Positions 1-64,000 of a DNA stretch of 64,000 bases are shown here, piece by piece. The DNA comes from Candidatus Hinthialibacter antarcticus (GTDB lineage: Bacteria; Hinthialibacterota; Hinthialibacteria; Hinthialibacterales; Hinthialibacteraceae), in contig JAVCCE010000072.1 in the NCBI GenBank assembly GCA_030765645.1, positions 62,001-126,000 on the forward strand. The letters run 5' to 3'. How positions within the stretch are numbered: position 1 is the first letter of the stretch; every line of letters starts with the position of its first letter. The notes beneath the pieces are model-generated. The model searched no databases. It was not told where the DNA came from and saw nothing but the letters and a program-made list of their open reading frames with translations. Both the position numbers and the translations under genes were made by a program.

Positions 1-1281
1 CTGGCGTTTGTTGCTGGCGCTCCTCTGATGTTTCCCTTCTGGGTATGGGGCGCACTGATTGGTCGCTGGTATCGCATCCCGGCGTTTGCTCTTAGTTGGT
101 GCTTGGTTGAGTATCTGCGATCAATCGGCCCGTTCGCGTTTTCATGGGGATTCGTGGGACATGCGACTTATGACTTTGGTGTCTTTTTTTTGAATTCTAT
201 AGAGTGGCTTGGTATTTTGGGCGCCTCTTTTCTTTTTGTATCCTTTAACGCCTCGCTATTTAGTCTGCTCCACAGGTTTTATTGTTGGGTAAGAGACAGA
301 ACACTCCCTAAAAGAATTAGAAATGAATTCAAACCAGCACTCATTTATTTTGTAATAATCTCATTTTTAATTTTTTGGAATGCAACTCTAAGTGTTGGTA
401 CGTCTGCGATGCATTCAAAATTCCATAGACAAGATATAGTGAACTTACGCGTTGCTTTAATTCAAGGTTCTTTTCCGCAAGACGCGAAAGAGTCGGCCTC
501 GGTCGATGAAATGTTAAGCCGTTATCTCGACTTGTCCCGTCAGGCGATGGCGGAAAACCCCGACCTCATCATCTGGCCGGAGAGCACGGTCCCCTACCCT
601 CTTAATCTTTGGGAGGATGGGCTTCATCAGATCGTTTCGTTTGTGAAAGAGAATGATGTTGAATTGCTATTGGGTTCTGTCCACGCTGAGTTATTGAGTG
701 ATGACAAAGTGGCCTATTACAACCGCGCGTTGCATTTCAGGCCGGATAAAATTCGCGCCGACGACCCGACTGAGATGATTTTGCGCAATGTGAATTCGTA
801 CGACAAGATGCACCTGGTCCCGTACGGCGAGTGGATTCCCGGCGGGCAATACTGGCCATTTTATTATATTGAAACGCTGATCGAAGAAGCGGGCGCCGGC
901 ATCTTTCAACCCGGGCGCGAGCAGACCATCTTTGAAACGCGTAAGGGCTATCGCTTTGCGGTGATGATCTGCTTTGAATCGACGCTCTCCTGGCAAGCGC
1001 ACAGCGCAAAAGAAAAGGGCGTTGACTTTCTGGTTAACATTACCAATGACGCATGGTTCAAACGCTCGGCGGGTTTAAGACAACATTTCATTCAGTCGCA
1101 ATTCCGCGCGGTCGAAGCCCGCGTCCCTTTGCTACGCGCCGCAAATACCGGAATCACGGGGCGAATATCGCCAACAGGAGGTTTTGAAGCGATTGCTGAT
1201 AACACGCCCGGATACTATATTGCGAAACTAGGATTGGGCGCCTTAGATACCGATTCAAAAGGCTCAAATTCTATCGAATGA
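1..1281 (+). CDS. lnt: Apolipoprotein N-acyltransferase, 5'-truncated
   Basis: The frame is open from base 1, so the N-terminus lies outside the window; 426 codons remain of a family usually near 500. Lnt transfers the third acyl chain to the N-terminal Cys of lipoproteins at the periplasmic face of the inner membrane. The remaining N-terminal third is hydrophobic, and the rest is a nitrilase-fold domain. The Glu-Lys-Cys triad is visible, numbered from the ATG at 28: E185 in IIWPEST, K260 in YDKMHLVPYGEW and C315 in VMICFES. Bases 180-450, covering the last membrane segments, are clearly more AT-rich than the flanks. The gene implies lipoprotein maturation in a diderm. Identity is secure; only the 5' end is missing. 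Confidence 0.93.
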   Translation: MAFVAGAPLMFPFWVWGALIGRWYRIPAFALSWCLVEYLRSIGPFAFSWGFVGHATYDFGVFFLNSIEWLGILGASFLFVSFNASLFSLLHRFYCWVRDRTLPKRIRNEFKPALIYFVIISFLIFWNATLSVGTSAMHSKFHRQDIVNLRVALIQGSFPQDAKESASVDEMLSRYLDLSRQAMAENPDLIIWPESTVPYPLNLWEDGLHQIVSFVKENDVELLLGSVHAELLSDDKVAYYNRALHFRPDKIRADDPTEMILRNVNSYDKMHLVPYGEWIPGGQYWPFYYIETLIEEAGAGIFQPGREQTIFETRKGYRFAVMICFESTLSWQAHSAKEKGVDFLVNITNDAWFKRSAGLRQHFIQSQFRAVEARVPLLRAANTGITGRISPTGGFEAIADNTPGYYIAKLGLGALDTDSKGSNSIE

Positions 1282-1651
1282 AATGTGGGGAATCATTTGT
1301 ATAGAAGTCTCTTGTCCGAATTATAAACGCGTCTATACTCACAATTGCGTTTGATCTTCTTTCCTGAACGTATGGGGTAAGCAATTGGGAAGAACGGCTG
1401 ACATCCAAGCAAAACCATCCGGTCAAATGACACGGAGTTGGCGCATCAACACCGCCCGGCAATCAGGCGATTTTGGCGTGTTGCAAACTCTTGAATTACT
1501 CCTAACCCTACCGACTTATATACCTTTTCAAAAATCTTTCCATGCAATTCCAAATTAGTGATGCAGGTGAAAACTCTGCTTATTTTTAATTTTTTTTGGG
1601 TAATGAGGGAACTAGTAGTCATTTCGGATGGTCTTATAGGGAGAATGGTTC
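1282..1651. other. Intergenic region before the sigma factor gene
   Basis: 370 bases without a supportable gene. The second half is AT-rich and probably holds the sigma-factor promoter, but no -35/-10 pair with good spacing stands out. A GGGAG ribosome-binding site lies just before the ATG at 1652. Short frames here lack ribosome-binding sites and family resemblance. No structured RNA family was recognised. Confidence 0.5.
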
Positions 1652-3397
1652 ATGTCTAAGCAGAAACAAATCATAGAAGCGCCCAAGTCATCGAAATTTC
1701 AGAAGTTGATTGAATTAGGCGAACGCAATGGCCGTCTGACGTATGATGATGTCAACCGAATGATCAATGACGAGGCTATGAGCGTCGAAGATCTCGATGA
1801 CATTTTTATTGTCCTGAATGATCATGATATTCCAGTCGTTGACGACTATGTAATGACCAACGCTGACGCCAAGCATCTTCGCCAGGAAGCCGCTGAAGCC
1901 GAAGCCGCGCATGAAGAGACCCACGACGAGAAAATCGGCGTTGATGACCCTGTACGGTTGTATTTGCGTGAAATGGGCCGTGTTCCTCTTTTGACGCGTG
2001 AGCAGGAAATTGAATTGGCCAAACGCATCGAGTCGGGCCGCTTCAAAATCTGCCATGCGCTTGCGCAAAGCCGGACGGGAGTTCGAGAAATCGCGCGCAT
2101 ACTCAATCGTCTTGAGTCAGGTCGCGTCAAAGTCGAAGACGTCATTCAGAATTTTGATTTGAAAGAAAATTTTGAAGACAAAGACCGTGAAGCCATCGTA
2201 AAAGATTTACAGAAAAAGATGGCGCAATTGCAAAAAGAACAAACCCAGGCGTTAAAGTATGAAAAGCGCTATCAAGGTAAGAAGACGCCTAAGTTGCAAG
2301 AGAAAATGCAAAAATTGGGCAACTTGCTGATCTCGATGAAACTCGACCATGAGCAATTGGGGCGCATTGCAAAGCGGCTCTCTTCCTTACACCGTCGGCT
2401 TCAAGAAGCGGGCAGTGAAATCAACCAGACTGAGAAGCGCTTAAACCTTCCCCGCACAAAATTAAATGAATTGTTCCGTAAATTGCGCAGCACCACGTTT
2501 GGTCGCAGCGAGTTAGAAAAACTGACCACCCGGCCCCGTGAAGAGTTGCTGCAGATGGCGAAGCGCTACATCCGCGCGCAAGAACGCCAGACGAAGGCAA
2601 TGAACGAAATAGATGACGACCGCATTACCTATGACCGAATTTGTGATCTGGTTCATAAAGGCGAGCGGGTTGCGCATGTCGCAAAAATGGACGTCGTGAA
2701 AGCCAATCTGCGCTTGGTGGTTTCGATTGCTAAAAATTACACCAATCGCGGCTTGCAGTTTTTAGACTTGATCCAAGAAGGCAACATTGGATTGATGCGC
2801 GCCGTCGATAAGTTTGAATACCGCCGGGGCTATAAGTTCAGCACCTATGCGACATGGTGGATTCGTCAAGCGGTAACCCGCGCGATTGCCGATCAAGCGC
2901 GTACCATTCGCATCCCGGTCCACATGATTGAAACTATCAACAAAATTACCCGCATTTCGCGCCGTATGGTGCAGGACTTAGGCCGTGAACCGACCCCGGA
3001 AGAAATTGCGACTTTCATTGAAATGCCGGTGGATAAAGTGCGCGGCGTATTTAAGATCGCCCAGCAGCCCATCTCCCTTGAAACGCCGGTCGGCGACGAA
3101 GGCGACACGCACTTTGGCGATTTTATCGAAGACAAAAACGCCGTTTCTCCCTCGTTTCGCACCTCAGAAGCGATGATGAGCGACCAAGTAGAGTTGGTTC
3201 TAAAAACATTGACCGAACGCGAAGAGACGGTATTGCGTCTCCGCTTTGGAATTGGCGACGGCTATCAACGCACGCTGGAAGAAGTCGGCAACCGTTTCGG
3301 CGTGACCCGCGAACGCGTTCGTCAGATCGAAACAAAAGCGCTGCGAAAGTTACGCCATCCAATCCGCAGCAAAAAATTGCGGGATTTTGTTGACTGA
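1652..3397 (+). CDS. rpoD: Primary RNA polymerase sigma factor (RpoD/SigA)
   Basis: A 581-residue sigma-70 factor directing core RNA polymerase to housekeeping promoters. Region 1.1 lies at about residues 14-70. Region 1.2 starts near 97 ([11 protein letters not shown], then [13 protein letters not shown]). A charged, coiled-coil-rich non-conserved segment fills about 140-330. Region 2 lies at about 350-420, with the -10 recognition core [12 protein letters not shown]. Region 3 follows. Region 4 near 510-575 carries the helix-turn-helix [20 protein letters not shown]. The presence of region 1.1 and the full length point to the essential sigma rather than an alternative group. It stands alone, with a GGGAG site upstream and a strong terminator downstream. 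Confidence 0.97.
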
Positions 3398-3737
3398 GTT
3401 GAAATGAAAACTACAGTTAAAAACGCCTCGGTATTTTTTCTGAGGCGTTTTTTTATCACAAAATAATCCGAAAGACTGAATAATACATTGACAAGAATCA
3501 CTCTGATGGTTTAGTTTATTACTGTCTCATTCGCGTATGTTTTTTGGTGTATCTTGGGGAGTCTTGAAGACCGTCGCTGAAATCACGCACGGACCTTTTT
3601 CTTCATAACTCCAGGATTTTTTTTATAAGGCAAGCGCTTTTCGCATTGTTTAACACTTTGTTGATTGAACAATTTAGAAAGGAGCAAAACGCGTACTGAA
3701 TGGTTTGGAGCATTTTTATATCTTGGAGGATAATCGT
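3398..3737. other. Intergenic region with terminator and long 5' leader
   Basis: 340 bases between the sigma factor and the secreted repeat protein. It holds the sigma-factor terminator near 3421, a TTGACA at 3488-3493 with only a weak -10 about 18 bases on, and an AAAGGAG at 3678-3684. A 13-codon frame (3700-3741) ends by overlapping the next start codon. No known riboswitch was recognised. Confidence 0.4.
3421..3454 (+). terminator. Rho-independent terminator after rpoD
   Basis: AAACGCCTC (3421-3429) pairs perfectly with GAGGCGTTT (3442-3450), and the run of T continues to 3454. It lies 24 bases past the sigma-factor stop. Confidence 0.9.
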
Positions 3738-5561
3738 ATGAAAAAAATGTTTGTCGCAACTATGATTTTTAGTTTGTTCGCTATCCCTGTGTTCGCTCAA
3801 GGAATTGACATTGAAAGTTGGCCGCCGGATACCGACTTCTCACAAGAAGTCCACTATTGGAGTTCGGACGGTTTTTTGGAAGATGGAGTCCCTGGGGGGG
3901 CAGATGATTTTCTCAATTCGATAACCATTCTTAACGGCGGCGACCAGACGACGGAAGAAATTATTCTCGCCGATCAAATTGCGGTGAGGGCCACCAACAA
4001 CTTCATGAACGTCGCCGATGAGTTTTTCTTCAATTGGCCTGACGTATCTGAAGTTGACGTTCTCATTCAATATTTCGCCAATGCCGATTCACAGAATGAC
4101 AACATGGGTTTTCTTTTGGGTGTGCTTGGCAATCTTCATGGCGTCGGTGGATATACGCTCGAATCGTTAACAGACCAGTTTGAATGGCGCGTGTTCCGAA
4201 TCGACAACTCAGGCCAATGGCTTGGCAATGATCTCGCGGTTGACCCAATTCCTAGCGGTGGTCAATTCGGCGGCGTAAATGGTGGAACTGTCCGTATCGA
4301 ACGCGTAAACGGTTTGGCTGTCCGCGCGATCGCGATTGGCCCGGCTGGCGTGTTTGGCGCGACTGATACGATCAATCAAACCGCCACGGTTGACTTTGAT
4401 CCAGACTTGTTCCCAATTGCCGCTGAATGGGACCTCAATAATGGTGTTGTAGATGGAATCGATTTATATAAAGTCAATGACGGCGACCAAGAGACAATCG
4501 AGTCCGAAGATATTGGCCCCGCAGGCGACAAACGAAAAGCCATGCGCCCCGCGATGGAAGACGGAAGCGATGGGACGTTGGATAACTTCGTCAACTGGGA
4601 AATTTTAAACGAGCATTTTGGTCCAACTTCTCAACCAAGCACAAGGGTTAAAATTGTCGCGGAGTATTATGACGATCCCGCATTGACGGGCGTCGTGTTT
4701 GGCCCCGAAGCATATAGTTCTGCAGGCGGCGCTATTGAGTTTTTCCCTCTTGCAAATCGAACAATCATCGAAGGTACAGACAAATGGCGTGAGGTGGAAT
4801 GGTTTGTTACTGACGTGAAATTCAATGGCGTGAATGTTCCTACTCAGGGGGCGGCGCGGTTTATTTTCGACGGCCCTGTTTACATTAGCCGTTTGAGAAT
4901 GGGCGTCATCCGCGCATCAGGCTCCAACGAAGGCGTTGATCCGATTCCTGATTCATACCCCTTTGATCCAGACCCGTTTGAAATATTCGCAGAATTAGAC
5001 ATTGAAGGCGGGATTGTGAATGGTTTGGACTTTGGCGGCAACGGCGGCGACCAGGAATATATTACGGAAGAAGCCGGACCTGCTGGCGAAATTCGCTTGT
5101 CAATTCGCCCGTCGATGACGGATGGAACCGATCCATTTGACCGTTATATTAACTTCTCCATTTTAGATGAACATTTCGGCCCGAGTTCACAGCCAAACGC
5201 TGTGATCAAAATCGTCGTAGATTATTGGGACGATCCCGCTTTGATCGGTGAATCCTTCGGCCCTGAAGTGTATGTCTCAAATGTATATGGTACCAATGCG
5301 TTTACGTTCTTCCCATCTGAATTGCGTACAACTATTGAAGGTACAGATACTTGGCAAACCGCCGCTTTCCTGATCGAAGACATGAATTTCTCAGGCGTGA
5401 ACCAAGGGCCGCAAGCAGCCGCCCGTTTTTGGTTCTCAGATAACGGCGCAGTCCACATCAGCCGTATTCGTTATGCTGTCATTCGCCCGGTTGGCGTGAA
5501 TGCTGGCGTCGATCTGCTGGCAGAATTTGAGACGGATATTAGCGACTGGAACTTGTACTAA
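3738..5561 (+). CDS. Secreted two-repeat protein with C-terminal DWNLY tail
   Basis: 607 residues, not recognised as a known family. The ATG at 3738 is chosen for the GGAGG just upstream and because it begins a Sec signal peptide (MKKMF, hydrophobic core, then VFAQ). After an N-terminal domain of about 190 residues come two homologous repeats of about 180 residues each, roughly bases 4398-4940 and 4971-5510. Both contain GDQE, GPAG, [LI]-[NL]-[ED]-EHFGP, YY/YW-DDPAL and IEGTD-x-W blocks. The pattern suggests extracellular beta-rich modules. The last residues are DISDWNLY, resembling the end of the secreted protein at 27344. It is a single-gene transcript with a strong terminator. Function unknown; surface binding or a structural role is only a guess. 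Confidence 0.8.
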   Translation: MKKMFVATMIFSLFAIPVFAQGIDIESWPPDTDFSQEVHYWSSDGFLEDGVPGGADDFLNSITILNGGDQTTEEIILADQIAVRATNNFMNVADEFFFNWPDVSEVDVLIQYFANADSQNDNMGFLLGVLGNLHGVGGYTLESLTDQFEWRVFRIDNSGQWLGNDLAVDPIPSGGQFGGVNGGTVRIERVNGLAVRAIAIGPAGVFGATDTINQTATVDFDPDLFPIAAEWDLNNGVVDGIDLYKVNDGDQETIESEDIGPAGDKRKAMRPAMEDGSDGTLDNFVNWEILNEHFGPTSQPSTRVKIVAEYYDDPALTGVVFGPEAYSSAGGAIEFFPLANRTIIEGTDKWREVEWFVTDVKFNGVNVPTQGAARFIFDGPVYISRLRMGVIRASGSNEGVDPIPDSYPFDPDPFEIFAELDIEGGIVNGLDFGGNGGDQEYITEEAGPAGEIRLSIRPSMTDGTDPFDRYINFSILDEHFGPSSQPNAVIKIVVDYWDDPALIGESFGPEVYVSNVYGTNAFTFFPSELRTTIEGTDTWQTAAFLIEDMNFSGVNQGPQAAARFWFSDNGAVHISRIRYAVIRPVGVNAGVDLLAEFETDISDWNLY

Positions 5562-5582
5562 GAGAATCAAAAAGTGATCAAT

Positions 5583-5616
5583 GGGCGCATGGTGCTAATG
5601 CCATGCGCCCTTTTTT
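5583..5616 (+). terminator. Rho-independent terminator after the secreted repeat protein
   Basis: GGGCGCATGG (5583-5592) pairs perfectly with CCATGCGCCC (5601-5610) around an 8-base loop, followed by TTTTTT. Confidence 0.92.
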
Positions 5617-5688
5617 ATTAGAAGCCATCTCAAAAATATTGATAGGAGAAGAATTTCCGACCAATCAAAAAGTGACTAACCAATTCAA

Positions 5689-5766
5689 GCCTGGGTGCAA
5701 CTCTGGGAGCGCCTGTGCATAAGGGCCTGAAAGCCCGCACTGAAGCGAGCAGAGTTGTACCCAGGC
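5689..5766. repeat. Long imperfect inverted repeat (REP/MITE-like or structured RNA)
   Basis: Two 16-base arms, GCCTGGGTGCAACTCT (5689-5704) and AGAGTTGTACCCAGGC (5751-5766), are complementary at 15 positions; the one exception would be a G-U pair in RNA. Inside is a smaller GGGC...GCCC hairpin near 5723-5735. The segment is GC-rich in an AT-rich gap and does not act as a simple terminator, since no T-run follows. No second copy was noticed in the window. Confidence 0.55.
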
Positions 5767-5887
5767 CGCTCGCAACGATAGATTAAGTATTTTTGAGTTA
5801 GATTCTACTCAGCCAAGAACTCGGTAAATTCAATTTTCGTGCTAGTATGGCTTCGTTTTACAGACCAATTTGGGGAGTACGTTTACA

Positions 5888-6754
5888 ATGACCTGGGAAA
5901 TTAAAGGTTCAACCACCGTTTGCGCCGTAATCGGCGACCCGATAGAACATACCCTTTCGCCGTGTATGCATAATGCCGCCTTCAAATCGTTGGGACTCAA
6001 CTACGTCTATGTTGCGTTCCATGCAAAAGACATTGCCCAGGCAATGAATGGGATGAGAGGTTTCAATATTCGGGGGCTGTCGGTCACGATTCCACACAAA
6101 GTGAGTGTGATGGGTCATCTCGATGAAGTCACCCCACTCGCAAAACGCATTGGCGCGGTGAATACCGTCATCAACGATAACGGTCATCTGGTTGGAACCA
6201 ACACCGACGGCATCGGGGCGTTGAATGCGATTGAGCAATATGAACGCGTCGACGGCAAGACGGTCGTCTTTCTGGGCGTAGGCGGGGCGGCGCGCGGCGT
6301 TGGTTTTACTCTCGCCTGTGAACGAAAACCCAAACAGATATATTTCTTACATCGCGACGAAGACGCCGAGATGGCAAGCGCGTTGACCTCTGAAATGCGC
6401 TCGCATTCTTCTTCGCTCATCAGTACGGGATCATTGAATCAGGAAGATATGAAGCAAGCGTTTGAATCTGCGAATGTCATCATTAATACGACGCCCATCG
6501 GTATGGCGCCGAACGTGGATCAATGTTTAGTTGATGAATCATTGTTTTCTGAACAGCATCTCGTGTTTGATATTATATACAATCCAGCGCAAACTCTGTT
6601 ATTAAAGCGGGCTGAGTCGCGTTTTGCCCGCACCATCAATGGGGTTCCGATGTTCGTCAACCAGGGTGCGGAACAGTTTCGTTTATGGACAGGCGAGAAG
6701 CCTCCCGTCGATGTCATGGCGAAAGTCGTGAAGGAGGCGTTGGGTCAAGCATGA
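5888..6754 (+). CDS. aroE: Shikimate dehydrogenase
   Basis: 288 residues. It reduces 3-dehydroshikimate to shikimate with NADPH in the cytoplasm, the fourth step of chorismate synthesis. Start at ATG 5888, ten bases after GGGGAG; a TTG at 5870 overlaps that site and is less likely. The substrate-binding loop is TLSPCMHN near residues 22-29, with Thr replacing the usual first Ser. The catalytic Lys is in TIPHK (about 75), the catalytic Asp in NTDGIGA (about 111), and the dinucleotide loop is GVGGAARG. NTTPIGM follows. It overlaps aroK by ATGA, so the two are translationally coupled. Confidence 0.96.
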   Translation: MTWEIKGSTTVCAVIGDPIEHTLSPCMHNAAFKSLGLNYVYVAFHAKDIAQAMNGMRGFNIRGLSVTIPHKVSVMGHLDEVTPLAKRIGAVNTVINDNGHLVGTNTDGIGALNAIEQYERVDGKTVVFLGVGGAARGVGFTLACERKPKQIYFLHRDEDAEMASALTSEMRSHSSSLISTGSLNQEDMKQAFESANVIINTTPIGMAPNVDQCLVDESLFSEQHLVFDIIYNPAQTLLLKRAESRFARTINGVPMFVNQGAEQFRLWTGEKPPVDVMAKVVKEALGQA

Positions 6755-7272
6755 ATCTCGTGTTGATTGGATATCGTGGCACAGGAAAATCAGTCCTCAG
6801 CAATCAGGTCGCCGACAAACTCGGTTGGCCGGTTTTTCACATGGATGAAATGCTGGTGGAGCGCTTCGGGCGCCCGATCCCCGAATTCGTAGAAGCCAAT
6901 GGATGGGACGCGTTTCGGGACGAAGAACAAAAACTGACGGAAGAACTCGCTAACAAAGATCAGTGCGTCATTGATTGCGGCGGCGGCGTCATCGTGCGGG
7001 ATGCTAATATTGAGGCGCTTCGTCAATCAGGATTTGTCGTATGGCTGCAAGCGCCCGTCGAGGTGATCGCTGAGCGCATCATGGGCGACGCCAACCGCCC
7101 TTCCCTGACCGGAAAAGGCACAGCGGCGGATGAAGTGAGAGACGTTCTGTCGCAACGCGAGGCGCTCTATCAAAAAGCCAGCCATGCGACAATTGACACA
7201 AACTCATGCTCGATTGAGCAATGTGTTGAGATGATATTTGAAAAATTTCATGATGCGACAACTCAGTCATAA
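6751..7272 (+). CDS. aroK: Shikimate kinase
   Basis: 173 residues, normal for the family. It phosphorylates shikimate at the 3-hydroxyl using ATP, the step after AroE. Start at ATG 6751, overlapping the aroE stop, with AAGGAGG inside the end of aroE. The Walker A loop is GYRGTGKS at residues 7-14. FRDEE, the GGG of DCGGGVIV and the lid Arg in NRPSLTG are all present. The shikimate-binding DxD reads MDE (about 31-33), so the key Asp is a conservative Glu. AroE and AroK together form a two-gene chorismate operon. Confidence 0.95.
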   Translation: MNLVLIGYRGTGKSVLSNQVADKLGWPVFHMDEMLVERFGRPIPEFVEANGWDAFRDEEQKLTEELANKDQCVIDCGGGVIVRDANIEALRQSGFVVWLQAPVEVIAERIMGDANRPSLTGKGTAADEVRDVLSQREALYQKASHATIDTNSCSIEQCVEMIFEKFHDATTQS

Positions 7273-7400
7273 TATAAGAAACTTGTTATAACTCCCTCAC
7301 TTTGCGCCCAACGCATTTACCAAAGTTGAGATGGTTTGTAAAATAGTAAAATTCTCTACGGCGGTTTGCGCCGCCGATCCCCCACGTTTAGGAGTTCAGC

Positions 7401-8624
7401 ATGTCTACCCTTGAAGGTAAAGCCATAATCGCTCAAGGCGGCGGCCCGACAGCCGTAATCAACCAAAGTCTGGTCGGCGCAGCGCTCGAATGCCGTAAAT
7501 TCAGCCAGATTACCCATGTATACGGCGCTCGACATGGCGTCAGCGGCATCATCAATGAAGATTTCGTGGATCTCAGCCAAGCCACTTCTCACAACCTCGA
7601 AGAAGTTGGGATGACCCCCGGCGCCGCGCTTGGATCGACCCGCGATAAACCCGACATTGAATATTGCAAAAAAATATTCGCCGTGTTCAAAAAATATAAT
7701 ATCCGCTACTTCTTCTATATTGGCGGAAATGATTCATCAGACACCTGCCGTTTGGTCAATCAGTTCGCGAATGAAGAAGGATATGAAGTGCGTTGCGTCC
7801 ATATTCCAAAAACCATTGATAACGATTTGGTCGTCACGGACCATTGTCCCGGTTTTGCCTCCGCCGCGCGGTATGTTGCTCTTGCCTTAGCGGGAACCAA
7901 TCTTGATAACCGCGCTTTGCCCGGAGTTTATATCGCCGTTGTTATGGGGCGCCACGCTGGCTTTCTGACCGGCGCCGCCGCCGGATATCGCCGTTACCCA
8001 GATGACGGCCCACACTTGGTGTATGTCCCCGAACGTCAATTCGACCAGGAGAAATTCATCCAAGACGTTGATAAAACGTATAAGAAATATGGACGCTGCA
8101 TCATCGCTGTTTCTGAGGGCATTTGGTCAGAAACAGATGAAAACGGCAAGCACGTCCCCGTGGTGGTCAGCATCACCGGCGAAGCCGAAAAAGACGCACA
8201 CGGTAATGTTCAGTTGTCAGGCACCGGCGCTTTAGGCGACGTATTATCAGACCTGATTAAAGATAAACTTGGCATCAAGCGGGTGCGCGCCGACACGCTC
8301 GGGTATCCGCAACGCTGCTTCTTGGGCGTTGTGTCTCCCGTTGATCAACAAGAAGCGCGTGAAGTGGGCGAAAAGGCCGTGCAGTATGCGCTATGGCACA
8401 ATATTGACGGTTCTGTCGTCATTAAGCGCGTTGGTAATTACGCGGTGGAATATGATTTGGTTCCATTGGAAGACATTGCGGCCAAAACCAAACTCATGCC
8501 GGATGAATTTATCAACGCCGAAGGCAATGACGTGACGGAAGCGTTCCGTAATTACTTGCTGCCGATCATGGGGCCTGCGCCGGAAGCGAACCGCTTGTTT
8601 GCGCCTCAAGTGGATAAGTTGTAA
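7401..8624 (+). CDS. pfp: 6-phosphofructokinase, probably pyrophosphate-dependent
   Basis: 407 residues. It phosphorylates fructose 6-phosphate at C1 in glycolysis. The nucleotide/PPi loop GGGPTAVIN is at 13-21. GGND at 107-110 has Asp where ATP-dependent enzymes have Gly, and PKTIDND near 136 has Lys where they have Gly. Both substitutions are the recognised signature of PPi-dependent enzymes. MGRHAGF and VSEGIW also fit. A PPi enzyme is reversible and could serve gluconeogenesis as well. GGAG lies nine bases before the ATG. It is a single gene with its own terminator. Phosphoryl-donor choice is inferred from these residues, not proven. Confidence 0.88.
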   Translation: MSTLEGKAIIAQGGGPTAVINQSLVGAALECRKFSQITHVYGARHGVSGIINEDFVDLSQATSHNLEEVGMTPGAALGSTRDKPDIEYCKKIFAVFKKYNIRYFFYIGGNDSSDTCRLVNQFANEEGYEVRCVHIPKTIDNDLVVTDHCPGFASAARYVALALAGTNLDNRALPGVYIAVVMGRHAGFLTGAAAGYRRYPDDGPHLVYVPERQFDQEKFIQDVDKTYKKYGRCIIAVSEGIWSETDENGKHVPVVVSITGEAEKDAHGNVQLSGTGALGDVLSDLIKDKLGIKRVRADTLGYPQRCFLGVVSPVDQQEAREVGEKAVQYALWHNIDGSVVIKRVGNYAVEYDLVPLEDIAAKTKLMPDEFINAEGNDVTEAFRNYLLPIMGPAPEANRLFAPQVDKL

Positions 8625-8654
8625 GAATTGTCGTTGTACGCATACAGGAAACAT

Positions 8655-8684
8655 ACGGGCGAAGCAATACGCTTCGCCCGTTTT
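8655..8684 (+). terminator. Rho-independent terminator after pfp
   Basis: ACGGGCGAAGC (8655-8665) pairs perfectly with GCTTCGCCCGT (8671-8681) around a 5-base loop, followed by T residues. Confidence 0.88.
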
Positions 8685-8763
8685 CTATGGCTTGATATTC
8701 ACGACGGACTATTAGATTCTTAAGTGGAAGATTCTCTTAAAAATAGAGGCGGCTGAAAACGAT

Positions 8764-9810
8764 ATGGTTTCGTATTTGCGCGAAGAGGGGTTTGGACGAG
8801 AGCGGTCATTGCTTTGGATCGCCGCGATTGGCTTGGCTGTATACATGGTTTACGGTTCGATAGATGCTCTGATTCCCCACTCAGCCGAACAATCATTCTC
8901 AAGCGCTTTTTTTGTTGCCCATGACCGCCAGGAGTCTTTATATTCTATTCATTCAGACCCCTTGTGGCGCTGGACGTTGCAGCGAATCGCCAATTGGGGC
9001 GCCATTGAAATTGAGATACAAAAAACCACTGCGTTGTTTGGCCTGGGGATGTTGATTGTTGCTTGCTCGTCGCTTCGGTCGTATTTTCGCAAAGAACAAA
9101 ACTTATATTCTGATTTTTCTGTCATGTGGTTTGTTTGTGCGGTGTTGATCGCGCCAATTTACGGTACGTCGGCGCCGCTGAGCATCTTGCTTATATCATT
9201 GCTGGCGCCCTTGGCGGCGTCGATGCGCTCTCCATCCATTGTTGGCGCGTTCGGCGTTGGAATTTTTAGCTCATTGCTTTTATTAAGCAACCAAGGCTTA
9301 GTCTGGTTTGTCGTGGCTTTGAACGGCGCCATGTTCTATCAGGAAATGAGCAAGCGCGGGCCGCACCGCATATTCGCTTGCATTTGGTCAAGCCAATTGG
9401 TTTTGATCGGCGGTTATTACTCGCTGCTGTTCATTACTTCAAACCAGCCGGAAGCCTTTTTCTTTCAGCGCTGGCATCAGTCGGCGTCATGGTTGAATTT
9501 TGCGATGCCGGACAGTTTGTATGATTTTGCATTTATCGCCTCTTGCTTGCTTGGACTTGGCGTGGTTGTTATGCGGACGCCCATGGCTTGGCTTGGTTGG
9601 GGCGTTCTTTTACATGGGCTATCGCTGCTTGTGTTGAGCAGTCCTGGCGATGAATTACTGACCAGCGCTGTGCCGGTTGCGGCGATCGCCGTTCTGGCGC
9701 CTGATTGGATTCATAACCAGAAAGTATTCCCCCACCAAATACGCATTGTCCTCTTAATGGCGGCTGGCTTGGTAATGCTGGCTGCATCGGTGTACGCAAT
9801 CACGCTTTGA
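8764..9810 (+). CDS. Polytopic inner-membrane protein, function unknown
   Basis: 348 residues, not recognised. Roughly eight or nine hydrophobic segments are spread over the whole length (for example near 20-35, 95-115, 140-185 and 290-345), with short polar loops. No catalytic motif was seen. The layout loosely resembles polytopic glycosyltransferase-type membrane proteins, but no acidic loop motif supports that. A GAGGCGG about 15 bases before the ATG may serve as ribosome-binding site. It converges on the pterin dehydratase gene with five bases between stops. Confidence 0.75.
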   Translation: MVSYLREEGFGRERSLLWIAAIGLAVYMVYGSIDALIPHSAEQSFSSAFFVAHDRQESLYSIHSDPLWRWTLQRIANWGAIEIEIQKTTALFGLGMLIVACSSLRSYFRKEQNLYSDFSVMWFVCAVLIAPIYGTSAPLSILLISLLAPLAASMRSPSIVGAFGVGIFSSLLLLSNQGLVWFVVALNGAMFYQEMSKRGPHRIFACIWSSQLVLIGGYYSLLFITSNQPEAFFFQRWHQSASWLNFAMPDSLYDFAFIASCLLGLGVVVMRTPMAWLGWGVLLHGLSLLVLSSPGDELLTSAVPVAAIAVLAPDWIHNQKVFPHQIRIVLLMAAGLVMLAASVYAITL

Positions 9811-9815
9811 GATCG

Positions 9816-10103
9816 TTAAAGAATGGCGTTGATTAAGGCGGCGAGTTTAAAATCTAACTCGGTGACGCCGCCTGCGTCGTGTGTGGCAAGGTCAATGGCG
9901 ACGTTGTTGTAGACGTTCGACCAATCGGGATGATGGTCCATTTTCTCTGCATATAGCGCAATACGGGCCATGAAGGCGAAGGCTTCGGTGAAATCTTTAA
10001 ATTTGAAGTCGCGATGGAGCCTGCCGTCTGTGAATGTCCAGCCTTCAATCCCGTTCAATTTCTCTTGAATTTTCTCATCTGTGAGTTTGGTCGGGCGTGT
10101 CAT
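9816..10103 (-). CDS. phhB: 4a-hydroxytetrahydrobiopterin dehydratase (pterin carbinolamine dehydratase)
   Basis: 95 residues, full length for the family. It dehydrates 4a-hydroxytetrahydropterin during recycling of the pterin cofactor of aromatic amino-acid hydroxylases. The signature [15 protein letters not shown] carries the active-site His pair and [21 protein letters not shown] and the terminal ALINAIL are typical. GGAG lies upstream of the ATG. No phenylalanine hydroxylase is in the window, so its substrate source is unknown; such lone genes are common. Confidence 0.93.
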
Positions 10104-10133
10104 GTAGGCGGCTCCTTATGTATCGTATTTTGT

Positions 10134-10400
10134 TTATTCGTCATCCAGTCGTTTGCGGTACATGATTTCGCCAATCCATCCGCAGAGTGCGCCGACAAAA
10201 AAGCAAAGCGACGCGAGCACGATTAGCGGCATGTTGAAGTTGAATCCAAAAAACCAAACGGTAACCGATACAAAATTCATCGCCAGGAAAATTCCGAGCA
10301 GAAGAAGCAGAACGCCTGTGGCGACGAGGCGAATTTTCCCCCAAAGTGAGGATTTCGGTTGAATGTCGTCTTGGTCTAGATTGGGTTTATTGTCTTCCAT
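10134..10400 (-). CDS. LapA (DUF1049) domain small membrane protein
   Basis: 88 residues. Start at MEDNKP because AGGAG sits just before that ATG; an in-frame ATG 15 bases upstream would place it inside the coding region. Two transmembrane helices (about residues 27-45 and 57-75) flank a V-x-V-x-FF-x-F-x-F-x-MPL loop typical of the LapA/DUF1049 family, which is linked to envelope lipopolysaccharide assembly in proteobacteria. The short acidic C-terminus is cytoplasmic by charge. It lies 31 bases upstream of the pterin dehydratase and may be co-transcribed. Its role in this organism is inferred only from the fold. Confidence 0.75.
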   Translation of the reverse strand: MEDNKPNLDQDDIQPKSSLWGKIRLVATGVLLLLLGIFLAMNFVSVTVWFFGFNFNMPLIVLASLCFFVGALCGWIGEIMYRKRLDDE

Positions 10401-10764
10401 GTTTGGCTCCTGCATCTCTGTTTTCTATCAATACGAGTGTAACGGTAATTCTCTGTCAAAAAAATTAAAAGCGTAAGGCTGTCGATTCCCGGCGTAAACA
10501 ACCCATCCAGTCACCATAAACCCATTCTATATGTAATGTATACGTGCAATTTGTAGCCCGTATGAAGCTTTCTATTCCAAGTATGCGTCTTGAATAGTGA
10601 AGACACGAGAGAGTTCTTTACACCATAAATAACAGAAAACGGGAATACTGTAAAGAAATAAACCAGAAATGCTGCAAGTCAATAAAAATTACTTGATTTG
10701 GTAATTAAGATATGCTATATTTTGTAAAACATGATTGCAGCGTGTATAGAAGGAGTGAATTATA
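10401..10764. other. Divergent intergenic region
   Basis: 364 bases between the leftward LapA gene and the rightward hypothetical gene. Apart from the promoter at 10693-10721, nothing recognisable is seen. The region is AT-rich and carries no supported small gene or structured RNA. Confidence 0.5.
10693..10721 (+). promoter_or_regulatory. Sigma-70 type promoter for the gene at 10765
   Basis: TTGATT (10693-10698), a 17-base spacer and TATATT (10716-10721) form a near-consensus promoter. Transcription would start near 10728, some 37 bases before the ATG. Confidence 0.6.
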
Positions 10765-11268
10765 ATGATCGCACTAAAGAAACCCGCTCCGTCACTCACG
10801 TCCGACCAGCGGAGAATTGAACAACAGGCGATTGATCTTCTGACCCGGGCGCAGCGTATGTTATTAAAAGGCGATGGTTACACCCATGAAGCGCAAAAGC
10901 TCAGGGATCACGTCATGTGCGACCTATTGCCCTCAAACCGCATGTACATCAAAGGTAGCCACCCGTCGAGTTTGCTTAGAGACGTTGACCGCCGTCTGCT
11001 TCATGCGCGAATGCGGTTGGTAAAAAGCGGCGCCGCTTATTCCTCCGCTAAGAAGAAAGAGCAAGCCAAGGCGTCGCTTGATGAACACAAATTTGTGTTG
11101 CAACAGCGTTATAAATCCGCTCGTTCAAGCCATGAACAGCAAATGAAATCCGCGTTGGGATGGTTGACGGTGTTAGCGTTTGCGGCGGTGTTGGGCATGG
11201 TTGCGTATCATCATTATTATGGTTTCAGCAGTCTGCATCAGTCGTTTCAGTGGATTCCCCCAAGATAA
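10765..11268 (+). CDS. Tail-anchored protein of unknown function
   Basis: 167 residues, not recognised. The first 125 residues are charged and mostly helical, rich in Lys, Arg, Gln and Ser with coiled-coil character. One hydrophobic helix (about 131-150, WLTVLAFAAVLGMVAY) follows near the C-terminus, with a short tail. The topology suggests a cytoplasmic domain on a C-terminal anchor. AAGGAG lies before the ATG. It has its own promoter and a terminator, so it is an independent unit between two unrelated genes. No motif allows a functional assignment. Confidence 0.72.
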   Translation: MIALKKPAPSLTSDQRRIEQQAIDLLTRAQRMLLKGDGYTHEAQKLRDHVMCDLLPSNRMYIKGSHPSSLLRDVDRRLLHARMRLVKSGAAYSSAKKKEQAKASLDEHKFVLQQRYKSARSSHEQQMKSALGWLTVLAFAAVLGMVAYHHYYGFSSLHQSFQWIPPR

Positions 11269-11311
11269 AAAAACGGTCCCGACCATCGGATACGTAGTTC
11301 TCCTTATATAG

Positions 11312-11340
11312 GCGGCGCTTCATGCGCCGCTTTCTTTTTT
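11312..11340 (+). terminator. Rho-independent terminator between convergent genes
   Basis: GCGGCGC (11312-11318) pairs with GCGCCGC (11324-11330) around TTCAT, and a T-rich tract runs to 11340. It serves the hypothetical gene on its left. Confidence 0.85.
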
Positions 11341-11356
11341 GTAAATAGATCGGGCG

Positions 11357-12322
11357 TTATTTTTTGGATCGCGGGTGGGAATGTTGATAAACGTCTTGAA
11401 TGTGTGAAAGAGTGACGTGGGTGTAGTGTTGAGTTGTCGAAAGATTGCTGTGGCCGAGAAGTTCTTGTACGAAGCGTAGGTCAGCGCCGTTTTCGAGCAA
11501 ATGGGTTGCGCAGGAATGACGAAGCGTGTGCGGCGTGGTTTTGCCAAGCCCCAATGCTAACGAGAACTTTTTTAAGCGCAATTGGACGGCTCTGGCGGAA
11601 AGACGCTCGCCGAATCGTCCGACGAATAACGCATTTGGGTCTTTTGGGTGACGCTTGGAAACGGGCCCGTTCAGTAGTTGCGTACGGACGCTGAAATAAT
11701 TGCGTAATGCCTCCATGGCAGGTTCGCTGAGCGGTGCGGTCAGGCGTTTGCCCCCTTTGGCGCGCATGTGGATGGTTGCCCGCCCTACATCAAGGTCAGC
11801 CAAATTCAACGACTGAAGCGAAGAAACCCGCATTCCAGTGGCGTACAACACTTCCAACATGGCGCGGTCGCGTAATGCGAGAGCGTGTTCTTTTTCATTT
11901 TTCGCCTTCGGGTGTTCAACCAGATTTTGGGCTTGGTTCTGATCGAGAAAAACGGGCAGGCGTTTGTTTTGTTTTAAAAATCGAATGGTTTCGATTGGAT
12001 TGGTTTCGATCCAGCCTCGATGGATTAAAAATTTGAAAAACATTCGCAAACTGGATAATCGGCGATTGATTGACCGGGGCGTTTGGTTGCGGTCTACCAT
12101 ATAGGTGATAAAGCCGCGCAACGCCAGTGAATCAATTCGTGTGAGAGCGAAGTCCAGTTCATCACTTTCTGAATCGAGCGGGTCATAGCCGGATTCTGCA
12201 AGGTAACGCCGTAAAAATTTCAGGTCGCGCAAATAATTTTCAATGGTGTTTTCAGCCCGCCGTTCTGTTTCGACAAGATGGGTTTTGAAGGCATCCATTG
12301 CGTGAACTAGCGTTTTTTTCAT
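11357..12322 (-). CDS. xerC: Tyrosine recombinase, XerC/XerD type
   Basis: 321 residues. The phage-integrase SAM-like N-domain (about 8-103) and the catalytic domain (about 125-312) are both present. Active-site residues are R165 in ATGMRVSS, H266 and R269 in HTLRHSCATHLLENGA, H291 in LLGHSNLSTT and nucleophile Y300 in QHYTHV. This pattern is that of chromosome-dimer resolution recombinases acting at dif. The usual RVSEL reads RVSSL. No tRNA, direct repeats or mobile genes adjoin it, so an integrase of an integrated element is unlikely. XerC versus XerD cannot be decided from the sequence alone. Confidence 0.88.
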   Translation of the reverse strand: MKKTLVHAMDAFKTHLVETERRAENTIENYLRDLKFLRRYLAESGYDPLDSESDELDFALTRIDSLALRGFITYMVDRNQTPRSINRRLSSLRMFFKFLIHRGWIETNPIETIRFLKQNKRLPVFLDQNQAQNLVEHPKAKNEKEHALALRDRAMLEVLYATGMRVSSLQSLNLADLDVGRATIHMRAKGGKRLTAPLSEPAMEALRNYFSVRTQLLNGPVSKRHPKDPNALFVGRFGERLSARAVQLRLKKFSLALGLGKTTPHTLRHSCATHLLENGADLRFVQELLGHSNLSTTQHYTHVTLSHIQDVYQHSHPRSKK

Positions 12323-12652
12323 TCCTACGCCTTAATTTGAATACACTGAATCATTGCAATCAAGTTACACTAAGTATAATAGAACAAATGATGTGGAAAA
12401 CAATAAGTAGTTTTATATACCAACATTGAGTGCTCTCTTCTGTTATCGGTTCCGTCGATTGAAAATGTAGTCTTGACAAGAAAATATGCATGTGAGAGCC
12501 TTAAATATTATAGAAATAGTAAACTTTATAAATGCTTTATCGAGGGTGGTGAAAAATTAAAAAGTTGAATTATTTTTGATCTGCCACTTGCATTCTTGAC
12601 CGTTTAGGGTATCTTTCTAAGCAGCAAACTTAGATAAAGAAATATCTTATAT
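12323..12652. other. Divergent intergenic region upstream of the respiratory operon
   Basis: 330 AT-rich bases between xerC (leftward) and actA (rightward). A perfect TTGACA at 12473-12478 has no -10 at proper spacing. TTGCAT (12588-12593), 16 bases, then TATCTT (12610-12615) is the best promoter candidate for the ACIII operon. No gene is supported. Confidence 0.45.
12588..12615 (+). promoter_or_regulatory. Candidate promoter of the ACIII-caa3 operon
   Basis: TTGCAT (12588-12593), a 16-base spacer and TATCTT (12610-12615). Both boxes deviate from consensus, so the assignment is tentative. The start would lie near 12622, leaving a leader of about 30 bases before actA. Confidence 0.35.
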
Positions 12653-13300
12653 ATGTCAACATTTAAATTTCCTAAATGGTCGAATAACCTTCGACCGGTG
12701 GTTGGCGTTGCGGCTTTAATACCTGCTTACTTCTTGTTTCTTCTCTACTACGGATTTGCACCTTCGACAACAGATGTAGGGTATGCGCCCAAGCAACCGG
12801 TTCCGTATAGTCATGCGTTGCACGCTGGCGAGTTAGGCATTGATTGCCGGTATTGTCACAATACTGTGGATCAATCCAAGCATGCGTCGATCCCGCCAAC
12901 GCAAACGTGCATGAATTGCCATGCGAATATTCGCCCGGACAGTGAGAAATTGCTGGCGGTGCGCGATAGTTTTGCGTCGGGGATGCCAGTGGAGTGGGTC
13001 CGCATCCATGATTTACCAGACTATGTCTACTTCAACCATAGCGCCCACGTTACACGCGGCGTCAGTTGCGTTTCGTGCCATGGTCGCGTCGATAAGATGG
13101 AAGTCGTCGCGCAAGAAGAGACGCTGAGCATGGGCTGGTGTCTCGATTGTCACCGAAATCCCGAACAGCACTTACGACCGCTTGATGCGGTTTACGACCT
13201 TGATTGGGTCCCGGAAGAAGACCAGGTGGTCATTGGGGCGCGAATCAAGGAACTTTATAAATTAAATCCCTCGACGGATTGCTCGACATGCCATCGATAG
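12653..13300 (+). CDS. actA: Alternative complex III subunit ActA, pentahaem cytochrome c
   Basis: 215 residues. It carries electrons within ACIII, a quinol oxidase unrelated to bc1, on the periplasmic face. An N-terminal membrane anchor spans about residues 15-34. Five CxxCH haem sites start at Cys 65 (CRYCH), 86 (CMNCH), 139 (CVSCH), 163 (CLDCH) and 210 (CSTCH); the last one nearly abuts the stop codon. Five haems match ActA. No strong ribosome-binding site precedes the ATG. The 3' end overlaps actB by 13 bases. First gene of the operon. Confidence 0.95.
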   Translation: MSTFKFPKWSNNLRPVVGVAALIPAYFLFLLYYGFAPSTTDVGYAPKQPVPYSHALHAGELGIDCRYCHNTVDQSKHASIPPTQTCMNCHANIRPDSEKLLAVRDSFASGMPVEWVRIHDLPDYVYFNHSAHVTRGVSCVSCHGRVDKMEVVAQEETLSMGWCLDCHRNPEQHLRPLDAVYDLDWVPEEDQVVIGARIKELYKLNPSTDCSTCHR

Positions 13301-16300
13301 AACAAAACAATAAAAATGGACAAGACTACTGGCGCAGCCTGAACGAGCTGGCGGATACGCCCGATTTCCAGGAATTCGTTCGCCGGGAGTTTCCCAATAA
13401 CGCCGACACCCTAATGGGTGAAGATCGGCGCTCGTTTCTTAAGGTGATGGCGGCTTCGTTTGCATTAGCGGGGTTGACCTCATGCCGCTGGCCGGAAGAA
13501 AAAATCGTTCCGTATGCGCACCGTCCTGATAATCGTACGCCGGGCAAGCCAGTCTTTTTCGCTACTTCAATGGAAAAAGGCGGCGTCGCAACCGGCTTGT
13601 TAGCGAAAAGCGTTGACGGTCGGCCGATCAAAGTCGAAGGCAATCCCGGTCATCCCAACAGCCTCGGCGGCGCTTCTCCACAGGCATTAGCCAGCGTTTT
13701 GGAGATGTATGATCCAGACCGAAGCCAAGCGGTGATCTATCAAACTGGTAAGCAAGTTGTTTCAAAGTCGTGGGAGCAGTGGTCCGAATTCATTGAAAAT
13801 CACGGCGCGGAATTGCGTGGCAAAAACGGAGCGGGATTGTGCTTCTTGAGCGAAGCCACAGCGTCGCCGACGATCATGCGTTTGCGCAAAAAAGTGGAAG
13901 AGCAATTCCCTCAATCAAAATGGTTTGAATACGAAGCTATCAGCGATGACAATGAGCGCGAAGGCGCCCGCGCAGCGTTCGGGCAGCCCTATCGTCCTCT
14001 ACCTGATTTCAACAAAACCAAGGTCATTCTCAGTTTAGATAATGACTTTCTTAGTACGCATCCCTCAGCACTTGCTCTGGCGAAAAGTTGGGCGGAAACA
14101 AGAGACCCCGACGGCGCGTTTATGAACCGCCTCTATACCGTCGAGGCGATGTTCACTTCAACTGGCGCGATGGCTGACCATCGTGTTGCGATGCCTGCCG
14201 GACAAATCGAAGCCTTTGCGCAAGCGTTAATTGCGCGAATCCTTCAACACGATTCACTTCATTCTACGAACAATTTATCTGAATTAAAAACAATCTATTC
14301 GTCCATTCCTGAAACGCATTTCCCCGCTGACGTATTTGGCGCTTTGGTTGACGACCTCATTCATCATCAAGGCGAAGCGGTGGTTCTGGCGGGACCGCGC
14401 CAGTCTGCTTCCGTTCATGCGATTGCGAATGTTCTCAACCATGTTCTGGGCAATGCAGGAACGTCAGTACAATTCGCTCCTGCTCCAGAGCCTCTGCGCC
14501 CCACGCATCAGCAATCTATTGCTGACCTCGCGGGCGCTTTAAGTGGCGGCAGCGTCGATACGCTGGTGATTCTCGGCGGCAATCCGGCGTTTGATGCGCC
14601 AGTGGAACTTAATTTCGCGAGCGTATTGTCTAAGGCAAAACACACGATTCACTTGAGTTTATATCGGGATGAAACTTCAACTTTGTGCGAGTGGCACGTT
14701 CCACGCGCTCACATGTTGGAATCCTGGGGCGACGCCCGCAGTTATGACGGAACCATCTCGTCTGTCCAGCCATTGATTGCTCCCCTATTCGGCGGAAAGA
14801 CGCCGTGTGAGATATTGGGGGCGATGCTCGAAGATGAACCGCTGCGCGCCTATGACATTGTTCGCAAAACATTTGAAGACAGCCGATATAAGCCGTCTGA
14901 AAAAGAGTGGCGGACGTTTTTGCATGATGGAGTGGTTGCGGACAGCGCTTTTGAAAAACGCGCTCCGGCAATCAACGTCGCTGGCTTGCAAGCGCTTTCC
15001 AGTTTCGCTGATCGCGAGACAGGCGATGGGCTTGAGTTAAATCTGTACGAAGATTTGTTTGTCTATGACGGGCGCTTCGCCAATAACGGTTGGCTTCAAG
15101 AAACGCCTGATTTTATTACGAAACTAACCTGGGACAATGCAGTATTGATTGCGCCCTCTACCGCTGACGCGCTTCAGTTGCATGAAGAAGACGTTGTCGA
15201 AATTACCGTCGGCGAACGTACAATTGAAGCGCCGGTTTCAGTGACGCCCGGCATGGCGCCGCATACTGCCGCCCTTGCTCTGGGGTACGGTCGGACTCAC
15301 GGCGGACGCATCGCTGACGGCGTTGGCGTAAATACATATATCGTTCGTCCAAGCGGCGAAGATATACTGCAAGGCGTTACGCTGAAAAAGACGGGCAAGA
15401 AATATGCTCTTGCCGCTACCCAAGACCACCACGCTATTGATGATATCGGCATGAAAGAGCGCAATTACCGCGCGGGCAAGCTGATTCAAGAAGGCGATTT
15501 ACCTGAGTACAAAGACAACCCTGAATTCGCCAAGGAAGTAGGCGCTCACTACCCAAAACTGGATGTGTGGGAGCCGCATGAATACCCCAACCACAAATGG
15601 GGCCTGACCATTGATCTCAACCAATGCACTGGTTGCAACTCCTGCGTTACTGCATGTCAAGCGGAAAATAACATCCCTATCGTCGGTAAAGAACAAGTGA
15701 CTTGGGGCCGCGAAATGCACTGGATTCGCGTTGACCGCTATTTCAAGGGCGACCCCGACAAACCCACAGTTACGCCGCAACCCATGACGTGCGTTCACTG
15801 TGAAAATGCGCCCTGCGAGCAAGTTTGCCCGGTTCAGGCCACAGTGCATAATGATGAAGGTTTAAACGTGATGGTGTATAACCGTTGCGTTGGTACTCGC
15901 TATTGTTCAAATAACTGCCCTGTCAAAGTAAGGCGCTTTAATTTCTTCAATTTCAATTATGGTTTGAAAGAAGTCGAAAAACTTCGTATGAATCCCGAAG
16001 TCACGGTTCGGATGCGCGGCGTTATGGAAAAATGCACCATGTGCACGCAGCGGATTGAAGCAGTGAAGATCGACGCGAAGAACAACCGCCGTCCGATCCG
16101 GGATGGTGAAATTGTCACTGCTTGTGAGCAGGCCTGTCCGACAAAGGCAATTACGTTCGGCGATCTCAATGATGAGAACAGCCGGGTCACGAAAAAGACC
16201 AATGATTCGCGCAATTACAGCATTTTGGATGTCCTCTACTTGAAGCCGCGACTGACATATTTAGCCAAGATTCGAAATCCACACCCTGCATTGGCTAGCG

Positions 16301-16347
16301 CCAGTGAGGAGACGCACGAGGACCATGGTCACGACAACCATTCGTGA
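13288..16347 (+). CDS. actB: Alternative complex III subunit ActB, iron-sulfur/molybdopterin-like protein
   Basis: 1019 residues. Start at ATG 13288, inside the end of actA. A Tat-type motif DRRSFLK is followed by a hydrophobic stretch and LTSC, which resembles a lipobox. The long middle region is the cofactor-free molybdopterin-oxidoreductase-like domain of the family. From about residue 780 a ferredoxin-like domain begins: [24 protein letters not shown] (about 835), [15 protein letters not shown] and CEQAC. These give 15 cysteines, matching three [4Fe-4S] and one [3Fe-4S] cluster. It passes electrons from the quinol site. The end overlaps actC by 23 bases. Confidence 0.95.
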
Positions 16348-17776
16348 AATCGATAATACCCAGAACGATCCGCGACAACGGACCGAACTGATCACCGGCG
16401 GTAATACATTTACTACGGTGACGGAGAAGGTCTGCTCGATCGTTGAAGACCCCAAGACATCGCAAACCTGGTTTGTGATGTTAGGCGCCTCTCTCTCATT
16501 TTTAGGCGTGTTGGGCTTAATGATTGCGTATCTGTTTTGGACGGGCGTCGGCGTCTGGGGCGTAAACAACCCCGTCGGCTGGGGCTTCGCCATTATTAAC
16601 TTCGTCTTCTGGGTCGGCATCGGCCACGCAGGCACGTTGATTTCGGCGATTCTGTTTTTGTTCCGTCAAAAATGGCGCACCAGCATCAACCGTTTCGCGG
16701 AAGCGATGACGATTTTTGCGGTTATGTGCGCGGGCATCTTCCCTGGCATCCACATTGGTCGTCCATGGTTGGCGTTTTACCTGTTCCCTTACCCGAACGC
16801 GATGCAGATGTGGCCGAACTTCCGTAGTCCATTGCTATGGGACGTGTTCGCAGTCAGCACCTATGCGACCGTCTCGGTGATGTTCTGGTATGTCGGGATG
16901 ATTCCTGATCTCGCAACATTGCGCGACCGCGCCAAACATCCGATTCGTAAATTCTCGTATGGATTATTATCACTCGGTTGGCGCGGCTCTCACCGTCATT
17001 GGCACCGCCACGAAGTCGCCTATCTGTTGCTTGCCGCATTGGCGACGCCGCTGGTTCTTTCCGTACACTCGGTGGTTAGTTTTGACTTTGCTGTCGCGCA
17101 GTTGCCGGGCTGGCATACCACCATTTTCCCGCCCTACTTTGTTGCAGGCGCGATCTTCGGCGGCTTCGCGATGGTGTTAACGCTGATTATCCCGACGCGT
17201 CATTTTTTGAATTTAAAAGAGATTATTACCCTGCGGCACATTGAGAACATGAACAAGGTTCTCTTATTCACAAGTTGCATCGTGGGTTACGCCTATAGCG
17301 TTGAATTTTTTATGGCGTGGTACAGCGCAGATAAGTTTGAACTGTTTACATTTTTGAATCGCGCGATGGGCCCCTATTATTGGGCGTACTTCATTATGAT
17401 TTTCTGTAACGTGATTGCGCCGCAGGTTCTTTGGTTCAAATATTGCCGGACGAACATTCTGATTACGTTTATTGTCGCCAATTGCGTTAATGTCGGCATG
17501 TGGTTCGAGCGGTTCGTTATTGTCGTCACATCACTAAGCCGCGACTTCTTACCATCCAGTTGGGATATGTATTACCCGACGATGGTTGATATCCTGACCT
17601 TCGCTGGCAGTTTCGGCTTGTTCTTTACCTGTTTCTTATTGTTCTTGCGCTTCTTGCCGGCGATCGCGATGGCGGAAGTCAAAACAGTTCTGCCGGGTTC
17701 GCATCTTGAACATGGTCACCACAGAGGCGCGGGCGATTATCACGGCGATGTTCCTGAAGCGCATAAAGAAGATTAA
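16325..17776 (+). CDS. actC: Alternative complex III subunit ActC, NrfD/PsrC-like quinol-binding membrane protein
   Basis: 483 residues. Start at ATG 16325 with GAGGA just upstream; a GTG at 16304 is in frame but less well placed. About ten transmembrane helices make this the NrfD-like subunit that binds quinol and couples to ActB. Segments such as [18 protein letters not shown] and [19 protein letters not shown] near the start, and HxE-rich loops around residue 300, agree with the family. The C-terminus is a His-rich cytoplasmic tail ([13 protein letters not shown]). It is followed 30 bases later by actD. Confidence 0.95.
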
Positions 17777-17806
17777 AACGCGAATTTCGCGATTGGGTTT
17801 TATAAG

Positions 17807-18346
17807 ATGAGTGACGAGAAAAAACTATACGGCTTTCTGGTCGAATTTGAGGAAGTGGACGATCTTCGCTCCGCCGCCGAGAAAGTTCGCGACGCTGGTT
17901 ACACCCAATGGGACTGCCACAGCCCCTTCCCCATTCACGGGATGGACGGCGCCATGGGCATTAAACCGACCATTCTTCCCTGGTTTGTTTTGTGCGCGGG
18001 AATCATCGGCGCGACCGTTGGGTTGTTGATGCAGTGGTACATGAATGCTGTAGACTATCCAATTATTATCAGTGGTAAGCCGATGTTCAGTCTACCCGCC
18101 AATATCCCAATTATCTTTGAACTGACGATTCTGCTTAGTGCGTTAACTGCGGTGGGCGGTTTGTTTGCCCTCAATGGTTTGCCGATGCACTATCATCCGT
18201 TATTTTCAAACGAACGCTTTTTACGAGCGACCAATGACCGTTTCTTTCTCGTGATTGAGGCGCGCGATCCAAAATTTAATCTCGAACAGACGCGCCAGTT
18301 GCTGGATTCATTTGGCGGCGCGGCCGTTGAAACGGTGGAGGACTAA
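17807..18346 (+). CDS. actD: Alternative complex III subunit ActD (DUF3341)
   Basis: 179 residues. The N-terminal soluble domain begins LYGFLVEFEEVDDL and includes the conserved D-x-H-S-P-F-P-I-HGMD stretch. Two transmembrane helices follow (about 64-82 and 104-125). PMHYHPLF and the C-terminal FFLVIEA complete the DUF3341 pattern. It is a structural membrane subunit of ACIII without cofactors. Two bases separate its stop from the actE start. Confidence 0.94.
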   Translation: MSDEKKLYGFLVEFEEVDDLRSAAEKVRDAGYTQWDCHSPFPIHGMDGAMGIKPTILPWFVLCAGIIGATVGLLMQWYMNAVDYPIIISGKPMFSLPANIPIIFELTILLSALTAVGGLFALNGLPMHYHPLFSNERFLRATNDRFFLVIEARDPKFNLEQTRQLLDSFGGAAVETVED

Positions 18347-18348
18347 TT

Positions 18349-18996
18349 ATGAGCGTCCGCGCCTGGATAATTTGCGGCGCCGTCATTGCGCTGATTGTTG
18401 CGGCGATTCCTGTGGCGCTAATATCAAAAGCGCGCGTCACTACGTCTAAAATGCCGCGTATTCACCTGATCCAAAATATGGACAATCAGCCGCGTATGAA
18501 GTCGCAGCAGTACAGCGTTCTCTTTGCTGACCGCCGCGCGATGCGCCCTCAAGTTGATGGCACGGTTGCGCGAGGCGAATTGGATCTAGCCGACGGGTTT
18601 CATACTGGAGCCGTTGGAGAGGAATGGGTGAAAGACTACCCCGTTCCCGTTACGGACCTTCTGATTCAACGCGGCGAAGAAAAATACGAAATCAATTGCG
18701 CGATTTGTCATGGTTACGCCGGGTTCGGCGACGGCATGGTGAATAAACGCGCAGAACAATTGCAACAACCCGCCTGGATTCAGCCGTCATCGTTTCATAC
18801 CGATGAAATACGCAACCGTGATAATGGTCACATATTCAACACCATTACAAATGGCATCCGCACTATGCCCTCTTATCGCGACAAACTTTCGCCGAAAGAC
18901 CGCTGGGCGGTGGTTGCGTATGTGCGGGCTTTACAGCGCAGTCAGAACGCAGCATTGGAAGACATCCCGCAAGACGTGTTGTCAGATCAGAACTAA
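18349..18996 (+). CDS. actE: Alternative complex III subunit ActE, monohaem cytochrome c
   Basis: 215 residues. The N-terminal hydrophobic segment (about 5-25) is a signal or anchor. One haem site CAICHG lies near residue 121, and a candidate distal Met is in RTMPSYRDKLSP near 178. The helix DRWAVVAYVRAL ends a class I cytochrome c fold. ActE is the likely exit point for electrons from ACIII to a soluble cytochrome or directly to the oxidase. It sits between actD and actF in the standard order. Confidence 0.94.
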   Translation: MSVRAWIICGAVIALIVAAIPVALISKARVTTSKMPRIHLIQNMDNQPRMKSQQYSVLFADRRAMRPQVDGTVARGELDLADGFHTGAVGEEWVKDYPVPVTDLLIQRGEEKYEINCAICHGYAGFGDGMVNKRAEQLQQPAWIQPSSFHTDEIRNRDNGHIFNTITNGIRTMPSYRDKLSPKDRWAVVAYVRALQRSQNAALEDIPQDVLSDQN

Positions 18997-19034
18997 CACC
19001 GGCAAAGCCGGTTGTAATTATCGAGGAGTCAATC

Positions 19035-20261
19035 GTGGCGCTTGTTGATCCCGCCCAGTTATCAGAAGAACGCTGTCATTTAGAAGGCTTGGGCCTTCAA
19101 CTGACCAAAGTTGCAGGCGGCGTTGGACTGATTGTTTTGGCGCTGACCTTTGCAGCCGGTTTTGTTACGGGCAATTTGCAGAACGTCTATTTTTCATACC
19201 TGGTGAGTTATGCGTTTTTCTTGAGTATTACGCTTGGCGCCCTGGGTTTTGTCGCCATCCAGCATATTACTCGCGCCGGGTGGAGCATCGTTGTTCGGCG
19301 TATCGCGGAAATTCTCGCGTCGAACGTTGTTCTTTTAGCCGTGTTATTTATTCCAATTCTATTTGGTTTGACATCGCTCTATCATTGGACCGATACGGAA
19401 CACATGATTCATGATCCGATCGTTTCACAAAAACTTCCCTATCTGAATGTTTCTTTTTTCCTGTTTCGCGTAGTGATTTATTTTGTTGTCTGGTGTGGAT
19501 TGGCGCTTTTCTACTTCACAAAATCCAAACAACAAGATCAATCCGGCGATGTCAATCTCTCATTGCAGATGGAAAAAGTCAGCGGAGTCGCGCTTTTTCT
19601 TTTTGCCTTGACGTTGACCTTCGCTTCATTTGATTGGCTGATGTCGCTAGACCCGCATTGGTATAGCACCATGTACGGCGTGTATTATTTTTCTGGAAGC
19701 ATGATCGCGGTCTTCGCTTCGATGAGCGTAATCTCGATCCTGTTGCAAAAAAGCGGTCGGCTTCGCCGGGTGATTACCGTTGAGCATTATCACGATCTCG
19801 GCAAATTCTTATTTGCGTTTACTGTATTCTGGGCGTACATTGCCTTCTCGCAATATATGCTGTACTGGTATGCAAACAAACCAGAAACGACGGGCTGGTA
19901 TTTGATTCGCCAGAGCGGCCAGTGGGGCTATGTTTCTCTCTTCTTGATTTTTGGCCATTTCTTTATTCCCTTCTTTGGTTTACTTTCGCGCAAACCAAAA
20001 CGCCGTCGAAACATTTTATTATTCTGGGCGATTTGGATGTTGGTTGCGCATTGGATTGATATCTATTGGTTGGTCATGCCTGAATTCGCAAAAGCGATTG
20101 GCGTTGTTGATCAAGTCCCGCTTAGCATCTATGACCTGGGCTGCTTGATTGGTATTGGCGGTTTGTATGTTGCTTCGTTCGCGAATTGGGCGCGCGGTAC
20201 GGCTTTAACTCCGATTAAAGACCCGCGTATTGGCGAATCGCTCATGTTTGAAAATGCGTAA
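19035..20261 (+). CDS. actF: Alternative complex III subunit ActF, NrfD-like membrane protein
   Basis: 408 residues starting at GTG 19035 with GAGGAG eight bases upstream. About ten transmembrane helices; paralogous to ActC within ACIII complexes. Recognisable stretches are FASFDWLMSLDPHWYSTMYG and FAFTVFWAYIAFSQYMLYWYAN, both typical of ActF. Its half-channels are thought to take part in proton movement. The gene ends the canonical act block, and the next start follows nine bases on. Confidence 0.94.
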   Translation: MALVDPAQLSEERCHLEGLGLQLTKVAGGVGLIVLALTFAAGFVTGNLQNVYFSYLVSYAFFLSITLGALGFVAIQHITRAGWSIVVRRIAEILASNVVLLAVLFIPILFGLTSLYHWTDTEHMIHDPIVSQKLPYLNVSFFLFRVVIYFVVWCGLALFYFTKSKQQDQSGDVNLSLQMEKVSGVALFLFALTLTFASFDWLMSLDPHWYSTMYGVYYFSGSMIAVFASMSVISILLQKSGRLRRVITVEHYHDLGKFLFAFTVFWAYIAFSQYMLYWYANKPETTGWYLIRQSGQWGYVSLFLIFGHFFIPFFGLLSRKPKRRRNILLFWAIWMLVAHWIDIYWLVMPEFAKAIGVVDQVPLSIYDLGCLIGIGGLYVASFANWARGTALTPIKDPRIGESLMFENA

Positions 20262-20270
20262 GGTGAATCA

Positions 20271-20594
20271 ATGACTGACGTGAACAATACCCATAATGAT
20301 TTGAATATACCGGTGATCTCGATAGTCGCCGTGATTTCTGTGTTATTGACCGCTTTAATCATCATTTTGATTCAGGTTTGGTATTTCAATTATGCCAAAG
20401 CAGAATTTCAACGCAAAGTCGTTCAACAGCCTCATGCGGAATATGAGAGTTTAACAGCCGATCAAATGGAAATTTTGAACGGCTATACTATTGATAAAGA
20501 CAAAGGCGTCTATAAAGTTCCCATCGACGTCGCAATGGACATTATCGTCCGCGAAAGCGTTTCTTCATCGAACTCGACATCCAGTACACGCTAA
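20271..20594 (+). CDS. Small single-pass membrane protein, possible ActG or oxidase accessory
   Basis: 107 residues. One strong transmembrane helix (about 13-38: IPVISIVAVISVLLTALI) is followed by a polar, probably periplasmic domain with ILNGY and VPIDVAMDIIV motifs. There is no haem or metal-binding motif. Position directly after actF and before SCO, and co-direction, suggest a small ACIII subunit or an assembly factor. It is not clearly homologous to a named ActG, so the symbol is withheld. The C-terminus is Ser/Thr-rich. Confidence 0.72.
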   Translation: MTDVNNTHNDLNIPVISIVAVISVLLTALIIILIQVWYFNYAKAEFQRKVVQQPHAEYESLTADQMEILNGYTIDKDKGVYKVPIDVAMDIIVRESVSSSNSTSSTR

Positions 20595-20676
20595 AAACAG
20601 GTTCTGCTTTCCGAAACGCCATCGGGTTCAGTCGTTTGAATCGGGGGAGATGGTTTTCGTAAACAGGGGGTGAAGT

Positions 20677-21564
20677 ATGAAATCTATGAAACGATTATTG
20701 TCGATTCAACTCTGCGTATTTATGTTGGCGTTGCTCACGCTTTTCGTGACGCCGGTTGGCGCTGTTGTCAGCGAGACAGGCGTCGGCGAAAACAGCGACC
20801 CGCTTCCCGCTGAATTAGAAGGCGTCGGGATTACCGAAAAACTGGAAGCGCCGCTTCCTCTGCAATTGGAATTTAAAGACGAAAACGATAATACGGTTCA
20901 GCTGGAGCAATATTTCAAAAACGACAAGCCGGTCATATTGACCTTAGTCTATTACCGGTGCCCGATGCTTTGCGGTTTGGTTTTGAACGGACTGCTTGAA
21001 TCCATGCAGGAAATTTCGCTGAATGTTGGCGAAGATTTCGAAATCGTAACCGTGAGTATTGATCCGCTTGAAACGCCTAAATTGGCCAAGATCAAAAAGC
21101 AAAGTTACATAAAAGAATTTGGAAAACCCGAAGCCGCACCGGGATGGCATTTTTTATCAGGAAAAGAAAAAAACATTCGGACGTTAGCGGATTCCGTCGG
21201 ATTCGGCTACAAATGGATTGAGCGCCGCAAGGAATTTGCGCACGGCGCCGCGATTATGATTATAACGCCTGATGGGCGGGTTTCTCGTTATCTGGGCGGG
21301 ATCGAATATGAACCGAAGACTTTGCGCTTGTCGCTGGTCGAAGCGTCAGAAGGAAAAATTGGTACTATGGTTGACCAGTTTTTTCTCTCTTGTTTCCATT
21401 ACGATCCAGATGCAGGCGCCTACTCCGTCGCCGCAATGGGCGTGATGAGGCTCGGCGGCGGCTTGGTCGCGTGTTCGCTGGGCGTGATGTTGATCGTGTT
21501 CTGGTCGCGTGAAATGAAAAACCGCAAAGCGCAAACGGCAAAGCCGATTGAAGGAAATTCATAA
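20677..21564 (+). CDS. sco: SCO1/SenC-family copper chaperone with C-terminal membrane anchor
   Basis: 295 residues. The signal peptide is at about 1-27. The thioredoxin-like domain carries the copper-binding CPMLC (CxxxC) in YYRCPMLCG, and the third ligand His is in FAHGAAIMIITPDG. A C-terminal transmembrane helix (about 250-280) is less usual than the N-terminal anchor of classical Sco. It would deliver Cu to the CuA site of CoxB, whose gene starts in the stop codon of this one (TAATG). A thiol-redox role is the alternative. Confidence 0.93.
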   Translation: MKSMKRLLSIQLCVFMLALLTLFVTPVGAVVSETGVGENSDPLPAELEGVGITEKLEAPLPLQLEFKDENDNTVQLEQYFKNDKPVILTLVYYRCPMLCGLVLNGLLESMQEISLNVGEDFEIVTVSIDPLETPKLAKIKKQSYIKEFGKPEAAPGWHFLSGKEKNIRTLADSVGFGYKWIERRKEFAHGAAIMIITPDGRVSRYLGGIEYEPKTLRLSLVEASEGKIGTMVDQFFLSCFHYDPDAGAYSVAAMGVMRLGGGLVACSLGVMLIVFWSREMKNRKAQTAKPIEGNS

Positions 21565-22544
21565 TGATCAATGGTCTATTGAACGAGGTGCTAATTCAGG
21601 CTCAAAGCGGCGGGACATTTTGGATGCCGCCACAGGCTTCCACCATGGCAGGCGGCGTGGACGTTGTATTCTACTACATCTATTGGCTCAGCGTGTTCTT
21701 TTTCGTCGGCATCGTTTTTTGCATGACGTTATTCGTTGTTCTCTACCGTCGGCGCGAAGGGCATAAAGAACAACAAACCGCGTCGCATAGCACTGCGCTT
21801 GAAGTGACGTGGAGCGTGATTCCCTTCATTCTCGTCATCATCATGTTTTATATGGGCTTTCAGGCCTATGTTGACATGAGAACACCGCCGCAGAACTCCT
21901 ACCGGATTCTCGTTATCGGGCAAAAGTGGAACTGGAATTTTCAATATCCCAACGGATACATCGACGGCGATTTGCATGCGCCGATTGAGACTCCGGTTGA
22001 GCTGGTCATCACCTCGGACGACGTAACCCATAGCGTTTATATTCCTGCCTTTCGGTTGAAGATGGATGCGGTTCCCGGGCGTTATAACAACGTCTGGTTC
22101 CAGGCGACACAGGCTGGTGAGTATCCATTATTTTGCGCAGAATATTGCGGAACGGACCACTCGAATATGATCTCAACCGTATTTGTTCATGAAAAAGGCG
22201 ACTTTGAAGTGTGGCTCGAAGACGCGTCAAATTTTGTTGACCGTATGCCGCCTGCTGAGGCAGGTGAAAGACTTTACAAAATTCGTGGATGCGCACAGTG
22301 CCACTCCATTGACGGTACTGCCAACGATGGCCCGACATTCAAAAACATCTGGGGAAAAACGGAGCCATTGCGAGATGGTTCAAGCGTTGTGGTCGATGAG
22401 AATTACGTTCGCGAATCTCTCATGGATCCCAATGCGAAAATCCGCAAGGGATTTGACGCAATCATGCCGACATACCAAGGCAAGTTAAAAGATAAAGAAA
22501 TTACAGCGATCATCGAATTCATTAAAACATTGAAGGACGAGTAA
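21564..22544 (+). CDS. coxB: Cytochrome c oxidase subunit II fused to cytochrome c (caa3 type)
   Basis: 326 residues. Two N-terminal transmembrane helices (about 35-60 and 80-100) are followed by the periplasmic cupredoxin domain. The CuA site [12 protein letters not shown] lies at about residues 191-202, with further His in [12 protein letters not shown]-terminal cytochrome c domain has CAQCH at 243-247 and a likely Met ligand in [10 protein letters not shown]. The fusion defines a caa3 oxidase, which can take electrons directly from ACIII. It overlaps sco by one base and precedes coxA by two. Confidence 0.96.
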
Positions 22545-22546
22545 CA

Positions 22547-24226
22547 ATGGTTACAACGACCTTGCCACCATCCGCCAATCCGTCAGAGCCAGTTCACGGC
22601 GATAATTATATCACGCACAGTAAAGGTATCATGTCGTGGTTGGTTACGCTCGATCACAAGCGAATTGCTGTTCTCTATCTGATTTCGATTTTATCGACAT
22701 TTTTCTTAGGCGGCGTGTTCGCCTTGTTGGTGCGGACGGAATTGATTACCGCCGGCCCCACCATGATGGACGCGAATACCTATAACAAAATGTTTACGCT
22801 GCACGGCATCATCATGACCTTTATGGTGATTATTCCCGGCATTCCTGCGGTGTTCGGCAATTTCGCCTTACCGCTAATGTTGGGCGCAAAAGACGTCGCG
22901 TTTCCCCGATTGAATTTAGCCAGTTGGTATTTTTATGTCGTTGGCGCCATTTTCGCGGTAATCGCAATTGTCATGGGCGGCGTTGATACCGGGTGGACGT
23001 TCTATACCCCATATAGTACGACAACATCGACTGCTGTGATTCCAGTGACTGTGGCTGCATTCATACTTGGATTTAGCTCGATTTTCACCGGATTAAACTT
23101 CATTGTCACCATTCACATGCTACGGCCTCCTGGAATGGGTTGGTTCAAGATGCCGCTATTTTTATGGGCGCTTTATGGAACTGCGTTGATCCAGGTCTTA
23201 GCGACGCCAGTGGTCGGCATCACCATTTTACTTTTAATTATTGAGCGATTATTGGGCGTTGGTATTTTTGATCCATCGCTGGGCGGCGACCCGGTTCTTT
23301 ATCAGCACTTCTTCTGGTTCTATTCGCACCCGGCGGTTTATATCATGATCTTACCGGCGATGGGCGTTATCAGCGAATTGATTCCGACGTTCAGCCGCAA
23401 ACACATTTTTGGATACAATTTTATTGTATACAGCAGTTTAGCCATTGCGATTCTTGGCTTCCTGGTTTGGGGACACCACATGTTTACCAGCGGGCAGTCA
23501 GTTCTAGCGAGTTTTATATTCAGCCTACTTACGTTTAGCGTGTCGATTCCCTCAGCAATCAAGGTGTTTAACTGGCTTGCGACCATGTACAAAGGGTCAA
23601 TCAGCCTGCAAACGCCGATGTGCTATGCGCTGATGTTTATATTTATCTTTGGCATCGGCGGATTGACGGGATTGTTTCTGGCGACGCTCGCGACCGACGT
23701 TCACTTACATGATACTTACTTCGTGGTTGCTCACTTCCACTATGTTATGGTGGGCGCCATGATCGCTTTTGTCGGCGCTATTCATTACTGGTGGCCCAAA
23801 ATGTTCGGTGTGATGTATAGCGATTTGATGGGGCGCATCGCCGCGTTTTTGATGTTCGTCGGTTTTAATTTGACCTTCTTCCCTCAATTTGTGATGGGAA
23901 GCCACGGAATGCCGCGCCGCTATTATAACTATCTTGACGTTTTCTGGATTTATCATTTCTTATCAACACTTGGTTCATATTTAATGGCCATTTCATTTTT
24001 CATGGTCGCTGGCTATCTCGTTCACTCTTTGTTTAGAGGCAAAAAGGCGCCTGACAATCCGTGGGGGGCCGCAACATTAGACTGGCAAACCAGTACGCCT
24101 CCGATTCATGAGAACTTTAAAGAAACGCCAACTGCATCCGATCCATACGATTATTCGGATTGGGAGTATGACGCAAAAATCGAAGGCTTCGTAAAGAAAA
24201 GCGCGGCGGCGGGCTCGTCCGCATAA
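22547..24226 (+). CDS. coxA: Cytochrome c oxidase subunit I, A2-type
   Basis: 559 residues and about 12 transmembrane helices. It reduces O2 at the haem a3-CuB centre while pumping protons. Ligands visible: H86 for haem a, H261 (CuB, cross-linked to Y265 in YSHPAVY), H310-H311 (CuB), H396 for haem a3 and H398 for haem a (VVAHFHYVM). The YS motif at 259-260 in place of the D-channel Glu marks the A2 subfamily seen in Thermus and Rhodothermus caa3 enzymes. The C-terminal tail is polar and cytoplasmic. Core gene of the oxidase operon. Confidence 0.97.
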
Positions 24227-24246
24227 CCCCGTACTGAGGAAGAACA

Positions 24247-25179
24247 ATGACGCAATCAGCCGTCGAAGAACAAAAAAAAGATCACGGCGAGCACGAACAC
24301 GATCACAATCCGTATCTGGCGCATCACTTTGATACGGAGGAGCAGCAGTTTGATTCTGGCAAGTTAGGGATGTGGTTGTTCCTGGCGACGGAAATCCTGC
24401 TGTTCAGCGGCTTGTTCTGTGCGTATGCGGTGTATCGCGCCAACCATCCAGAAATATTTATCTACGCGCATCAGTTTCTTGATAAATTCTGGGGCGGTCT
24501 TAATACGGTGATTCTGATCTTCAGCAGTTTCACTATGGCGTGGGCGGTGCGTTGCGCACAGCTCAATCAGCGAAAACTGTTGATTGCGAATTTGATTATT
24601 ACTCTGCTCTGCGCTTGCGGATTTCTCGGCGTAAAGTTTATTGAATATCAACACAAATGGCACGACGGCCTGTTGTGGGGGACGCATTACAATCCCGTCG
24701 AACACGGCGCACATGAGGCCGAAGACGGTGAAGGCGCCCACGGCGCAGATGCCGAACACGCAGATGTTGTAGCGCATACGGATGAAATTTCGATAACAGA
24801 AGATTCGCACACAGAAGAACCTACACAAGAAGCCGAAACCGCAGCGGGAGATAGTGAGGGCTTTAAAATAGAGCACTCTAAAATTCCTGACGCGCCCCAA
24901 GGCCCTGCCGGATTAGCGAAGGTCGAAACGGGCGGACATTATGTCGATCATTCGCCGAAAAACGTCCATATCTTTTTCGGCATCTACTTCGCCATGACAG
25001 GATTACACGGCGTTCACGTTCTGGCGGGAATGGCGGCGATCGGTTGGATCTTACGCCGCTCAATTCGCGGCGATTTCAACGAGAAAAACTATCTCGCCGT
25101 AGATTGCGTCGGCTTATACTGGCACGTCGTCGACTTGGTTTGGATTTATTTGTTCCCGCTTTTGTACCTGATTCACTGA
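24247..25179 (+). CDS. coxC: Cytochrome c oxidase subunit III with a long His/acid-rich insertion
   Basis: 310 residues, longer than the usual subunit III of this operon type (about 200). The fold parts are present: GKLGMWLFLATEILLFSGLF near 38, VILIFSSFTMAWAV, GIYFAMTGLHGVHVLAG near 245 and the final YWHVVDLVWIYLFPLLYL. Between the third helix and the HGVHV helix, residues 146-236 form a hydrophilic insert rich in His, Glu, Asp and Ala. The N-terminus is His-rich too (DHGEHEHDH). The insert is in frame with no sign of a frameshift and may bind metal. A short intergenic spacer leads to coxD. Confidence 0.94.
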   Translation: MTQSAVEEQKKDHGEHEHDHNPYLAHHFDTEEQQFDSGKLGMWLFLATEILLFSGLFCAYAVYRANHPEIFIYAHQFLDKFWGGLNTVILIFSSFTMAWAVRCAQLNQRKLLIANLIITLLCACGFLGVKFIEYQHKWHDGLLWGTHYNPVEHGAHEAEDGEGAHGADAEHADVVAHTDEISITEDSHTEEPTQEAETAAGDSEGFKIEHSKIPDAPQGPAGLAKVETGGHYVDHSPKNVHIFFGIYFAMTGLHGVHVLAGMAAIGWILRRSIRGDFNEKNYLAVDCVGLYWHVVDLVWIYLFPLLYLIH

Positions 25180-25208
25180 TCGAACATGGTCAGTAAGGAG
25201 ACCGAAAC

Positions 25209-25553
25209 ATGAGCAGTTCTTCTCACAATCATAACGAACCTCACGCTGCCCCTTTATGGATATTGGCGGCGGTTTGCATCACGCTGATGATCTTGACCTA
25301 CCTGACGGTCTCAGCGACCTATGTTGATCTTGGCAGTGAAGGCAACCTGTTTTTAGCGATGGGGATTGCAACCCTGAAAGCCTCGCTGGTGGTGTTGTTT
25401 TTTATGCACCTGTTCTGGGACAAGCCCGTCAATTCGTTTGTCTTTATCGCGTCGCTGGTTTTTGTTACGTTATTTCTTGTATTTGCGCTGATGGATACGC
25501 TACAATATCAACCGAACATGATTGAAAACTACGCGCCAATGATTAACAAATAA
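25209..25553 (+). CDS. coxD: Cytochrome c oxidase subunit IV, prokaryotic type
   Basis: 114 residues with three transmembrane helices (about 16-36, 48-72 and 80-100). The KASLVVLFFMHL motif in the second helix is typical of the bacterial subunit IV family. A short His-rich N-terminus (SSHNHNEPHAAP) precedes it. It is a small structural subunit of the caa3 enzyme. GGAGACC lies upstream of the ATG, and its stop is two bases before the next gene. Confidence 0.92.
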   Translation: MSSSSHNHNEPHAAPLWILAAVCITLMILTYLTVSATYVDLGSEGNLFLAMGIATLKASLVVLFFMHLFWDKPVNSFVFIASLVFVTLFLVFALMDTLQYQPNMIENYAPMINK

Positions 25554-25555
25554 TC

Positions 25556-26167
25556 ATGGATGAAAACGAACCTGCATCAACATTGAACTCTTCATCGCTC
25601 GACCCGAAAGCGCAAGCGATCCCCGGCGCTGGAAAACTCGGCATGATTATCTTTATGGCGTCGCTGTCGATGTTGTTCGTCGCCAGCATTATGGGGCTGG
25701 TCGTTATCCGGCTCCGCGCTGAAGTCTGGCCTCCGCCCGGTTCCCCCAGCCTGCCCCAAACACTGTGGCTCAGCACGATCATTATTATTGCATGCAGCAT
25801 CGCGATTCAGGCGGCGATTCAATACGCTCGCGCTGGCGCCATGAAGCAGATGAAACTAGCGTTGACCGCGACCTTTGCGTTGGGCTTATTGTTTTTAGCC
25901 GCGCAAAGTTTTAATTGGTTTCGCTTGCTGATCGCTGATTTCAAAATGGTCAACAATTTGTACTTGTTTTTGTTTTATATGCTGACCGGACTTCACGCGG
26001 CGCATGTCATCGGCGGGCTGATAATGATGGCGTTTGTGCTGACATCCGCATACAGAAACAAATATACGCAAGCGAACCATGCAGGCGTTGAATATAGCGC
26101 CATGTATTGGCACTTCCTCGACGGCGTCTGGATCATTTTATTTATGATTCTGTTAATGGTCAGCTAA
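25556..26167 (+). CDS. Second haem-copper oxidase subunit III
   Basis: 203 residues with five transmembrane helices. GKLGMIIFMASLSMLFVA, FYMLTGLHAAHVIGG and YWHFLDGVWIILFMILL identify the CoxC/CyoC family. It is a second subunit III in one operon, shorter than the coxC at 24247 and without its insertion. Similar tandem subunit III genes occur beside caa3 operons in several phyla. It may replace or complement the first copy in the complex. The last gene of the respiratory operon. Confidence 0.91.
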   Translation: MDENEPASTLNSSSLDPKAQAIPGAGKLGMIIFMASLSMLFVASIMGLVVIRLRAEVWPPPGSPSLPQTLWLSTIIIIACSIAIQAAIQYARAGAMKQMKLALTATFALGLLFLAAQSFNWFRLLIADFKMVNNLYLFLFYMLTGLHAAHVIGGLIMMAFVLTSAYRNKYTQANHAGVEYSAMYWHFLDGVWIILFMILLMVS

Positions 26168-26172
26168 AATCA

Positions 26173-26202
26173 AACCCCGGCAAGAGATATCTCACCGGGG
26201 TT
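26173..26202 (+). terminator. Hairpin ending the respiratory operon
   Basis: AACCCCGG (26173-26180) pairs with CCGGGGTT (26195-26202), with a self-complementary GAGATATCTC inside. Only a short T-rich stretch follows, so termination strength is uncertain. It could also act for the convergent gene. Confidence 0.65.
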
Positions 26203-26226
26203 ATCATTTCAATAGAATATTCTAAA

Positions 26227-27147
26227 TTACGAAAACGATTTTCTAAGCAGTTCTACGCTTTTGGAAACGCCAGTATCGGCGCTTTCCTTCCCTTCAAACT
26301 CAATTGAGACGTATCCGTTATAGTCCACCGCTTTTAAGATAGACGCGACGCGGTCGTAGTCGATATTCAGTGTGTACCACTCGCCGCCGCCGTAGTAGGT
26401 TTTTGCCTGAACGAACGACACGTACGGAGCCACTTGAGCGAGCTTGTCGTAAGGATTTTCGAGGAAATTGCCAGTGTCCATCATCAACGTCAGCCAAGGC
26501 GAATCGACGCCGTTAAAAATGCGCAACATGCCTTCCGGCGTTCGCGAAAGTCCCCAGTGGTTTTCGAGGGCGAGCAAAACGCCGCATTCTTCCGCTTTGG
26601 GCAAGCATTGTTCGATGGAATCAATGCACCATTTGAACGCGTCGTCCTCGCCATAGCCGTCGAGCGGCGGTTCGAGTCCACGCGCCGCCATCAGGTCGTC
26701 AAACGATTTGATGGTTCCCCACCGGCCTGAATTCAGGCGGATACAGGGGATGCCCATCGCGTAGGCGAGTTCGATGCAATGTTTGGTATGTTCGATATGT
26801 TTCTTGCGTTCTTCGGCGTCGGGAGAGACGAAATCCTGGTGGATGGACAGACAGATTAAGTCGATTCCATTTTGGAACGCGTGTTTTTTGATCTTCTGCA
26901 TATAGGCGTTGTCTTCGCTTTGCATCTGGCGATGGAGCACGTCGACGCCTTCGACGCCCAGTTCCGCCGCCCGGTCGATAACCGATTCGATGGGATACTT
27001 TGTCTTGGTAAAATGCCAATACGAGTAGCTCGAAATGCTGAGTTTGATTCGTTGTTTTTGCGCGGCTTGGGCAATGGATTGAGGCGCGAGTGAGGCGGCT
27101 CCAAGCGCCGCCGCAGAAGTGATTAATGACCGCCGATTGATATTCAT
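26227..27147 (-). CDS. Exported sugar phosphate isomerase/epimerase-like TIM-barrel protein
   Basis: 306 residues. The N-terminus NINRRSLITSAAAL is a twin-arginine-like signal ending near AQA. The xylose-isomerase-like barrel is seen in ISSYSYWHF, the strand ends VEGVDVLH and CLSIHQDFV, LALENHWG near 195 and LMMDTGNF near 220 (metal-binding Glu and Asp), and YVSIEFEG near the end. Members isomerise or epimerise sugars or inositols; the substrate is not predictable. GAGG lies before the ATG. It is divergent from the secreted protein at 27344. Confidence 0.85.
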   Translation of the reverse strand: MNINRRSLITSAAALGAASLAPQSIAQAAQKQRIKLSISSYSYWHFTKTKYPIESVIDRAAELGVEGVDVLHRQMQSEDNAYMQKIKKHAFQNGIDLICLSIHQDFVSPDAEERKKHIEHTKHCIELAYAMGIPCIRLNSGRWGTIKSFDDLMAARGLEPPLDGYGEDDAFKWCIDSIEQCLPKAEECGVLLALENHWGLSRTPEGMLRIFNGVDSPWLTLMMDTGNFLENPYDKLAQVAPYVSFVQAKTYYGGGEWYTLNIDYDRVASILKAVDYNGYVSIEFEGKESADTGVSKSVELLRKSFS

Positions 27148-27195
27148 TTTGTTACCTCAAAATAATGTGAGTTCTATTGAATAAAATTTTCATTG

Positions 27196-27207
27196 TAGTA
27201 TATACTA
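27196..27207. promoter_or_regulatory. Perfect 12-base palindrome, possible operator
   Basis: TAGTATATACTA is self-complementary over 12 bases, 49 bases upstream of the leftward epimerase start and in the shared promoter region with the gene at 27344. A regulator site is possible; the AT-rich setting also makes chance plausible. Confidence 0.35.
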
Positions 27208-27281
27208 ATCTAGCATTTATTGCTAATCATAAGAAAAGGTGTTTACGACTGGAGGTGAGACAGGGGCTTTTCGATTTTGCA

Positions 27282-27301
27282 AATTCAATTTTATTTGAAT
27301 T
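27282..27301. promoter_or_regulatory. Inverted repeat upstream of the secreted protein gene
   Basis: AATTCAA (27282-27288) and TTGAATT (27295-27301) are perfect 7-base arms separated by six bases, 43 bases before the ATG at 27344. It could be an operator or a hairpin in the leader. Confidence 0.35.
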
Positions 27302-27343
27302 GCCAAAGAGTGTTTAAACTTTAAATCCATTAGGAGACCACTT

Positions 27344-28747
27344 ATGAAACGTATTTTTCTGGTAATACTCGGTACGATTGTTTGTGTATCGTTCGTAAAT
27401 GCACAAGATTATCCGATTACGAAAGCCTGGGAATTTTTGTGGACTGAGGAGAGTGAAGAATATCCTTGGTTACGCGCCGAACAAGGAACAAACTGGGAGC
27501 ATGATGGCTCAAATGAAATGGACTTTTTCAGTACGCTGATTCGGTATGATGCTGATCGTTTGATGTTGCTTTTAGTTGAAAATGGCGTCAATGAAGCAGA
27601 CCCTGCGCCAGAAGACATTGCAATAGCAGAGAAATTTCCTGATCGTTCGGTTCTCTGGATTAGTCCAGTCGATGGTTCTTTTATGGGAGTTGCTTTGAAA
27701 TTGGATTTTCTTCCTGCTGAGGATACAGAATATTATAAGCAAAAAGTGACCGGAACTCATCCCGATGGGCCTGAATCTGACCGTAGCTGGCAATTAACAG
27801 AGCAATGGCCGCATATTGCTGCTGATGACGATGGATTTTTGTATTTAGTAGACAAACATAAAATCCTTCGCTACACGCCAGATGGTGATACATTCACTGG
27901 ACCAGAAGTTGTTTTTACGTATCCAGAACAAGACCCTCCAATCTATTCAACCAACGCAGGCAACCTGCATTATCGCGCCTGGCGAATTCAATCTATCAAT
28001 GTGAAAGGCAGCGGCAATAACAAAGTAATGACGACCGCAGCCCGTTTTTGGATTGATGCTGGCGGTGTGATGTATTACACCAGCAATGACGGCGGCGCGA
28101 GTTGGACTATCCAGACGCACCGAGGACAAGAACAACGAGGCGGCGTCGGTACAGGCGGCGCAACCAGCGCTCCAGTTACATTCGGTGAAGAAGAATGGAT
28201 TTTCGCTAATGGTTTTCCTGGCAGCGATGATCGTTTGTATCGCTTTTTCCGTACGGCTGGCACGCAAGAGGATTTCTTCCAAGACATTCCTGATCTTTGG
28301 GATCCACAAATTGACCCTGCAGAAGATGTGGCCGAAATCGATAAATACATGAAGTGGAATTTAATTGATGCGGCTGCCGCAGATGGAGTGCCTTATGTTG
28401 CAGTCCTTTCATTGCCGAAGTGGCAAAGCCGTAACGATGGAGAATTTATTGATGCGACTGCATGGGTTGCGATTCATTCTGTTGCATTAGATCCCAATGG
28501 CGATGGTATTGAAGGCGATTTTTTATCTTCCTATCAGATTAACGTACATGAAATTGATGAACTTCAGGGCGTTGCTGGTGACGAAGACAACTGGGATGCT
28601 GCTTCATTTGCTGCAATCAACATGTACGTACCAGAAGGTTTCCCTGACGGCGCGGCGGAAATTCTATGGAGCGGCGGCACCTCAGGCTTTGGACGTTTGG
28701 TGGTTGGCGATGTAGATGTTTCGGTCAAAGACTGGTCGTTATTCTAA
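27344..28747 (+). CDS. Secreted protein with one Asp-box and a C-terminal DWSLF tail
   Basis: 467 residues, family not recognised. The Sec signal peptide is at about 1-20 (KRIFLVILGTIVCVSFVNAQ). The segment YYTSNDGGASWT near residues 245-255 matches the Asp-box (S-x-D-x-G-x-x-W) of beta-propellers such as sialidases. Strands like GFLYLVDKHKILRYTPDGD fit a propeller, but the catalytic residues of sialidases are not evident. The protein ends VSVKDWSLF, close to the end of the secreted protein at 3738. TAGGAG lies upstream. Likely extracellular or surface-bound; substrate unknown. Confidence 0.8.
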   Translation: MKRIFLVILGTIVCVSFVNAQDYPITKAWEFLWTEESEEYPWLRAEQGTNWEHDGSNEMDFFSTLIRYDADRLMLLLVENGVNEADPAPEDIAIAEKFPDRSVLWISPVDGSFMGVALKLDFLPAEDTEYYKQKVTGTHPDGPESDRSWQLTEQWPHIAADDDGFLYLVDKHKILRYTPDGDTFTGPEVVFTYPEQDPPIYSTNAGNLHYRAWRIQSINVKGSGNNKVMTTAARFWIDAGGVMYYTSNDGGASWTIQTHRGQEQRGGVGTGGATSAPVTFGEEEWIFANGFPGSDDRLYRFFRTAGTQEDFFQDIPDLWDPQIDPAEDVAEIDKYMKWNLIDAAAADGVPYVAVLSLPKWQSRNDGEFIDATAWVAIHSVALDPNGDGIEGDFLSSYQINVHEIDELQGVAGDEDNWDAASFAAINMYVPEGFPDGAAEILWSGGTSGFGRLVVGDVDVSVKDWSLF

Positions 28748-28780
28748 ATTAACAAGAACAAGACTTTCTGTTGGAAACTA

Positions 28781-28811
28781 AGAAGGCGTTCAATTGAACG
28801 CCTTCTTTTTT
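28781..28811 (+). terminator. Rho-independent terminator between convergent genes
   Basis: AGAAGGCGTTC (28781-28791) pairs perfectly with GAACGCCTTCT (28796-28806) around AATT, followed by a T-run. It serves the secreted protein gene and may also stop the convergent DUF3179 transcript. Confidence 0.9.
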
Positions 28812-29901
28812 ATTGCACAACAACGTCGTCCGGGAACATGGAATACCAGGCGAACCAGGCGGCATGGCGAATTTTGAGCGTCGGGTCGTCCGCCTCAACG
28901 ATGACGCTGTCGGGCGAAGGATGAAAGGTAAATTTGACTTCGACGCCGTTGATTGTATCAGACCATTCTGAACCCGGTTTGGTTTTTTCATCAATGACAG
29001 GCAGTGGATAGACGCGGCGTTCGTCGCCAATTGAGACAATGGTGACGGGGGTCTTTTTCGCCCATTTTGAATTTTGCGGCAGCGGTTCAACCGGGAAATA
29101 AAGTGAATCGGAACCAAAATACGGACCGCCGGGATTTGACTGGTATCGCTTAATCAGAAGTGGGTCGAACCCTAATACTTTTGTTTCGGGGTGCATGGCT
29201 TTCCAGACGCTCCATTGGACGCGCTGGCATGGGATGACTTCGAGCGTCTTCCCCGCTGCTGCTGCGGGGCCGGTTACGGCTTTGCCCAACAATTGGCTCC
29301 AAAGGCTTTCTTCTTCTTGAGAGCCGCGCTTGTCGTAAAAGAGCGAGTTTGAATTATACAACAACCCGCTGAAGCCAAAGTTCAGTGTTTCATCACCAAC
29401 ATTGCGGTTATAAACCACGCCGCTGTCTGTGAGATAATTATACGCAACAGCAATGGGGACGCCGCCGACGAAATCGTTGGCGATTTCATGCCAAACCAAG
29501 ACGCGCATCGGATAGGCGCGCGCTTCGCCGTTGATTTCTACGCCGAAAACGATATCGCCTGATACCAAATATTTTCCGCGCTCTTCGTCATTATACTCTT
29601 CAACTTCTTGCGTCGTCATCAAGGATGGAGCGGTCAATGTCGGTACGCGGTCTTTGATGGCCCCGCCCGCGACGATTTGGTCTTTTGGAACCAAGCATGT
29701 TGAAAGATCAAAGCGGTAAGAATCAACATTGCGTCCATCGCCGACAATATTCTGATTGCGTGAATGAACGAGGTAGACCGTTTGCGCAATGACAATGGCG
29801 GAGACAAGAACAAAGGCAATCACTAATAGCCAGCCCGCCGAAATGAAAGCGCTTTCACTTTTGTTTTTTTTTGTATCTGAAATTTGTTTATAGTTTGGCA
29901 T
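28810..29901 (-). CDS. DUF3179-family protein lacking the usual cysteines
   Basis: 363 residues. One N-terminal transmembrane helix (about 22-44) anchors a periplasmic domain. GVEINGEARAYPMRVLVWHEIAND, then GGVPIAV, is the DUF3179 core. The family usually continues with a C-P-L-C type motif, but here the segment reads AYNYLTDSGVVYNR, with no Cys. GFSGLLYNSNSLFYD also matches. Function of the family is not established. It precedes heme O synthase in transcription order only in reverse, being 58 bases downstream of it on the same strand, so the two may be co-transcribed. Confidence 0.82.
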   Translation of the reverse strand: MPNYKQISDTKKNKSESAFISAGWLLVIAFVLVSAIVIAQTVYLVHSRNQNIVGDGRNVDSYRFDLSTCLVPKDQIVAGGAIKDRVPTLTAPSLMTTQEVEEYNDEERGKYLVSGDIVFGVEINGEARAYPMRVLVWHEIANDFVGGVPIAVAYNYLTDSGVVYNRNVGDETLNFGFSGLLYNSNSLFYDKRGSQEEESLWSQLLGKAVTGPAAAAGKTLEVIPCQRVQWSVWKAMHPETKVLGFDPLLIKRYQSNPGGPYFGSDSLYFPVEPLPQNSKWAKKTPVTIVSIGDERRVYPLPVIDEKTKPGSEWSDTINGVEVKFTFHPSPDSVIVEADDPTLKIRHAAWFAWYSMFPDDVVVQ

Positions 29902-29959
29902 GGTTGCATCCCCCGTTGTGAATCATCCTACAGTTGCTGTTGCTGTCAAGTTGGCGCGT

Positions 29960-30952
29960 TTAGTCATTGAAACTTATGACCTGCGAAGTATGAAGCGAGT
30001 CGTTGGATTCAGCCGAGACGGCAACCGACTGGCTGGGCTGTACTGAAATTGATTTAATCGCTGGCGAACGGTCAATGGCCATGAGGCCGAGCAGCAGAGG
30101 CAAGTAAATCAGGCTGGTGAAGAAGAGACGACGGGCGTCTTGGCGGTTGCGAGACGCGGCGAATTGCATTCCCATTGCGGTCATTGCGCCGCCTAATGTG
30201 AAGGCGCCCAATAGGAAAAACCAGCCGCCGAGTCCACTTAAAAAATACGCTGCGCCTAATGGAATCAAAGCGATGCTGTATAGCGCCGCGATGTTAGACG
30301 TGAGTTGACCACTGGGATCGAATGCGGGCAACATTTTGAAGCCGCCGCGTTCGTAGTCGTCTTTGTACATCCAAGCCAGCGCCAGAAAATGAGGGATTTG
30401 CCAAACAAATAGAAACGCGCCGAGTATCCAAGCGCCAGTGTTGAGTTCTCCCGTAATCGCCGTCCAGCCCATCATGGGAGGGATCGCGCCGCAGGCCGCG
30501 CCGACGAGAGTGCAAAGGCTGGTGCGTGTTTTCATTGGCGTGTAGACCAACACATAGAGCAGAATGTTCAGCGCACCCAACATTGCCGTGAGAGCGTTCA
30601 CGAATATGGCGAGCAAGATCACGCCGCCAATGCCGACGCTTAAGCTCCATAAGAGAGCATGAATGGAATTCATGCGGCCCGACGGCAGAGGCCGATTGCG
30701 GGTGCGGTTCATTTTTGCGTCGAGTTCGACTTCCCACCACTCATTTAGGGCATTTGCTGAGGCTGCGGCGCCTGCCGTGCCGAGCATCGTCCAAAAGAGC
30801 AAGACAAGATTAATTGAGTCGGAGGCGACCCAAAAACCCGCCAGCGTGGTTAATAACACCATGAAAGTCAGGCGCGCTTTACAGAGTTCCATATAAAGCG
30901 ATAGCAGGGTATTTTGGGTTTGCGGCACAGTATTTTCCAAAGAGGCGCTCAT
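29960..30952 (-). CDS. ctaB: Protohaem IX farnesyltransferase (haem O synthase)
   Basis: 330 residues with about nine transmembrane helices. It adds a farnesyl group to haem B to make haem O, the precursor of the haem A needed by the caa3 oxidase. The prenyltransferase motif NALNEWWEVELDAKMNRT, followed by RPLPSG, carries the Asp-rich substrate-binding residues near 65-90, and a second acidic motif is in WMYKDDYERGG near 195. GAGGAACCC lies before the ATG. No ctaA (haem A synthase) is in the window. Separate from the oxidase operon but functionally tied to it. Confidence 0.94.
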   Translation of the reverse strand: MSASLENTVPQTQNTLLSLYMELCKARLTFMVLLTTLAGFWVASDSINLVLLFWTMLGTAGAAASANALNEWWEVELDAKMNRTRNRPLPSGRMNSIHALLWSLSVGIGGVILLAIFVNALTAMLGALNILLYVLVYTPMKTRTSLCTLVGAACGAIPPMMGWTAITGELNTGAWILGAFLFVWQIPHFLALAWMYKDDYERGGFKMLPAFDPSGQLTSNIAALYSIALIPLGAAYFLSGLGGWFFLLGAFTLGGAMTAMGMQFAASRNRQDARRLFFTSLIYLPLLLGLMAIDRSPAIKSISVQPSQSVAVSAESNDSLHTSQVISFND

Positions 30953-31104
30953 GGGTTCCTCAGTCTAAGGGATCGTAGTTTACACATGTGGTGCGATTCT
31001 AGTTGAAGGCTGGATTGAACGGGCAAATCGCCGGGCAGTGGTCAAAAATTTGTGGAATCGCTAAGTTGATGGAGCCGCCGCCTCCAATCTTTCATATAAC
31101 ACAC

Positions 31105-31110
31105 TATAAT
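31105..31110 (+). promoter_or_regulatory. Perfect -10 box upstream of apbE
   Basis: TATAAT at 31105-31110, 67 bases before the GTG of apbE. No good -35 element is found at 16-18 bases, so an activator or an alternative element may help. Confidence 0.4.
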
Positions 31111-31176
31111 ACTTTCTAGTACGCGTTACGGCAAGCGACGTATGCAGGCCGTAAAGAATTTGGGGAGTCAATTCGC

Positions 31177-32247
31177 GTGACCTTTCAACCTGGAAATAAT
31201 CGGCGGGATTTTTTTCGCGGCTCTTTTGATCAATTTTTAAATCGAGTCGCTGACGTTGCCGATATTAAACGCCCTCTCGCATTTCTTGGACACAACCGCA
31301 AGTATACCAAAATGCGTCGCACCATCATGGCGACCAGTTTTGAAGTCATCTATCCCTCCTATGAAGGCATTGAAGCGCGACGCGCTGGTATGGATATACT
31401 GGACGAAGTTGGACGCTTTGACCGCATGTTAAACATCTGGAAAGGCGAGTCTGAACTCAAGCGCGTCAACAACGAAGCGCACCTTGCGCCCGTTGAAGTG
31501 AGCGTCGAATTATTTCGGATGCTCAAACTTTCAAAACAACTGAGCGAAGAAACCGGCGGCGCATTTGATATCACCACAACGCCGCTCACCCGCTGCTGGG
31601 GGTTCTTTTATCGCAGCGGGCGGCTGCCGGAAGAAAGCGAAATTGCCAAGGCGCTGGAAACAGTCGGGATGGAAAACGTCATCCTCGATGAAGAAAAGCA
31701 CACGGTTTTTTTTACCAAAGAAGGCGTGGAACTCACGCCAGCCAGCATCGGTAAAGGTTTTGCCCTCGATCACGCGTCCCGTATCGCGAAAAAGAAGGGG
31801 CTTAACGACGTTTTGCTCAATGGTGGATACAGCAGCGTATTGGCGTCAGGCGCGCCGGAATGGAAAGATTGTTGGCAAATTGATGTACGAAATCCAGCAA
31901 ATCATAGCCAAGCCGCCGCCCGCTTACGATTATATAACCAAGGATTTTCTTCATCGGGAGCCGAAGAACAGCACTTTGAGCATGAGGGAAAAACCTATGG
32001 ACACATCGTTGATCCCCGTACCGGTTGGCCCGCAGAACAAGTGATGAGCGTAAATGTTACGGCGCCGACCGCAGCTCACGCAGAAGCATTATCTACTGCT
32101 TTTTACGTGATGGGGGTTGAGAAGACGTTAGATTATTGTGAAAATCATACCCAGGTAGGGGTTGTCATTTTGACCGAGCCTAAAAACGGCTCAAAGGGAG
32201 AACTGATTACCGCCAACCTGGAATCCAAACAATTGGAGGTAGTATAA
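31177..32247 (+). CDS. apbE: FAD:protein FMN transferase (ApbE family)
   Basis: 356 residues from GTG 31177, with GGGGAG ten bases upstream. It links FMN covalently to Thr/Ser of flavoproteins, typically at the outer face of the membrane. Motifs: DITTTPLTRCWGFF near 130, SIGKGFALD near 190, NGGYSSVLASG near 213 and GHIVDPRTGWPAE near 275 with the metal-binding Asp. An N-terminal NRRDFF resembles a Tat motif, but no clear hydrophobic core follows. No NqrB/C or RnfG-type target is nearby. It is followed by DoxX and Gfo/Idh genes in one apparent operon. Confidence 0.93.
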   Translation: MTFQPGNNRRDFFRGSFDQFLNRVADVADIKRPLAFLGHNRKYTKMRRTIMATSFEVIYPSYEGIEARRAGMDILDEVGRFDRMLNIWKGESELKRVNNEAHLAPVEVSVELFRMLKLSKQLSEETGGAFDITTTPLTRCWGFFYRSGRLPEESEIAKALETVGMENVILDEEKHTVFFTKEGVELTPASIGKGFALDHASRIAKKKGLNDVLLNGGYSSVLASGAPEWKDCWQIDVRNPANHSQAAARLRLYNQGFSSSGAEEQHFEHEGKTYGHIVDPRTGWPAEQVMSVNVTAPTAAHAEALSTAFYVMGVEKTLDYCENHTQVGVVILTEPKNGSKGELITANLESKQLEVV

Positions 32248-32252
32248 GCATC

Positions 32253-32825
32253 GTGCAAGGCAACGAGTCTCGCATTCAATTTACGTCTTTACAACAGACG
32301 GCCTTCGTAATTTTGCGTATCGCCATTGGTTGGCACTTTTTGCGCGAAGGTTTCGTCAAACTAAGCCATCCGTCATGGACCGCAACCGGTTATCTAACTG
32401 TGTCTTGGGGACCATTTTCGGATATGATGCATGGGTTCGCCGCGAGTCCGGCCTGGATGAGTTTCATAAACGTCGCCATCCCCTGGGCGCTGTTTCTCGC
32501 CGGCTTGGGCCTCATGCTCGGATTGTTCACCCGTATGTCCATTGTCGTTGGTATGGGATTGTTAGCGATGTTTTATTTCGCGACGCCGCCCTGGCCCTGG
32601 GAATTGACTATTTCTTCTGTTGAAGAATGGTCTACCTTCATTAATTCTGTAGATCACGCTCAGTGGGCCGCGAACCAATTGATCGGAAACGAAGGCAATT
32701 ACGTTATCGTCAATAAAAACTTAATTGAGTTTTTGGCGCTTGGCGCTTTGCTAACGATCGATTCTGGAAAAATGGCAGGCTTCGATGTAATGATTCACCA
32801 ATGGTTGTTTGGACGAGAAAAATAA
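32253..32825 (+). CDS. DoxX-family membrane protein
   Basis: 190 residues from GTG 32253, with GGAGG 13 bases upstream, a rather long spacing. Four transmembrane helices. LRIAIGWHFLREGFVKLSHPSW near residue 20, ALFLAGLGLMLGLFTRMS and GALLTIDSGK near the end fit the DoxX/TQO small-subunit superfamily. Members range from thiosulfate:quinone oxidoreductase subunits to uncharacterised proteins; here no sulfur-oxidation partner is seen. It follows apbE by five bases and precedes the Gfo/Idh gene by 34, suggesting co-transcription. Confidence 0.85.
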   Translation: MQGNESRIQFTSLQQTAFVILRIAIGWHFLREGFVKLSHPSWTATGYLTVSWGPFSDMMHGFAASPAWMSFINVAIPWALFLAGLGLMLGLFTRMSIVVGMGLLAMFYFATPPWPWELTISSVEEWSTFINSVDHAQWAANQLIGNEGNYVIVNKNLIEFLALGALLTIDSGKMAGFDVMIHQWLFGREK

Positions 32826-32859
32826 TCTAAAAAAACGATTCGATTGAAAGGATACAATC

Positions 32860-34260
32860 ATGCAGTTAACGGCTGAACAAAAAGATGTAGGCCGCCGGAA
32901 TTTTCTGAAGGCGGCAGCAACCTTGCCTGCGGTCGGCGCATTTTCTATGACCGCGACCAATGCGGGTCCGATCAAAGTTGGCGTTGTCGGAACCGGTATG
33001 GAAGGCCGCATTTTGATGAATGTGATGAACCCTAAATACGTGTTCATCAACGCGCTATGCGACATTCGCCCCGACAACCGCGCCATAGGCGCTTTCAATG
33101 TGCGCAACCCGGACAGTAAATTAAATCCGAATCTGGACGATTCCCAGATTTACGAACGATATGAAGACATGCTGGAAAGCGCTGACATCGAAGCGGTGAT
33201 CATCGCAACTCCGCTCAAATATCACGGCCCGATGGCGATTCAAGCCTTGAAAGCCGGCAAACACGTCTTCACTGAAAAATCAATGGCCTATACAGTCGAA
33301 GAATGCCAAGAGATGATTAAACTCTCAAAGCAGTATGGCTTGAATTTGCAGGTCGGCCATCAGCGTTTTTACAATCCCCTCTATTGGGATATGTACCGCA
33401 TGGTGACGGACGGTCTCCTTGGTAATGTTTACCACATCCGTACGCTGTGGCACCGCAATACTGACTGGAACTACTTTAAATACATCGAAACAAAATACTT
33501 TGAGAGCATGATGAATGAATTCGATCCGACCCAATACGGATATGAAGACATTTATAAACTGGTCAACTGGCGTTGGTACAGCAACACCTCGCACGGTCTG
33601 TGGACGGAACTTTGTTCACACCAAACAGCGATCACCAACTGGATATTCGGCGACAAGCCGCCGATTTCGGTGATGGCGTCGGGCGGACATTACAAGGTCG
33701 CAAAAGACTTCGATGATCAATATCGCGATGCGGATGATGATGAAATTGAATTCAAGAAAGTCTACGAATCAGACGACCGCGACATTAACGACCACGTCTA
33801 TGCAACCTTAGAATATGAGGGCGGGCGGACGGTTACGTACTCAGCGATTCAGTCAAACTCGTTTGATAACTACTATGAGCAAATCATGGGTACGTACGGT
33901 ACGATCATTCTCAGTAAAGAAAATGAATACTATCTCTTCTGGGAACCCGGCTGGAGTGAAGACGTCGCGAAAGAAGCTTCGGTTGATACGGCCGTTGAAG
34001 AATCCGAAGAAAGCGCTGCGGAATCCGCATTCGCTGCACACGCTTCCGGTGAAGCGCCAACCGGCGGCGGCGGCGCATCGGGTATGACTCCATACGAACC
34101 GTATGGATGGGAACTGGACGGCTTCGCTCACACGATTCGCACGGGCGCACCGAACTTGTGCGACGGCTACCGTGGAATGATCGCCTTACAGGCGGCGCTT
34201 GCGGGCAAAGAATCAATCGAAACCGGCAAGCGAGTCATTCTTCCGAAGATTGTTGTTTAA
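32860..34260 (+). CDS. Exported Gfo/Idh/MocA-family oxidoreductase
   Basis: 466 residues. The Tat signal GRRNFLKAAATLPAVGAFS is at about 11-30. The Rossmann fold starts with VGVVGTGMEGR near 45. The usual EKP of the family reads EKSMA near 140. VGHQRFYNPLYWD and the C-terminal alpha/beta domain follow. A low-complexity, acidic then Gly-rich insertion occupies about residues 370-410. Such Tat-exported members act on sugars or glycans with bound NAD(P), often by redox cycling. Third gene of the apbE-doxX unit, with a strong terminator after it. Confidence 0.9.
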   Translation: MQLTAEQKDVGRRNFLKAAATLPAVGAFSMTATNAGPIKVGVVGTGMEGRILMNVMNPKYVFINALCDIRPDNRAIGAFNVRNPDSKLNPNLDDSQIYERYEDMLESADIEAVIIATPLKYHGPMAIQALKAGKHVFTEKSMAYTVEECQEMIKLSKQYGLNLQVGHQRFYNPLYWDMYRMVTDGLLGNVYHIRTLWHRNTDWNYFKYIETKYFESMMNEFDPTQYGYEDIYKLVNWRWYSNTSHGLWTELCSHQTAITNWIFGDKPPISVMASGGHYKVAKDFDDQYRDADDDEIEFKKVYESDDRDINDHVYATLEYEGGRTVTYSAIQSNSFDNYYEQIMGTYGTIILSKENEYYLFWEPGWSEDVAKEASVDTAVEESEESAAESAFAAHASGEAPTGGGGASGMTPYEPYGWELDGFAHTIRTGAPNLCDGYRGMIALQAALAGKESIETGKRVILPKIVV

Positions 34261-34285
34261 GTTATCAGGCTGAAAGACGTATTCA

Positions 34286-34319
34286 AAAACCCCTTGGCGT
34301 TTGCCAAGGGGTTTTTTTT
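34286..34319 (+). terminator. Rho-independent terminator after the Gfo/Idh gene
   Basis: AAAACCCCTTGGC (34286-34298) pairs with GCCAAGGGGTTTT (34303-34315) around GTTT, followed by more T. Confidence 0.93.
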
Positions 34320-34339
34320 CTGTTTATGCTTAACATGCG

Positions 34340-35020
34340 TTAGGCTAAGTTACCGTCTACTAAAACCATTTTCCGGTCAGCAATTGCGGCGATTGATGGA
34401 TCATGCGTCACCAGAATCACGGTCAATTCATATTTTTTTTGTTGTTCTTTTACCAGTGAGATAAGTTCTTCGCTATTGGCTGCGTCGAGGTTTCCTGTCG
34501 GTTCATCCATCAGAAGAAGAGCGGGCTGGTTGATCAGTGCGCGGGCGACCGCGACGCGCTGTTGTTCCCCGCCCGATAGTTTATTGGGGCGGTGGTTCAA
34601 TCGTTCTTTCATTCGCAAGTCGATTAACAATTGCTCTGCGCGTTGGTAGACCTCATTGCGTTCCGTGTTCGCAATGAGACCCGGAAGCGCAACATTCTCC
34701 AGCGCGTTGAATTCCGCCAGTAGATGATGAAATTGAAAAACGAACCCGAAAGAATGATTGCGGAGTTTATCGCGCTCTCTTTCACTGAGGCGGTGTACCG
34801 ATTGGTCTCTAAAATCGATCGTTCCTTCGCTGGGTTCATCTAGACATCCCAATAAATGAAGCAGCGTTGATTTCCCTGAGCCGGATTCACCCGTAATCGC
34901 GACAAATTCACCTGCATTCACCGAAAGGTGAAGGCCTTTTAACACTTCAAGGACGCCATCGCCGCTGCGATAGATTTTTCGAATATTCTGGCAACTGAGA
35001 ATTGGGGCAAGATCATTCAT
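34340..35020 (-). CDS. lolD: LolD/MacB-type ABC transporter ATP-binding protein
   Basis: 226 residues. Walker A GESGSGKST, Q-loop FQFHHLL, signature LSGGEQQRVAVARAL and Walker B LLMDEPTGNLD are all present. The short length and NLRN-type layout are those of LolD/FtsE/MacB ATPases. In diderms LolD drives release of lipoproteins from the inner membrane with LolC/E. A matching permease lies at 42140-43480 on the other strand, not in this operon. The start overlaps the end of the O-antigen-ligase gene by eight bases. A role with another MacB-like permease cannot be excluded. Confidence 0.85.
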   Translation of the reverse strand: MNDLAPILSCQNIRKIYRSGDGVLEVLKGLHLSVNAGEFVAITGESGSGKSTLLHLLGCLDEPSEGTIDFRDQSVHRLSERERDKLRNHSFGFVFQFHHLLAEFNALENVALPGLIANTERNEVYQRAEQLLIDLRMKERLNHRPNKLSGGEQQRVAVARALINQPALLLMDEPTGNLDAANSEELISLVKEQQKKYELTVILVTHDPSIAAIADRKMVLVDGNLA

Positions 35021-37280
35021 TCATGGTTTCACTTTCTGATGCGATTCGACGATTGACGTCTTGGAGCCTGACGCGGATGCGCGCTCTCCACGTTTCGTTT
35101 TTGAGTTGGTCCGCGAGATTCATTGCTTGGGTATAGTGGTGTGATGCTTTTTGATATTGATTTAATTTATAGCCATACAACTCGCCGAGTTGAAAATGGG
35201 TATTGACGACGTTCGGCGCAATATCTGCGCTCATCTTGTATGCGTTGACTGCTGCATTCGGTTGAGCGAGGTGGTTTTGATAAATGGCGCCGATATACGC
35301 CCAGGCTTTCGCATCCTTCGGATCAATCTCGACTTCTTTATAAAAATAGTTCAGCGCATCTTCAGGACGGTTTGAACTATATTCGACGAGGCCCGCTAAG
35401 TAATTTACATTTTCTTGTTTGTCATTGATTAATAGGAGTTTCTCCGCTTGTTCTTTCGCAGCGGAAAACATGGCCTTGTTTAAATAAACCATCCCCAGGG
35501 TTTCATATAATTCCGGCGTGTTGTAGGTGGCGCGTGCGCTTTGAAGAATACTTAACGCATTGTTTAAGTAGTTTTCACCCGCAGAGGCGGAAAGTCGCAT
35601 GTAAGCATGGCCCAGCGGAACTAAAATTCGCCCGTCGTCGGGATATAGGCGGCGTCCGACTTCTAATAAGCGCCGCGCATATTGAATGCGTGAGTAGTAG
35701 CGATCCGGGTCAGTTTCGGCGAACCGGTCTGCTCTTTCAATCACTTGGACCCCGCTGTGCAGCAAATGAGACGCCTTGTAGTGTTTGTAAATAAGTGGGG
35801 AGGTTATTAGGACGACGGTTAAAACTGAGATTGCACACAATAAACGCGCCCATCGCGGAAAAGAGAAAACATAAGCAGGCGAGGAATATTTTGAAAAGCG
35901 GAGAATACCCGCAAGGGCAAACGAAAACCAAAGCGCGCTTGCCGGGAGGCGTAACGGAAAATCATAGAGACAGTGGAACGTGACTAACATGACGCTTGTC
36001 ATGCAGCCCAAGAGAATCTTCCAGGATTTATGGTTGAGGTTGCCTAGCCAGAGAGCGCGGACCGCCGCACTGACTGCCGTAAGAATCAATAAAACGTAGA
36101 GCGAATAGCCTATCATTCCAGTTTCAGCCAGAAACTGAATGTAATCATTGTGGGAATAATCAGAGCGGATGGTGTTCATTTGATTGGTAATCATTCGGAT
36201 CCGCTGCGTGTCAATTCCCTGCTGTTCCATTTCACTGGCAACGGCAAAAAGGCTTTCGAGGTACTGGGGTTGATACTGCCCGTGTCCCTGGCCTATGAGT
36301 GGTTTCTCGCGCCACATACGCAGAGCGCCCGTCCACATTAAAGGCCGCGCGCGAAGGCTGGCGTCGCGAAAGGTGATTCCATGATAAAAGCGCTTTCCCA
36401 CTTGATGCAGCGGGCCGCCGCCGCGCATGGATTCGAGCGTATATCCAACCGTTACGCCGAGGACCAACACAAAGAACATCGCGAGCGTTGGAACGCTGTA
36501 GCGTTTGAGAGTTTCACGCCAACCCAGTGTGCGGAAACAATAAAATAGCGACAAAAATAAAAAGATACTTGCAAACGCGCCGAATAAACTGACCCAGACG
36601 CCGCGTGAAAATGAATAGATTAGCGTGTAAAAAACGCCTACAGCATAAACACAAAGAAGCGCCTGTATCCATCGGCGTTTCACGGTTGAGGTGAGCGTAA
36701 CCAGAGCAATCAATATTAAGGCTGCATAGATCGCGAAATAGTTTGGGTTTCCCAGCGACGACCAGATGAGGGCGCGGTCTTCGCCGGCCAAAGCGCTTGT
36801 CCAATATCCTTCCTTGCCGAGCCAATAGCGAAAATAAATATCGACGCCAAAGGTTTCGACGATTGCATAAATAATTGGAAACAACTGGCAGATTAAGCCG
36901 ACGGACAATAAGCGTATATAGTCGCGTGGCGATTGAATTAACCACGATGCGAGTAAGGCAAACGTAATCCAGGAAATTGTTTGCAGCGCATGATCGACGG
37001 CATAGCCCCGGTTTGGATCAATCACTGCCCGAAGAAAAAAATACGCAATTAGCATAAATGCGGCGAATTCGGGAAGCGTTATGTGTATTTTTTTCAGGTG
37101 GAGCAGTCGCGGGAGTGAAAACAGCGCTAAGAGGCCAACGCCGAATTCTAAGATGCGATACTTCGTTTCAGGGCCGGAACCTTGATGAATCAACGAATCA
37201 ATCACACAAGGAATTACGGCCAGCAGCATGGCCATTATTATGCGTTGCATTAATGTGAAGTATCGCTCCAGCGTTGTCAT
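35013..37280 (-). CDS. O-antigen ligase-like (Wzy_C) membrane protein with TPR tail
   Basis: 755 residues from ATG 37280, overlapping the preceding stop by ATGA. The first about 475 residues hold around 12 transmembrane helices with the Wzy_C features SFSRGVWVSLFGAF and the loop HNDYIQFLAETGMIGY, typical of O-antigen ligases and polymerases. From about 530 the protein is soluble with tetratricopeptide-like repeats (ETLGMVYLNKA, NYLAGLVEYSSN, AWAYIGAIYQNH, THFQLGELYGYK). The TPR tail would face the periplasm and may scaffold partners. It lies in a four-gene chain with two glycosyltransferases and a LolD-like ATPase, pointing to envelope polysaccharide or glycosylation. Confidence 0.88.
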   Translation of the reverse strand: MTTLERYFTLMQRIIMAMLLAVIPCVIDSLIHQGSGPETKYRILEFGVGLLALFSLPRLLHLKKIHITLPEFAAFMLIAYFFLRAVIDPNRGYAVDHALQTISWITFALLASWLIQSPRDYIRLLSVGLICQLFPIIYAIVETFGVDIYFRYWLGKEGYWTSALAGEDRALIWSSLGNPNYFAIYAALILIALVTLTSTVKRRWIQALLCVYAVGVFYTLIYSFSRGVWVSLFGAFASIFLFLSLFYCFRTLGWRETLKRYSVPTLAMFFVLVLGVTVGYTLESMRGGGPLHQVGKRFYHGITFRDASLRARPLMWTGALRMWREKPLIGQGHGQYQPQYLESLFAVASEMEQQGIDTQRIRMITNQMNTIRSDYSHNDYIQFLAETGMIGYSLYVLLILTAVSAAVRALWLGNLNHKSWKILLGCMTSVMLVTFHCLYDFPLRLPASALWFSFALAGILRFSKYSSPAYVFSFPRWARLLCAISVLTVVLITSPLIYKHYKASHLLHSGVQVIERADRFAETDPDRYYSRIQYARRLLEVGRRLYPDDGRILVPLGHAYMRLSASAGENYLNNALSILQSARATYNTPELYETLGMVYLNKAMFSAAKEQAEKLLLINDKQENVNYLAGLVEYSSNRPEDALNYFYKEVEIDPKDAKAWAYIGAIYQNHLAQPNAAVNAYKMSADIAPNVVNTHFQLGELYGYKLNQYQKASHHYTQAMNLADQLKNETWRARIRVRLQDVNRRIASESETMNE

Positions 37281-38359
37281 TGAGTCAGTTCCAAATAGAA
37301 ATCGAGTGTTTGTTTTGCAATGACGTTCCATGAGAAGCGACTTCTTACATCGAGCCTCGCCGCCTGGCCGAGTTCGTTGGCCCATTCAGGATCGCGCAGC
37401 AATCGAAGCAGCGCCTCCGCCAATGCGCGAGGGTCATCGGGAGGAACGAGCAAGCCCGTCTTTTCATGGCGTAGGACTTCGGGAAAGCCGCCGACGCATG
37501 AGGCGACTACGGGCTTCCCGCTGCTCATCGCTAGGAGCAGTACGCCGCTTTGGTCTATGCGGCGATAAGGCAAAACCACAATGCCTGATTCGGCTATTAA
37601 ATTTGCAATGGCATTTTCCGGGACATAGCCTAACTGCAGGTCGATGCCGTCTTCGATTTGGAGCAACTGGATAATTTCTTCAAACGGTTTAAATGGTTGC
37701 AGCGGTTGGCCTGCGATACGGAGGCGTACGTCTGGTATCTCTTTGCGTATTTCGGCGAAAGATTGAAGTAGAATATCCAACCCTTTATAAGGGCGAATAT
37801 TGCCGAAAAACAACAACAATTTTGGATCGGTCTTCGTATCGAATTTTGCGGGTTCATTTGAAAGAAGGCCCATTTCGCCATGCGCAATTTCAATATTCCT
37901 TTTTCGTAGGTCAGGAAATGTATTTTGAAATTCACACAGCGAGTAGTGGGTGTGAAAAATCAACCCTTGAACCCGCTGGTAAATGTCCTGATAGAGTGGC
38001 TTTTTTTTCTCTTGGTCTTCATGCGGCAAGACATTGTGAACGGTATAAACCCAGGGTTTGCCTTTTAAAAAAACAAATTTCATTAACAAACGAATTAATT
38101 CCGGGTGAGTTGTGCTTTGCCAATGAATGATATCGACTTGGTTGCGTAATCGCCAACACCGCCATAGCACTGCAAACGGATTAGTGGTTTTTCCTGTAAA
38201 TAACCGGTAGATGCGACAGCCGTCCGGTAAGGAATGTTCCCAGCGAGGGGACGTGAAAAGATGGCATTCGACGCCTTGCTTTGCAAGACCGCAAATCAGC
38301 GCATACGTATAGGATGCGATGCCGCCGGCGCCCGATGGTTCGATAAACAAAACTCTCAT
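37277..38359 (-). CDS. Glycosyltransferase, GT4-like family
   Basis: 360 residues from ATG 38359, which overlaps the preceding stop by ATGA. The N-terminal domain begins MRVLFIEPSGAGGIASYTYAL with the acceptor-side Gly-rich loop. The C-terminal domain contains LLFFGNIRPYKGLDILLQSF and the nucleotide-sugar region VVLPYRRIDQSGVLLLAMSSGKPVVAS-type sequence near 265-290, then GLLVPPDDPRALAEALLRLL. GT-B fold, retaining GT4 group. The donor and acceptor are unknown. It works with the neighbouring glycosyltransferase and Wzy-like protein. Confidence 0.9.
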   Translation of the reverse strand: MRVLFIEPSGAGGIASYTYALICGLAKQGVECHLFTSPRWEHSLPDGCRIYRLFTGKTTNPFAVLWRCWRLRNQVDIIHWQSTTHPELIRLLMKFVFLKGKPWVYTVHNVLPHEDQEKKKPLYQDIYQRVQGLIFHTHYSLCEFQNTFPDLRKRNIEIAHGEMGLLSNEPAKFDTKTDPKLLLFFGNIRPYKGLDILLQSFAEIRKEIPDVRLRIAGQPLQPFKPFEEIIQLLQIEDGIDLQLGYVPENAIANLIAESGIVVLPYRRIDQSGVLLLAMSSGKPVVASCVGGFPEVLRHEKTGLLVPPDDPRALAEALLRLLRDPEWANELGQAARLDVRSRFSWNVIAKQTLDFYLELTQ

Positions 38360-39474
38360 ACGCTCGCCTCTTGCGCGACGCGCCGATACACGTCGAGCGT
38401 TTCTTGTGCGGCTTTTTGCCATGAAAAGCGGGACGCCCATTCGAGGCTTCGTTGTACGATTGCCTGACGGTCAGGCGCTTGCCAAAGTCGGTCCATGACT
38501 TCAATCCAAGCATCTTCATCCCACGAGTCAACTAAAAATCCGCCTTCGCCTGCAATTTCTGCAATCGAGGAATGTTTGGGGCCGATGACGGGGGTTCCGC
38601 AGGCCATTGATTCAAGCCCCGGTAGCCAGAAGCCTTCGTACAAGGGCGTCAATATGGAAAACTCCGCCGCTGCATAGTACATACGCATGACATCCATATC
38701 GCGGACGTAGCCTTCAAAGCGCACGTTCCGGTGGAGGTTCAATTTTTCAAAAGTTTTAAAAATTTCATCATAGAGCCAACCTTTTTGTCCCACGATGACC
38801 AATGTCGCATCTGGGTGGCTTCGCTCAAGCCATCGTTTGAATACGCGAAACAAAAACGGATAATTTTTGCGCGGTTCTAAGGTTCCGACCGCAAGAATAT
38901 ACCCCGGTTCTAAGGCTTTGTCTTTTCGGAATTGCTGGAGGCGCTGTTGATCGTCGATGGGGAAATACTCAGGCCCAGCGGCTTCGTGGATGGTGGTGAC
39001 GCGTGACTCATCAACGCCGATCAGGTCAATGACGTCTCGCCGCGTGTTTTCTGAAACGGTGATGATATGGCGGCAGCGTTTTATCATCAGGGGGACGATG
39101 CTAGTCCATATGACGCGAGACAGCCATTCTTTTGTTTCTGGATATAACATTGGAGAAAGGTCATGCACCGTTAAAATCGCGGGAGCATTGTATAAAAGCG
39201 GAATGCCCTGCCCCGGGCTGTGAAGAAGGTCGATCTTTTCATCTTTGCAGATTGAAGGCAAGCGCGTTTGCGCCCAGAGATGGGTGCTGGCCGGGCCGTT
39301 GTATACCCGCCGCATACGGCTATTGAGATCGAGGCCGGGCAATGGACGGTTGAACAGCAATGAATATTCTTCATCGCCTTCCAAGGCGGACAGCGCCCGC
39401 AACAATTGGTAGGTATAAAAGCCAATGCCCGCCTTGGGGCGCGTTAAACTCGAACACTCAACGCCGATTCTCAC
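38356..39474 (-). CDS. Glycosyltransferase, GT4 family (mannosyltransferase-like)
   Basis: 372 residues from GTG 39474, with GGAG nine bases upstream; the family's N-terminal strand RIGVECSSL starts immediately. GIGFYTYQLL, then LLHSPGQGIPLL and LTVHDLSPMLYPE are typical of the GT4 branch near mannosyltransferases. GTLEPRKNYPFLFR and EGFWLPGLE (the E-x7-E motif) lie in the C-terminal half. First gene of a four-gene leftward chain: this, the second GT4, the Wzy-like/TPR protein and the LolD-like ATPase. Exact sugar unknown. Confidence 0.9.
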   Translation of the reverse strand: MRIGVECSSLTRPKAGIGFYTYQLLRALSALEGDEEYSLLFNRPLPGLDLNSRMRRVYNGPASTHLWAQTRLPSICKDEKIDLLHSPGQGIPLLYNAPAILTVHDLSPMLYPETKEWLSRVIWTSIVPLMIKRCRHIITVSENTRRDVIDLIGVDESRVTTIHEAAGPEYFPIDDQQRLQQFRKDKALEPGYILAVGTLEPRKNYPFLFRVFKRWLERSHPDATLVIVGQKGWLYDEIFKTFEKLNLHRNVRFEGYVRDMDVMRMYYAAAEFSILTPLYEGFWLPGLESMACGTPVIGPKHSSIAEIAGEGGFLVDSWDEDAWIEVMDRLWQAPDRQAIVQRSLEWASRFSWQKAAQETLDVYRRVAQEASV

Positions 39475-39573
39475 GGTCGTTCTCCATTCATGTTGTATCC
39501 TTGTGCATTTTGGTGGATACTGATTCGATTCGGAAGTGACTGAAACCAAACTCGATCAGGCGTGTGAAACCAG

Positions 39574-40503
39574 ATGCTGTTCCATATTCTTAATTTTGTA
39601 TTTCAAGTTCTCATTATTGTATTGTTGGTCCGCTATTTCGTAGAGCGTTACCGGTACTACGGATTCGGCCCGGTCATGGTTGCGCTGATTACCATTACGG
39701 AACGCGTACTGAAACCGATTAAACAGGTGATCCCCCGTAGCGCGTTGACCCTGCAAGACCATGCGCCGTTGATTGCGGTATTGATTGTTTTGGTGGTTCG
39801 CGGGCTATGTCTGTGGGCGTTGCAGGACGGCTCCCTTCATCCGTTCGTCGCGATTCATGCGTTCGAGAACAACCGAAGCGTGCCGTTGACTTATGCGATG
39901 GGGGCGAGTTTTGCGCTCGGCGTGAAATTAGTCGCTCAACTGTTGATTGCATTTTTGTTCGCGAGTTGGATGACCTCGCGGCGCGGCATCAACATGACGT
40001 ATAACGGAGGCTTTGCCTGTTTTCAAGAACGCACCTTCGCTGTATTTCAATTTGCTAAACGCTACCTTAAGACGGAAAATTTGACGGTGCTTTTTTGGAG
40101 CAGTTCGATCATTATTTTGATCGGCGCCGCGCTCTTGTCGGGGATATTCAATCTATGTTTTATGTACGGGGCCGAAGTTTTTACTAAGTTCTGCGTTATT
40201 GCTCTCTTTGATATGGTTCTGGGCTTGATTTTTATTTATTGGTTTATATTGCTCATCGCCATCATCGCTTCCTGGATTTCCGCCGACCAGATGAGCGTCG
40301 TTGTGCAGATGGTGCGCGCTATGTCAGACCCATACCTCGATACATTTCGCTACTACTTGCCTTGGGCGCGGATTGACTTCATTGACCTGTCGCCCATTAT
40401 TGCATTTATGGTATTAAACCCCGGCTTGGTTTACATCGTGACTATGATACAAGTGGCGATCTTAAACACCTTTGAGGTCGTCCGAACTGTAGGAAGCATC
40501 TAG
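39574..40503 (+). CDS. YggT-family membrane protein with two YggT domains
   Basis: 309 residues. Two copies of the YggT unit, at about 1-100 and 195-309, each with a hydrophobic helix pair around a P-x-x-R type loop (LKPIKQVIPRSAL in the first, DTFRYYLPWARIDFIDLSPI in the second), are joined by more hydrophobic segments. Single-domain YggT proteins are linked to osmotic or cell-division functions; tandem forms also exist. It is divergent from the glycosyltransferase operon and ends overlapping the GT39-like gene by four bases. Confidence 0.85.
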   Translation: MLFHILNFVFQVLIIVLLVRYFVERYRYYGFGPVMVALITITERVLKPIKQVIPRSALTLQDHAPLIAVLIVLVVRGLCLWALQDGSLHPFVAIHAFENNRSVPLTYAMGASFALGVKLVAQLLIAFLFASWMTSRRGINMTYNGGFACFQERTFAVFQFAKRYLKTENLTVLFWSSSIIILIGAALLSGIFNLCFMYGAEVFTKFCVIALFDMVLGLIFIYWFILLIAIIASWISADQMSVVVQMVRAMSDPYLDTFRYYLPWARIDFIDLSPIIAFMVLNPGLVYIVTMIQVAILNTFEVVRTVGSI

Positions 40504-42095
40504 TTCACGGTTTCGTAAATCGCATACGCGACCGAACCATCCAGCGATATAATTTGATGAATCGGTGCTGCTCCGCCAATTTCATCGGGTAGCGCAATCA
40601 ACAAATTCTTGCCCGGCGCCAAGTTGTACCAACGCGCAATGCTGTTTAAATTTTGCCCCGCATAGCGTTGATAGACATCCGTTCGGAAATCTCCATACAC
40701 CGGAACATAGTGATAAAACGGGATGACGTATTTGGGGTAATCTTTCGCGGAAAATGGGCCGGGTTTTCTCCCTGAAAAGACGGCAAGCGAAATTGGGTGT
40801 AGGCGGACATTGTGTGAGATGACCACGCGGTCGTAGTTCGCTTTGTTGGCCTCTGCGTATTCTATCACTTCCTCCATACCATATTGATTTTGCCGGGCCG
40901 CCTGCTTTGGATACACCGTTGCGGTTTGGTAGCCGATATATCCCGCGTTCACAATGACGGCTGCGGCGATAACGGTTCCAAGTGCGTATCGTTTTTCTTT
41001 CGGAACTCTTTGTAGAAGCCAGCCGATTCCGGCGGCGGCAATCAGTTCTAGTATCGGCATCCCGTTGACCGAACGAAGCGCATTGGGCATCGAAGCCGGG
41101 TCGAAGCGGTCGTAGGTCAAACTGGACGGGATCGCAAACGTCAGAAACCAAATGACCATCAACCAATCCCCGCTTGATTTTCGCTGGGCGATGGCAACCA
41201 GTCCCATGACGAAAAACGGAGCAAGAACCAACAACGCCAAACCGCCGGGCAGTTGATGACCGGGATTGGTATTGCCGGTTACGAATAAAAACAAGGGCGA
41301 AAGATGCTTAATATAATTGGCGGCGGCTAATCCAATGCCGTCTGGATGATTGAAGACTGAGACGAAGTTCCAACGCGCCTGCATCGCTTCATAATTCGTC
41401 AGCAACGCATAAACCAATGGAATTTGGAGCAACAGAAACAAGCCTGCGCCGAGTGCGCTTTGTTTTGGCTTCTCTTTTAATTTTGGAAAAAAGCAGAGCA
41501 AGAGTCCCACCCCGATAATCGGTGTGAATAAACGCGCGGTTGGATAGGCGTAAGTGGTGAGCGCAAATACAGAGGCGGACAGAAAGAGGTCTGCTTTGCG
41601 GTCTTCTTGCGTCCAGCGCAGAAATAACCATAGTCCACATAGTTGCAGCGGGATTAGTGATATCGCTTCCCAACCGATGCGGCTGTAGTGGACGTTCCAA
41701 GGCGAAAGCGCTACCAGCGCGGCGGCGATCCATCCGGTGGTTTGGTCGCGCCAACGTGAAGCGGCTAAATACGCGAGAAGAATACAAAGCGTTCCTAAAA
41801 TCGCGGACGGCAGGCGCAGCGTATAAGGATTCACGCCAAAGGGCGCCGAGAACAAACCTGAGAAGTAGATGTAAAGCGGCGGGCTATATTCACCGGATTG
41901 CTTAAAAAACAGCGGCCAGCGCGCGCCGTGGTGGTCCATCCCGGTGAGGTAAACCGAGGCGCCGTCGAAGGCTTTGAGCAGTTCATCGGAATTCATCGCT
42001 GGCGGGCAATACTCCAGCCCCACGACGCGGAGCAGAAATCCAAGCAATAATAGCGCCGTCATTGCAATGCGAGGGTTACGCAACATCTGAGTCAT
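40500..42095 (-). CDS. GT39-like polytopic glycosyltransferase (ArnT/PMT superfamily)
   Basis: 531 residues from ATG 42095, with AGGA 11 bases upstream. About 11 transmembrane helices; the first luminal loop carries the acidic NSDEL (about residues 35-40) equivalent to the catalytic Asp-Glu of GT-C enzymes. LRLPSAILGTLCILLAYL and WIAAALVALSPWNVHYSRIGWE are classic PMT_2 stretches. The C-terminus is a soluble periplasmic domain. These enzymes transfer sugars from polyprenyl-phosphate carriers to lipids or proteins. The acceptor is unknown. Confidence 0.87.
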   Translation of the reverse strand: MTQMLRNPRIAMTALLLLGFLLRVVGLEYCPPAMNSDELLKAFDGASVYLTGMDHHGARWPLFFKQSGEYSPPLYIYFSGLFSAPFGVNPYTLRLPSAILGTLCILLAYLAASRWRDQTTGWIAAALVALSPWNVHYSRIGWEAISLIPLQLCGLWLFLRWTQEDRKADLFLSASVFALTTYAYPTARLFTPIIGVGLLLCFFPKLKEKPKQSALGAGLFLLLQIPLVYALLTNYEAMQARWNFVSVFNHPDGIGLAAANYIKHLSPLFLFVTGNTNPGHQLPGGLALLVLAPFFVMGLVAIAQRKSSGDWLMVIWFLTFAIPSSLTYDRFDPASMPNALRSVNGMPILELIAAAGIGWLLQRVPKEKRYALGTVIAAAVIVNAGYIGYQTATVYPKQAARQNQYGMEEVIEYAEANKANYDRVVISHNVRLHPISLAVFSGRKPGPFSAKDYPKYVIPFYHYVPVYGDFRTDVYQRYAGQNLNSIARWYNLAPGKNLLIALPDEIGGAAPIHQIISLDGSVAYAIYETVN

Positions 42096-42139
42096 CGTTA
42101 TGCTTCCTACGGACAATCTCTCTCTTCCAGGACACTATC

Positions 42140-43480
42140 ATGCGGTATGAATGGTTTATCGCCAAGCGCTACTTAAAGCCCCAAGGCGGCGCCACGTTTA
42201 TTTTTCATCTCACGTTAATCAGCATGATCGGCGTTGCGTTGGGCGTCGCGTCGCTGGTGGTCGTGCTTTCCGTCATGAACGGGTTTGCGCATGACGTTCG
42301 CGCCAAAATCCTCGAAGGCATCTCGCATGTTATTATTCGGTATGACAATGGCATTGCCGACTACCAAAAACAATTGCCCCAATTCGCTGAACTCAACAAT
42401 GTGAAAGCCGTTTCGCCCGCCATTATTGACGCTGGCGCTCTATTTGTCACGGACGCCAGAAATCCCCGCCAGATGTTTGTCACTTTTTTAGGAATTGATC
42501 CTGATCTCGATGTTTCAAACGTGAAAGATAAAATTATACTCGGTTCGCTTGATCGCCTGCAAAACGAAAAGGCCCCTCAAACAGACGAAATGGTGCCTCT
42601 CGACCAACTGGAGCAGCAGGATGATCCGGGAATTATCATCGGCAAAGAATTAGCGGCCAGTTTTTTTGGTTTGTATAACATCGACAGCTCCATTGATGAA
42701 GGAATGTTGCAGCAAGTAATCGGCAGGCGTCTGACATTGATTACCATCCCAAAAATGACAGACACATTCTCAACCGGCGCGATTCAAAAATTGATTTTCA
42801 GAGTCGATGGAGTTTTTGAGTCGGGAAATTATGAATTTGATTCCAGCTGGGCGTATATGTCGATTCCATCGGCGCAATATCTTCTCAATTTAGAGAACCG
42901 CATTACCTTAATTCAGTTTATGTTGGATGATTTTAGCGAAGAGAAAACCGAACAGACGTGGGAAGAAATTTATACATTCAATCATAGTATGAATGGCAGA
43001 GGCAATGTTCAAACGTGGAAAGATATGCGCTCGGCGTATTTTGAAGCGATCAAGATGGAAAAAGTCACGATGACCATTATCCTGCGCATCATCATTCTGG
43101 TCGCGACGTTTAATATTATCGCGACGCTGTTTATGGTCGTGACCGAAAAAACCCAGGACATTGGATTATTGCGAGCACTCGGCGCCGGGCGCAACAACAT
43201 CCTGATGTTGTTTCTGTCGCTGGGGACGCTGATTGGTTTTATCGGCGTCATCCTCGGCTTAATCATCGGGTATGGAATCTGCTGGTTTATACAAGTGTAT
43301 CCAATCGAATTGCCCGGCGGAAATAGCGTCTATGTGCTGCGCTATATTCCATGCAAACCCGAAATGATGGATTTTCTTTGGGTAATGTTTTACACCTTTC
43401 TCATTAGCCTGCTGGCTTCCATTTACCCTGCGTTTCGCGCTTCAAGATCAGTGATTGTTGATTCGCTGCGCTTCTCTTAG
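42140..43480 (+). CDS. lolC: LolC/LolE-type ABC permease
   Basis: 446 residues from ATG 42140, with AGGA just upstream. An N-terminal helix is followed by a large periplasmic domain and three C-terminal helices (about 325-350, 370-400 and 415-440) of the FtsX type. The opening FIAKRYLKPQGG, then FIFHLTLISMIGVALGVASLVVVLSVMNGF, matches LolC/E. MVVTEKTQDIGLLRALGAGR is the coupling helix region. It would extract lipoproteins together with a LolD; the candidate ATPase lies 7 kb away. Only one LolC/E-like gene is present, so a homodimer is possible. Confidence 0.9.
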   Translation: MRYEWFIAKRYLKPQGGATFIFHLTLISMIGVALGVASLVVVLSVMNGFAHDVRAKILEGISHVIIRYDNGIADYQKQLPQFAELNNVKAVSPAIIDAGALFVTDARNPRQMFVTFLGIDPDLDVSNVKDKIILGSLDRLQNEKAPQTDEMVPLDQLEQQDDPGIIIGKELAASFFGLYNIDSSIDEGMLQQVIGRRLTLITIPKMTDTFSTGAIQKLIFRVDGVFESGNYEFDSSWAYMSIPSAQYLLNLENRITLIQFMLDDFSEEKTEQTWEEIYTFNHSMNGRGNVQTWKDMRSAYFEAIKMEKVTMTIILRIIILVATFNIIATLFMVVTEKTQDIGLLRALGAGRNNILMLFLSLGTLIGFIGVILGLIIGYGICWFIQVYPIELPGGNSVYVLRYIPCKPEMMDFLWVMFYTFLISLLASIYPAFRASRSVIVDSLRFS

Positions 43481-45498
43481 TTTTGTAGAAGCCAGTTCAA
43501 CATCTCTTCATTGCCGGCGAGTTGCGTTTGGGTTTTGAGCGCGTCCGTCTTGCCAAGAGTGTTATACGCGTCTTTGGCCCATTTGGTTTGGAACGCTTCT
43601 CCCGTGTTGTGGATGAAGAGCGGTCGCGGCGCTATGACCGCCTGCGCCATCTGTAATCCGCCCGCCCGTTGGATATGGGGGACAAACAAACGCTGCAAAT
43701 AGGCTTCGTCAGAGTCCAGGTCAAATTGCGAGACGTTTGCAATGATCGCATCAACGCCGTCATGCAAGACGCCCGCCAATAGACTCCATAACCCGGCGTT
43801 TCCTATGCCAACCAGGGAAATTTTATCGATGTCTGCGCGGGATTCCAAATAAGACAAGCAGGTTAAACTATCCTGTACGCGCAAGGCGGTATCGCTGGGG
43901 TTGTAAGTATAAAAATGCGATACCTCTTCTGGCGAGCGGGTCGGTTTTAGGGCGTTGGGTTTATACACATTCGCGATCATTACCGCGCGCCCGCTGTCTA
44001 ATAACCCTTTCAGCAATGGGTCGGAGTCTGAATTGAACGACTCAAAGGGGAGGTCGGACAAAATGAGAACCGCGTCTTTAAGATGCTTGCCGTCTTGCGG
44101 CCAGGCGAACCACGCGTCGATGCGCTCACCCACGCCGCGTCGCCCGATTGCGATTCGTTCGATCATACGCGTATCTGTTTTTTCACGTTCGATTCGCTCT
44201 ACAACAATCTCATTAGCGGGTGGAGTTTGGGCGCCCATCGCATGAGTCAAAATCGTAGCGCCCCGGCGCTTGAGCGTCCGCAGTTGTAATTCTGAATTGG
44301 GATACGCTTGTTGTAATTGCGACTTGCTTTCCTGAATCCAATATTCACGCAAACCGTTTTCGTCAATCGCGTTGTCTGGATAATCGGCGAGTCCATTGGG
44401 GAAAATTTTTAATGCTTCCGTATCGACCTCAAAGGGAGTCTCGTCCAGGCGGTCGCTGTCTCCATCGAAAAACCAGCGATCAAACCAGGCGTAGACATGT
44501 TCTCTGCTCTGTTGATTGTAATTATGCGGCGCGTCTATCTGGACAGTCTTTACTTTATCTTCCGCTTCATACAGTGAATAGATGGATTTGACGGCTGGGT
44601 ATTCAACCCGCAGCGTTTCATCCGTCCAGTCTCCGGTGGCGGAAACCATTAAGAGCGGGCGCGGCGCCGCCATGGCGCCGTATTCGACGTTAAATGAATG
44701 AAGGCGCAAACTGGGCCCGTTTTCACACAAACAGCCGCCCTGAAAATGGGATGAAATCATATTGACCGGAACCGAAACTTTGATCCGTTCATCGAGGGCT
44801 GTGAGTCCATAGGTTTGCGTCCCGCCGCCGGACGCGCCAGTGCAACCGATGCGGTCGGGGTCTACGCCGTCTAATGATTGAAGAAAATCAACAGCGCGGA
44901 CGCTGTTCCAAAATTGCAGGCCATGCAGCGAGAGTCCCCACAGCCATTCGCTTGGTCCGCTGAAAGTATGGCTGATTTGCTTGCTGTCCACATAGCCGAT
45001 CATGTCGTACGCAAATACGACGCACCCCATGCGGGCGAGATTGATGCTACGCCCTGGAATTGAAAATTCACCGCTGTTTGTCAGGCGGCCTTCTTGCGCA
45101 TGTCCGTGCGGACAAATAATTCCGGGATATGGTGCGGGTTTTCCAATAGGGCGATATAAGTTTCCTGTGACATACACGCCGGGCAAACTTTCGAAATACG
45201 CTTTTTCAACGCTATAGCCGTCGCCTTCGATCCGGTCAAAAATTTTTACGTTCAGCGGCGTCTTTTCTGGCCAGGGAAAACAACCAAGCGAAACGCGGAG
45301 ATTGTCTTTAAGGTCTAGTTTGTGTTGAAGCCACTCATATTTTGATTTAAATTCGGTGAAGGTATAAAAATCTTGATTTGTGCGGGTTTGCTCCGCTCGT
45401 TGATCTATTCTGGGAAGATATTCTGATCCAATTGACGGTAATTGGGCAAAAATCATTAGGAGGGGAAAGGCGACAATGAAATATTTATTTCTATACAT
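43477..45498 (-). CDS. Secreted alpha/beta-hydrolase, acetyl-xylan-esterase-like
   Basis: 673 residues from ATG 45498, with GGAG upstream. Signal peptide at about 1-24. The N-terminal hydrolase domain carries the nucleophile elbow G-A-S-G-G-G near residue 230, and RPLLMVSATGDWTD and APHNYNQQSREH supply candidate Asp and His. A second domain of about 280 residues repeats alpha/beta-hydrolase features (LVGIGNAGLWSLL, IAPRPLFIHNTG) without an obvious Ser nucleophile. Similar proteins are annotated as acetyl xylan esterases or dienelactone-like hydrolases in glycan-degrading bacteria. It converges on lolC with a 4-base overlap. Confidence 0.82.
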   Translation of the reverse strand: MYRNKYFIVAFPLLMIFAQLPSIGSEYLPRIDQRAEQTRTNQDFYTFTEFKSKYEWLQHKLDLKDNLRVSLGCFPWPEKTPLNVKIFDRIEGDGYSVEKAYFESLPGVYVTGNLYRPIGKPAPYPGIICPHGHAQEGRLTNSGEFSIPGRSINLARMGCVVFAYDMIGYVDSKQISHTFSGPSEWLWGLSLHGLQFWNSVRAVDFLQSLDGVDPDRIGCTGASGGGTQTYGLTALDERIKVSVPVNMISSHFQGGCLCENGPSLRLHSFNVEYGAMAAPRPLLMVSATGDWTDETLRVEYPAVKSIYSLYEAEDKVKTVQIDAPHNYNQQSREHVYAWFDRWFFDGDSDRLDETPFEVDTEALKIFPNGLADYPDNAIDENGLREYWIQESKSQLQQAYPNSELQLRTLKRRGATILTHAMGAQTPPANEIVVERIEREKTDTRMIERIAIGRRGVGERIDAWFAWPQDGKHLKDAVLILSDLPFESFNSDSDPLLKGLLDSGRAVMIANVYKPNALKPTRSPEEVSHFYTYNPSDTALRVQDSLTCLSYLESRADIDKISLVGIGNAGLWSLLAGVLHDGVDAIIANVSQFDLDSDEAYLQRLFVPHIQRAGGLQMAQAVIAPRPLFIHNTGEAFQTKWAKDAYNTLGKTDALKTQTQLAGNEEMLNWLLQN

Positions 45499-45672
45499 AT
45501 TCAGGCTCCAATATTGGTCGGTTGATGATATCTGCAAGGATTTTCCTCTAAACATAATGACCCGCTAGTTTTATCACACATTAACTATGATGAAAAAGGC
45601 TTTTCATTTGAAAAAAAACAAATATGATTTACTATACACATAACCTGTGGAGGGCCAAAGGAGTTTTTTTTG

Positions 45673-46149
45673 ATGAATGATACACTGAATACGGAATGCG
45701 TAATCTGCGGCGGTCATATATCCAGACGTGGAATGGATATATGTTGCTCTGATGAAGATCAATACCTGCTGATATGCTGCAAAGGCCATCTCCGCAAGTT
45801 TGAAGACCGCTCCGGCTCTATTGATGACGTTGTGGTTGAATTGTTTCACGATCTGGATAATTTTTTGCGCGACCGAGGCGATAAAATTGAAAATTATGAC
45901 GAATCCGGCGTCAATGGAGAACTTGAAAATAGAGTGATTCGTTGGATTAATAAAAAAATGATCGACGCCAAAAGCGTCGCTGGGATTGGTTATTGCAAAG
46001 GTTGCGGCTCTCCGATCATGGGCGGGCGTACGATGTGCAATAATTGCTCGCAAACCACTAATGTTCAATCAATGCTTAGTAGCAACAAACCAGGACAACC
46101 AGGCGGCGGCTCTGGTAAGCGAATTGGCGGTATGCACTTTAAGCGATAG
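45673..46149 (+). CDS. Small protein with two zinc-ribbon-like clusters
   Basis: 158 residues from ATG 45673, with AGGAG upstream; not recognised. The N-terminal half has CVICGG, then CC and CCKGH (about 9-42), and the C-terminal half has CKGCG and CNNC (about 111-130), as in a rubredoxin-like or zinc-ribbon module. An acidic helical segment lies between. The C-terminus is Gly-rich with basic residues (GGGSGKRIGGMHFKR). A DNA/RNA or protein-binding role is possible, but no family supports it. A weak TTGAAA (45608-45613) and TATACA (45633-45638) pair with 19-base spacing lies upstream. Confidence 0.75.
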   Translation: MNDTLNTECVICGGHISRRGMDICCSDEDQYLLICCKGHLRKFEDRSGSIDDVVVELFHDLDNFLRDRGDKIENYDESGVNGELENRVIRWINKKMIDAKSVAGIGYCKGCGSPIMGGRTMCNNCSQTTNVQSMLSSNKPGQPGGGSGKRIGGMHFKR

Positions 46150-46155
46150 GCGCGT

Positions 46156-46980
46156 TTACCAGTATTCCTCTACGTGAATTGTTCCCGGCGATTTTCTCTC
46201 ATCCTTCTTGAATCCCGATTTATCTAATTCGACAATCGAGTCTTCGATCATTTTCGGGTTCCCGCACAAAAATACCTCGTACTGATCGCTCGATAATTTT
46301 GGATCAATCTCAATTTCTTTGGTCATGAGTTTTTGTAGGATGTCCTGAACATATCCTGAATGCCCGGCCCAGGTGAGGTCATCCCGTTTGCGGGAGATTA
46401 CCGGAAAGTAATGAAGATTGGGGCAAAAGCGCTCAAGCGAAATTAACTCATCGCGATAGCCAAGGTCCCATGAGTAGCGGGCGCCGTGTACGATGACAAA
46501 TTTTCGCTCTGGTATGTTCAGTAACTGGGTGCGCACCATGCTAATGTAAGGCGCCAGCCCTGTGCCAGTGGCTGCCAGGCAAACATGCTTTTCGGGTGGA
46601 ACCTTATCCAGTGTGAACATCCCGGTCGCGCGAGGCCCCAAATAAACCAGGTCGCCAATTTGAAGATTAAACAACCGTGGAGTCAGTTCGCCGTTGGACA
46701 CGAGCGCAAGATAGATATCAAGGTAGGAATTTTCTTTGCTGGATGAGGCAATGGAGTACGCCCGGCGGATCATTTCTTCCGGGTCGCGTTGTTTCTGTTC
46801 TTCCGGTTCCGGGTCGCAGCCTCCCAGCCGTTTCGTATTTCGTTTAAGCCCTAATGTGGTGTATTGACCGGGCGTAAACGTAAACATCTCCTCATCCGGG
46901 GCGACGCGCAAGATGATAAGCCCTGGCGAAATTTCAATCCGCTGGATCACTATTGCGTTATAGTCGAGTTTTCGTATCAT
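46156..46980 (-). CDS. fpr: Ferredoxin-NADP+ reductase, bacterial Fpr type
   Basis: 274 residues. FAD-binding barrel (about 1-120) with the isoalloxazine-binding RRAYSIASSS near 67. The NADP domain has the loop AATGTGLAPYISMVR near 132. The C-terminal VEEYW stacks with the flavin as in the E. coli and Azotobacter enzymes. It exchanges electrons between NADPH and ferredoxin or flavodoxin. An acidic insertion CDPEPEEQKQRDPEE sits before the FAD motif. GGGGA lies before the ATG. It follows the symporter gene in the same direction. Confidence 0.93.
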   Translation of the reverse strand: MIRKLDYNAIVIQRIEISPGLIILRVAPDEEMFTFTPGQYTTLGLKRNTKRLGGCDPEPEEQKQRDPEEMIRRAYSIASSSKENSYLDIYLALVSNGELTPRLFNLQIGDLVYLGPRATGMFTLDKVPPEKHVCLAATGTGLAPYISMVRTQLLNIPERKFVIVHGARYSWDLGYRDELISLERFCPNLHYFPVISRKRDDLTWAGHSGYVQDILQKLMTKEIEIDPKLSSDQYEVFLCGNPKMIEDSIVELDKSGFKKDERKSPGTIHVEEYW

Positions 46981-47027
46981 TGGTTCCCCAGAAGCATTTT
47001 CTCATATCAATTCCCCGCAAATGCAAA

Positions 47028-48737
47028 TCAGGACGCAAGGAAATAGTAGACGCCGCCAATCAACGCTGCGACCCAAATCCAAGCGAACAAGAAACCATAA
47101 GTATCTGTTTTAGTTGGAACGTAAAATTCCCAATCAGGATGATTGATGATTTTCGTCCGTTGTTCGGGTTGTGAATTTTCGGGCAACTCGAACGGTTCCG
47201 TTGGATTTTCGCCGTCTTGGACTGGCGTGTTCAGGCAGCGGTAGAGTTGATTCAATTTGGTTTCGTCCGCCCGTTTTGTCATCAGGCTAACGGCTACCAT
47301 CACGATGGCGCCCACGCTGAGATAGGAAAGCATTTGAAACGGTAAGCGAAATTCGCCGTCATAGACAGTAACCGCTGGAAGATAATTTACCGCAAACGCA
47401 TTCATATCGAAAATGAATGACAATTTATTAGATGTCACAAGCAGCACGAAAAATGCAGATAGCGTACACGCCCAGGCGGCGGCTGGCGTGGCGCGGCGCC
47501 AGAACAGGCCGATCCAAAATGCGATGCCCATCATGGCTTGGATTTTCCAGAACGTTTCCAACCCTTCGATCACAGAATCAAGCGAGAGGGCGAATGCCAC
47601 GCTGCCGAGAATGATTAAGCCAGCCGTAACGCGCCCGATAAATACATAGTGCGCTTGAGATTTGGTTGGCGCGACATAGGGCTTATACACATTTTCAGTG
47701 AACAAGGCTGACGATGAGATCATCCACGCATCGCAGGACGACATGACGGCCGCCAAAATCGAAGCGATGAAAAGCCCCAGTAACCCGGGCGCGATGGTGG
47801 GCAGAATGTCGCGCGCCATCAGACCGTAGGTCTGGTCGATTTGTGCGTCTGAGGTCAAGCCGGGGTATAAGGCAATGGCGCATAATCCGGTGATGGTCCA
47901 TGCAACGGTGCAGAACCGCTTAAGCATGTTGCCGTAACAAAAGCCGACGCGGTTGTCCATTTCGGTTAGACCCGCTGCGCAACAACTCATGATATGCGGT
48001 TGAGTCACGATGCCGATCAATCCGTTGAATGCAATGACGGCAATATAGAAGGCCGTGATCTCACCGGGAGCGACTAATGAGAACATTGCAGGATCGGCGA
48101 TAGTGTCTTTTAGTCCTGATATTCCGCCTACTAAATGCAGTGCAAAGGGCAACACCAAGAACGAAAGAAATATGGTCAGGATGCCTTGTATAAAGTCAGT
48201 CAGGATCGCTGCCCGTAGGCCGCCCGCGATGCCGTATACGACAAATAATACGGTGAGAATCGCAATCGCCCAAAATTCACTAAAGGCGCCGCCAGTGGAG
48301 GCGGTAATCATGGCCCCGCTGCCTTTAAGCATGGTGGCAATGTTCACAACAAGTTGCAGGATACAAATTCCCGCATACAGGGCGGCAACCGAATGACCAT
48401 AGCGCATGTTGAAATAGTCGCCAGTAGTCAGAGCGCGCATCCGGCGGAAGATGGGCGCAATCGTCCAATAGAACGGCGTGCAAAACAGCCACAGCCATTG
48501 ATACCAGATGCCCGACAGCCCATTGGTGTAGGTTTTACGCGCAACTGAAACCGCTTGGTCGGAGTGGGTTCCTGAACCAAACGAATAGAACAGCATGAAG
48601 GTTTTTCGAAACTGGCGTCCGCCCAAAAAGAAGTCAACGGTATTTTTGACTTTGTTGGCGGCCATGACGCCGATGATGGTGACGCCGACTAGGTAGGCAA
48701 ATAAAACTAGCCAGTCGATAATATGAATCCCAAGCAT
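47028..48737 (-). CDS. Sodium:solute symporter (SSS family)
   Basis: 569 residues from the second ATG (48737), nine bases after GGGGA; an upstream ATG directly abuts that site. About 13-14 transmembrane helices. GYAGICILQ-like and GIAGGLRAAILTDFIQGILTIF near 185, typical of the SSS core, and the long early loop FGSGTHSDQAV are seen. A soluble linker between the last two helices is Pro/Glu-rich. Substrate cannot be told; sugars, organic acids or amino acids are all possible. Downstream of PIN-PhoH and upstream of fpr on the same strand. Confidence 0.9.
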   Translation of the reverse strand: MLGIHIIDWLVLFAYLVGVTIIGVMAANKVKNTVDFFLGGRQFRKTFMLFYSFGSGTHSDQAVSVARKTYTNGLSGIWYQWLWLFCTPFYWTIAPIFRRMRALTTGDYFNMRYGHSVAALYAGICILQLVVNIATMLKGSGAMITASTGGAFSEFWAIAILTVLFVVYGIAGGLRAAILTDFIQGILTIFLSFLVLPFALHLVGGISGLKDTIADPAMFSLVAPGEITAFYIAVIAFNGLIGIVTQPHIMSCCAAGLTEMDNRVGFCYGNMLKRFCTVAWTITGLCAIALYPGLTSDAQIDQTYGLMARDILPTIAPGLLGLFIASILAAVMSSCDAWMISSSALFTENVYKPYVAPTKSQAHYVFIGRVTAGLIILGSVAFALSLDSVIEGLETFWKIQAMMGIAFWIGLFWRRATPAAAWACTLSAFFVLLVTSNKLSFIFDMNAFAVNYLPAVTVYDGEFRLPFQMLSYLSVGAIVMVAVSLMTKRADETKLNQLYRCLNTPVQDGENPTEPFELPENSQPEQRTKIINHPDWEFYVPTKTDTYGFLFAWIWVAALIGGVYYFLAS

Positions 48738-48773
48738 AACGCACATTCCCCAATATTAATGAATCATGATAAT

Positions 48774-48826
48774 AAAAAAAAATCATATCATATTTGCGGC
48801 GGACCGGCAATTAGCGGCCCGCCGCA
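48774..48826 (-). terminator. Probable terminator after the PIN-PhoH gene
   Basis: On the minus strand TGCGGCGG (48826-48819) pairs with CCGCCGCA (48802-48795), with an inner CCG/CGG pairing, followed 12 bases later by nine T (48782-48774). The gap before the T-run lowers certainty. Confidence 0.6.
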
Positions 48827-48841
48827 GAAGGATAGAATTAC

Positions 48842-50032
48842 TTATAAGCCTTTGCGCAAAATCATGTCGCAGATCGGGCCGCGGCTGCGGTCGCCTTTCA
48901 GCACAATGTGGCCATAGCCGGGTTCGCCGAGGCAGGTTTTGACGATCCAGTTGAGTCCGTTGTTGAATTTGTTGAGATAGCGGTTATCAATTTGCTCGAC
49001 ATCGCCCAAGCAAATACATTTCGTTCCGTGGCTCATGCGCGTCAACAGGCTGCGCGCTTCGACGCGGGAGAGGTTCTGCGTCTCGTCGATGATGACCACG
49101 GCGTTTTCGATGTTCATGCCGCGAATGTAGGCGATGGGGAGAACTTCAAATATTTCGGTATTGAGTTTCAGTTTTTGCGGGGTCGAATCTTCGGTGAAGA
49201 TGCGGCTGCATTTGCTGCCGCGCTGCATGTGAAGTTTATAAATCAGGTTGCGCAAATAACGGATGTAAGGCTCGACTTTATCTTCTATGTCGCCAGGCAA
49301 GAAGCCTAAGCCTTCGCCAATTTCAATGGTCGGCTTGACCAAGTAGATTTTTTCGTATTGCTTTTCTTGTATGGCAAGGTGCATGGCCGCCGCAAGCGCG
49401 ATATACGACTTTCCGTAACCCGCTTTTGATTGAATGGAGACTAAGTTGATATGCTCGTTCATCATCAATTCAAACGCGAGATTTTGGTAGACGTTAATGG
49501 GGCGCACGTTCCAGATTTTGTGGTCATAATCAATGACGCGGCGTTCGGTTGGCGTCATGTTGAATACGGGCTTGCCGTTTTCCCAGGTAAACGAATTCGG
49601 GATAAAGTCGTCGCCTTCTTCGGTGAACCCGGTGTAGAGTTGCGATTCTGATTGAAACGGGATCGACTCTTCGAATGGTTCGCTGCGAACGGAATGGTAT
49701 TTTGAGAGAACTCGAAACAATTTGTCGTTTGTGACGAGGATGGGGTCTTGCAATTCGGCGTCTTTGATGTCTTCCAGGATGCGTAGGTCGCCGTTGCCGT
49801 TTTGGCTTGATTTTTTGTTTACGCCGATGATTTTGACATATTGGCTTTCTTCAATTTCATCCACTGCGCGTGAGACGACTGGGGCGAGGCGTTTGTCGTG
49901 TTTGAGTCCATCTAATTCCAGGACGACGGTGTATGGAAGATAAATCTCATTTTCACTGCCGTTCCGAAGAATCTCGATACACTTGGGGTTATCGAGGAGA
50001 ACGCTTGTATCAATTACATAATTCTTCCGCAT
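48842..50032 (-). CDS. phoH2: PIN-PhoH fusion protein (PhoH2-like RNase/helicase)
   Basis: 396 residues from ATG 50032, with GGAGG upstream. The N-terminal PIN nuclease domain (about 1-130) starts with YVIDTSVLLDNP, containing the first metal Asp, and has further acidic residues in VVLELDGLKHD and VTNDKLF. The C-terminal PhoH ATPase (about 195-390) has the P-loop SKAGYGKSY, VVIIDETQN as Walker B, and GDVEQID. In mycobacteria such fusions unwind and cleave RNA. A strong extended -10 promoter and a terminator make it a separate unit. Confidence 0.92.
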   Translation of the reverse strand: MRKNYVIDTSVLLDNPKCIEILRNGSENEIYLPYTVVLELDGLKHDKRLAPVVSRAVDEIEESQYVKIIGVNKKSSQNGNGDLRILEDIKDAELQDPILVTNDKLFRVLSKYHSVRSEPFEESIPFQSESQLYTGFTEEGDDFIPNSFTWENGKPVFNMTPTERRVIDYDHKIWNVRPINVYQNLAFELMMNEHINLVSIQSKAGYGKSYIALAAAMHLAIQEKQYEKIYLVKPTIEIGEGLGFLPGDIEDKVEPYIRYLRNLIYKLHMQRGSKCSRIFTEDSTPQKLKLNTEIFEVLPIAYIRGMNIENAVVIIDETQNLSRVEARSLLTRMSHGTKCICLGDVEQIDNRYLNKFNNGLNWIVKTCLGEPGYGHIVLKGDRSRGPICDMILRKGL

Positions 50033-50192
50033 GAAGCCCTCCATCACAGGAAATAATCAGATTAAATGTCTGAACTGGCGGACGTTGTCCGCAAGCGTAC
50101 TCTCCTTTCGATGGTCGGGGTGGATTTTTGGCGCTGCTTATGAAGAATTGCTGGCATGAAGCCCTCAATAAACATATTTCAGTCGATGAAAC

Positions 50193-50201
50193 ATTATAGC
50201 A
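50193..50201 (-). promoter_or_regulatory. Extended -10 promoter of the PIN-PhoH gene
   Basis: Read on the minus strand: TGCTATAAT, a TGn extension with a perfect -10 box (TATAAT at 50198-50193). No good -35 is seen. It would give a leader of roughly 150 bases before the ATG at 50032, enough for leader-level control. Confidence 0.45.
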
Positions 50202-50302
50202 CAAAAGTTGAAGTTCTATTGTGAAATATATGTTAAGATTACCTATTGCAGGTCATGTTTCATATAAATGTTCTTTCTTAATACTAATCAACTATGTCTA
50301 TA

Positions 50303-51772
50303 TTACTGAGTTGGTTGAATTGGTGCGATTTCTGGGTTTTTTCGCGCCCAGTTCAAATATTCATCCACGGTGTAAAAGGTTTCGTGTTGATAGAGAGCGC
50401 CCTTCTCTTCCACTCTCGCTTTCCAATTGCTCTCCCATGAATCGCCAGTCGCGTCCATCCAGGCGAGCGTCCTGGCGTCTAAATTTTGTTGGACAGGGGC
50501 GTATTTTGGATTGCCAACCAGGTTATTCATTTGATAGGGGTCATTTTTAAGATCAAATAATAGCCAGGGTTTATCTTGATAGCGGGCGTACATATACCGT
50601 TCCGTGCGAACGCCGCGCCATGCGTTTTCTACAGTCCCGTGAGCGTAGGGGCCGAAAATTTGCATGAAGGCGGAATCGGGGCTTTTGTCGGTTTTGCCTT
50701 CGATATACGCGGACAGGTCGCTGCCCTGCATTTCTCTTGGTACATCAAGCCCACACAGTCCGAGCATGGTGGGCGCCATGTCAACATGGGTGAACATCGC
50801 CTCGCTGACATGGTTCTGACGCGCGTTCTTTGGATAGCGCACGATCCCTGGAACCACGGCTGATTCTTCGTGCGGTTTGCGCTTGAGGCGCAGCCCGTGC
50901 GACCCCAACATGTCGCCGTGATCAGATGTAAAAATAACGATGGTGTCATCGGTGAGACCCAGTTGATCTAACTGATCGAGAATGCGCCCGACCTGGTCAT
51001 CAATCGCAGTGATCGCAGCGTAATATTTGGCGATGTCTTCCTTGCTGCCGAGTTCCGTTCCAGGTTTCCAGTTGGGGCGAAGCGTGATCGCTTCTGGATC
51101 ATACATATCCTCATATTTTTTTGGTGCGCCGTAGGGGTTATGCGGCGGCCCCATGCCCACCATCAGGAAAAATGGATTGGTCTGGTTCGCTTGTATGAAT
51201 TCAAGCGTCAGGTCAGTCCAGCCTTCCGGCTCAAATTTTTTGATAGGGATAGGCTCGTCGGTATCACGAAAATAGTGGTTATCAAAATGGCGGTGGCTGC
51301 ATTGGTTGGCCGCCCAGTAATCGAAGCCTTGTCGCCTTGGCCCCGGCGGGACGAACCCCGGCAAGCGCTTTCCACCGTCCAAGTGCCATTTACCGATGAA
51401 GCCTGTCTTGTAGCCAGCGGCGCCCATCAATTCAGCGATGCTGGTTTCGGATTCCCGCAGTCGCAGGTCGTTGGCGATCATGCCATTGGCGCTGGCGTAC
51501 TTGCCTGTTAGCAGACACGCGCGCGCCGCGCAGCAGACCGGCGTATTGGCGACCGTGTTTGGAAACAGGATGCCTTCTTTCGCCAGGCGGTCGATATTCG
51601 GCGTTTTAACGTCGGGGTTGCCCATGCAGCCCATCGCTTGCCCGCGCATCTGATCGGGAAAAATAAAGATGACGTTTGGCGGGCGCGACTCATTCTTCGA
51701 AGATGCGACTGCTCCATGACTTGCGAGCGCCGCAGAGGTGGAAGCCATAAAATGCCGACGGGAAATTTTCAC
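50303..51772 (-). CDS. Exported sulfatase (arylsulfatase superfamily)
   Basis: 489 residues from GTG 51772, with AAGGAA upstream. The Tat-like signal SRRHFMASTSAALASHG is at about 4-20. The formylglycine motif C80-C-A-A-R84 fits C-x-[PA]-x-R, so it is a Cys-type sulfatase needing the formylglycine-generating enzyme, absent from this window. Metal ligands are D40 in IFPDQMRG and the pair in SDHGDMLGSHG; KWHLDGG and LLTGKY also fit. It removes sulfate esters from glycans or small molecules; the substrate is not predictable. Confidence 0.93.
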   Translation of the reverse strand: MKISRRHFMASTSAALASHGAVASSKNESRPPNVIFIFPDQMRGQAMGCMGNPDVKTPNIDRLAKEGILFPNTVANTPVCCAARACLLTGKYASANGMIANDLRLRESETSIAELMGAAGYKTGFIGKWHLDGGKRLPGFVPPGPRRQGFDYWAANQCSHRHFDNHYFRDTDEPIPIKKFEPEGWTDLTLEFIQANQTNPFFLMVGMGPPHNPYGAPKKYEDMYDPEAITLRPNWKPGTELGSKEDIAKYYAAITAIDDQVGRILDQLDQLGLTDDTIVIFTSDHGDMLGSHGLRLKRKPHEESAVVPGIVRYPKNARQNHVSEAMFTHVDMAPTMLGLCGLDVPREMQGSDLSAYIEGKTDKSPDSAFMQIFGPYAHGTVENAWRGVRTERYMYARYQDKPWLLFDLKNDPYQMNNLVGNPKYAPVQQNLDARTLAWMDATGDSWESNWKARVEEKGALYQHETFYTVDEYLNWARKNPEIAPIQPTQ

Positions 51773-51882
51773 AATTTGAGTTCCTTATTCATTTGGACAA
51801 TAGCGTAATGTAATTAACGCAATTATTTTGTATCCATTAATTCTACAAATCTACCATGAACGGGTTTGTTTCGTCAACAAAA

Positions 51883-51896
51883 GTGTATAATTACAC
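51883..51896 (+). promoter_or_regulatory. -10 box inside an inverted repeat upstream of the RND operon
   Basis: GTGTA-TAAT-TACAC has perfect 5-base arms and includes TATAAT (51886-51891). A repressor bound here would block transcription of the efflux genes starting at 51950. The -35 region is weak. Confidence 0.45.
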
Positions 51897-51949
51897 AATA
51901 TACAAGTCTCCTCGATTATCTCAAATCATTTTTTCAGGAGCCTCACCCC

Positions 51950-53101
51950 ATGTTTAACTTACTCACGCGCCGCTATGTATGCGCTGCGTCTATCTTTTTT
52001 TTGACTTTCTCGTTGGTTGCAATTGCGCAGCCGCCCGATATGCCAGTGATGATCCCCAGCGTTCGCGCTGACGCGGTGCGTATGGAAGACGTGCAAGAAC
52101 GTCGGCAGATTACGGGAGATTTGCGGGCGAAGTTTCGTTCACAAGTCGCCGCGCTCGAAGAAGGCCGCCTGGTTAAAATTTTGGCGGACGAAGCGGACGT
52201 CGTCAAAAAAGGCGACCTCATCGCGCGTATTGACGACCGCCGCTTAAAGGCGCAACTCGACGGTTTGGAAGCGCAACGGCAGATTACCTTGGCGCAAAAT
52301 GAAGCGCGGCGGGCGGAACTGAAAAACGCCCAATGGAACCTCAACCGCTTAAAGCCGCTGTGGGACAAAAAACTCACCACTGAACAGGAACTCGAAAACG
52401 CCAATATGCTTGTTCAGGTGAAAGAGGCCGAGGTTTTGGCGGGCGAACGGACGTTGATACAAATAAAGAGCTCCATTGATCTCTTGAAAATTCGCCTGGA
52501 AGAAACCCGCATTGATGCGCCTTTCGATGGCGTAATAATTGAACGCAATGCCGAGTTGGGCGAATGGATTACGCCGGGCAACCTTGTTGTCACCATGATC
52601 TCGACCGGGACCATCGAAGCCTGGCTCGAAGCGCCGGAACGCATTGCCTATCTGTTTCAAAAAGAAGGCGGCGATGTCCAAATTGAAATTTCCGCTAGCG
52701 GGCAATCTTTGGAACCAAAAGAAGTACGCATCATCCCCCAAGTCGACCCGCGCGTACGCACGATGTTTATTGTTGCCGACCTCGAAATGGACGCCAACCA
52801 TTTGGCGCCGGGCATGTCGGTCACCGCGTCCTTACCGACTGGCGAACGCAAGACGCGTATGACGGTTTCAAAAGACGCGATTATGCATCAGGAAACAGGG
52901 TTCTTCGTATATAAAGCACAACAAAGTGAAGATGGCTACATTGCTTCGCCTGCGCCGATTACGCGGTTGTTTACCACTGGCGACCGGGTCGCGATTGAGT
53001 CGCCCGCTTTAGCGGAAAGTGACTTGGTCATTGTAGAAGGCAATGAACGACTTTTCCCGATGTCGCCCATTTCTTTAATTGGGCAAACGGACGCAGAATA
53101 A
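51950..53101 (+). CDS. RND efflux periplasmic adaptor (HlyD/MFP family)
   Basis: 383 residues from ATG 51950, with AGGAG upstream. Signal peptide at about 1-26. The lipoyl-like half EEGRLVKILADEADVVKKGDLIARID near 68-92 leads into an alpha-hairpin, and RIDAPFDGVIIERNAELGEWITPG-type sequence completes the lipoyl domain. Beta-barrel and membrane-proximal domains follow. It joins the inner-membrane pump to an outer-membrane channel. The pump gene follows 31 bases on. No TolC-like channel is in the window. Confidence 0.93.
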   Translation: MFNLLTRRYVCAASIFFLTFSLVAIAQPPDMPVMIPSVRADAVRMEDVQERRQITGDLRAKFRSQVAALEEGRLVKILADEADVVKKGDLIARIDDRRLKAQLDGLEAQRQITLAQNEARRAELKNAQWNLNRLKPLWDKKLTTEQELENANMLVQVKEAEVLAGERTLIQIKSSIDLLKIRLEETRIDAPFDGVIIERNAELGEWITPGNLVVTMISTGTIEAWLEAPERIAYLFQKEGGDVQIEISASGQSLEPKEVRIIPQVDPRVRTMFIVADLEMDANHLAPGMSVTASLPTGERKTRMTVSKDAIMHQETGFFVYKAQQSEDGYIASPAPITRLFTTGDRVAIESPALAESDLVIVEGNERLFPMSPISLIGQTDAE

Positions 53102-53132
53102 TCACTCAAAAAATGGAGCCTCAATTTTTACC

Positions 53133-56100
53133 ATGAAATTGGTTGAAGGATCAATACAACAACCGATCACCGTAACAGTCTGCGTGATTCTCGCCTTGCT
53201 GGCTGGGTTCGTCGCGCTGAACCGCGTTCCGATTCAGCTGACGCCGGAGATCGAAGACACAGTCATTGCGGTGACGACGACCTGGGAAAATGCGAGCCCG
53301 CAAGAAGTCGAAACCGAAATCGTCGATGAGCAGGAAGAGCGCTTACAGGGCGTTTCCAATTTGCGCTTGATGACGAGCGTCAGCCAACGCGGGCAAGGCG
53401 AAATTCGTCTGGAGTTTCAAGCTGGAACCAACAAAGACGTCGCCTTGCGCGAGGTGAGCGACAAACTACGCGAAGTTCCTGCGTATCCGTTGAATGTGGA
53501 TGAGCCCGTTGTTTCTGACACCGACCCGCAGAGCCGGGATTATGTCGCTTGGTTGTTGGTCGCTTGCGATAATCCCGATTATGACGTGACAAAATTATAC
53601 GATGTTCTTGATAAGCGTATGAAGCCTCAATTTGAGCGCTTGTCGGGCGTGGCTGAAGTGAACGTGTTGGGCGGGCGTGAGCGCGAAGTGCAGATTCGCG
53701 TTGATCCGGTCTTATTGGCGCAATATGGAATCACTTTCAGCCAATTGGCGGACGCAATAAATATTACAAACCAAAATTATTCCGGCGGCGCGTTGGTCGA
53801 TGGGAAATCTGACGTGCGGGTGCGTTCGATTGGCCGTTATAGCCAGATCGAACAAACGAAGAATACCGTCATCAAACAAGACGAAGCGGGGCCGGTTTAC
53901 ATCCGCGATGTTGCCGATGTTGTTGAAACCTATAAAGAGCAAGCGGCCTATGTGCGTTCACGCGGCATCCCGGTATTGGCGATTAATTTTCAACGTGAGA
54001 TTGGCGCCAATGTTTTAGACGTGATGAAAAATATTCACGAAGAAATCGACCGCATGAGCCTACCCGGCGGGTTGATGGAAGTGATCGCCAATAGCGAAAA
54101 TGTTGGCGGGAAACTGCGCCTGGTGCAAGTCTATGACCAGACGACCTATATCGACCATGCGCTGAGCCTGGTACAAGAAAATATTTTCCTTGGCGGCGGG
54201 CTGGCAATCATTACGCTGCTGCTTTTTTTACGCTCACTGCGTTCGATTGGCATCATCGCCATTGCGATTCCCATTTCAATTATTGGCTCAATCGTGTTGT
54301 TGTACGCGATGGGGCGGACGGTCAATGTCATCAGCCTGGCAGGTATGGCGTTCGCTGTTGGAATGGTGGTCGATAACTCGATTGTTGTTTTGGAAAACAT
54401 TTACCGACACCTTGAGATGGGCAAGTCCGTGCGTCAGTCGGCGCTTGAAGGCGCCCAGGAAGTCGCAGGCGCCGTCCTTGCTTCGACGCTGACAACGCTC
54501 ATCGTATTTATTCCGATTCTCTTAATTGAAGAGCAAGCGGGACAGCTGTTTCGCGACATCGCATTGGCAATTTGCGCGGCGGTTGGAATCAGCTTCATTG
54601 TCGCGATAACGGTGATTCCGTCCGCGTCGGCATTGTTTTTGCGCAACCGGGATTACAGCAAAAAACCAACGCCTTCTTTGGATTCAAAACGTGGATCGGG
54701 CGCGAAGGTTTTTCTGCGCGTATTGTTCTTTTTCATTTGGCTTCCCTATTACCTCTTTACGCACTTTTCAGAAATTGTCAGCAGCCAAGTCCGTTATTTG
54801 TCAAACACGGTTTTTTTGCGCTTGGCGATTATTGCGATTTTTGCGGTCGTTACGATTACTGGCGCCTATTTTCTGTTGCCGCCGATTGATTATTTGCCGC
54901 AAGGAAACCGCAACATTATTTTTGGTATGTTGATTCCGCCGCCCGGGTATAACTTAGAAAAATTATCGTCGGTCGGTAAACGCATTGAGGCGCGCATTCG
55001 GCCTTTTTGGCAGCAAACCGAAGCGATATTTGAATTTGAAAAAGGCAATATGAAGCCAGACCCCGACTCATTGGTTCAGTTGCCTGCCAGCCCAATGCCA
55101 GGGGCGCCGCTGATGACGCCGCCTGCGATAAAAAATTATTTTTTAGTGGCTAGCAATGGCGCGATGTTTCACGGCGCGATCAGTGACGACGACGAAAAAG
55201 TCGTCGATATTATTCCCCTGTTTCAGTACGCGACCGCATCGGACGTTGCGCCCGGGTTTATTGGTTTCGCGTTTCAACTTCCACTATTTCGCATCGGCGG
55301 CACCACCGGTTCAGCGGTCAATATTGATCTCTCCGGGCCGAATTTGTCGCAAGTGAGCGGGGCCGCTGGCGCATTATTTGGAAACATCGTTGCTCAATAC
55401 GGCCCCTATTCTTTGCAGCCGGAACCAAGCAATTTCAATGTGCCGAGTCCTGAACTTCAGGTGCTTCCTAATTTAATCAAATTAACGGACATGGGGTTGA
55501 CGCCCCGAGACATCGGCCTTGCGGTTCAAGTGAATGCGGACGGCGCTTTTGTTGGAGAGTATGAAGTTGAGGGCGAACGTATCGACTTGGTGTTGATTTC
55601 GAAAGATGCGAGTACGAAGAATGAATTAACGGATTTGTTGCGCGTCCCGTTGTCGACGCCTGACGGGGCGAATGTGACGTTGGAAAGCGTGGCTGATTTT
55701 AACCGCACGGTTCGGCCCGACCAGATCAAACGGGTGGCGCGTCAGCGCGCGGTCACGCTGCAATTCACGCCGCCGCCGGGAATGCCGTTGCAAAATGCCA
55801 TAGATGACATTGGGGGCATGATTGAACAGTTGCAAACCGCCGGGCAAATTCCGCCGGAAGTGCAAATCAATCTGACCGGCAGCGCGAGCAAACTGGGCGC
55901 GATGCAAACCGCGTTGCTTGGCGACGGTACATTTTCGGGCATGACGCAAAGTTCGTTGTTTCTTGCTTTGTTGGTTGTGTATTTGTTAATGTGCGTGTTG
56001 TTCCAAAGTTGGGTTTATCCATTGGTGATTATGGTGACGGTGCCGCTGGCGACGTTCGGCGGGTTACTGACATTGGCGGGTGTCCATTACTGGAGCCTGA

Positions 56101-56483
56101 TCGACCGCCACATGCCAATTCAAAATATGGATGTGCTGACCATTCTCGGCTTTGTAATTTTGGCTGGCGTCGTGGTCAATAACGCGATCTTAATTGTCCA
56201 CCAGACGTTAAATTTTCTGACGACAGACAGCAACATGGACCCAAAAGAAGCGATTGCGCAAGCGACGGAATCCCGCGTACGTCCGATTATGATGAGTACG
56301 CTGACCTCAGTGGGCGGTATGGCGCCGCTGGTGTTAATGCCCGGCGCGGGTTCAGAACTCTATCGAGGCCTTGGCAGCGTCGTCGTTGGCGGGTTGCTTG
56401 TTTCAACTGTGTTTACGTTGGTTTTGATTCCACTGGTGTTGAGCGTGGTATTCGATATCCAGCGGATGTTTACACGGCAATAA
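53133..56483 (+). CDS. RND efflux pump permease (AcrB/HAE1-like)
   Basis: 1116 residues from ATG 53133, with GGAG upstream. It is a proton-driven pump of the inner membrane. First helix LVEGSIQQPITVTVCVIL; two large periplasmic loops at about 40-335 and 590-870; helix blocks at about 340-540 and 880-1110. The TM4 motif reads VVDNSIVVLENI, with the first proton-relay Asp kept and the second changed to Asn, as in many HAE1-type members. Substrates may be drugs, bile-like compounds or lipids. Operon with the adaptor, under the candidate operator at 51883. Confidence 0.94.
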   Translation: MKLVEGSIQQPITVTVCVILALLAGFVALNRVPIQLTPEIEDTVIAVTTTWENASPQEVETEIVDEQEERLQGVSNLRLMTSVSQRGQGEIRLEFQAGTNKDVALREVSDKLREVPAYPLNVDEPVVSDTDPQSRDYVAWLLVACDNPDYDVTKLYDVLDKRMKPQFERLSGVAEVNVLGGREREVQIRVDPVLLAQYGITFSQLADAINITNQNYSGGALVDGKSDVRVRSIGRYSQIEQTKNTVIKQDEAGPVYIRDVADVVETYKEQAAYVRSRGIPVLAINFQREIGANVLDVMKNIHEEIDRMSLPGGLMEVIANSENVGGKLRLVQVYDQTTYIDHALSLVQENIFLGGGLAIITLLLFLRSLRSIGIIAIAIPISIIGSIVLLYAMGRTVNVISLAGMAFAVGMVVDNSIVVLENIYRHLEMGKSVRQSALEGAQEVAGAVLASTLTTLIVFIPILLIEEQAGQLFRDIALAICAAVGISFIVAITVIPSASALFLRNRDYSKKPTPSLDSKRGSGAKVFLRVLFFFIWLPYYLFTHFSEIVSSQVRYLSNTVFLRLAIIAIFAVVTITGAYFLLPPIDYLPQGNRNIIFGMLIPPPGYNLEKLSSVGKRIEARIRPFWQQTEAIFEFEKGNMKPDPDSLVQLPASPMPGAPLMTPPAIKNYFLVASNGAMFHGAISDDDEKVVDIIPLFQYATASDVAPGFIGFAFQLPLFRIGGTTGSAVNIDLSGPNLSQVSGAAGALFGNIVAQYGPYSLQPEPSNFNVPSPELQVLPNLIKLTDMGLTPRDIGLAVQVNADGAFVGEYEVEGERIDLVLISKDASTKNELTDLLRVPLSTPDGANVTLESVADFNRTVRPDQIKRVARQRAVTLQFTPPPGMPLQNAIDDIGGMIEQLQTAGQIPPEVQINLTGSASKLGAMQTALLGDGTFSGMTQSSLFLALLVVYLLMCVLFQSWVYPLVIMVTVPLATFGGLLTLAGVHYWSLIDRHMPIQNMDVLTILGFVILAGVVVNNAILIVHQTLNFLTTDSNMDPKEAIAQATESRVRPIMMSTLTSVGGMAPLVLMPGAGSELYRGLGSVVVGGLLVSTVFTLVLIPLVLSVVFDIQRMFTRQ

Positions 56484-56574
56484 ACGTGAAATGCTTACAA
56501 ATTTTGTCGTTCTTCTTGCCCTCAGCGTATTCTCCCAGTAAAACATAGATGTGGATTTGATTAAGAGGAGCGCT

Positions 56575-57768
56575 ATGAAATCATTCTATCTATATTTTCT
56601 ATTCGTTGTTTCAGCCCTATTTTCATCTACGTCATTCGCGCTGGAAGTCAAAGTTGACGCCGGACCGTTCCCCCTGAATCACACCCCGGTTTTTCTGGAG
56701 ATGAATAGCGCTCCATCTGAAAATGTCGTTGTAACGCATGGCAGCCAAGTTCAAGTCGGGCAAATAGAGCGCCTGGAAAACGGGCGCGTGAAAGTCTGGT
56801 GGATGGTTGATTCACTTCAGAAAGAATCGAGCAAAGTCTATTCGATTTCTTTTGAATACGCCCCACCAGCCCAAAAATTCTCATGGTCATCGGAAGAAAA
56901 AATAGGGATGGATTTATCTTACGGCGACCGTACGCTATTGCGATATATGCACCCGTCTTATGACCCGAATGATGTTGAATCGACCAAAAAACCATTCCAT
57001 CATGTATTTGATCCAACGGGCGCCCATCTGATTACCAAGGGAGTTGGCGGTAAATATTCTCACCATCGCGGAATCTTTTTTGGTTACAACAAAGTGTATA
57101 TTGGCGGCGACGTTGTTGATATCTGGCACGCCCGCAACGGCGAACATAGCGTTCACCGTGAAGTTGTTCGTGAATCGGTTGGCGCCGTGTTTGGCGAGCA
57201 AGTGTTATTGATTGATTGGAAAGACGCCAAGGGAAAGCCGTTTATCCAAGAGACGCGCACGTTGCGGGTCTATCAACCCGCAGATGACCAATTTTTGGTT
57301 GAATTCTGGACGGAATTACAATCGCTTCGCGGTCATATTCGGTTGGAGGGCGACCGCCAACATGCAGGCGTTCAATTTCGCGCGGCTCAAGAAGTCGCGG
57401 AGCATGAAAACACGACGCGTTTTCTTCGCCCTGACATCTGGAAGCACCTAGAACCTGAAAAAGCGAATAATGCTGAAAATTTTGTTGATCTGCCTTGGAA
57501 CGCCATGCAATTCACCGTGGAAGACACGCGCTATACTGCGGCGTATCTGACCGACCCTGCAAACCCGGACGGCGCGCGCTTTTCAGAACGGGCGTATGGC
57601 CGGTTTGGCGAGTTCGTTCCTTATGAAATCACCGAAGACCAACCTCTACGCCTGCATTATCAATGGTGGATCAAGACGGGCGACGATGTTTCGCGGGAAA
57701 CCATCGAAGCGCAATATCAAACGATGGTTGATCCACCAAGAGTGAAGGTCATTGTGAATGATCGCTAG
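56575..57768 (+). CDS. Secreted PmoA-like (DUF6807) protein
   Basis: 397 residues from ATG 56575, with GAGGAG upstream. Signal peptide at about 1-22. The family core YMHPSYDPND, KPFHHVFDPTGAHLTK-type region, and SHHRGIFFGYN, then WHARNGEHSVHRE near 180-215 are present, with a C-terminal LHYQWWIKTG. DUF6807 proteins were named for a methane-oxidation-related label but are widespread in glycan-degrading Planctomycetota and Bacteroidota, often beside glycoside hydrolases and Gfo/Idh proteins. Biochemical role unknown. It converges on the nitrilase with a 4-base overlap. Confidence 0.85.
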   Translation: MKSFYLYFLFVVSALFSSTSFALEVKVDAGPFPLNHTPVFLEMNSAPSENVVVTHGSQVQVGQIERLENGRVKVWWMVDSLQKESSKVYSISFEYAPPAQKFSWSSEEKIGMDLSYGDRTLLRYMHPSYDPNDVESTKKPFHHVFDPTGAHLITKGVGGKYSHHRGIFFGYNKVYIGGDVVDIWHARNGEHSVHREVVRESVGAVFGEQVLLIDWKDAKGKPFIQETRTLRVYQPADDQFLVEFWTELQSLRGHIRLEGDRQHAGVQFRAAQEVAEHENTTRFLRPDIWKHLEPEKANNAENFVDLPWNAMQFTVEDTRYTAAYLTDPANPDGARFSERAYGRFGEFVPYEITEDQPLRLHYQWWIKTGDDVSRETIEAQYQTMVDPPRVKVIVNDR

Positions 57769-58733
57769 GCTTCATCTTCGCCGAAGCGAATGATTCGGGT
57801 CGAACGTTCAAATCCGATTTGGGTTGCAATCAGTTTGTATAGCTCCGGTCGACGCGCTTGCAGCCAACGCTGTCCGGTTGACATTGGCTGCAATGACTTA
57901 TCGAGTTCGGCTATGACCATGTTGTCGTCGGCTTTCCAGGTTTCAACAAGAATTCGCCCATACGGATCAAGCACCATTGCGTTTCCAGTGCGAACTTCAT
58001 CATCATCCATTCCGACTCCATTACTGAATAGAATAAATAATCCGTTGTCGTGCGCTCGCGAAGGCAGCCATCGCATCAGCCATTCCCTGCCCTTCGGGCC
58101 GCGTATTTCTTCTTCAATTGCTTTGGGGTTCTCTTTACGGTTCAACCAAATTTCAGGATCAATTACATCCATTGCATGAGGGCTGCGCGATTTGGTCCCG
58201 CCGGTTTGGTGAGGCGCCAATAGAATCTCTGCGCCTAAGAGCGCATTCATACGCGCGTTTTCGATTAGGTTATTGTCATAACATATTAAGACGCCAATAC
58301 GCCAACCGTGAGGTGTGTCAAAGACAGTAAATTCATCGCCGCAGTCTATATCTTCATTAATGAACGCATGAAGTTTGCGGTGTTTTTTGTGGCTTCCGTC
58401 GGGCATGGCAACCAGATAGGTATTATACATTCGGCCATCTTCGCAAATTTCGACGAGACCGGCGCCGATGGTCATATTGTATTCCTGCGACCATTGTAGG
58501 ACTGCCTGCGAACTCGGCCCATCCGAAACAGGCTCAGCAATCTTCATCAGTTGGTTTCGGTCTAATTTTCGAAGATACCAGTAGCCTGTGATTGAACATT
58601 CTGGAAATGTGATTAGCTCAACGCCTTGTTGATGGGCTTGTTCAACAAAGGCGCACATCTTCTCTAAATTGGCAGATTTATCGCCGGATTGATGTTCAAA
58701 TTGGACGGATGCAACTTTGAGATTATCAGGCAT
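57765..58733 (-). CDS. Carbon-nitrogen hydrolase (nitrilase superfamily)
   Basis: 322 residues, no signal peptide, so cytoplasmic. The catalytic triad is E45 in ITFPECSITGYWY, K120 in KKHRKLHAF and C151 in VLICYDNNLIENAR. GGTKSRSPHAMD and the C-terminal ARRPELYK complete the domain. Members hydrolyse amides, nitriles or carbamoyl groups; the FPE-C-S-ITGY variant is often seen in N-carbamoyl or amidase branches, but the substrate is open. GGGGGGAG lies upstream of the ATG. It runs opposite to the secreted genes around it. Confidence 0.9.
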   Translation of the reverse strand: MPDNLKVASVQFEHQSGDKSANLEKMCAFVEQAHQQGVELITFPECSITGYWYLRKLDRNQLMKIAEPVSDGPSSQAVLQWSQEYNMTIGAGLVEICEDGRMYNTYLVAMPDGSHKKHRKLHAFINEDIDCGDEFTVFDTPHGWRIGVLICYDNNLIENARMNALLGAEILLAPHQTGGTKSRSPHAMDVIDPEIWLNRKENPKAIEEEIRGPKGREWLMRWLPSRAHDNGLFILFSNGVGMDDDEVRTGNAMVLDPYGRILVETWKADDNMVIAELDKSLQPMSTGQRWLQARRPELYKLIATQIGFERSTRIIRFGEDEA

Positions 58734-58883
58734 GATATTTTCTCCCCCCAGCGCTAATCGACATTATCATACTAGCAGATTAGCCGCTTTTTTTCTTCAA
58801 CTAAATTATTTATCCCGTTAGCGGTCTTTCATTGAATTTGGTACTATTGTTAAACGACTTTAACTGAGAAAGGTATCAGCAAA

Positions 58884-59951
58884 ATGAAACGCCGCACATT
58901 TTTGCTTCAAACTGCCGCCGCCAGTTGTTTATCGCTGGCTTCAACCTCAAACGCCGCTGAAATAGACGTGTTTTCACCCGCCCATATTCCCCGCTGGCGC
59001 GGATTCAATCTGCTTGAAAAATTTACGTTGAGACAAAATAAACCCTATAGCGAGCGTGATTTTGAATGGATGGCGAAATGGGGCTTTGATTTCGCCCGCA
59101 TCCCGATGGATTACCGCTGTTGGACAAACGCCGATAAGCCTTATGAGTATGATGAAACCGTCCTGAAGCATATTGATGAATTGGTTGGCTATGGAAAGCA
59201 ATACGGCGTTCATATTAATTTAAACTTGCATCGGGCGCCGGGGTATTGCGTGAATCCGCCGGAAGAAAAACTTGACCTCTTTTCGTCAGATGAAGCGTTA
59301 AAACAATTTTGCGCACAATGGAAAAATTTTGCAGAACGCTATAAAAGTACGGCTCAGAATGAAGTTTCGTTTGATTTATTGAATGAACCCAAAAACAGCA
59401 TCCCGGAAGAAACCTACGCCCGGGTCATGCGCGCCGCCATACAGACGATCCGCAAAGTTGATCCCAATCGAGTGGTGGTAGTGGATGGCCTCAGTTGGGG
59501 ACAGAAGCCCGTTCACGCCTTGGCAAAAGACAACATTGCCCAAAGCACCCGAGGGTACAATCCGTTCCAGATCAGCCACTATAAGGCGTCTTGGATTGGC
59601 GGCAGCGATACATGGGACGTTCCGACCTGGCCGCTCAAAGTCAAAGATCAAATACAGGATAAACAGTGGATTTTTGAAAAATATATCAAGCCGTGGAAAG
59701 AACTCGAAGCCAAAGGCGTCGGCGTACATGTGGGCGAGTGGGGTTGTTATAACAAAACGCCGCATGACGTTGCGCTGCCCTGGATGGAAGATTGCCTCGC
59801 GCTTTGGAAAGACGCAGGCTGGGGATGGTCGGTCTGGAACCTGCGCGGCTCATTCGGGATTGCCGACAGCGGGCGCGAAGATGTTCAATATGAAGAATTA
59901 GACGGTCACAAAATCGACCGTAAAATGCTGGAACTGCTCCGGCGATATTAA
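58884..59951 (+). CDS. Exported glycoside hydrolase family 5 (cellulase-like)
   Basis: 355 residues. The N-terminus MKRRTFLLQTAAASCLSLAS is a Tat-like signal, cleaved after SNA or A-A. The TIM barrel has RGFNLLEKF, FARIPMDYRCW, HINLNLHRAPGY, the acid/base E168 in LLNEPKNSI, ISHYKAS and the nucleophile E285 in VGEWGCYN. Family 5 enzymes cleave beta-1,4 glucans, mannans and related polymers. The next gene starts 15 bases downstream; three secreted proteins (this, the CinA-like, the DUF4962) appear co-transcribed. Confidence 0.91.
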   Translation: MKRRTFLLQTAAASCLSLASTSNAAEIDVFSPAHIPRWRGFNLLEKFTLRQNKPYSERDFEWMAKWGFDFARIPMDYRCWTNADKPYEYDETVLKHIDELVGYGKQYGVHINLNLHRAPGYCVNPPEEKLDLFSSDEALKQFCAQWKNFAERYKSTAQNEVSFDLLNEPKNSIPEETYARVMRAAIQTIRKVDPNRVVVVDGLSWGQKPVHALAKDNIAQSTRGYNPFQISHYKASWIGGSDTWDVPTWPLKVKDQIQDKQWIFEKYIKPWKELEAKGVGVHVGEWGCYNKTPHDVALPWMEDCLALWKDAGWGWSVWNLRGSFGIADSGREDVQYEELDGHKIDRKMLELLRRY

Positions 59952-59966
59952 TCATGAGGATATGAA

Positions 59967-61268
59967 ATGAGTCAGCGTTACGCTTTCTATTTCTTATGCA
60001 GTATTTTCGTTGTGTTTTCAGTCGGTGCTGCGTTTTCAGAACCAACGGACGCGCCGACAAAATACGCAATTGTCGTCACCGGCGGCGAACTGTTACGCGG
60101 CGTTTATGCGGATGGTCATACGCAATTTATTACCAGTACGCTTGAGCCGTTGGGAGCAAAATGCGTCAGCGCGGTGTGCGTCGGCGATACGGCGGAAGAG
60201 TTGCAGGATGCGCTGCGCTTTTCGAGCCAACACGCGGATTTTGTCCTCGTGACGGGAGGCCTTGGCCCGACCGACGACGATGTAACCCGTAAGACGTTGT
60301 CGGCGTTTGCCGGCATTGATTTATACGAGAATCCCGAAGTGGTTGACCAGATGGTGCGTCGTTACGGCGCGTCATCAAAAGAGAAACTTCGCGACAACAT
60401 GCGACGCCAGGCGATGACGCCGAAAAAAGGCCGATACTTGCTCAATCCAAACGGCAGCGCGGTTGGTTTAGTGTTCGATGACGGACAGCGCGTCATCGCT
60501 GCTATGCCGGGGCCGCCGCGCGAATTACAGCCGATGGTGAAAGAGCAGCTGCTTCCCTTTCTCGCTGAACGCTTCGGCATCAAAACCATCGGCGCCTCGC
60601 TGACGATGCGCTTCATTAATATCGGCGAATCGCAAATCGACGAAGTGATGCACAAACATCTGACGCTGCCGAAAGAGCTGATGATTTCTTCTCTCTTTGA
60701 GATGGGACGTGTGGATTTGACTTTGTCCCTGCCGGGCGGTTCTGAACAAGACCGGGCAATCTTGCGTCAGTTTGAAAGCGAATTATTGGCGCACATTGGC
60801 GACTCGATGTACACCGATCAAGGCTCGACGTTAGAAGAAAGCGTGGTTGCGTTATTGAAAGAAAATAATGTGTCTCTCGTGACCGCTGAGGTCGGCAGCG
60901 GCGGCGCCGTGTCCGCGAGTTTGAGTCGTCCTGAGGACGCCGTTTCCGTATATTCCGGGGGATATATAGCGCCCAGCGACAACGTAATGGCCCAGATGGT
61001 CGGCGTCGATCACTTGGATCAGGAATCCCACGAAGCGCTTTCGAAACAGATCGCAGGCGTGATTCAAAAACGCGCAGGCAGCAAGTGGGGGCTTTATATC
61101 AGTGAAATTCATCAGAATGAAAATCGCCGCTTTGTCTGGCTCGCGCTCGCATCGGATGACGGCGCAATTGATGGACGCCAAATTGGCGTCAGCGGTCGGG
61201 GGCAATATGCGCAAGACCGATTGGTGAATTATGTTCTGGATTATTTGCGGAGGCGTTTGCAGAAATAA
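59967..61268 (+). CDS. CinA-like protein with a signal peptide and degraded deamidase motif
   Basis: 433 residues. The N-terminus has a clear hydrophobic signal (YFLCSIFVVFSVGAAFS) before the MoCF-binding domain, which begins YAIVVTGGELLRG and contains VTGGLGPTDDDVTRKTL near 100. The C-terminal domain corresponds to PncC nicotinamide-nucleotide deamidase, but the usual AES-x-TGG reads AEVGSGG near residue 307, and the following SGGYIAPSDN departs from the active family. Classical CinA is cytoplasmic and acts in NAD salvage. Export would remove it from that pathway, so its job here is unclear. It lies in an apparent operon with GH5 and DUF4962 proteins. Confidence 0.84.
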   Translation: MSQRYAFYFLCSIFVVFSVGAAFSEPTDAPTKYAIVVTGGELLRGVYADGHTQFITSTLEPLGAKCVSAVCVGDTAEELQDALRFSSQHADFVLVTGGLGPTDDDVTRKTLSAFAGIDLYENPEVVDQMVRRYGASSKEKLRDNMRRQAMTPKKGRYLLNPNGSAVGLVFDDGQRVIAAMPGPPRELQPMVKEQLLPFLAERFGIKTIGASLTMRFINIGESQIDEVMHKHLTLPKELMISSLFEMGRVDLTLSLPGGSEQDRAILRQFESELLAHIGDSMYTDQGSTLEESVVALLKENNVSLVTAEVGSGGAVSASLSRPEDAVSVYSGGYIAPSDNVMAQMVGVDHLDQESHEALSKQIAGVIQKRAGSKWGLYISEIHQNENRRFVWLALASDDGAIDGRQIGVSGRGQYAQDRLVNYVLDYLRRRLQK

Positions 61269-61280
61269 TTGGAGAGTGTC

Positions 61281-63650
61281 ATGAAAAACATTTGGATTTT
61301 ATGCAGCATCATTGCCATTTTTGCAATCACTGGAATCGCGGCGCCTTCTATTGATGAGACGCCTGCGCAGGAGCGCGAATGGGGTTTTCGTCCAGTTGAC
61401 CGAGACCATCTTCAACTGAATCCGCCCTCATTTAGCTGGCGGCCGCAACGGGGCGCCGAAACCTATGAACTCCAATGTTCATCTGATTTATCATTTCAGA
61501 CGATCGAATATCAAATTGACGATTGGACGTTTAATGTTCATACTCCGCCTACACCATTTAAGCCTGGAGCCTGGCACTGGCGCTTCCGGTACATATCCCA
61601 TGACAATGTTGTGTCTGAATGGAGCCGGATGCGGACGTTTTCTATATCAGAAGACGCAACAGAATTTTCGCTGCCGTCGCGCAATGAATTAATCGCCCGC
61701 ATTCCCAAACAACATCCGCGCTTGTTTGTGCGTCCTGAACAAATAGAGAATTATAAGCAACGGGCGCAGACGGATTTGAAAGAGCATTTTAACGCTTTGG
61801 TCAAACAGTGCGAAGCGATTATGAAAAACCCGCCTTCGACCGATGAACCAAAGCGCTATCCAGATGATATTGAGCGAAAGAGCGAAGAATGGCGCGCTCT
61901 CTGGTGGGGCAACCGCACATATACAATCAAAGCGCTTAATAGCGCAGCGACGCTGGCGTTTACCCGGCTTGTCGGCGGCAAAGAAGAATACGGCGAGATG
62001 GCAAAGCGCATACTATTGGATTGCGCTAAGTGGGACCCCAAAGGCTCAACCGGCTATCGCTATAACGATGAAGCCGGAATGCCGTATAACTATTATTTCT
62101 CCAGGACCTATACCTTCGTTAATGATTTATTAAATGAAGAGGAAAAACAGTTCTGCCGCGAAGTCATGCGTGTTCGAGGGCAGGAAATGTCTGAGCATCT
62201 CAACCCCAGACATTTGTGGCAGCCATACGCGAGCCATAGCAACCGGGCTTGGCATTTTCTCGGTGAAGTCGGTATCGCGTTTCTGGATGAAATCCCCGAA
62301 GCCGAAGACTGGGTATGGTTTGCCGCCAACGTATTCTCAAACGTATACCCGGTTTGGAGCGACAGCGACGGCGGATGGCATGAAGGCAGTAGTTACTGGA
62401 ACAGTTACATGGGCCGTTTTACCTGGTGGGCGGACGTGATGCGGGTTGCAATGGATTTAGATGCGTTTGAAAAACCGTTCTTCTCACAAGCCGGATATTA
62501 TCCCATGTATCTGGCGCCTCCTGGAGCGAAAGACGGCGGATTCGGCGATTTAACCGCGAATCGTAGATCAGATCATTACGTCAATTTGGTTTCGATTTTT
62601 GCTGCACAGGCCAAAAACTCCTATTGGCAATGGTACGTCGACCAACATGGCGGCGCATCATTCGATAATTCCTACATTGGCTTCATTCGCGGCGCATTGC
62701 CAAAGGTCGAAGCAAAAGCCCCGAGTGAATTGCCTGCTTCGCGTTGTTTTTGGGGTACGGGCCAGGCGATGTTGAACAGCGATTTGCTGAATGCAAAAGA
62801 TAATGTGCAAGTCGTATTCAAAAGCAGCCCCTTCGGAACCCAAAGCCACGGCTATGAATCGCAAAATTCATTTCTGTTGAACGTGTTTGGCGAGCGGATG
62901 TTTATCCGTACTGGCAAGCGCGACATCTACGGCAGCGACCATCATCAAAATTGGATGTGGGATTCAAAATCAACGAATACCATCACCGTCAACGGACAGG
63001 GGCAGAAAAAACATTCAGGCTCTGCGGTTGGTGAGATTCTGGAGTTTTATACCAGCGATAAGGTTGATTATGTCGCGGGAGAAGCCTCGGCTGCGTATGA
63101 AGGAAAACTTGAGCGTTTTACGAGGCGCATCATCTATCTCAAACCGGATGCGGTGTTGATCTATGACACGCTAGACGCGCCAGAGCCGTCTAGTTTTGAG
63201 TGGCGTCTTCATGCGGTGGATGAAATGAAGATTGAAAATCAACATAATATTCTCGCAAAGAACGGCGATGTAGAATGCCGCGTCGATTTTTTATGGCCCA
63301 ATGATTTGGCGCTCTCTCAAACCAACAAGTTTGATCCACCGCCCCGCGAACGCGTCAAATTGACGGAGTATCACCTCACAGCGGAAACCAAGTCAAAATC
63401 AAAACGTCAGGAGTTTATCACCCTATTTCAGCCGTATAGAAAAAATGGGCCACAGAAATATGAAGCGTCCATCCAAGCGGGAGAAAATGGATATTCAATC
63501 ACTTTAGACAATGCTGAAAAACCAGTAAGTATTTTGCTTTGTCCTGATTCTGGTCAGGTTGTTGCTAAGATAGGAGTTCAACCCGCGCGTTCCGTTGCGC
63601 AAGTCGGCGTTCATTTCGGCGATGAAACGCCAATCTATTTTGGGAAATAG
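61281..63650 (+). CDS. Secreted DUF4962/heparinase II-III-like protein
   Basis: 789 residues from ATG 61281, with GGAGAG upstream. Signal peptide at about 1-21. An Ig-like DUF4962 domain (about 30-130: LNPPSFSWRPQRGAETYELQ-type, then WHWRFRYISHDNVVSEWS) precedes an alpha-helical toroid (HPRLFVRPEQIENYK, then SNRAWHFLGEVGIAFLDEIPEAEDW with candidate catalytic His/Tyr) and a C-terminal beta-sandwich (RRIIYLKPDAVLIYD). This is the layout of alginate- and heparin-lyase-like polysaccharide lyases. Substrate unknown; uronic-acid-rich glycans are likely. Third gene of the GH5 unit. Confidence 0.86.
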   Translation: MKNIWILCSIIAIFAITGIAAPSIDETPAQEREWGFRPVDRDHLQLNPPSFSWRPQRGAETYELQCSSDLSFQTIEYQIDDWTFNVHTPPTPFKPGAWHWRFRYISHDNVVSEWSRMRTFSISEDATEFSLPSRNELIARIPKQHPRLFVRPEQIENYKQRAQTDLKEHFNALVKQCEAIMKNPPSTDEPKRYPDDIERKSEEWRALWWGNRTYTIKALNSAATLAFTRLVGGKEEYGEMAKRILLDCAKWDPKGSTGYRYNDEAGMPYNYYFSRTYTFVNDLLNEEEKQFCREVMRVRGQEMSEHLNPRHLWQPYASHSNRAWHFLGEVGIAFLDEIPEAEDWVWFAANVFSNVYPVWSDSDGGWHEGSSYWNSYMGRFTWWADVMRVAMDLDAFEKPFFSQAGYYPMYLAPPGAKDGGFGDLTANRRSDHYVNLVSIFAAQAKNSYWQWYVDQHGGASFDNSYIGFIRGALPKVEAKAPSELPASRCFWGTGQAMLNSDLLNAKDNVQVVFKSSPFGTQSHGYESQNSFLLNVFGERMFIRTGKRDIYGSDHHQNWMWDSKSTNTITVNGQGQKKHSGSAVGEILEFYTSDKVDYVAGEASAAYEGKLERFTRRIIYLKPDAVLIYDTLDAPEPSSFEWRLHAVDEMKIENQHNILAKNGDVECRVDFLWPNDLALSQTNKFDPPPRERVKLTEYHLTAETKSKSKRQEFITLFQPYRKNGPQKYEASIQAGENGYSITLDNAEKPVSILLCPDSGQVVAKIGVQPARSVAQVGVHFGDETPIYFGK

Positions 63651-63759
63651 CGAAGCGCGAGAAAAAAAATCAAAGAGGCTTCTCGAAATTGCGTTAACCT
63701 CTACAATCTTGATCCGTTAGTGTGTAAACAAGAGAACCATTTTTTAGGAGAGTAACTGG

Positions 63760-64000
63760 ATGATGAATACGCGTTGTGTGCCTTTTGCTATTGCAATTGT
63801 AACAAGTTTGGCGCTGTTTGGTTGCGGCGGCTCAGAACCGAAACCGGTTGTGGTTGCGCCGACAGTAACTGCTGCCCCGACTGCGACTGTTAAACCCACT
63901 CCAAAACCCAAACCGACGCCAACGGAAATTCCCGAACTGGCGGAACCCACCGTTGATGCGACCGCACAAGAAAAAGTCATGCCGGATTTAGTTTTGTCTG
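63760..64000 (+). CDS. Pro/Thr-rich lipoprotein, 3'-truncated by the window
   Basis: 80 codons are visible; the frame is open at base 64000. ATG 63760 follows TAGGAG by nine bases; a second ATG is adjacent. The signal peptide ends with a lipobox LFGC near residue 22, giving a lipidated Cys. The mature start GGSEPK leads into a Pro/Thr/Lys-rich spacer (TVKPTPKPKPTPT) that likely spans the cell wall or holds a domain off the membrane. The downstream function is not visible. Confidence 0.8.
   Translation, partial: MMNTRCVPFAIAIVTSLALFGCGGSEPKPVVVAPTVTAAPTATVKPTPKPKPTPTEIPELAEPTVDATAQEKVMPDLVLS

Follow-up and report, generated by a model that had tools for sequence, protein, structure and literature searches.

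A nine-residue C-terminal tail on signal-peptide proteins of two bacterial phyla, a probable sorting tag

Two secreted proteins encoded in the window, the 64,000-nucleotide stretch of DNA analysed here, end in a common tail whose general form is [TSVA]-x-[VI]-x-[DEN]-W-x-[LIM]-[YF]-stop, nine residues in all. The tail is restricted to signal-peptide proteins with unrelated bodies, as for a generic C-terminal sorting tag, and runs through the class of the window (the SURF_12/OLB16 lineage, "Ca. Hinthialibacterota") and much of a second phylum, which we guess to be Sumerlaeota. Overall, we consider it probable that the tail is a post-Sec sorting tag, captured by a receptor that would export or anchor the cargo.

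The shared ending and its link to signal peptides

The initial annotation had proposed that two secreted proteins of the window share a C-terminal tail, and this was borne out. Protein 1 (3738-5561, forward strand) ends in LLAEFETDISDWNLY-stop, with FETDISDWNLY as its last residues, and protein 2 (27344-28747, forward strand) in GDVDVSVKDWSLF-stop, with DVSVKDWSLF. Both carry a Sec-type signal peptide with predicted cleavage before Q, and the strong terminators described for both genes are present as 12-bp terminator-like hairpins. The features are as follows.

3738..5561, + strand: tagged secreted protein 1, 607 aa, ATG at 3738, without a Pfam or NCBIfam match
3738..3797, + strand: Sec-type signal peptide of protein 1, MKKMFVATMIFSLFAIPVFA followed by Q, from sequence reading and a positive heuristic signal-peptide detector
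5532..5561, + strand: tag of protein 1, TDISDWNLY-stop, from sequence
5583..5610, + strand: intrinsic-terminator-like hairpin after protein 1, 12 bp stem with T tract
27344..28747, + strand: tagged secreted protein 2, 467 aa, predicted beta-rich, sialidase-like beta-propeller
27344..27403, + strand: Sec-type signal peptide of protein 2, MKRIFLVILGTIVCVSFVNA followed by Q, from sequence and a positive heuristic signal-peptide detector
28718..28747, + strand: tag of protein 2, VSVKDWSLF-stop, lying beyond the last strand (residues 448-454) and with pLDDT <50
28780..28807, + strand: intrinsic-terminator-like hairpin after protein 2, 12 bp stem with T tract

A Pfam search with proteins 1 and 2 gave no match for either. 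Protein 1 also contains a region of ~200 aa that is tandemly duplicated (IAAEWDLNNGVVDGIDLY... / IFAELDIEGGIVNGLDFG...), likewise with no Pfam match.

Searching the whole genome, a 78-contig MAG, with GAYTGGNNNYTNTWYTRR returned 10 matches, nine of which end long, mostly unrelated and exported-looking reading frames; the wider pattern TGGNNNYTNTAYTRR added similar tails such as NVGQWALY, APVSNWALY, SVDAWALY and DVSEWNLY. The enrichment expected by the initial annotation, relative to shuffled tails and to non-secreted proteins, was then evaluated on ORFs called in an 859-kb sample of the genome (contigs C11, C15 and C63 plus the window) that was taken regardless of tags. Seventeen proteins end in W-x-[LFIM]-[YF]-stop, compared with 0.15 in shuffled tails and 0.19 predicted from internal frequency, and the strict form of the tail would occur ~0.01 times by chance. 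All 17 have a signal peptide, and none of the 371 proteins without one matches (p=3e-7). When Phe/Tyr variants and one trailing residue were allowed, 23 of 269 signal-peptide proteins were tagged versus 0 of 371 others (p=1.2e-9), such that only ~9% of signal-peptide proteins carry the tag; these counts use a simple home-made rule that over-calls signal peptides (42% of ORFs positive). Two further genome samples, one of them from the second phylum, contributed five tagged proteins, again all with signal peptides, bringing the three samples to 28 of 28. ORF calling was naive throughout, and weaker in GC-rich genomes.

Form of the tail and the proteins that carry it

A profile of 102 tails has T, V, S or A at −9 (97%), D, E or N at −5 (71%), L at −2 (93%) and Y (93%) or F (6%) at −1, with S, E or A frequent at −3. 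V/I at −7 and W at −4 were selected, and the search pattern contributes to the frequencies seen for V, W, L and Y. Position −9 was never used in selecting tails, and −5 entered only where a minority of loci had been fetched with a pattern fixing D there. The conservation of these two positions, which did not serve to choose the tails, is therefore independent evidence. The pattern D-[IV]-S-x(0-1)-[KD]-W-[NS]-L-[YF]-stop of the initial annotation thus captured a genuine shared tail in a form that required correction, to T/S/V/A at −9, V/I at −7, D/E/N at −5, W at −4, L at −2 and Y, less often F, at −1.

The motif is strongly tied to the end of the protein, as 20 of the 26 occurrences of [VI]xxWx[LIMV][YF] in the own-genome sample have at most one residue between them and the stop. 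Various codons, many of them synonymous, are used for V, L, Y and the stop, and the two phyla share one profile, which indicates selection on the protein rather than a DNA repeat. In some variants F or Y replaces W (INDYMLY, IRDFMLY), and a few tagged proteins carry one residue past Y/F (WSIYK, WSIYE, WSLFK). Altered or extended ends also occur in the sample as VSDWMLN (C11:16004-17752), VIEWSIYK (C63:49754-51463), VPAWSIYE (C15:21417-22202) and VAGWSLLR (C11:27635-28630). Each of these proteins has a signal peptide, so Y/F may not have to be followed immediately by a free carboxylate. Locus L191 (G012:C9) has two tagged paralogues side by side, with ORFs of 1533 and 1965 aa that end in LAVEDWEFY.

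The bodies attached to the tail are diverse, with 72 tagged proteins spanning 39 Pfam families. These include LamG-like, CBM9, pentaxin, golvesin C-terminal, phosphodiester glycosidase, subtilase and FG-GAP domains, as well as polysaccharide deacetylase, rhodanese, metallophosphatase, CotH and multihaem cytochromes; from this domain content we infer a surface or extracellular location. In two cases solved structures delimit the domain relative to the tag. Solved homologues of a tagged rhodanese align to query residue 158 at most, with the tag at 164-172, and the solved-structure alignment of a tagged octahaem cytochrome ends at residue 487 of 507, short of the tag. Tags on a rhodanese and on a cytochrome c of the octahaem tetrathionate-reductase family (L125, G005:C2, and L124, G001:C43) suggest that these bacteria carry out sulfur or electron-transfer chemistry extracellularly.

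Protein 2 provides a view of the tail within one family. Its homologues are solely members of its own family within the class, of which its own genome encodes three copies in all, and all 12 full-length members are tagged, with V461 and W464 invariant behind a linker of variable length. An AlphaFold model built on the family alignment (pTM 0.84) places the last strand at residues 448-454 and gives residues 460-467 a pLDDT <50. The best solved matches of protein 2 are sialidase-like beta-propellers. In a monomer model, low confidence at the tail is consistent with an exposed peptide and is silent on the role of that peptide.

Distribution across genomes and candidate machinery

Within the window's class, RTNNNNNNNTGGNNNYTNTAYTRR matches in all 14 available genomes, with 299 matches versus 59 for the reversed pattern. 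The window's own family shows the greatest excess, and a few distant members of the class, e.g. G013 and G009, show little or none. One genome of the window's family (G003) is the public MAG SURF_12, with agreeing match coordinates (QZKN01000141.1). The OLB16/SURF_12 lineage has been placed outside Omnitrophota (PMC10066038), and OLB16 is listed as Ca. Hinthialibacterota (PMC11382960). In the second phylum, reached via G025, a similar pattern gave 189 matches versus 55 for the control in 40 genomes; families f17 and f268-f271 are tag-rich, and the tag is absent from f260, f262 and f266. Across ~370 genomes belonging to other phyla there was no clear excess, and the 8 versus 4 matches of one genome (G111) were not repeated in its family-mate G372.

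The search for a reader, receptor or processing enzyme returned no candidate, and no genome neighbourhood is dedicated to the tag; the neighbours that stood out near clustered tag genes were confined to cargo paralogues, regulators and prepilins. The prepilins belong to a GspG-like family (GFTLIELLIVVAIIGILAAIAVPNFLNAQxRAKxA) whose best NCBIfam matches, GspG and PilA, are both below cut-off. Of 28 tag genes, 7 have such a gene no more than 0.8 kb away versus 2.2 for random signal-peptide genes (p=0.004), an association noticed post hoc. Among separate 3-kb tag loci, 10 of 80 hold a prepilin versus ~3.3 expected by our own arithmetic. In both phyla, several prepilins directly follow a tag gene and share its strand (L134, L141, L154, L271, L274, L276 and L189).

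GspG-like prepilins are numerous in their own right, with 77 matches in the own genome, up to at least 105 in relatives and 20-56 in the second phylum, irrespective of the tag. A large number are isolated genes outside secretion operons, in the own genome (e.g. L212:4795-5385, L228 and L229) as well as in G000-G012 and the G025 phylum. GspD-type secretin matches number 13 in the own genome (including C15:44504-46789 and C63:169126-171570, and on C59, C64, C66, C8 and others) and up to 26 in G390, with some reading frames of 900-3500 aa. Neither gene family discriminates: prepilins are equally abundant in tag-free families, which leaves only their local adjacency, and GspD matches occur in 27 of 27 genomes, multiplied with or without the tag. 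Because both are just as abundant in tag-free families, the link to type II secretion is non-specific. The adjacency of tag and prepilin genes is thus a weak lead rather than a mechanism, hinting at a type II-secretion-like exit.

Known C-terminal systems and possible roles of the tail

The initial annotation likened the tail to T9SS-like and PEP-CTERM-like tags and knew no named tag with such a pattern. The latter statement agrees with our searches, in which no NCBIfam or Pfam model covers the tail: none was found in Pfam (the 25 most frequent families of the 72 tagged proteins) or in NCBIfam (10 proteins), T9SS sorting domains included. None of the open-access papers listed by a literature search describes the tag, though sources beyond open access may do so, and a Sumerlaeota genome paper does not mention C-terminal sorting. 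The likeness itself holds as an analogy and fails as membership, since SprA was not found, exosortase does not track the tag and the tail lacks a transmembrane helix.

Sortase, exosortase, rhombosortase and myxosortase CTERM tags are tripartite, comprising a motif, a transmembrane helix and a basic end (PMC11980579). The last 45 residues of 135 tails contain no transmembrane segment (maximum 17-residue hydropathy 1.52; 0 of 135 above 1.6), so the tail is not a tripartite CTERM tag. Like PEP-CTERM with exosortase, and PGF-CTERM with archaeosortase, it is a short C-terminal signature on dozens of unrelated Sec-exported proteins of one lineage; it differs from PEP-CTERM in lacking the helix in all 135 tails. 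Exosortase was rejected as a reader, with PF09721 present in 4 of 21 tagged genomes, absent from the own genome and present in two tag-free genomes. The genomes G395 and G397, from family f266 of the second phylum, are tag-free yet carry exosortase, and possibly one C-terminal sorting system replaces the other.

MYXO-CTERM with myxosortase and GlyGly-CTERM with rhombosortase offer a second likeness, as phylum-wide C-terminal tags on surface proteins. These tags depend on type II secretion (PMC11980579), of which there is a hint for the new tag as well. They are tripartite (PMC11980579), whereas the new tag has nine residues and usually nothing past Y/F. MYXO-CTERM specifically, with its invariant Cys motif, transmembrane helix and Arg-rich end, was excluded, as the tail consensus has no Cys and no transmembrane segment lies in the last 45 residues.

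In type IX secretion, too, cargo exported by Sec carries a C-terminal signal, which is read once the protein has folded in the periplasm. Its signals are whole domains, in contrast to the nine residues found here. SprA (TIGR04189) exceeded its cut-off in none of 28 genomes, with weak partial matches only, a result that comes without a positive control as the 14 control genomes also gave none. The tail was also considered as the truncated start of a FlgD/T9SS domain (PxxFxLxQNYPNPFN), and no YPNP or PNPF motif occurs in the sampled proteins. The aromatic terminal residue recalls the BAM outer-membrane beta-signal, which requires alternating hydrophobics at −3, −5, −7 (−9) and an aromatic at −1. 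The tag has mainly S/A/E at −3 and mainly D/E/N at −5, and the cargo bodies are not barrels.

A post-Sec sorting tag remains the probable explanation. Cargo would pass the inner membrane by Sec and then fold in the periplasm, after which a dedicated receptor, located at the outer membrane or close to it, would bind the unfolded tail [TSVA]x[VI]x[DEN]Wx[LIM][YF]-COOH. Binding would likely be as an extended peptide, with pockets accommodating V(−7), W(−4), L(−2) and Y(−1). The receptor would then move the cargo out of the periplasm or keep it on the cell surface, and the adjoining GspG-like prepilin genes, a weak lead, raise a type II secretion-like system as a possible exit route. We are more tentative, leaning slightly against, about a bolder version in which the tail is a domain-free minimal secretion code at the C-terminus. 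It would be decoded by an outer-membrane machine for export or anchoring that two candidate phyla share and that may act through lineage-expanded GspG-like pseudopilins, some encoded beside the cargo.

Ordinary export of all tagged proteins, followed by docking of their tails onto a single shared protein of the surface or matrix in the manner of dockerins on cohesins, is an unlikely alternative. It would suit the abundance of adhesive and carbohydrate-binding modules in the cargo (LamG, CBM9, pentaxin, golvesin C-terminal domain) and a short, exposed tail at the end of a variable linker. However, soluble-type enzymes and electron carriers (rhodanese, octahaem cytochrome, NAGPA) are tagged as well, and a docking peptide need not be C-terminal, yet the tag nearly always is. 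We regard as more improbable still a quality-control or processing degron, through which a periplasmic PDZ protease of the DegS/DegP/Prc type would trim or degrade tagged proteins. The PDZ domains of these proteases bind C-terminal hydrophobic or aromatic residues, matching the Y or F that ends 99% of exact tails, a figure partly set by the search pattern. But reading of a free carboxylate by PDZ should not tolerate the extra residue of WSIYK, WSIYE and WSLFK, conservation of V at −7 and T/S/V/A at −9 extends beyond the usual PDZ ligand, and HtrA/Prc proteases are present in most bacteria while the tag is limited to two phyla.

Very little speaks for a tail that has no signalling role and is simply the last beta strand of each domain, as the initial annotation had itself weighed, or a relic of duplication of a tagged ancestor. 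Some tagged proteins are indeed paralogous, such as the three protein 2 family copies in the own genome. The folds are nevertheless unrelated, and the tail lies beyond the aligned solved homologues, is disordered in the model and is conserved, unlike the variable linker before it, all of which contradicts a domain-specific strand. Resemblance of the two window tails by chance deserves almost no credence given 17 loose matches versus 0.15-0.19 expected and the excess across the class and the second phylum.

C-terminal tags have repeatedly led to whole export systems, namely exosortase, rhombosortase, myxosortase and type IX secretion, and the architecture described here is unlike any of theirs, with nine residues, no membrane helix and no domain. 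Tag-free families within the second phylum allow a comparison of gene content between tag-present and tag-absent genomes that could reveal the reader of VxDWxLY. Since the tag marks exported proteins of phyla known mainly from metagenomes, it affords an immediate listing of part of their secretome.
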